In this document: one piece after another, positions 1 to 22,564 of the stretch | Layout: every line of letters starts with the position of its first letter | How positions within the stretch are numbered: the stretch's first letter is position 1 | From: a virus | IMG/VR virus record: IMGVR_UViG_3300025292_000014 | Location: 1-22,564 of that record | DNA: 22,564 bases | Direction: 5' to 3' (one strand) | Translations under genes and position numbers: made by a program | The notes under the pieces: model-generated | What the model was told of the DNA's origin: nothing | The model's input: the letters and a program-made list of their open reading frames with translations, nothing else | The model's database searches: none

Positions 1-363
1 TGGGTCAAACATGTGGTCTAAGAAAATACGATATAATCCTGTTTCTTCTAGCTCATCTTTAGTTTTGAAATGAATATCGAATGACTCCTTGTCTAATTCT
101 TCTTTTAGTGAAGAAAAATGCTTAATAATTAGGAATTGTAAATACTGCATAATCTTATCGTCTGAATTTAATTTATCTAATTTGTTATCTTGACAATATG
201 TAATAGTTAGGAATAATTCTTCTAAAGTTTGATTAATCTTTTTCTCTGAAAACTTTGGATAATATTCAACAAAAACATCATCTTCTTTATCTAAATAAAA
301 CTTTTGTTTCTTATGTAGTTCTTTAACACGTTCTTTTACTTGTGCTAATTTTAATTTCACCAT
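1..363 (-). CDS. Probable tail assembly protein, N-terminal part (cut by window edge)
   Basis: An open frame of 121 codons begins with ATG at 361-363 and runs off the left edge without a stop. A GGAG sits 7 nt before the start. The protein begins MVKLKLAQVKERVKELHKKQ and is highly charged and probably helical, with no recognisable catalytic motif. It directly follows the major tail protein gene. In siphophages that slot, between tail tube and tape measure, normally holds the tail assembly chaperones (lambda G/GT type), often made with a programmed frameshift. The functional call rests on position alone. The 3' end, where a slippery site would lie, is outside the window. An intrinsic terminator hairpin and a copy of the intergenic box lie in its leader. 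Confidence 0.6.
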   Translation of the reverse strand, partial: MVKLKLAQVKERVKELHKKQKFYLDKEDDVFVEYYPKFSEKKINQTLEELFLTITYCQDNKLDKLNSDDKIMQYLQFLIIKHFSSLKEELDKESFDIHFKTKDELEETGLYRIFLDHMFDP

Positions 364-391
364 TTACATTCTCCTTTTCTCCACTTAGTAA

Positions 392-424
392 ATAAGAAAA
401 GGGTACAAAATACGTACCCTTTAA
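392..424 (-). terminator. Intrinsic terminator after the major tail protein gene
   Basis: On the minus strand, AAAGGGTAC pairs with GTACCCTTT (9 bp, plus-strand positions 398-406 and 414-422) around a 7-nt loop and is followed by a T-rich tail. It lies between the tail tube gene and the next tail gene. It would set a high tail-tube to tail-assembly mRNA ratio. Confidence 0.8.
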
Positions 425-428
425 ATAA

Positions 429-442
429 TTATGTATTTATTT
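429..442 (-). promoter_or_regulatory. Intergenic box, copy 1
   Basis: Minus-strand AAATAAATACATAA directly follows the stop codon (445-447) of the major tail protein gene, 65 nt before the next start. The terminator hairpin lies between the box and that start. Confidence 0.5.
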
Positions 443-444
443 AA

Positions 445-1440
445 TTATAATATTGTTACTTCTACAATATCACGTGCAGTACCATTACTGATACGCACAA
501 TGGTAGAGTCGCCCGACGTTGCTCCTGCTGTCATAGTTACTACTCCATCAGCACTTACCGTAGCTACCATTGGATCATCAGGAGTAAACGTAACTTGCGT
601 ATTGTCCATCAATGCTACACCATATAATCCACCACGAACACCATACACAGTTAATCGCTCTGAATCGCCTGTAACAGAAGAATCAAGATCAATTTCTTGA
701 GGTGAAACAGCGATATCAATTACTTGAACATCTTCTAATGCTACTTTCTTAAATGAGATATAAGCGTAGTTACCTTTATTATCAACCAAAGATGTACCTG
801 CTAATGGTGAAGTAGATACACCATCGTGAGTCATGTTAAGTTCCAAAGCTCCATCAGGCTTAAAATGAGGGACTACAATTTGCATTTCTTCCTCTTTACC
901 ATTGTTCGTCATGATATCGCCATTAAGTACTAGTTTTACTGATTTAGGAAATGCGCTTGCTGAAATAGTGATTCCATCCATTAACTCTTTATACACATAT
1001 GCTACCTGCACTTCTTTACCTGCTAGAGTAGGGTAGCTAAAATCCTTACCTGCTGGAATTACTTGTGTATATGTGCCATTTTCATTTTCTACATTTACAC
1101 TACCCACTGGCTCATGTTCTAATGAACCTTTACCAGTAGCATCCAATACTACGAATTCATTTGCATAGTAGTCCGATAGCTCCCTTAAAATCTTAGCGTT
1201 ATTTTGCAGACTGAGATATGCATAGTTCATAGTAGCATCTTCAATAGAAAAAGAAATTTCTTTCTGGTAGTTATATTCAAATAGCTTCTGACTACCTTTA
1301 CCACCATAGATTGCTTGATTTTGAATAGCTTGAGTCATCGACGTATTCAGCAATGTCTTACCAAATAAAATTAAATCATTAGTGACACTATCATACAACT
1401 TAACATCTGCAACCGATGTTAAAAACTTATTTTCTGCCAT
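445..1440 (-). CDS. Major tail (tube) protein with C-terminal Ig-like domain
   Basis: This 331-residue protein is the probable tail tube subunit. Its position after the connector genes and before a tail assembly gene fits, as do its length, β-rich composition and lack of cysteine. Roughly residues 240-331 (from VIDIAVSPQEIDLDS to the end) look like a bacterial Ig-like (Big_2) domain, with the typical run V-ATVSADGVVTMTAGA near the end. Such domains are common C-terminal decorations on tail tube proteins and bind weakly to cell-surface glycans. The start ATG is preceded by AAAGAGGAA in a leader almost identical to that of the major capsid gene, which suggests both are expressed at high level from the same kind of signal. 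A strong terminator follows. SPβ counterparts lie in the yom cluster. I do not assign a symbol. Confidence 0.85.
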   Translation of the reverse strand: MAENKFLTSVADVKLYDSVTNDLILFGKTLLNTSMTQAIQNQAIYGGKGSQKLFEYNYQKEISFSIEDATMNYAYLSLQNNAKILRELSDYYANEFVVLDATGKGSLEHEPVGSVNVENENGTYTQVIPAGKDFSYPTLAGKEVQVAYVYKELMDGITISASAFPKSVKLVLNGDIMTNNGKEEEMQIVVPHFKPDGALELNMTHDGVSTSPLAGTSLVDNKGNYAYISFKKVALEDVQVIDIAVSPQEIDLDSSVTGDSERLTVYGVRGGLYGVALMDNTQVTFTPDDPMVATVSADGVVTMTAGATSGDSTIVRISNGTARDIVEVTIL

Positions 1441-1471
1441 ATTATATAATTCCTCTTTTCGTTAATTGTTA

Positions 1472-1486
1472 TTATGTATTTATTTA
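1472..1486 (-). promoter_or_regulatory. Intergenic box, copy 2 (before the major tail protein gene)
   Basis: Minus-strand TAAATAAATACATAA. The first TAA is the stop codon of the preceding gene. The box ends 31 nt before the tail protein ATG and starts the leader shared with the capsid gene. Confidence 0.55.
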
Positions 1487-2239
1487 ATTATTTGTAATAC
1501 CTAAGTCTTTAGAAGCTTTATTCTTGAATTTTTCAGCATCTATAGTTGAACCATCATCCTTTTTAGAATCATCAATATGACCTAACCAATGTGGCAATTT
1601 AGATTCGTCTTTAAATTCAACCATCCCAGAATATCTTGCGTTCATAATTGCTTCCGCACCTAAAATATGGTCAAATCTAGCCAATCCTTTTTGAAATTGA
1701 TATATCGTTAATTCTTCAATTTCATGATAAGGTATCTTGCCAATACAGTGATAAGACACTATCTGTTGGTCTAAACTAGCAGACCTGTTTCCACGCTTAC
1801 TTAAAAATTCTCTAGCTTCATTAATTTTCGCTTTTACCTCTGGATTTATAAACTCATCGTCTAAGTCGACCAAGTTCTGTTCGCTAATTATTGTCTTTAT
1901 TTTATCAAAATCTCTTTCACGAATAATATATTCATCATCTACAATGATTTCGTATTTTTGCTTTTCATTGACATTAATTCTGAAGTTACTTGTTTGAAGT
2001 ATTAACTCCAATAAAGATACTAATTTTACCTGAAAAGACACTAGTTCACTACTAGCCACAAACAATAAGAAATGAAGATATGACATTTTAAGAAATCTAA
2101 CGTCCTGAAGCGAGTTTTTTGACAGCATTAAACATTGAACTGCGTCATAAAAAACATCACAGTCTTTCATTTTAATCGGATGAATCAAAAGACCTTTGTA
2201 ATTTCTAGGTCTACCAAAGACATCACTTACATTAATCAT
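1484..2239 (-). CDS. Conserved phage neck or tail protein of unknown function
   Basis: A protein of 251 residues, mixed α/β, with no recognised catalytic motif. It has a hydrophobic, helical middle (around SYLHFLLFVASSELVSFQVKLVSLLELIL, residues 54-83) without a signal peptide. Its ATG overlaps the TGA of the upstream gene (ATGA, 4 bp), with GGAAG just before it, so the two are translationally coupled. It is the last of a tightly packed block of small connector genes, immediately before the tail tube gene. That placement suggests a tail completion or tail-tube-associated role, but this is inference from context. The C-terminal 40 residues are polar and probably disordered. Confidence 0.85.
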   Translation of the reverse strand: MINVSDVFGRPRNYKGLLIHPIKMKDCDVFYDAVQCLMLSKNSLQDVRFLKMSYLHFLLFVASSELVSFQVKLVSLLELILQTSNFRINVNEKQKYEIIVDDEYIIRERDFDKIKTIISEQNLVDLDDEFINPEVKAKINEAREFLSKRGNRSASLDQQIVSYHCIGKIPYHEIEELTIYQFQKGLARFDHILGAEAIMNARYSGMVEFKDESKLPHWLGHIDDSKKDDGSTIDAEKFKNKASKDLGITNN

Positions 2240-2781
2240 TTTCTTCCACTCGGTTCTTGTAATGAAGTAGTTGTATAAGCTAACTTGTAACCAATAAATC
2301 CTTTAGGAGTATTTCCGATAGGGGAGGAGAATGCCAAAATAAAATCCCCCACATCCGTAATTGAGTTGAGGAGTAGCAATTCGTTTAGTCTGTCACAAAT
2401 CCAAGTCATACGAAAATCAATGATATCAATATCTACATGTACATAAACATCAAAGTTGTAAATTTGATCAGATGCATAAGGGTTATCTTGTTGTCGTCTA
2501 GATGCTCCACTGTAGTTTTTTTGTGGTTGACGAGTACCAGTATAAAAACAAATACGAGACATTTTAGAGTCTAAAACTAAATCATAAGTTTTATCAGAGG
2601 GATTAAGTATTTTTTTGATTATCTCATCTTTCTTTTCATATCCCATACTTAATATATCTGGCTTTGATTTATCTAATGGATTATCTAGAGCATTTTTAGG
2701 TTTGTAATGAAGAAGTCTAAGTAACTGTTCGTCACTTGATAACTCAATGTATAACCTTTCTAATGCTTCTTTAAGCTTCAT
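2236..2781 (-). CDS. Probable tail terminator or tail completion protein
   Basis: 181 residues. The stretch YNFDVYVHVDIDIIDFRMTWICDRLNELL (around residues 108-136) resembles the β-strand then helix core of small tail terminator proteins (lambda gpU / HK97 gp10 type), whose genes usually lie just before the tail tube gene. This is a weak structural impression supported by position. The ATG lies within ATGA overlapping the upstream stop. A perfect AAAGGAGGT Shine-Dalgarno, the strongest in the connector block, precedes it. The protein has no membrane segment or signal sequence. Confidence 0.85.
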   Translation of the reverse strand: MKLKEALERLYIELSSDEQLLRLLHYKPKNALDNPLDKSKPDILSMGYEKKDEIIKKILNPSDKTYDLVLDSKMSRICFYTGTRQPQKNYSGASRRQQDNPYASDQIYNFDVYVHVDIDIIDFRMTWICDRLNELLLLNSITDVGDFILAFSSPIGNTPKGFIGYKLAYTTTSLQEPSGRK

Positions 2782-3446
2782 TCATCTACCTCCTTTGAAT
2801 TAGCTCTACCTTCACGTTCACCAGTAATACGTAGGATTCCTACTTTATTAATTGAGGACGATGGATCGATACGAATAATTCGATAAGTTTCATTGTATAA
2901 GCTAAATTGTTCGTTTAACTCAATAGAAGGGGCTTCAGTATAAGGGATAGTTACCATTACCTGATTTGCTAATAAGTTTACAGGTTCGTTTACATCAGCG
3001 ATAGCAGTGGAGGCATCATTCATTTTCACTACACAGGGTATTTGTATGATTTCTCCTTCAATGATGTCATAGACTGGTCTTTCTAAATTATCTACTCCGA
3101 CTTGAACCTTTTTATCTTCTAACTTAACAGGATATCTAGCGCTACATAACCGTACTTCTGCTTTTCTGTAGATTCTATTGTCTTCAGGCTTAGTTACAAC
3201 TAGCCAATAATCATTGTCATATTCAATTAAATTTCCACGTTCAATATCAACAATGTGACCAATAACTTTCATGCCTTCGCCATCAGCATCCCATTTTTGA
3301 CTCATTAAAACTTTAGCTAATTTATCATAATTGATTTTCACATCATAAGCTGAATATCCATTTAATGAACGATTCAATAAAAATAGGGAATCATTTTCTA
3401 TTTTCTTAGTTACATCGATACGGTGATAATTACTAAAGTCTCTCAT
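2778..3446 (-). CDS. Head-tail connector / neck protein
   Basis: About 222 residues, β-rich, with a central region (VIGHIVDIERGNLIEYDNDYW) that looks like the small β-barrel of head-closure or stopper proteins (SPP1 gp16 family). This assignment is tentative. Three in-frame starts compete: GTG at 3455, ATG at 3452 and ATG at 3446. I chose 3446 because GAG lies 8 nt before it, while the others have no ribosome site. The same GATGAAGATG arrangement occurs at the terminase overlap. The gene overlaps the end of the upstream 85-codon gene by 14 nt and ends in an ATGA overlap with the next gene, so it is part of a coupled block. Confidence 0.85.
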   Translation of the reverse strand: MRDFSNYHRIDVTKKIENDSLFLLNRSLNGYSAYDVKINYDKLAKVLMSQKWDADGEGMKVIGHIVDIERGNLIEYDNDYWLVVTKPEDNRIYRKAEVRLCSARYPVKLEDKKVQVGVDNLERPVYDIIEGEIIQIPCVVKMNDASTAIADVNEPVNLLANQVMVTIPYTEAPSIELNEQFSLYNETYRIIRIDPSSSINKVGILRITGEREGRANSKEVDE

Positions 3447-3690
3447 CTTCATCACTCACAATTAGTAATTGATGGGGGAGGCGACCTAAGCTTCCACTGA
3501 CGTCTAAAATGTTATTTTTAATTTCAAGTAATTTAACATCAGAATCTAAAGATAAACCAACATAATTTTCAATTAAATGTAAGGTAGCATTGTTTTTTCT
3601 TTTAAGAAACTTTAAATACATTTGAATAGGTTCAAGTCCATCAGGAAAGAAATCGTTGTTTAGATTAACTTTTATGTTTTTATGATTCAT
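3433..3690 (-). CDS. Small protein of the connector block
   Basis: 85 residues, no recognised domain. The ATG lies within ATGA overlapping the stop of the upstream gene, and GGAGG is 7 nt before it. Its place between two putative connector genes suggests a virion or neck-assembly component. Its C-terminus (VSDEDERL) is acidic. Nothing in the sequence indicates an enzymatic function. The coupled start argues that it is a real gene and not a shadow. Confidence 0.85.
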   Translation of the reverse strand: MNHKNIKVNLNNDFFPDGLEPIQMYLKFLKRKNNATLHLIENYVGLSLDSDVKLLEIKNNILDVSGSLGRLPHQLLIVSDEDERL

Positions 3691-4079
3691 AGAAAATCCT
3701 CCATAGCATTGAAAATAATTTCATCAATCAATTTTTCTTGCTCTTTGACGGAGTTATTCAATGAATCTAATTGAGTTTTAAAGTTTCTCACACCGACATC
3801 TGCTGAAAATGGATTGTATAATTTTTCATAAAACACTTTAGAATTAATTAGTTGAACTAACTTGATATAGTGGGCGAGTAAAATCAGATTATCTTCACCA
3901 GATAATCCTTCTATTGTTTCAGATGCAAAATTACAAATAGCTTTAGTTCTTAATCTATTATTCAAGAGTCTTAATGCATTTTGAATTACAGATGGAATTT
4001 GATCGGGGTGGGGGAGGTCTACATCTTCGACTTTGTAGTTTTCTAAAAATGTTTGCCAAATGTCATCAAAAGTAAGCAT
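3687..4079 (-). CDS. Probable head-tail adaptor (connector) protein
   Basis: 130 residues, largely helical (AICNFASETIEGLSGEDNLILLAHYIKLVQLINSKVF). The all-helical fold and the position after the capsid genes fit the gp15/gp6-type adaptors that attach under the portal, but I cannot see a diagnostic motif. GGTGG lies 4 nt before the ATG. It starts 11 nt after the stop of the preceding gene and overlaps the next gene by 4 nt. One oddity is a short GC-rich patch encoding DLPHPDQIP (4003-4024), which uses rare CCC codons in an otherwise AT-rich gene. See the finding on the AGGGGA motif. Confidence 0.85.
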   Translation of the reverse strand: MLTFDDIWQTFLENYKVEDVDLPHPDQIPSVIQNALRLLNNRLRTKAICNFASETIEGLSGEDNLILLAHYIKLVQLINSKVFYEKLYNPFSADVGVRNFKTQLDSLNNSVKEQEKLIDEIIFNAMEDFL

Positions 4080-4090
4080 TTGACCACCTA

Positions 4091-4561
4091 CTATTCTTTT
4101 TCAGATTTTAATTTAATCCACTCATTGATGAAGTCATTTTTACCCTTAGGTAGTCCTTCATTCTCATCATTATTTAGTTCATCAGCAATCGACTTGATGA
4201 ATTGTTTTTCTGATTGAGCAGTTACTTTATTTAATTCTGATTTCATTTTATTAATATTGCCTTTTAGCAACTTGATTACATCTTCTCGAGAATGTGAGTT
4301 GTTTTCATATGTTTCTAAATCAGGAATATTAGATTTAATTTCTTCGACGTTTGGTTGAGATTCAACTAGTTTCAATTCACCGTCACTTATAGTTGTTGTA
4401 CTATGAGCTAACCATTCAAAAAGTTCATTTGGCACTGATAACACCATATTCTTGCCGTTTTTCGAACCAGTCCAAGTAAATGTTTTAGTGCTCAAACCAT
4501 TATTATAATTAACAATGAAATCTCCACCACGTACACGTTCTAATTTTACTAATGCAGTCAT
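4091..4561 (-). CDS. Small head or neck protein (SPβ YonA position)
   Basis: 156 residues in two parts. An N-terminal β-rich half (to about residue 68) has the pattern VRGGDFIVNYNNGLSTKTFTWTGSK. A C-terminal polar helical half (IKLLKGNINKMKSELNKVTAQ and following) could form a short coiled coil. AGGAGG lies 10 nt before the ATG. It is the first gene after the capsid terminator, so it probably belongs to a separate, less expressed transcript. By order it matches yonA of SPβ. Function is unknown; a head-associated or neck role is inferred. Confidence 0.85.
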   Translation of the reverse strand: MTALVKLERVRGGDFIVNYNNGLSTKTFTWTGSKNGKNMVLSVPNELFEWLAHSTTTISDGELKLVESQPNVEEIKSNIPDLETYENNSHSREDVIKLLKGNINKMKSELNKVTAQSEKQFIKSIADELNNDENEGLPKGKNDFINEWIKLKSEKE

Positions 4562-4591
4562 TTATTAATATCCTCCTATTTTCCGTTTAAA

Positions 4592-4622
4592 AATAAAAGA
4601 GCAGGGGAGTTAACCCTACTCT
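4592..4622 (-). terminator. Intrinsic terminator after the capsid gene
   Basis: Minus-strand AGAGTAGGG pairs with CCCTGCTCT (one G·U) around a short loop and is followed by TTTTATTTTT. The G·U pair becomes A·C on the other strand, so the element is directional for the minus strand. Confidence 0.85.
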
Positions 4623-4626
4623 ATAA

Positions 4627-4637
4627 TTATGTAATTA
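4627..4637 (-). promoter_or_regulatory. Intergenic box, copy 3 (AATTACATAA form)
   Basis: Minus-strand TAATTACATAA overlaps the capsid gene stop codon (4635-4637), 65 nt before the next start. The terminator hairpin lies between. Confidence 0.5.
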
Positions 4638-5648
4638 AATTGTTAGTGCAGTATCCTTAATGAATCCAACAGCTTCACCTTGTACGAATTCGATTGCTAC
4701 TTCTTGGTTAAGGTTGATTTCTACACGCTTAAACTTAGAATCAAAAGTAGTATATTGTTCTAAAGCACCGAACTCAATAATTTTGAATGGCTTAAGACCT
4801 ACTCCACCTGCAAACATGTAACCTTCATTTACAGGTAGTTCAGTTACGGTATTACCTGAACCTGCTACGAATGGATTTACAAGTGATACAGCAGTAGTTC
4901 GACCAATACGAGCCACAGTTAAAGAGTTTGCTAATTCAGATTTTAAATCATCAGTAAGTAATTCTTTGAAAGTAGTATCAGTTGGTTGTTGGAATGCAAA
5001 ATGGTCAATAAGAGCAGTGTCAGCTACTAAAATAGGGCGACCACCATATCGACCAAGTACAGATGCAAGTTTATTGTAGTTTGGTAAAGTTAAATTTGCA
5101 CCTTGTAATACGTTCTTAGTAGGAATAGAGCCATCAGCGATAGCAGTAGCGAAAAGTTTTGAAATTGTATCCCAATATAATTGAATTTTAGCATCTGCAA
5201 CATTGTTTACTAACTTTCGGAAATAAGCAACATCTTCAGCTACTAATGATTTAACTTCATAGTAAACACCTGTTTGAAGTGAAGTAGGGGAAGCAGTACG
5301 AGTTTCGTCGCCTTCAACACGAACATGATCAACTGAAGAACCGTTAGCAGACCAAACTGCTTTAATTTTGTGTTCTTTAGGGATGTTGTATTGGAATACA
5401 GATACACCACCTGCATTTTGAATATCTGCTAAGAGTGATAAAATTTCAGTAGCTTTAGGTCGAGCAATTTCTTCTGCTTTCTTAACTACTAAATTATTAA
5501 ATTGATGTAACTCATGTTGTGACGGTAAGCCGTTACCGAACACCTCATTGATGTATTGCTTTAATTCGACTTCTTCTTGATTAGTAGTGTTTTTCTCATT
5601 TAGTACCAGTGTAAATAATTCTTCTAGTTTATCTGTTTTCCAAGCCAT
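4635..5648 (-). CDS. Major capsid protein (HK97-like fold, probable)
   Basis: 337 residues, the usual length for a compact HK97-type capsid protein. Its place after portal, protease/scaffold and decoration genes and before connector genes is the classical position. An N-terminal charged helical arm (about residues 1-70) is followed by a mixed α/β body. The C-terminal part (NEGYMFAGGVGLKPFKIIEFGALEQYTTFDSKFKRVEINLNQEVAIEF) has the strand pattern typical of the P domain. It corresponds to YonB of SPβ by order. The ATG is preceded by AAAGAGGAA. The leader, starting at the intergenic box, is almost identical to that of the major tail gene. A strong terminator follows, as expected for the most abundant virion protein. 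Confidence 0.88.
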   Translation of the reverse strand: MAWKTDKLEELFTLVLNEKNTTNQEEVELKQYINEVFGNGLPSQHELHQFNNLVVKKAEEIARPKATEILSLLADIQNAGGVSVFQYNIPKEHKIKAVWSANGSSVDHVRVEGDETRTASPTSLQTGVYYEVKSLVAEDVAYFRKLVNNVADAKIQLYWDTISKLFATAIADGSIPTKNVLQGANLTLPNYNKLASVLGRYGGRPILVADTALIDHFAFQQPTDTTFKELLTDDLKSELANSLTVARIGRTTAVSLVNPFVAGSGNTVTELPVNEGYMFAGGVGLKPFKIIEFGALEQYTTFDSKFKRVEINLNQEVAIEFVQGEAVGFIKDTALTI

Positions 5649-5679
5649 ATTATAAAATTCCTCTTTTCGTTGATTATTA

Positions 5680-5690
5680 TTATGTATTTT
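5680..5690 (-). promoter_or_regulatory. Intergenic box, copy 4 (before the capsid gene)
   Basis: Minus-strand AAAAATACATAA, ending 31 nt before the capsid ATG. It shares the spacing and flanking bases of copy 2. Confidence 0.55.
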
Positions 5691-5701
5691 TTGTTTTAAT
5701 G

Positions 5702-6232
5702 TTATTGAATTTCAAATCGAACAGTGGGTTGACCAAGAGTATAAGTAATATCTTTTTCATCTGAAACTACTGTATACTTATTACCTGCTGTAGCAAAGTC
5801 AGCGTGAGTGCCGTCTGAAATAACAAACTTTTTAGTAGCAGTGTCAAAGTGTGCTACTTGACTAGCTTTAATTCCACCTGAACCTTTAACTGCTGTATCG
5901 TCAAAGTTAGAAGCATCAAAACGAATGAACTCCTTTTGAACTAAAATACGACCACGTTCACCTTTACCATTGTAAAATTCACCTAAGTTTTCACCTAAAT
6001 AACGACGTTCAGGGGATGCGACTAAGAATCCTTTTTTAGTTTTATCTGAAAGTGGGGTAGCAGTACGTTCACCATTTTCGTTAAATCCCAGTTCTACTAA
6101 TGTAAAATTGTCTACGTCTTCAGTCATAATCGCACCATGCGGAATGTCTTGTAAGTAATCATGAGAAGAAGTGACATTACCTACAGTGTGTAAATCTTTT
6201 TCTGTTAATGCTTTAAATGCTTTAGTTGCCAT
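5702..6232 (-). CDS. Capsid decoration / head-stabilising protein (probable)
   Basis: 176 residues located between the protease/scaffold gene and the capsid gene, the normal slot for a head decoration protein (lambda gpD-like role). The sequence is β-rich, with an N-terminal part reading HDYLQDIPHGAIMTEDVDNFTLVELGF and a C-terminal part ending YTLGQPTVRFEIQ. There is no cysteine and no signal peptide. By order it matches yonC of SPβ. GAGGAA precedes the ATG, and the junctions on both sides carry the intergenic box. Decoration is inferred from position; a minor capsid protein is the main alternative. Confidence 0.8.
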   Translation of the reverse strand: MATKAFKALTEKDLHTVGNVTSSHDYLQDIPHGAIMTEDVDNFTLVELGFNENGERTATPLSDKTKKGFLVASPERRYLGENLGEFYNGKGERGRILVQKEFIRFDASNFDDTAVKGSGGIKASQVAHFDTATKKFVISDGTHADFATAGNKYTVVSDEKDITYTLGQPTVRFEIQ

Positions 6233-6256
6233 AATATTAATTTCCTCTTTTCTTAT

Positions 6257-6267
6257 TTATGTATTTT
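6257..6267 (-). promoter_or_regulatory. Intergenic box, copy 5
   Basis: Minus-strand AAAAATACATAA, beginning at the last base of the upstream stop codon (6267-6269) and 24 nt before the decoration gene start. Confidence 0.5.
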
Positions 6268-7649
6268 TAATATTTATATTTTGAATCAAAATCATTATCA
6301 ACATTGATCAAATTATCACGTTTTGAAGCAATGCCGATTACTGCATTTGTTTGAATCTTAACTTCTTCCACCTTGATCGAATCAAATAAAATCTCATTTA
6401 ATTTTAATAATGCATCTTTACCTGTATCGGATTCCTCAATAGAATTCATAATCAAGGTTTGAACTTCTTCTGATTTGAAAGTTTCCATTGCGTTTACCGC
6501 ATTGAATTTAGTCTCATATTTTTCAGTTTGCTCAGTTAATTTAGACTCACGTTGAGCGTTTAACATTTGCTCTTGGAATGGTTTTAACTGTTCAATTGTA
6601 GAGTTTAAAGAAATGATAGTGTCCGTAGCTTCATTAAACTTAGTCGCTAGAGTATCTTTTTCAGATTTAACTTCGTCCAACTTAACTTGTAACTCGTTTG
6701 TAATTGTTACCCATTCACGCTTTTCTTTAACTTCAACTTGGGATTCGATATCGACCGTTACTGTTTCGCCTGAAATAGTATAGTTGTATTTGTAATACTT
6801 CCAACCATCATTATATTCAACGTCAACAATTGCGTAAGTTTCGAATACATCAACCACCCATACCCATTCTTCACCTTGAATATGCGCTTTTACTTGATCT
6901 CGAATTTGACTACGAACATCATCATGCGATAATTCATTTAACTGAGTTTTTGTTTCAGTTTCTTCATTGGTTTCCTCTTCAGTAGTTTCAATTTTTTCTT
7001 CTTGCTCAATTTCTTCATTTGTTTCTAATTTTTCTTCTGCCAAAATATTATCCTCCTTATCCATTTCTTGATTTATAGCTTGTGCTACTAACATATTGAA
7101 TTCAGAAGTATCAATAATAGTAGCTGAGTCATACGCAGGTTTAACTTTAGTGCTTAAAATACAATGACCGTCGAAATAAATTGGCTTAAGATGGTATTCA
7201 ATATCGTCAATAATTGAAATATTTTTATATAAATATTCACAAGACATATTAACCTTAGTACCTTCGTCAATCCACTTATATAATAGGTCGCAAGCATCCT
7301 TAAATCTCGAATACCATAATAGTCCGTCAGCCATTAATACTCGTTTCGTTTCGCCATTTAGTTCAATTTCTTCTATGTAACCTTCAGTAGAAAACACTCC
7401 AATAGGAATAGTGTCACGTTTAATAACCTTTTTTCCATTAACGACTTCTTCTACGTATTCATGACTACCAAAATCATCACCATTAAACTTTGTCACGATA
7501 GGCATATTCTTCAAAGATTTAGAGCCTTCTAGTGCAACATCTTCTGAAACAATGACTCCATTTCCTGATACTTCAAAATCTAAAATTATAAAGCTACCGT
7601 ACATCTTAGTGGGGTCATTTTCGTCAAAATACAGTCTATTTAACTGCAT
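6267..7649 (-). CDS. Prohead maturation protease fused to internal scaffold
   Basis: 460 residues with three visible parts. The N-terminal 190 residues look like a herpesvirus/HK97-type prohead serine protease. Candidate catalytic residues are His63 (in FGSHEY), Ser136 (in KVNMSCEYLY) and His162. Residues about 200-240 are a very acidic, Glu/Thr-rich linker. Next is a small β domain (EEWVWVVDVFETYAIVDVEYNDGWKYYKYNY), then a long heptad-like coiled coil (about 315-385) that would serve as scaffold. It is fused to the protease as in many phages where the enzyme removes its own scaffold. It corresponds to yonD of SPβ by order and lies between portal and decoration genes. GAGGAA precedes the ATG. 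Scaffold activity is well supported by position and coiled coil. The catalytic residues are proposed from spacing only. Confidence 0.82.
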   Translation of the reverse strand: MQLNRLYFDENDPTKMYGSFIILDFEVSGNGVIVSEDVALEGSKSLKNMPIVTKFNGDDFGSHEYVEEVVNGKKVIKRDTIPIGVFSTEGYIEEIELNGETKRVLMADGLLWYSRFKDACDLLYKWIDEGTKVNMSCEYLYKNISIIDDIEYHLKPIYFDGHCILSTKVKPAYDSATIIDTSEFNMLVAQAINQEMDKEDNILAEEKLETNEEIEQEEKIETTEEETNEETETKTQLNELSHDDVRSQIRDQVKAHIQGEEWVWVVDVFETYAIVDVEYNDGWKYYKYNYTISGETVTVDIESQVEVKEKREWVTITNELQVKLDEVKSEKDTLATKFNEATDTIISLNSTIEQLKPFQEQMLNAQRESKLTEQTEKYETKFNAVNAMETFKSEEVQTLIMNSIEESDTGKDALLKLNEILFDSIKVEEVKIQTNAVIGIASKRDNLINVDNDFDSKYKY

Positions 7650-7700
7650 ATTAAAATTTCCTCTTTTTATATTTCATCACCACCTTTAAAGATTAAATGG

Positions 7701-7711
7701 TTATGTATTTA
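7701..7711 (-). promoter_or_regulatory. Intergenic box, copy 6
   Basis: Minus-strand GTAAATACATAA, just after the portal gene stop codon and 51 nt before the protease/scaffold start. Confidence 0.5.
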
Positions 7712-7712
7712 C

Positions 7713-9227
7713 TTATTTAGCCGAATTTCCATCTGAAGCTTTACTTTTTTGAGTGTTCTCATTTTCGATGTCACTATCTTCAGTTGTAGGGCGACCATTA
7801 GTATCTTCCGAATCAGAACTTTGAGTATGACTTGTAGCAAAAGGCTTCAATCGCTCTTGGAGTTTTAGCTCTTCGGTTTCGTATAAAGTTTCTTGTAAAT
7901 ACGTTTCAAAGTTAAGTCCGATAGCCTCAGCAGGATATTTGATAGCCATTCCTTTGTCGTTCAACTTAAATAGATAATCAACTTTCTCCTTAAGTGTAAG
8001 AGGCATTTCTTTATCGTAGACAATATAATAATTATCCTTTTCCTTGTCAGGCAAGATTAAATTAAAATAACGTTGATAGACCTCTGATTCAATATTCTCC
8101 AACATTACGCCTAATCGCTTATAGAATATTTCTAGGTTCAATTTGGCTGTAGCGAAATTTGCACCTTCACCATTGGTCATTGCACCACTCATACCATAAG
8201 AAGTTTTAATGTCCGAATTAATTTGATCAAATTTATTACCGTCTAATCCATCAGTATCTAAATTAGGAAATTCAATTTTAGCTGTTTCTGGTACAGTAAG
8301 TACTGTTACACCGCCATTATGATTCTTTTCTAAAGCAGATTTAACTCCTAAGTGAATCTTCTGTTTAACAGCTTTCGGCATCTTATCATTAGATTTTTCA
8401 GGATTCTTGTCACTACCAATAGTCAAGACTGCAACGGCATTAATAATTTTATTAGCTACAGATTGTTCTACATCTTTTAGTTTCTTCTTATGCAACACAT
8501 CTAGTAAGCCTGAAGTAGCCCAATTCGTACCAATAGCTTGATTACGTTTAGTAGTACCTGTACGTAAGCAGAATGTACGTTCATATGGTAACTCTTTATA
8601 ACGATGTTCAATTGCATCTGTCTTAAATCTAATGTAGTCTTCAGTAGTAACAAACGGTGTTAGGTTGCTGAAGTATAATTTTCGTTCTAAATCCGACATC
8701 ATATCAAACCATGACATATCCACGACACATAACCATTCACCATTATGATTACGACCAATAGGGAATACATATTTCATGCTGTCAAAAATAAAAGGGTAGG
8801 GGGATGTTTTATCACCAAGAAAGATACCCACTACATTTCCAACTGTAGCATTTTGCTTCATTAAGTCACGAGTTAGAGTTTTATGTTTAATTTTATGTAA
8901 TGCTTTATTTATAAGTTTTAAGTGTTTATCTGAATTAGACTTTTTATCAAAAGTTTCAATTCGGAAATTTAATTGAGGTAGAACTTCAACCAGTTCAAAT
9001 AATTGACGTACTTCGCCATTACGTATGTAGAAATATTCAGCAATATTTGCTAATTCTTCTTGGAATCGATCAGGACTAGAGAACATTTTCTTTAACTGTT
9101 CAGCTTCAATTTCTTTGATAATTCCTTCTTTAAATAAACCGCCAATGAACCCTGAAGCATAATCCATTAAGTAGTCATTATATGCATTAGCTTGAAATTG
9201 CATATCATTTACTTCATATTCTTTCAA
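7713..9227 (-). CDS. Portal protein
   Basis: 504 residues, which fits the size of a siphophage portal that forms the dodecameric DNA entry ring at one capsid vertex. It lies directly between the large terminase and the protease/scaffold, the near-universal portal position, and matches yonE of SPβ by order. The middle region (NFATAKLNLEIFYKRLGVMLENIESEVYQRYFNLIL, about residues 361-396) resembles the long stem and clip helices of portals. The last 40 residues are Ser/Thr/Asp-rich and probably disordered. It starts with TTG. GGAGGTG lies 5 nt before it, and no ATG upstream is in frame with a ribosome site. A weak copy of the intergenic box overlaps the junction with the terminase gene. Confidence 0.88.
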   Translation of the reverse strand: MKEYEVNDMQFQANAYNDYLMDYASGFIGGLFKEGIIKEIEAEQLKKMFSSPDRFQEELANIAEYFYIRNGEVRQLFELVEVLPQLNFRIETFDKKSNSDKHLKLINKALHKIKHKTLTRDLMKQNATVGNVVGIFLGDKTSPYPFIFDSMKYVFPIGRNHNGEWLCVVDMSWFDMMSDLERKLYFSNLTPFVTTEDYIRFKTDAIEHRYKELPYERTFCLRTGTTKRNQAIGTNWATSGLLDVLHKKKLKDVEQSVANKIINAVAVLTIGSDKNPEKSNDKMPKAVKQKIHLGVKSALEKNHNGGVTVLTVPETAKIEFPNLDTDGLDGNKFDQINSDIKTSYGMSGAMTNGEGANFATAKLNLEIFYKRLGVMLENIESEVYQRYFNLILPDKEKDNYYIVYDKEMPLTLKEKVDYLFKLNDKGMAIKYPAEAIGLNFETYLQETLYETEELKLQERLKPFATSHTQSSDSEDTNGRPTTEDSDIENENTQKSKASDGNSAK

Positions 9228-9258
9228 TTTTTCACCTCCAATGTAGAGTAGGGGAGTG

Positions 9259-9270
9259 TTTTGTATTTAT
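9259..9270 (-). promoter_or_regulatory. Intergenic box, copy 7 (weak)
   Basis: Minus-strand AATAAATACAAAA, a one-base departure from the ACATAA core. It follows the terminase stop codon (9272-9274) and ends 31 nt before the portal TTG start. Confidence 0.35.
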
Positions 9271-9271
9271 T

Positions 9272-11056
9272 TTAGTAATAGACAATATCATCGTCTTCTT
9301 CGTAAGTTTCTTCTATGGCTTCTTTTTCCAAAAATAAAAATATGTAATAGAGTCCGTAGATTAATGCTGAATATTTATCTTTATCTATCTTTTTCATAGT
9401 TTGTTCTACTGTGATAGATTTTTGAGTAGTCTTTAATTTTAAATTAGAAATCTCATCAATTAAATGTTGAGTATGTAGCCTAGCTCTTTCTTCATCAATT
9501 AAGCTGTCATCTCCATAAACAGAGCTTTTTTTGATATTGTCATTAATTTTCAGTAATTTAAGTTTTTCTGTTTCAACGTAATCAATAAATACACGAATAA
9601 TATCACCATTTATCCCAGATGAAATTAAGTCATAAACAATCTTTATTGAATTTTCTGTATCGGGTTTTTGGTTAGTATTTATAGTATCGAAACAACCTAA
9701 CTCATTGTTTGTCTCAGGGTCAGTTACATCTTCTAATAATCTGTCAATTAAACCTTTGCCCAAGCCATTACCATCAACTACTACGGCTTTTACTCTGGAT
9801 TTATTAATATCTTGATTCCCACCGTATTTGTAGAAAAGCTTTTTAATGACTATACTTTGTTCTTTGAAAGTTAACCCATTTGGAGGCTCGACAATATTTA
9901 CTAGTTGTATTTGACGAATTAAGCCTTTAGGGTTTCTGATTATTTTCAATACTACAATAGCAGTCTTATTATTACTTTGAGCAGATGAACGAGCTACATC
10001 TACACCAATTACATATTCATTTAATAAAAAATTACCTCGATTGTCTTTCGGGCACTCAATTTCTGCATTAGCTAGTGTTCTCAAGCTTAGTAGCTTACTT
10101 ATGTTTACTAACGCCCCGTCAGTCGTGCCCACCCATCGTGATTCATAATTCATTGCGAATGCTGTAGCAGAGGTAGTAGGGTCGTTTTTCTTAGCTAATA
10201 GCTGATTTCTCGTTTCGCCACGACCATAATGACAAGGTAATTCCCAACTTGCGCCTAATACAATCTTACCTTTCAACTCAGCCATTTCTTTAATCATGTT
10301 TAATATGCGATTAAACTCATCCGATCCACGATACCCAGATGTTGTTACGAAATTAATCATACCGTTTAATTCATATGGGCTAATTACTGCTTGTTCACCG
10401 ATAGTTCTTCTAGGTACGTTTACGACTGGCTCTAATACATCTTTGAATAATTCATTATTTAATAATGCAGATTCCTCCACATTCAACCTGTGCCTACGTT
10501 GACCTTTAGTACTTTGAGCATTAGCAAGTATAGAATAAGCTCCACCTGATTTGAAAATCACCTCTACAGTATCTTTACTGTGAGTTGCTTTAGAAATCTC
10601 ATTTACTAAAAGGGGGAATTTCCTAATTAATTCCTTATGTTTATCTTCACTTATGGAAGCCGCATTTTCTTTAGTTTGAGCAGACATTGATAAGTTAACA
10701 TCAGGAAAGAATATTGCGGTGTGGTAAATCGACATTAATTCGATCATCGTTTTTCCAAATCCACGAGGGAATACTCCATATGTACTAATAAATCTACTGA
10801 GGCATCTAAGAAATACACGTTGATCTAAATCTAATCTCATACCGCCTTTTTCTGGCTTAATGAGGTCGAACCAGAGGTCAGGAAACCATCTAGCCCATTG
10901 TAAAAACTCAACCCAAGTATTGAAATTGTCATCAAATGAGTTTTTCTTCAAATCATTAACTTTTACTTGGGAATTAAATGCAGGATTATCATTTGTACGA
11001 GAAGTCTCTTTAGAGTGTTTGAAGTTGTCGTCTTGGAAGTTCTTATAACTAGACAT
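9272..11056 (-). CDS. Terminase large subunit
   Basis: This is the DNA packaging motor: an ATPase that pumps DNA through the portal and an RNase H-fold nuclease that cuts the concatemer. Numbering from the upstream ATG at 11071, a Walker A motif PRGFGKT is at 102-108 and a Walker B-like HRLNVEES at 194-201. The nuclease domain shows VIGVDVA (Asp358), VVVDGNG (Asp433) and an acidic C-terminal stretch. I prefer the ATG at 11056, which has GGTGA 5 nt before it. The ATG at 11071 (5 codons longer) has none. This start overlaps the small terminase stop by 8 nt, so the two are translationally coupled. By order it corresponds to yonF of SPβ. Confidence 0.93.
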   Translation of the reverse strand: MSSYKNFQDDNFKHSKETSRTNDNPAFNSQVKVNDLKKNSFDDNFNTWVEFLQWARWFPDLWFDLIKPEKGGMRLDLDQRVFLRCLSRFISTYGVFPRGFGKTMIELMSIYHTAIFFPDVNLSMSAQTKENAASISEDKHKELIRKFPLLVNEISKATHSKDTVEVIFKSGGAYSILANAQSTKGQRRHRLNVEESALLNNELFKDVLEPVVNVPRRTIGEQAVISPYELNGMINFVTTSGYRGSDEFNRILNMIKEMAELKGKIVLGASWELPCHYGRGETRNQLLAKKNDPTTSATAFAMNYESRWVGTTDGALVNISKLLSLRTLANAEIECPKDNRGNFLLNEYVIGVDVARSSAQSNNKTAIVVLKIIRNPKGLIRQIQLVNIVEPPNGLTFKEQSIVIKKLFYKYGGNQDINKSRVKAVVVDGNGLGKGLIDRLLEDVTDPETNNELGCFDTINTNQKPDTENSIKIVYDLISSGINGDIIRVFIDYVETEKLKLLKINDNIKKSSVYGDDSLIDEERARLHTQHLIDEISNLKLKTTQKSITVEQTMKKIDKDKYSALIYGLYYIFLFLEKEAIEETYEEDDDIVYY

Positions 11057-11963
11057 CTTCATCACCGTCATTTAATTGATTGTCAGATTCGCTACCCTCA
11101 TAATCTTTCCTACGTTCTTCATAGAATTGATAAATTTCTTCATATTCAGCAGGTGGCATACCTTGTAAATCTCGTATATAGTTTATATAAAGCCATAATG
11201 TCACATCGACATCATCTTTAGGTTGCTTTACAAATTTAGGTAGGAGAGGGATGATATCTTGATGTTCTTCGACCATACGAGATAATTGCCCAAATCCGTC
11301 TAAACCCTGTGATAAATCAGCTTTACTCATTTGAGAAGGCTTTAATTTACCTGCTTCAGCAGATTCTTTAGCCATAGCCGACCATTCCTTAGCTTCTTTA
11401 AATTCGCCTTTAGCCTTTGCAATAGTTTCCTTAACTTTATTGACGCAATATTCACGTAAATATTCTTCGTGCATTGTGGTAGGTAGTTGGAAACTTGGCT
11501 TTAAATTTACGAATTTCTTCTCAAATAATATATATTCTTCGTCTGGATAACCGTATCCATACTTTTCTTTTAACTCATCTAATAATTCTTGATCAATATT
11601 TTCTATTGATAAGGGTGAATTTTCATCATTCTTATCTTCTTTATCAAAAACACTCTGTTCCCATGTATCTAATTTATAGTCTTTAGCGTTAATGAGTTTA
11701 AAATATTCACCGATAACGTCAGGTTTAGTAAGTGCAGATTCAAACAAATAAATATTAAATGGTTTATCTACTTGTCGTAGAGTATTTTTAACACTATCAA
11801 TATTATTGATGTTCGTTTTATCTTTTAAACACACTTTACAAACACGAAGACGTTCATCTATCTTATCTAAAGAGCTATATGATTTGTAATAATCAGTGAG
11901 CCGTTTGTTTTCTCCACACATGGAACAGTTCTTATATTTATCCTTGTCTTGTAATGTAGACAA
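11049..11963 (-). CDS. Probable terminase small subunit with N-terminal zinc finger
   Basis: 304 residues immediately upstream of, and overlapping, the large terminase gene. The N-terminus carries two CxxC pairs (Cys13/Cys16 and Cys42/Cys45) in the arrangement CSMCGENKRL...RVCKVCLKDK, a treble-clef-like zinc site often seen in phage nucleases and DNA-binding proteins. The rest is acidic and helical. A small terminase selects the packaging start site on DNA, and a zinc-binding recognition domain would fit. No terminase-specific motif is visible, so the call depends on position (yonG of SPβ by order). It starts with TTG, with GAGGTG 7 nt upstream. A long structured leader precedes it. Confidence 0.72.
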   Translation of the reverse strand: MSTLQDKDKYKNCSMCGENKRLTDYYKSYSSLDKIDERLRVCKVCLKDKTNINNIDSVKNTLRQVDKPFNIYLFESALTKPDVIGEYFKLINAKDYKLDTWEQSVFDKEDKNDENSPLSIENIDQELLDELKEKYGYGYPDEEYILFEKKFVNLKPSFQLPTTMHEEYLREYCVNKVKETIAKAKGEFKEAKEWSAMAKESAEAGKLKPSQMSKADLSQGLDGFGQLSRMVEEHQDIIPLLPKFVKQPKDDVDVTLWLYINYIRDLQGMPPAEYEEIYQFYEERRKDYEGSESDNQLNDGDEDV

Positions 11964-11984
11964 ATATAATCACCTCATTTCTAT

Positions 11985-12016
11985 AAATAAAAGAGACATC
12001 GTTTACACGACATCTC
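11985..12016 (-). terminator. Intrinsic terminator in the leader of the packaging genes
   Basis: Minus-strand GAGATGTCG pairs with CGATGTCTC (two G·U pairs) around a 6-nt loop, followed by TTTTATTT. It lies only 21 nt before the small terminase start and downstream of an intergenic box. It could end read-through from the phosphoesterase gene or act as an attenuator. Confidence 0.75.
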
Positions 12017-12040
12017 AAAGTAATGAATCTCTACTTTATT

Positions 12041-12080
12041 GCACACCTATAAAGGAAAGGAGTAACCTAAATAGATGTGC
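12041..12080 (-). other. Second RNA stem in the packaging-gene leader
   Basis: GCACATCTAT and ATAGGTGTGC (minus strand) form a 10-bp stem with two G·U pairs and a 20-nt pyrimidine-rich loop. The G·U positions are pairable only in minus-strand RNA, which suggests a transcribed structure. Apart from this stem, the box and the terminator, I see no gene in 11964-12187. A six-codon plus-strand ATG frame at 12098-12118 after AAGGGGAG is probably chance. Confidence 0.5.
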
Positions 12081-12136
12081 TAAAAGGGGAGATTTCTATG
12101 AATAACCAATCAAAATGAATTGAAAGAGTATTAGCG

Positions 12137-12149
12137 TTATGTATTAATT
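12137..12149 (-). promoter_or_regulatory. Intergenic box, copy 8 (before the packaging genes)
   Basis: Minus-strand AAATTAATACATAA. It is 173 nt before the small terminase start, the longest leader in the late cluster, with two hairpins in between. Confidence 0.5.
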
Positions 12150-12187
12150 TAAATAAAATAACCGTTTTAAGTAAATTAGCAAATGAT

Positions 12188-13426
12188 TTATACGTAATAC
12201 ATAGCATCTAAACTGTCATAAGAGTACTCAAATAACTGGAATCGTTTCATACTGCCTACAAAACCTTGCTCATAATGCCAATCATCAGTTTTAGCACCAG
12301 TACCTAATGTGCGAGACACAATACCAAATTCATCTTTACTCTTTTCTGAATGTAAATGTCCACTATGTATTTCTGCGACTTTAGCATATAGTATTTCATT
12401 TCTAAACTCATCCATGACATTACGAACCATTCTAGCGTGCCCTTTATCACCGTGTGTTGTAGCAATGAATACCTTATTCCAAGTAAATCCTTTACGAGTC
12501 TTTAATTCGTGATCAAATTTAATTTGAGGGAAGGTTGCTTTTAAGGTTCTAACAAATCCATATCCGATTGTTTCATCATGATTACCACTTGAAAATATAA
12601 CTTCTACATTTTTACTTTGCTTCAAAGCCAATTCAATTAGGTTGATATAGAAATTTAATGCATCATTAAATGCATTTTCAATATTCACACTTTCGATAAT
12701 TGTACCTGAAGTGGTTTTTCCTCTAAATCCATCGTTATGAATCAAGTCTTGACCAATAATAAATAAAATTGTATCCCATTTGTTACTATTAATCCGTTTT
12801 ACTATTTTCTCATAAGTAGGGGAGTAGTAGTCTAAATCAGCAATACCAAAATGCATATCAAATAAAGGAATCTCTAATAAACCTTGATTATCATTAGTAT
12901 AGTTTTGATTTATATGTATAGGCTTAACATTTTTAATTGCATTTTCAACTATCTTCTCAAAATCAAATGCATCTTTTTTAGGTTTAACTGTAATTTTACT
13001 TGAATATAAAGTCTGAACACCTTGAGTCTTACTATTTGTATTCCAAATGTTATTACGTGCAGATACTAATTCCCATGCATTTACATCAAATCCATGAGCA
13101 GATAGTAGATAATTCACATCTTTACTTTGTTCAGCAGACATTGTTACTAATTTATCTGATTTTTGTGTACCGTCATTTAGGATTTCAGTTGTTTCCTTAT
13201 ACTTAATGTCAGAATCAATGAAGTCTTTAGATTCTTGTTCTTCTAACATCTCTTTATATGCATAAGAAAGCTTACGTAAATGATCTGGACTACAATTTAA
13301 TCTAAGTAAATTAATTAATTCAGACCAATCATAATCATGTTCTTTATTTAATTTAGCAACACATAAGCGCACTTTATACTCAAAGTTATTCTCATTTTGT
13401 AATTTATCAAAGTTATAAGAAGTCAT
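12188..13426 (-). CDS. Calcineurin-like metallophosphoesterase
   Basis: 412 residues. The first 180 residues are an unassigned N-terminal region, partly helical, that might bind DNA. Residues 184-400 carry the full set of metallophosphoesterase motifs: DMH (Asp190, His192), GQDLIHN (Asp227, replacing the usual GD-x-x-x), GNHD (282-284), THGD (His325) and GHLH (His357, His359). These residues bind two metal ions, and the fold serves nucleases, 2'-3' cyclic phosphodiesterases and nucleotidases. The gene lies between yonK-like and terminase genes, as yonJ does in SPβ. It follows the yonK-like gene by 11 nt with AAGGAG 7 nt before the ATG, so it is co-transcribed. The substrate is unknown. A nuclease role in DNA processing before packaging, or cleavage of a defence nucleotide signal, are both possible. 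Confidence 0.9.
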   Translation of the reverse strand: MTSYNFDKLQNENNFEYKVRLCVAKLNKEHDYDWSELINLLRLNCSPDHLRKLSYAYKEMLEEQESKDFIDSDIKYKETTEILNDGTQKSDKLVTMSAEQSKDVNYLLSAHGFDVNAWELVSARNNIWNTNSKTQGVQTLYSSKITVKPKKDAFDFEKIVENAIKNVKPIHINQNYTNDNQGLLEIPLFDMHFGIADLDYYSPTYEKIVKRINSNKWDTILFIIGQDLIHNDGFRGKTTSGTIIESVNIENAFNDALNFYINLIELALKQSKNVEVIFSSGNHDETIGYGFVRTLKATFPQIKFDHELKTRKGFTWNKVFIATTHGDKGHARMVRNVMDEFRNEILYAKVAEIHSGHLHSEKSKDEFGIVSRTLGTGAKTDDWHYEQGFVGSMKRFQLFEYSYDSLDAMYYV

Positions 13427-13437
13427 TCAATCACTCC

Positions 13438-13647
13438 TTACTCTTCAATTGGTTCTAAATCTTTTTCTTCTTTAGCTGTAAAGGATGCGTTTTTACCATC
13501 GTATTCACGTAGTTTTTCAGTAATATCAAACTTTTCTTCTACAATTTCCTTAGTAATTGGGTCTTTTTTAGATTCAGTAATAAATATTCGTTCATCTTCA
13601 ATACTTACTAAACCTTTATAACTTACTTGTCCTGAATATTTAGCCAT
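13438..13647 (-). CDS. yonK: YonK-like small protein
   Basis: 69 residues. It resembles SPβ YonK as I remember it. The shared elements are a KG-containing N-terminal strand, a charged turn, and a C-terminal EYDGKNASFTAKEEKDL that parallels EFNGKNVSITVKEENEL. The family is a small β-rich fold whose function I do not know; a crystal structure of the B. subtilis protein exists. GGAG lies 10 nt before the ATG. It is preceded by two candidate boxes and a hairpin and forms a two-gene unit with the phosphoesterase. The shared order HU-YonK-YonJ supports the homology. A small DNA- or RNA-polymerase-associated factor is conceivable but not shown by the sequence. Confidence 0.85.
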   Translation of the reverse strand: MAKYSGQVSYKGLVSIEDERIFITESKKDPITKEIVEEKFDITEKLREYDGKNASFTAKEEKDLEPIEE

Positions 13648-13669
13648 AATTTATATTCTCCTGTTCTCC

Positions 13670-13681
13670 ATATGTAATTTA
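13670..13681 (-). promoter_or_regulatory. Intergenic box, copy 17 (divergent)
   Basis: Minus-strand AATAAATTACATATGG, with one extra base and a changed last position, 22 nt before the yonK-like start. It is a second, weaker copy at this junction. Confidence 0.3.
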
Positions 13682-13689
13682 TTTAATTG

Positions 13690-13728
13690 AAATTTAAAGA
13701 ATAGAGAAGGGTAGGGGAGAACCCTACC
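13690..13728 (-). terminator. Hairpin, probable terminator after the HU-like gene
   Basis: Minus-strand GGTAGGG pairs perfectly with CCCTACC around a 5-nt loop, followed by a pyrimidine-rich tail (CTTCTCTATTCTTT). The tail is less T-rich than in the other terminators, so efficiency may be modest. Confidence 0.65.
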
Positions 13729-13768
13729 ACTAACTCCATATTGTATTTAAAACGTCTGTACGATTACG

Positions 13769-13780
13769 CTATGTATTAAA
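13769..13780 (-). promoter_or_regulatory. Intergenic box, copy 9
   Basis: Minus-strand TTTTTAATACATAG, just after the HU-like gene stop codon (13783-13785). The hairpin and box copy 17 follow before the yonK-like start. Confidence 0.45.
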
Positions 13781-13782
13781 AA

Positions 13783-14088
13783 TTAACTATTCAGTCCATC
13801 CTTAAGTTTCTTAGCAGGTTTAAATCCTACTACACGTTTTTCAGCAATATCAATTTCTTCACCTGTCGATGGGTTACGTCCTTTACGTGCTGAACGAACT
13901 TTATTCTCAATCTTACCGAAACCAAAGATATCAATATCATTACCTGTAATTAGCTGTTCACGAATAACCTCGAACACTGTTTCTACTGCAATTTTAGATT
14001 CTTTAGCATCCAATTCAATACCTTTAACTTCTAAAGCCTCTTTTGTTAATTTACCTAATTCTGTTACATTTACTTTTGTGTTTGTCAT
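13783..14088 (-). CDS. yonN: HU-family nucleoid protein
   Basis: 101 residues, slightly longer than the usual 90. The HU/IHF signature is clear: IDIFGFGKIENKVRSARKGRNPSTGEEI (about residues 53-80), which contains the β-arm with the conserved RNP that inserts into the DNA minor groove, then the C-terminal KRVVGFKPAKKLKDGL. HU proteins bend and compact DNA. In SPβ the HU paralogue YonN lies at this position beside YonO. An HU-type protein next to the phage polymerase could help shape late-promoter DNA or assist replication and packaging. GGAG lies 11 nt before the ATG. A box lies 35 nt before the start and another follows the stop. Confidence 0.95.
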   Translation of the reverse strand: MTNTKVNVTELGKLTKEALEVKGIELDAKESKIAVETVFEVIREQLITGNDIDIFGFGKIENKVRSARKGRNPSTGEEIDIAEKRVVGFKPAKKLKDGLNS

Positions 14089-14312
14089 AATTTAATTTCT
14101 CCTATTCTCCATTTGAATTTGTTTTATGTATTTATTGATTTAAAATTAATAGGGAAGACAATTACCATTATTACTTGTACTTTAGCTTATTCTTCCTTAG
14201 TAGTTTAGTTTTATTTAAACCTATACAAACCCAGTAATGCCAACGGTTTGAGGTTCATTGTGGAAAATGAAATTTTAAGACTTTGCTGTTATATCAATGG
14301 TTTGTAGTGTTT
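14089..14312. other. Intergenic region between the polymerase and HU-like genes
   Basis: This 224-nt region has no gene. On the minus strand it contains CAAACC and GGTTTG arms that could form a 6-bp stem with a 13-nt loop (around 14227-14252), and a looser pair AAGGAAGA/TCTTCCCT farther on. Neither is a convincing intrinsic terminator. The intergenic box lies at its left end. I see no riboswitch or tRNA. Confidence 0.5.
14124..14135 (-). promoter_or_regulatory. Intergenic box, copy 10 (before the HU-like gene)
   Basis: Minus-strand TCAATAAATACATAA, a strong match to the consensus, ending 35 nt before the HU-like start and about 180 nt after the polymerase stop codon. Confidence 0.55.
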
Positions 14313-16946
14313 CTATTTTCCTGAAAAGTAGTAAGTTTTATTTTGATTGTTTTTGACTACTCTCGCACATTCATCACAATACTTTACTTTATTATTTACT
14401 GTCTTAATTCTAACCCCACAGCACTCACATTGTTTAGTACCTTTAAGGTTGTTCCTCAAATTACTTAAAATGATGTCTCCGTAACAATGCCACAGAGTTT
14501 CTTTTAAAGGAGAATTTCTTTTCTCGTACATATCTTTAATTAAATTATTTACTATTTTATCTTCATTGATATTAAGCTTCTTCATTTCATCTCTAATATG
14601 CTTATAGACAAATAGTAAACCTTCATTTCGATTCTTAATGCCGCTATTACGAATCAACCATCTCTTAGATTGATTTAATTTCTTAAACTTTCCAACAATC
14701 TTATGATTAATATATTCAATTTCTTCACTCATAAGCATTTTATAGTCTAATTCTCCACCTATATCTTTAAACTTAATGTTCTTACTGTAAACAAACTTCC
14801 TCAATCGATTCATTGTACTATTTGTTAAAGGTTCTACATTCTTCTTATCTTTATTTTTTGCTTCTTGAAAGAAGTGGGGTACTTTACCTTTAATAGCTTC
14901 CTTTATACGCTCATTCACATGTTCGGGTCTTTCAGGCATATAAAGTGTTTTAGCATAGTCAATAATATAATTATTTTCAGCAGTGAGCCATTTTACAACA
15001 TCTAAGTCGATAACATTACTTGAGTTAAATATCTTAGTAATGTTGTTACTCACTTCACCGATATTAGCTTTAAATGCCTTTGTTAGACTGTTATAAATAA
15101 GTTCGTTTGTTACAATTTCTGCTTTAGCTACTCCCATTTCATAATATAGGGGTACATTATCTTTCATATTTCTTTCTGCAACATTAATCAATGTATCATT
15201 TTGCACCACTAAGCTTTTATCTCCATCTACATCAAATTGAAGTATTCTTGAAATGGGATCGTGAATGCTCGTATATATTCCTTGAGTTATGAACCATTCC
15301 TCTATTTCTTTATTCTTTACAATAGTTCTAATCGCATGTTCTTTATAGAGGTGAGGGGAGCGTAAAATATCAACTTTTCCTTCATTAAATACATTAGTAA
15401 AAACATTACCGTCAGAAAGCAATCCTTTAGGATGTTTTATATTTTCGAATAAGAATTCACAAAAAGCATATAAGTCTGGTACAAGGTATAAATATTTTCC
15501 TTTTATCCTTAGCTTTCCTGAATAGGCATCATTCAACATGGATTGCTTTTTATCTTTAATTATCCGTTTCGAGTGATTGTCATTGATTAATTCTGGATAA
15601 ATCATCAATCCTTCTTGAAAGTAGTTTTTATTCTTATTTGAATTAGTAGCACCTAAGACTTTAAGGATTGTATTTTTATCGTTATGTATCTTTTTTAAAT
15701 CTTCATTTGTTTCTTGGCATAATGAACGTATTTCTTCATCTGTAATGTCAGTCAATGTCTGCAACATTTGATAATTTAATGATGCATCGCTACCGACATC
15801 CTCTATATTTAATTTATTTGCCTGACATTTATATTTATTGAATTTACTCTTATAATCATCCCAGTCAGAGTAATATTTAGCCATTTTGAATTGACTCTTT
15901 GTAAATATTACTTCAATTTTATCCTCTACTATATCCCATTCTTTACCGTAGATGTCCTTTACTTTTGTATTTTCGCACTCTACAGCGAATTTTTTGAAAT
16001 CGAACGGTACTAAGAGTCCTTTAACAAACGGTAGGCGAGTCATAAACGACTTTTTAGATTTTGATGGAAGTATCATACCACATCCATCTGTATGTTCAAT
16101 ATTTACCGTCAACTCCTTTCTCTCAATTTTATATGTATCTCTATCAATAAAATCAAATAAAGATGTCACAGGTGATTCTAAGTCTGGAACTACGATAGCT
16201 CTCTCAATATCAAAACAATTCCACTTCACACTTGCGGAGGTGATTAATGCTTTATATGCTAATAATTTATTGATGTTACATCCATCATTGGCGTTAATAT
16301 CTTCTAGAGTTAATCCGCATGTTAAAGTTTTTTCATATTTATCCCATAATGATCTTTTGATGAATACTGCTTTTTTTGTTCTAATTTGACCTGCACTTGA
16401 TGAGAAATAGATGTATTCTTCATTATTATATTTAAATCCATTTAGAATAATATCTTCTAGAATATTAAAGTAAAAGGCACGTACCACAATCAAGGAATCT
16501 GAAACTTCATTGATTTTCATTCCCACTGTTCTAGATAAACCTGAATCAAAAATTCCGATTATCTTATTATCGCTTAATGTTTCAGGTCTAAGTTCACGTA
16601 CTCCATCGAATTCAACAAACTTTTGTTTTAACTTTTCTTTAAAATAATTAATAGATGAATTAATTATTTTTGTTTCTTGCTTAAATTCTTTTATGCCTTC
16701 TTTAATTATCATTGCGTATATATTTAATTCAAGTCCTTTTTGGTTATCGCCATTCTTCATGACATTATCTAGATCGTTGAGTGTGTTTTTCAACAGTAGT
16801 TCATGTTCTTTTAGTTTTTCATTAATTTCCTTTTTAGATAAGTAATACTCTAATAATTGTTTATGGATATCATTTTCTTCATCGGTATAGAAACATTCAG
16901 TTCCTAAACTATATATGTATACTTGTTTCTCTAAGGCTTTGCTCAA
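14313..16946 (-). CDS. yonO: YonO-like single-chain DNA-dependent RNA polymerase
   Basis: 877 residues, close to the roughly 900 of SPβ YonO, the phage polymerase that transcribes late genes. YonO belongs to the two-double-psi-β-barrel polymerases related to cellular RNAP β/β' and eukaryotic RNA-silencing polymerases. The catalytic Mg-binding loop DVDGD is at 572-576. The first barrel shows HTDGCGMILPS (285-295) and RLPFVKGLLVPFDF (304-317), whose Lys is typical of the family. An upstream SSSAGQIRTKKAVFI (182-196) resembles the S-x-SQ-LR block of the silencing polymerases. The C-terminus ends in a Cys-rich cluster (Cys840, 842, 843, 857, 860) that looks like a zinc ribbon. The start is TTG, with AAGGAGAG 8 nt upstream. 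The gene follows the yonP-like gene by 54 nt. A box in its leader could give self-activation. Confidence 0.95.
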   Translation of the reverse strand: MSKALEKQVYIYSLGTECFYTDEENDIHKQLLEYYLSKKEINEKLKEHELLLKNTLNDLDNVMKNGDNQKGLELNIYAMIIKEGIKEFKQETKIINSSINYFKEKLKQKFVEFDGVRELRPETLSDNKIIGIFDSGLSRTVGMKINEVSDSLIVVRAFYFNILEDIILNGFKYNNEEYIYFSSSAGQIRTKKAVFIKRSLWDKYEKTLTCGLTLEDINANDGCNINKLLAYKALITSASVKWNCFDIERAIVVPDLESPVTSLFDFIDRDTYKIERKELTVNIEHTDGCGMILPSKSKKSFMTRLPFVKGLLVPFDFKKFAVECENTKVKDIYGKEWDIVEDKIEVIFTKSQFKMAKYYSDWDDYKSKFNKYKCQANKLNIEDVGSDASLNYQMLQTLTDITDEEIRSLCQETNEDLKKIHNDKNTILKVLGATNSNKNKNYFQEGLMIYPELINDNHSKRIIKDKKQSMLNDAYSGKLRIKGKYLYLVPDLYAFCEFLFENIKHPKGLLSDGNVFTNVFNEGKVDILRSPHLYKEHAIRTIVKNKEIEEWFITQGIYTSIHDPISRILQFDVDGDKSLVVQNDTLINVAERNMKDNVPLYYEMGVAKAEIVTNELIYNSLTKAFKANIGEVSNNITKIFNSSNVIDLDVVKWLTAENNYIIDYAKTLYMPERPEHVNERIKEAIKGKVPHFFQEAKNKDKKNVEPLTNSTMNRLRKFVYSKNIKFKDIGGELDYKMLMSEEIEYINHKIVGKFKKLNQSKRWLIRNSGIKNRNEGLLFVYKHIRDEMKKLNINEDKIVNNLIKDMYEKRNSPLKETLWHCYGDIILSNLRNNLKGTKQCECCGVRIKTVNNKVKYCDECARVVKNNQNKTYYFSGK

Positions 16947-16978
16947 TTAATCAACTCTCCTTATTTTTATATAGTATA

Positions 16979-16990
16979 TTATGTATTTAT
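16979..16990 (-). promoter_or_regulatory. Intergenic box, copy 11 (before the polymerase gene)
   Basis: Minus-strand TTAATAAATACATAA, ending 32 nt before the TTG start of the polymerase gene. It matches the copies in the late cluster closely. Confidence 0.55.
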
Positions 16991-17000
16991 TAACTTAATT

Positions 17001-17186
17001 TTAAAACTTAACATTATACCGCTTATACATGCGTTTTTTAATTGATTCCAATTGATTTAAAGAGACTTTCTTTTCTTCTAATAGTAAGTGATACACTTTC
17101 TCTTCCAACTCTGTATTAATTCCTAACAATACCATTTCCTCTAAGTAAAACATAACCTCATCCATGTTAATTTGCTTTTTCATCAT
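17001..17186 (-). CDS. YonP-like small protein
   Basis: 61 residues, helical and charged (MDEVMFYLEEMVLLGINTELEEKVYHLLLEEKKVSLNQLESIKKRM). It has no cysteine and no membrane segment. AAAAGGAG lies 11 nt before the first of two consecutive ATG codons. It is directly upstream of, and probably co-transcribed with, the RNA polymerase gene, the place of yonP in SPβ. A role as accessory or regulatory subunit of the polymerase is possible from context but nothing in the sequence shows it. A σA-like promoter lies 54 nt before the start. Confidence 0.8.
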   Translation of the reverse strand: MMKKQINMDEVMFYLEEMVLLGINTELEEKVYHLLLEEKKVSLNQLESIKKRMYKRYNVKF

Positions 17187-17208
17187 AAATAATCAATCTC
17201 CTTTTATT

Positions 17209-17222
17209 TTGTGTATTTATTT
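17209..17222 (-). promoter_or_regulatory. Intergenic box, copy 12 (ACACAA variant)
   Basis: Minus-strand AAAATAAATACACAA, 22 nt before the yonP-like start and downstream of the σA-like promoter. Confidence 0.45.
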
Positions 17223-17240
17223 TATTAACTTACAATACTT

Positions 17241-17268
17241 ATAATACCAAACTATTTCTGAAAGTAAA
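17241..17268 (-). promoter_or_regulatory. σA-like promoter for the yonP-yonO unit
   Basis: Minus-strand TTTACT, 16-nt spacer, TATTAT. The -35 is a moderate match and the -10 a good one. It would let host RNA polymerase make the phage polymerase, as expected if YonO is itself needed for later genes. No comparable host-type promoter was seen before the structural genes. Confidence 0.5.
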
Positions 17269-17565
17269 AAGTAATTTAGAATATAGAGTATTCAAGTTAA
17301 TCATCTTACATCCTAATAATATTGTCTTTGATATCTAATAGCTAGTGCTGATTCAAAATTATTTTATTTCTATTTATTGTAAGATTTTTTTGTCGAAAGA
17401 TGTAGAAATTTGAGTATAGTGTTAGAATTATCATTTGAAATGATGTATTATATATTAGTAACTCTCATATGTCTGACATCTATGATAGTATCAATTGCAT
17501 TAATAAAAGGAGAGTAGAGATAAAACTAAGTAAGTACATATCAATAATAAATAGAATCATACATA
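17269..17565. other. Noncoding stretch left of the plus-strand gene
   Basis: No gene seen in about 300 nt. It contains a small inverted repeat GAATA-TAGAG-TATTC (17279-17293) and a GGAGAG near 17510 that has no start codon at usable distance. The sequence is otherwise simple AT-rich DNA. Confidence 0.5.
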
Positions 17566-17605
17566 GCAGTATTTAATTTTTGGATTTTTAATACTGCAAT
17601 ATAAT
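17566..17605 (+). promoter_or_regulatory. Promoter with overlapping inverted-repeat operator
   Basis: GCAGTATT (17566-17573) and AATACTGC (17590-17597) form a perfect inverted repeat ending 2 nt before a consensus -10, TATAAT (17600-17605). The -35 is poor. The repeat covers the -35 and spacer region, the typical place for a repressor operator or activator site controlling the small gene that starts 39 nt farther on. Confidence 0.5.
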
Positions 17606-17643
17606 AAACATTAAAAATATTTGTAGTTAATGAAAGGATGAGT

Positions 17644-17853
17644 ATGATGAAGAATATGGAAGTTGTGAAATTTAAAGATGAAGATATAGTTGCTTCAGCA
17701 TTATTAACATTAATCAGTAAGTTGTCTTTAACAAGTCCAGAAGAATCATTACAACTTTTAGCAATGTGTGCTAAAGATGATCTGCCTAAATCTAATGTGC
17801 TTGATTATACACTGAAGATAATAGAGAAGAATAATTATACTAACTTAATGTAA
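17644..17853 (+). CDS. Small plus-strand protein of unknown function
   Basis: 69 residues, the only convincing plus-strand gene here. It is divergent from the polymerase unit. I chose the ATG at 17644 because GAAAGG ends 6 nt before it. The ATG at 17638 directly abuts the Shine-Dalgarno. The protein is helical and acidic to neutral (EDIVASALLTLISKLSLTSPEESLQLLAMCAKDDLPKSNVLDYTLKIIEKN) with one cysteine. There is no DNA-binding motif or signal peptide that I can recognise. Its own promoter with an inverted-repeat operator suggests separate control, perhaps expression in the lysogen or early after infection. Function not known. Confidence 0.75.
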   Translation: MMKNMEVVKFKDEDIVASALLTLISKLSLTSPEESLQLLAMCAKDDLPKSNVLDYTLKIIEKNNYTNLM

Positions 17854-17953
17854 GTGTGGGATTTGAGAATCATATTAGTATTATAAATAATAAAAATATA
17901 TCATAAGTTAATTACTATGATTAGTTAGATATCTAAATAAAGACTAAATTTAT

Positions 17954-18081
17954 ACTCGAAATGACGATAAACGTAAAAATAGCATCTATTCGTAAATCAT
18001 CGTATTTTTTGATCAATTTAAGGTCGAGATATGCAATGGTTATAAGGATATTAGAATGCTCGACATCGTCATTATTCGAGT
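17954..18081. repeat. Long-range inverted repeat next to the iteron array
   Basis: ACTCGAAATGACGAT (17954-17968) is repeated in inverted form at 18065-18081 (ATCGTCATTATTCGAGT), differing by two extra bases. The second arm also contains CTCGA...TCGAG. The arms are about 96 nt apart and flank the first iteron. Confidence 0.5.
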
Positions 18082-18528
18082 CATTTTTATGTGGTTAGAA
18101 ATTGATTGATACAAGGTAGAAATCCAATGTTTATAAGGATGTTCTGATGATTTATATAAGTAGGGGATAGATACTCGTACAAGTTTAATCGTAAATGTTC
18201 AGTGTTTATAAGGGTTTGATAGGCGAAAATAGGGTGAAAAGTGGTCAAAATAGATGAATCGTTACTATATTCCTAGATGATGATATTCAATGTATATAAG
18301 GATATTGACGACAATTTACGATTATGAAAACGATTAAGGTGAAAATATAAAAATAGGTAAGTAGGACTAATTTTAGGTATAAAGATTCATGAAGTTTTAT
18401 TTGTCATTTTATGAAGTTGAAAAATTAGCAAGCCTGTGTCTTTCAATGTGGTACGGTAACACTTAGTAACCTCCAAATCCTCCAAAATGTAAACATAGCC
18501 CCCATATCCAGTGCCTATAAGGATATAA
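18034..18528 (+). repeat. Iteron-like direct repeats (five copies)
   Basis: Five copies in one orientation of a ~20-bp repeat with consensus CAATGTTTATAAGGATATT lie at 18034-18053, 18125-18144, 18200-18219, 18288-18307 and 18509-18528. The first four are spaced 75-91 bp apart and the fifth is 221 bp farther. ATAAGG is invariant in all five. The 17854-18677 stretch has no convincing gene and also carries several TCGTAAAT or ATTTACGA words. A sixth copy lies upstream of the winged-helix gene at 20608. The arrangement resembles an initiator-binding origin or a partition site. Confidence 0.7.
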
Positions 18529-18677
18529 TGTATATTATTTTACCTCATAACTCCTAATATATACCATCTATACACCAGTACAATATACGAACGTATGTAC
18601 GTATAATATAAGAAAAATATAATATGTACAATTTTAAATTTCAGCTTTTTATATTCTCACTGTGCTGATTAAATTTG

Positions 18678-18872
18678 TTATATTCGATGTATAACAGGTT
18701 GCGTGTAGTCAAGGTCTTTATATTGTCTATCTTGTACGTTATATTCCACTTGTATATTCATCACACTATCAATCAACTGTATATATGTGCATAGCTTTGT
18801 ATTCAGCTTTTCACTATTATATTTAACCTCTCTCACTCTATTCGCTTCATAGCCATACTCCATATACACCAC
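18678..18872 (-). CDS. Doubtful small ORF
   Basis: 64 codons from GTG, encoding a tyrosine-rich polar peptide (MVYMEYGYEANRVREVKYNSEK...). No Shine-Dalgarno precedes the start, and the GTG abuts the T-run of a strong terminator, so transcription reaching it would be poor. It may be read only by terminator read-through, or not be a gene at all. Confidence 0.25.
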   Translation of the reverse strand: MVYMEYGYEANRVREVKYNSEKLNTKLCTYIQLIDSVMNIQVEYNVQDRQYKDLDYTQPVIHRI

Positions 18873-18901
18873 AAAAAAAGAGTAACCACTAGCGGCTACT
18901 C
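18873..18901 (-). terminator. Strong intrinsic terminator
   Basis: Minus-strand GAGTAGCC pairs with GGTTACTC (one G·U, 8 bp) around GCTAGT and is followed by seven T. It ends the unit containing the two small membrane-protein genes. Confidence 0.9.
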
Positions 18902-18916
18902 CAAATTAAACAATCC

Positions 18917-19108
18917 TTATTTCTCTGTATCTCTATTCCTGTACTCCATAAACAAATTAGCAATAAACAGTACAATAATTAAAATGTAGGCAATAATCAA
19001 AACATAATCAAATACAGTTAAATTGTTAAAGTCAGTATTCCTTGGTATAAGCAAAGACAGGGCAATAATAATAGTTACATCTGATAATCTTTTCATCATT
19101 TTTTGCAT
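18917..19108 (-). CDS. Small two-helix membrane protein
   Basis: 63 residues with two hydrophobic segments (about residues 11-22, VTIIIALSLLIP, and 33-53, VFDYVLIIAYILIIVLFIANL) and a charged C-terminus (MEYRNRDTEK). It has no clear Shine-Dalgarno, so translation may be weak or depend on RNA structure. It lies 62 nt downstream of the YonT-like peptide gene. In SPβ the toxin gene yonT is likewise followed by a small companion ORF. Possible roles are a membrane-acting toxin partner, superinfection exclusion or a holin-like function, none of which the sequence settles. A strong terminator follows directly. Confidence 0.6.
   Translation of the reverse strand: MQKMMKRLSDVTIIIALSLLIPRNTDFNNLTVFDYVLIIAYILIIVLFIANLFMEYRNRDTEK
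19023..19051 (+). promoter_or_regulatory. Candidate antisense promoter
   Basis: Plus-strand TTGTTA, 17-nt spacer, TATAAG, with TG one base before the -10 (extended -10). It lies inside the small membrane-protein gene and points toward the 3' end of the YonT-like gene. Confidence 0.45.
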
Positions 19109-19162
19109 AATAGAAGCGGATATGATAATATACTAAGTACAAGAGAGGCGCTAACCTCTCTC
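19058..19162 (+). ncRNA. Possible antisense RNA to the YonT-like unit
   Basis: If the plus-strand promoter is active, an RNA from about 19058 would run opposite the start of the small membrane-protein gene and end near the hairpin at 19142-19161, or continue into the toxin 3' end. SPβ yonT is controlled by a convergent antisense RNA (SR6), so this layout is expected. There is no T-run after the hairpin, so the end is uncertain. Presence of the RNA is inference. Confidence 0.3.
19142..19161 (-). terminator. Hairpin downstream of the YonT-like gene
   Basis: AGAGAGG and CCTCTCT form a perfect 7-bp stem with a 6-nt loop, starting 9 nt after the toxin stop codon. There is no T-run on either side, so it may be an RNA-stabilising or antisense-pairing structure instead of an efficient terminator. 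Confidence 0.55.
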
Positions 19163-19170
19163 ATAGTGTA

Positions 19171-19329
19171 TTACTTGCGACCTTTTCTACGTTTCGGTGA
19201 CGGCTGATTAGGTCGCTTTTTGTTGTTTCGATTCTTTTTCATCTGTTGAATGTTTACAACGAATGAAGATAAACCACTAAGAATTCCAACAACTGCTACT
19301 GTGTACGTTAGTATTTTGTCATAATCCAC
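19171..19329 (-). CDS. YonT-like small membrane peptide, candidate type I toxin
   Basis: 52 residues: a single hydrophobic helix (about residues 6-26, ILTYTVAVVGILSGLSSFVV) and a very basic tail (KKNRNNKKRPNQPSPKRRKGRK). This is the architecture of SPβ YonT, a type I toxin whose gene also sits near yonO. The start is GTG with AAAGGAG 11 nt upstream; no in-frame ATG precedes it. The gene has a consensus σA promoter (TTGTAT, 17 nt, TATAAT), a downstream hairpin and a possible antisense promoter, the usual kit of a type I toxin-antitoxin locus. Homology is inferred from layout and composition, not from a clear residue match. A small phage membrane peptide of another kind is the alternative. Confidence 0.7.
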   Translation of the reverse strand: MDYDKILTYTVAVVGILSGLSSFVVNIQQMKKNRNNKKRPNQPSPKRRKGRK

Positions 19330-19363
19330 TTGTTTTTCAACTCCTTTCCTTTAATCTATCTTT

Positions 19364-19392
19364 ATTATACACTACTATTCTTATAAATACAA
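19364..19392 (-). promoter_or_regulatory. σA promoter of the YonT-like gene
   Basis: Minus-strand TTGTAT, 17-nt spacer, TATAAT, with TG two bases before the -10. It is the best host-type promoter in the window. A copy of the intergenic box lies 6 nt upstream of the -35. Confidence 0.75.
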
Positions 19393-19398
19393 TAAGTT

Positions 19399-19411
19399 TT
19401 ATGTAATTGTT
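19399..19411 (-). promoter_or_regulatory. Intergenic box, copy 18 (AATTACATAA form)
   Basis: Minus-strand TAAACAATTACATAA, immediately upstream of the σA -35 of the YonT-like gene. It has the same relation to a σA promoter as copy 16. Confidence 0.4.
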
Positions 19412-19512
19412 TAATTAATTTTAATGTAAAAATAGTAGCAAGACTATTCCATCTCACTACTAAAAGTATTACTATCTATATTAATTTACTATGTAAAAGG
19501 TTAATCACATAA

Positions 19513-19557
19513 GCTAACTTGTTAGCGTTGTGGACAAGTAACAAACTTGCTTTGTTA
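19513..19557. repeat. Two inverted repeats after the winged-helix gene
   Basis: GCTAAC-TT-GTTAGC (19513-19526) and TAACAAA-CTTGC-TTTGTTA (19539-19557) are perfect arm pairs in the noncoding DNA between the winged-helix gene and the YonT-like promoter. Neither is followed by a T-run, so they are more likely protein-binding sites or RNA structures than terminators. Confidence 0.5.
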
Positions 19558-19585
19558 TGCGTCAGTATCTTTCGATCTTATGTAG

Positions 19586-20530
19586 TTAACTATTTGTATT
19601 AAAGAATACTTTAACGCTTTCTAATTGCCTTGAATCATTACCACCGTATACTACATCTGGATTAACTACTATATTCTTCTTCCTTTTGTCGTTGATATCT
19701 GTGTAATAGTTGAATACATTTTTATCACTTATAGTAATCTTATTAAGCATAGCTGTTAACTTGTTATAACTCTTGTATCCTAGCTTATCAGATAAAACTT
19801 TAGTATCCATAGCTCTAACCATATACACATCGTTTTCTTGAGGGTTATAGCTTATTACATTGTGATATAGATTAATGTAGGGTAATGTCATGTAGATAGT
19901 TGAAAGGTGCGCTATTTCACGTGTACTAGCTTGTTGGAATAGGTCTCTTACTGTCTTCTTAAATAATCTAGTGTAATTGATATTTTCATCACTTGAATCC
20001 TTAATAGTACCTCTAATAAAGAACTCTTTACTTATTATTATCTCATTGAACTGACTAACTGTAACTACTTTAGAGTCAATTAATCTGTTTAAGTATTCTG
20101 TTGCACGTCGCTTTGTCAGTTTAACAAGAGTAGGGAAGGTATCTGTAGTTATAACTGTTCCATCTCCTTTTTGTAATCGTCCTGTATGATAATGTGTGAA
20201 TGTTGCTATGTATATTAGTCTTGCTACATCTTGTTTTGACAATAAAGGTAATCTATCTAATATATTTAAATTACTCTTAAATAGAGCAAATACGAAACCA
20301 CCATTAGTTTCGCAATGTAACTCTATAGCATTCTTATTTTCTTTTGTATATATTGGATTAGCGTTACTCTTTGTTTTCTTTATAGGAGTCAACCACTCAT
20401 GTTGAAACCTGTCTCCGATGTATTCTCCTGTTTCATTGTCATAAGCCTTACCATTTACAATTGAATGATTCATACTTAATCTAATTATTTCTTCTCTTTC
20501 TTTTCTTGTTAAGTTGTTAATATTCTTCAT
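19586..20530 (-). CDS. Two-winged-helix DNA-binding protein, candidate replication initiator
   Basis: 314 residues. Two helix-turn-helix/winged regions can be seen. The first is about residues 98-172, with FPTLVKLTKRRATEYLNRLIDSKVV as the HTH followed by a wing strand. The second is about 200-296, with TKVLSDKLGYKSYNKLTAMLNKI followed by a strand ending VVNPDVVYGGND. Tandem winged helices are the plan of iteron-binding plasmid and phage initiators (Rep_3-like). I cannot claim a specific family. Support comes from context: a copy of the iteron-like repeat lies in its promoter region (20608-20627), with five more in the noncoding region about 1.1-1.6 kb downstream. That suggests origin binding plus autoregulation. 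TTAGGAG lies 10 nt before the ATG. A transcriptional regulator is the main alternative. Confidence 0.85.
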   Translation of the reverse strand: MKNINNLTRKEREEIIRLSMNHSIVNGKAYDNETGEYIGDRFQHEWLTPIKKTKSNANPIYTKENKNAIELHCETNGGFVFALFKSNLNILDRLPLLSKQDVARLIYIATFTHYHTGRLQKGDGTVITTDTFPTLVKLTKRRATEYLNRLIDSKVVTVSQFNEIIISKEFFIRGTIKDSSDENINYTRLFKKTVRDLFQQASTREIAHLSTIYMTLPYINLYHNVISYNPQENDVYMVRAMDTKVLSDKLGYKSYNKLTAMLNKITISDKNVFNYYTDINDKRKKNIVVNPDVVYGGNDSRQLESVKVFFNTNS

Positions 20531-20557
20531 AAATTTTATACTCCTAACTTATTTAAA

Positions 20558-20570
20558 TTATGTAATTAAT
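20558..20570 (-). promoter_or_regulatory. Intergenic box, copy 13 (AATTACATAA form)
   Basis: Minus-strand ATATTAATTACATAA, ending 27 nt before the winged-helix gene start. Confidence 0.45.
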
Positions 20571-20607
20571 ATAAGAGAACTTAAATTGATAAATTGACCA
20601 TAATAAC

Positions 20608-20627
20608 CAATGTACATAAGGATATTA
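20608..20627 (+). repeat. Isolated iteron-like repeat upstream of the winged-helix gene
   Basis: CAATGTACATAAGGATATTA matches the five-copy array in the same orientation. Its right end overlaps a minus-strand TATAAT (20624-20629), so a protein bound here would occlude a possible promoter of the gene, which is typical of initiator autorepression. Confidence 0.65.
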
Positions 20628-20642
20628 TACCTGTTTTAGCGT

Positions 20643-20692
20643 GTACGAGTTGGGACATGAAATACGTAATTTTTGTACGACTTGGGACAAGA
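20643..20692 (-). repeat. Tandem operator-like repeats
   Basis: GTACGAGTTGGGACATGA (20643-20660) and GTACGACTTGGGACAAGA (20675-20692) are direct repeats differing at two positions, 32 bp apart, so on the same DNA face. They lie upstream of the winged-helix gene. A shorter related word, ACTCGTACAAGTT, occurs at 18173 in the iteron region. Likely a regulator binding site. SPβ has dispersed regulatory repeats (SPBRE) bound by its repressor, but I cannot confirm identity. Confidence 0.6.
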
Positions 20693-20696
20693 CTTT

Positions 20697-20714
20697 CATT
20701 TTATGTATAAAATG
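20697..20714. promoter_or_regulatory. Box copy 19 inside an 18-bp inverted repeat
   Basis: CATTTTAT-GT-ATAAAATG has perfect 8-bp arms and contains the minus-strand ATACATAA core. It lies just after the stop codon of the acidic-protein gene and 5 nt from the operator-like repeats. Confidence 0.5.
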
Positions 20715-20731
20715 CTCGAAGCAGACTATTA

Positions 20732-21301
20732 TTAATCTTGTGATTCATCTTCTATTGTTTTTATCAAGTTGTGTTTCCATTCCATCATTTCATACTTATT
20801 GTTACAATGTTCATCAAACGTTAACTCATTAAAATCTTCAAAATATAACTCCATAGTCATTCTATGTAATAAATCATCTTCTATAAAAGTATCTCTAATA
20901 GTAATTGCTAATACAAATAGATGCTTATCTATATCTGTACCATGATGAATATCTAAGTGCTTATATATTAAAGGTAAATACAATACTTCTATATGATCAC
21001 TTTTTAAATCATCAACCTTTATCCACATTATATAATTATCAGAGAAGTTATAATAAGTATCTTCCCAGTCAGTATAAACAGTATCGTATTTCAGCATATT
21101 GTAATCACTGTCATCATATTCAGGATAGTCTGTTCTTCTGTATGCTGTAAATGTCACATACATATCATCATGAATATATCTTTCAACTTTACTAATTTTA
21201 ACGATATCATCAAACCAGTCATTTGCTATTTCTAACATAACTTCATCTGTCCATTCAAAATTATACGTTCCGTTATCATTTAATTTAAATTCTTCATTCA
21301 T
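20732..21301 (-). CDS. Strongly acidic protein, possible DNA mimic
   Basis: 189 residues. By hand count about 46 Asp/Glu against about 16 Lys/Arg, giving a net charge near -30, with acidic residues spread over the whole length and many Tyr and Trp. Examples are EYDDSDYNMLKYDTVYTDWEDTYYN and DTFIEDDLLHRMTMELYFEDFNEL. No known domain is recognised and there is no signal peptide. This composition is what phage DNA-mimic inhibitors (Ocr, ArdA-like) show, though many small phage proteins are acidic. AAGGA lies 9 nt before the ATG. A box precedes the gene and another follows it. An anti-restriction or anti-defence function is a hypothesis based only on charge. Confidence 0.85.
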   Translation of the reverse strand: MNEEFKLNDNGTYNFEWTDEVMLEIANDWFDDIVKISKVERYIHDDMYVTFTAYRRTDYPEYDDSDYNMLKYDTVYTDWEDTYYNFSDNYIMWIKVDDLKSDHIEVLYLPLIYKHLDIHHGTDIDKHLFVLAITIRDTFIEDDLLHRMTMELYFEDFNELTFDEHCNNKYEMMEWKHNLIKTIEDESQD

Positions 21302-21327
21302 GCTATCATTTCCTTTTCAATTTAATT

Positions 21328-21338
21328 TTATGTATTCC
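21328..21338 (-). promoter_or_regulatory. Intergenic box, copy 14
   Basis: Minus-strand AGGAATACATAA, 26 nt before the acidic-protein gene. With TTGCCG 16 nt upstream of TACATA it could also be read as a weak σA promoter. Confidence 0.4.
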
Positions 21339-21356
21339 TATTACTTGAAGCGGCAA

Positions 21357-21683
21357 CTACTTCATACTATTCCTGCTATTATAAACCTTCATGACCCTAT
21401 CCAATCTTTCACAACCATTTGTATTTTCTACAACGCAATAGTACTTGCTCTTCTTTTTAGCATACTTGAATCCTAACTCTTCTAATATCTTACCTTCTGC
21501 ATACTTGCTATAACGTCCATCTGATCCATTTATCCATATCCAGTTATTACTCTTACTTGCTTTAAATCCTTGACTGGCACATTTATCAATAATCTCATCA
21601 ATATTTATATTTATCATCCTTTCATTATGCAGGTGAAGTAGGGTAGGGAAGCGGTACAATGTATCAGCTCTAATCATATTCAA
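21357..21683 (-). CDS. Small protein with W-x-W...elGF...kkk-Y motif
   Basis: 108 residues from TTG (21683), or 106 from the ATG two codons later, which has AGG 6 nt before it. The core, about residues 45-86, reads NWIWINGSDGRYSKYAEGKILEELGFKYAKKKSKYYCVV. It resembles the WIWVSG-x-T...LKELGFRW...KKKAWY motif found at the end of many phage and plasmid proteins, often together with a DnaJ-like domain. Its function is not known to me. The neighbouring upstream gene encodes DnaJ-type zinc knuckles, so the two might act together. An ACACAA variant of the box precedes it. Confidence 0.75.
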   Translation of the reverse strand: MNMIRADTLYRFPTLLHLHNERMININIDEIIDKCASQGFKASKSNNWIWINGSDGRYSKYAEGKILEELGFKYAKKKSKYYCVVENTNGCERLDRVMKVYNSRNSMK

Positions 21684-21701
21684 CCTAATACAAATCCTTT
21701 C

Positions 21702-21713
21702 TTGTGTATTTAC
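21702..21713 (-). promoter_or_regulatory. Intergenic box, copy 15 (ACACAA variant)
   Basis: Minus-strand AATGTAAATACACAA, the same C-for-T variant as copy 12, 18 nt before the TTG start. Confidence 0.4.
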
Positions 21714-21762
21714 ATTATTAATTATATCGTAACTAATTTAAAACTGACAGTAACGCAAAAAG

Positions 21763-21783
21763 AAACCACTGCTAGGTGGCTTT
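21763..21783 (-). terminator. Intrinsic terminator, distal
   Basis: Minus-strand AAGCCAC pairs with GTGGTTT (one G·U) around CTAGCA, followed by CTTTTTG. Second of two terminators after the zinc-knuckle gene. Confidence 0.7.
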
Positions 21784-21860
21784 AAATATTCATCTATATT
21801 CTATAATATCTCACACGTTTGTTTTCGCCTAAATGTATATTAAATAAAATACACATATTA

Positions 21861-21888
21861 AGAAAAGACTAACTAATGATAGTTAGTC
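21861..21888 (-). terminator. Intrinsic terminator, proximal
   Basis: Minus-strand GACTAACTA pairs perfectly with TAGTTAGTC (9 bp) around TCAT, then TTTTCTT. The stop codon of the zinc-knuckle gene is inside the first arm. Confidence 0.85.
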
Positions 21889-22284
21889 GATTGTAATCCA
21901 TTTTTTAATTGTATTGTCTTCATTAAATAAGGGTTTTATATATCTCTTGATGCCTCTTAGAAGGGAGTAAAAGCCTGTATTTTCATTTCCATAAATTAAT
22001 GCTTCTGAAGGAGTATCCCAATTACAGGTTAATGGATTTCCGCATTTGTCATATATGTAGAATAATTTTTTTCTTAATACTGCTATTTGTACAACTTTCT
22101 TTTGTTGTTCATTTTCTAATGTTACAATCGCAATTGCATTTTTCAAATATTCTTCATATTGTTTTTTAGTTGCATTAACTTTTCCAGAACCATCGCATTT
22201 ATAACATAAGCCGTTATCTACATGGGCGTATTCTCTTCTGATACCAGTACCACCACATTTTGAACAAGGAATTAATTTTGACAT
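21883..22284 (-). CDS. Protein with DnaJ-type zinc knuckles
   Basis: 133 residues. The N-terminus has two CxxCxGxG repeats, CSKCGGTG (7-14) and CYKCDGSG (27-34), the zinc-binding unit of the DnaJ cysteine-rich domain; two instead of four repeats gives one zinc site. The remainder is not recognisable and is moderately basic. Such short knuckle proteins are frequent in phages and may bind proteins or nucleic acid. AGGAGG lies 9 nt before the ATG. A σA-like promoter (22325-22352) and two downstream terminators make it a single-gene transcription unit. Confidence 0.85.
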   Translation of the reverse strand: MSKLIPCSKCGGTGIRREYAHVDNGLCYKCDGSGKVNATKKQYEEYLKNAIAIVTLENEQQKKVVQIAVLRKKLFYIYDKCGNPLTCNWDTPSEALIYGNENTGFYSLLRGIKRYIKPLFNEDNTIKKWITID

Positions 22285-22324
22285 ATAGTTATTCCTCCTA
22301 AAATAGAATGTATTGTTAATATCT

Positions 22325-22352
22325 ATTTTACATCAATTAATAATTATTTCAA
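22325..22352 (-). promoter_or_regulatory. σA-like promoter of the zinc-knuckle gene
   Basis: Minus-strand TTGAAA, 16-nt spacer, TAAAAT, each one mismatch from consensus. Box copy 16 lies 6 nt upstream of the -35. Confidence 0.6.
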
Positions 22353-22358
22353 CTGTTA

Positions 22359-22371
22359 TTATGTAATTGTT
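22359..22371 (-). promoter_or_regulatory. Intergenic box, copy 16 (AATTACATAA form)
   Basis: Minus-strand TAAACAATTACATAATAA. Its relation to the σA promoter is the same as in copy 18, and both carry the TAAACAATTACATAA form. Confidence 0.45.
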
Positions 22372-22408
22372 TAAATAAAATGCAACTATTATAAGATGAG
22401 AGGGTAGG

Positions 22409-22426
22409 GAGTGACCGAAGCCACTC
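22409..22426 (-). terminator. UUCG hairpin after the right-edge gene
   Basis: Minus-strand GAGTGGC pairs with GTCACTC (one G·U) around a TTCG tetraloop 11 nt after the stop codon. The following sequence is C/T-rich but not a T-run, so it may protect mRNA ends more than terminate. Confidence 0.55.
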
Positions 22427-22437
22427 TAGATACTAAT

Positions 22438-22564
22438 TTATTTTAGTAGTCCCTTTGTCCATGCAGGAAGCTTTTTGTGAGGATATACGCCACGTACTCC
22501 ACCGTATGTTTTACCGTCTTTAGTGTTCCAATAAGAGAAGCCTTCACTATCAAAGCTGATAAGT
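22438..22564 (-). CDS. C-terminal part of an unidentified protein (cut by window edge)
   Basis: An open frame of 41 codons enters from the right edge and ends with TAA at 22438-22440. It reads LISFDSEGFSYWNTKDGKTYG, then GVRGVYPHKKLPAWTKGLLK. The Gly/Tyr/Trp-rich β-like end is not one I recognise. It probably belongs to the same minus-strand early or middle region. A UUCG hairpin follows. Confidence 0.65.
   Translation of the reverse strand, partial: LISFDSEGFSYWNTKDGKTYGGVRGVYPHKKLPAWTKGLLK

Follow-up and report, generated by a model that had tools for sequence, protein, structure and literature searches.

A predicted zinc ribbon accompanies YonO-type phage RNA polymerases, fused in one clade and carried by an abutting gene in another

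YonO is a minimal relative of cellular RNA polymerases. DNA-dependent RNA synthesis and late-gene specificity are known for the SPbeta YonO only; the first gene of the late operon that it transcribes is yonK, its start site has been mapped to position 2225998 of B. subtilis 168, and how it finds and opens promoters was left unresolved (Forrest et al. 2017, PMC5467207). In the same study a 3D>3N mutant of the SPbeta enzyme is described, in which we take the DxDGD triad to be changed. No mention of the ribbon or the partner protein described below was found for YonO in the literature searched, supplementary files and preprints lying outside the search.

The window, the whole stretch of viral DNA analyzed here, is 22,564 nucleotides long (IMG/VR record IMGVR_UViG_3300025292_000014). 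Its features of immediate concern are as follows.

14313..16946, minus strand: yonO orthologue, 877-aa single-chain two-barrel RNA polymerase (tblastn, PHROG, AF2, Foldseek)
16955..16963, minus strand: Shine-Dalgarno-like AAGGAGAG before the TTG start (sequence)
13783..14088, minus strand: HU-family gene, yonN orthologue, directly downstream (PF00216, E 6e-23; same order in SPBc2)
13438..13647, minus strand: yonK orthologue (PF09642, E 1e-9)

The 877-codon ORF begins with TTG, as does the annotated yonO of SPbeta. A tblastn comparison gave ~50% identity to SPbeta-group YonO over 98 to 99% of the length (49.8% identity, query residues 4 to 861, E 0), and the protein matches PHROG family phrog_8308 (E 1.3e-268). 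Pfam and NCBIfam searches with the window protein returned no match; its nearest relative, L014, matches PF05183 (E 4e-13), and the PDB holds no sequence relatives of YonO at E 0.1 or better. The gene order of the window is that of SPbeta, yonO-yonN-yonK-yonJ-yonG-yonF-yonE, where yonF is the terminase and yonE the portal gene, so that yonO sits upstream of a late operon (HU, yonK, yonJ, terminase, portal). We conclude that the ORF is a genuine YonO orthologue, in keeping with the family that the original prediction had named from motifs, and its best explanation is a gene for the putative late-gene RNA polymerase of an SPbeta-like phage. Two further window genes show likenesses to other zinc-type motifs: positions 21883-22284 encode a 133-aa protein with an N-terminal CxxC pair like that of the DnaJ zinc domain, and the product of 11049-11963, which adjoins the large terminase gene, weakly matches endonuclease VII-type zinc knuckles at its N terminus.

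The motifs on which the family had first been recognized are all present and conserved in relatives.

15219..15233, minus strand: D572-V-D574-G-D576 catalytic metal loop (alignment)
16017..16022, minus strand: K309-G310 of the first barrel (alignment)
16380..16400, minus strand: conserved S183-xxx-Q187-x-R189 block (alignment)
16611..16883, minus strand: predicted long N-terminal helical hairpin, residues 22-112 (AF2 secondary structure)

In an alignment of 49 clade I relatives (the clade that includes the window; see below), D574, G575, and D576 are invariant and D572 is conserved in at least 90%; K309 is likewise invariant and G310 at least 90% conserved (alignment A6). The AF2 model of the window protein, built with 48 relatives in the alignment, has a mean pLDDT of 92.8. 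A Foldseek search with it identified 21 chains, E 5e-20 to 4e-13, of plant RDR2 and fungal QDE-1 (best values, 5e-20 for maize RDR2 and 7e-17 for QDE-1), and nothing significant besides these two. The model thus has an RdRP-type two-barrel polymerase fold, in agreement with the likeness to silencing polymerases first noted in the sequence. The N-terminal hairpin is missing from clade II YonO in the deep alignment A2, which was too divergent to scan with.

The C terminus of the window protein contains cysteines at 840, 842, 843, 857, and 860, all five of which had been proposed to form a zinc ribbon.

14367..14429, minus strand: C-terminal zinc ribbon core, C840-x2-C843-x13-C857-x2-C860 (alignment, pattern counts, AF2)
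14316..14366, minus strand: basic helical tail, residues 861-877, behind the ribbon core (AF2, charge)

Four of them bear this out: no substitution of C840, C843, or C857 occurs among the 49 clade I relatives, and at least 90% of these also have C860. C842 is restricted to a few sequences, which leaves a simple four-cysteine motif, CxxC-x13-CxxC. AF2 predicts strands 837-839 and 846-848 as a β-hairpin, followed by a helix at 858-874, at a pLDDT that drops to 76 to 88 in the ribbon. The motif is found in 89/89 distinct clade I YonO C termini with intact ends, SPbeta YonO included, and a similar C-terminal motif in 14 of the 1571 remaining gene-sized ORFs in these loci, two of the 14 being broken pieces of the partner gene; these counts rule out a chance occurrence. 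The C terminus is therefore well supported as a zinc-ribbon-type module by its conserved cysteines, and would be expected to bind zinc.

The ribbon has two modes of occurrence. In a tree of 82 representative YonO loci, one branch with a support of 100 splits 47 loci with the ribbon on the polymerase (clade I, window included) from 29 loci with the ribbon in trans; the other six comprise two with a ribbonless partner and four with neither, one of the four being cut off by the contig end. The trans loci belong to a second deep clade, clade II, which consists of Bacillus phage BUCT082, PMBT24, and relatives, 22 to 25% identical to the window protein. The polymerase bodies of the two clades are homologous up to about residue 834 (hhalign, 99%). 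By pattern, none of 58 distinct clade II polymerases carries the ribbon, which is found instead on an abutting or overlapping gene in 53 of the 58 loci. Relative to the stop codon of the polymerase, this partner gene begins at −50 to +1 nt in each of the 53 distinct cases. The ribbon of the partner has a variant spacing in L093 to L095, the partner copy is frameshifted with its ribbon intact in L081 and L132, and no ribbon was found for L114/L115.

The partner is ~265 aa long (range, about 245 to 312 aa), with the ribbon at its end. Across 34 partners with a mean column identity of 31%, the four cysteines of the ribbon never vary, and the median net charge of the tails in the two ribbon sets is +7 and +6. 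Alignment of the clade I and partner ribbon sets by hhalign gave 99% (E 4e-18), compared with 51% and 29% for control zinc knuckles. The ribbon, ~49 columns, is all that a region-wide comparison found in common between the partner and clade I YonO; this rules out that a whole partner was fused to clade I YonO. When 50,697 phage records were searched by tblastn with only the ribbon of the window protein, the matches were YonO C termini, one clade II partner, that of BUCT082 (E 0.04), and a weak pair in Vibrio. No ribbon partner gene lies between yonO and the HU gene in the window, and a search of six clade I phage contigs (121 to 141 kb) for a separate partner returned only YonO's own C terminus.

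AF2 models the partner (pLDDT, 92.4) with helices, a domain resembling a winged helix, the ribbon, and an extended basic helix. Its Foldseek matches in the PDB are weak winged-helix ones (Nse1, Fur, Cdc6/ORC, MotA, MarR), none below E 0.001; there were no convincing sequence relatives in the PDB, and Pfam and NCBIfam gave nothing above the cutoff. The BUCT082-type partner corresponds to phrog_30716, of unknown function. The partner and the polymerase may associate physically. Partners with two tandem C-terminal ribbons were also observed (L126:8727-9665, L130:10237-11088, and L135:8706-9602).

Since the ribbon is in cis in clade I and on the next gene in clade II, it is near-obligatory for YonO-type polymerases. 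It is not universal, because a third lineage, clade III (TR-TP1, L179, L180/L182), has a partner without it; ribbonless coupled partners of this lineage lie at L005:3798-4427, L179:1972-2595, and L182:9671-10372. Homologues lacking the cysteines, which the original prediction had set against its zinc ribbon, do strictly speaking exist, namely, the clade II polymerases; but the adjoining gene encodes the same ribbon there, and this re-supply strengthens the case for its importance.

Among YonO sequences of the B. subtilis group, the ribbon is hypervariable. Across 42 distinct YonO sequences the last ~45 residues differ by 0.64 on average, and the body by about 0.07 to 0.13; variable residues make up most of the ribbon, and 16 ribbon allele groups can be told apart. 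The ribbon is swapped wholesale, as a cassette, between nearly identical genes. The YonO proteins of phi3T (L011) and L069 are identical over residues 1 to 600, with ribbons that are 72% different; the DNA of L042 and L044 is 94 to 100% identical on the flanks and 36 to 62% across a ~200-nt stretch, and L021/L043 show the same pattern, with 78 to 100% identity outside. Tail types recur between distant lineages, and clade I and clade II ribbon DNA match by up to 84% over 55 nt. In a number of loci yonO is split at one of two sites that recur, in some cases together with a GIY-YIG gene: after ..NFTID (L011:5860-6276, L010:3340-4583, L039, and L042 to L051) and at or near the catalytic ..QFD/DGD loop (L164, L139, L067, L127, L128, L133, and L136); the split genes gave no match to Rfam introns at gathering thresholds.

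Exchange of this kind would be expected of a docking or immunity surface, recognized by a prophage-encoded or host inhibitor or by a specific phage partner; swapping would then allow escape from the inhibitor or a change of partner. The ~200-nt cassettes in otherwise near-identical genes, the different ribbons on identical bodies, and alleles that recur across backgrounds and whose DNA is similar to that of clade II partner ribbons all speak for this reading, but no antagonist or covarying partner gene was found near yonO among yonN, yonK, yonJ, and yonP. Mantel correlations of ribbon distance were not significant for yonN (0.09), yonK (0.05), and the RNA segments (0.03 to 0.10); yonJ gave no signal and yonP an r of 0.09. 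The ribbon does correlate with segments of the polymerase itself, most strongly with the adjoining one (r = 0.45, p = 0.001). Moreover, yonJ, yonP, and yonK are mosaic too, less so than the ribbon. We regard a docking or immunity role of the ribbon as doubtful.

The original prediction saw in the ribbon the possible promoter-recognition part of the enzyme. The SPBc2 segment L001:15307-15467 is 100% identical to C1:2225898-2226058 of a 4.2-Mb genome, which places the start site exactly at L001:15407; this agrees with a position obtained separately by converting coordinates via the yomD-bhlB genes. Homologous start regions were read from more than 50 phages, their use outside SPbeta being inferred from sequence identity. 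The core at the start site, TCGGAT/AAT, is invariant. At least six ribbon alleles, and the clade II phage BUCT082, share upstream type A; at least nine alleles, and the clade II loci L090 and L099, share type B; and several alleles sit with both types. Ribbon and upstream distances showed no significant correlation in a set of only 28 phages (Mantel r = 0.125, p = 0.12). In the window, no SPbeta-type promoter was found with TCGGATAATNGTCATTT, allowing three mismatches.

BUCT082 provides a natural module swap: L004:2650-7094 holds a clade II yonO, its partner, and an HU gene, placed in front of a late promoter that differs little from the SPbeta one, and similarity to SPbeta resumes ~186 nt after the yonN stop. 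A polymerase of ~25% identity, with its ribbon in trans, thus faces the same promoter as SPbeta YonO.

That the ribbon reads the late promoter sequence is, in our judgment, unlikely. The ribbon is nearly always associated with the polymerase and is followed by a basic tail, contacts of zinc ribbons with DNA are known from other transcription systems, and the conserved core must be read by something. Against this, 16 alleles face few upstream types, one allele occurs with different promoter types and one promoter type with at least six alleles plus a clade II phage, and the ribbon consists mostly of variable residues whereas the promoter core is invariant. The lack of covariation, together with the use of the same promoter across alleles and clades, speaks against a reading of promoter sequence by the ribbon, and its proposed role as the promoter-recognition part was not borne out. 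Its conserved residues could contact the invariant TCGGAT|AAT core, and it may contact DNA or RNA in a way that does not read sequence.

The start site itself is preceded by an inverted repeat, at −31 to −24 and −16 to −9 (8 bp, 7-nt loop); the repeat as a whole spans −31 to −9 with a stem of 8 to 9 bp, the stems being spaced differently in L081 to L109 and in the B. pumilus prophage L141. In 13 distinct sequences of the same geometry from SPbeta relatives, 97% of cells pair, and four pairs have changed on both sides; this covariation score was reached by 0/500 shuffles and by no slid version. DNA folding supports the hairpin for most variants, weakly for that of B. pumilus. Examples of the repeat followed by TCGGAT/AAT are L001:15376-15406, L032:9459-9489, L085:4634-4664, and L088:10129-10163. 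Its position upstream of the mapped 5' end makes it a candidate DNA hairpin element, possibly a hairpin promoter, though it may have a role in a read-through RNA. A search for the repeat in the window found none. From the start site to yonK, SPbeta has ~1.3 kb of conserved untranslated DNA (L001:15407-16705), which holds a DUF3800-VIII RNA match; this stretch is absent from the window, where the HU-yonK gap measures 135 nt (13648-13782). A conserved block around this gap (window 13679-13808, 84.6% identical to L014:10103-10232) contains the hairpin GGTAGGGTTCTCCCCTACC and a T-rich tail, a candidate terminator or promoter element; in L014, the gap has an insertion whose sequence encodes a GIY-YIG-like motif.

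A view of the ribbon as mere decoration, dispensable and spread promiscuously among phages without any particular part in transcription, is very unlikely to be right: similar CxxC-x-CxxC and basic-tail endings do occur, rarely, on other genes (the phage gene L006:5597-5914 and the 118-aa PHROG family phrog_32573), but the ribbon is present in essentially all clade I and II loci across a deep divergence and is re-supplied in trans where the polymerase lacks it.

We favor, with some reserve, the explanation that the ribbon is a near-obligatory, modular part that contacts nucleic acid, fused or in trans, and is not a reader of promoter sequence. The ribbon and its basic helix form a discrete module, fused to the polymerase in one clade and placed on the translationally coupled partner in the other. 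It may touch DNA, either upstream or template, or else RNA on its way out, and so help initiation or keep the complex stable, and its hypervariability may reflect lax sequence constraint or escape from an antagonist. A bolder version, to be held only tentatively and rather improbable as a whole, makes YonO a two-component system of a catalytic body and an exchangeable ribbon initiation factor (fused, or on the winged-helix partner, then analogous in layout to TFE), with late promoters that consist of a DNA hairpin and a short invariant core instead of a sequence read by the ribbon, and with the ribbon as an arms-race cassette.

The distribution in cis and in trans points to an overlooked component of this minimal polymerase, the ribbon or the clade II partner. 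Matched variants are available in nature, namely, identical bodies that bear different ribbons, and a pair of polymerases, ~25% identical, at the same promoter. Together with the covarying hairpin, the ribbon variants make the question of how promoters are found testable with a few purified proteins and templates.

Compared with known systems, the window protein is closest to its orthologue SPbeta YonO, with which it shares motifs and gene order. It exceeds that protein by 38 aa, most of them in the helical hairpin of the N terminus, and its ribbon is a different allele of the same four-cysteine type (CCICG..KYCQSC in SPbeta). Clade II YonO of the BUCT082 type has a homologous body but a different tail where the window polymerase has its ribbon; the same ribbon is carried by the coupled winged-helix-like protein, unlike the fused ribbon of the window. 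The eukaryotic RNA-dependent RNA polymerases RDR2 and QDE-1 (PF05183) share the two-barrel single-chain fold at only 12 to 14% identity; the late-gene role and the C-terminal ribbon belong to the phage family. The virion RNA polymerase of phage N4 is T7-like, and its hairpin promoters resemble the YonO site in having an inverted repeat directly upstream of the start; at the YonO site the repeat is kept as a structure and not as a sequence, and its extrusion, like any need for it, is putative. Archaeal TFE-alpha/TFIIE-alpha is an initiation factor that consists of a winged helix and a zinc ribbon. The clade II partner has the same layout, a winged helix and then a zinc ribbon, supplied to a polymerase; the likeness is one of layout only, with no significant sequence or fold match, so the partner is not classed there. 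The YonO ribbon may help its polymerase somewhat as TFE assists the archaeal polymerase.
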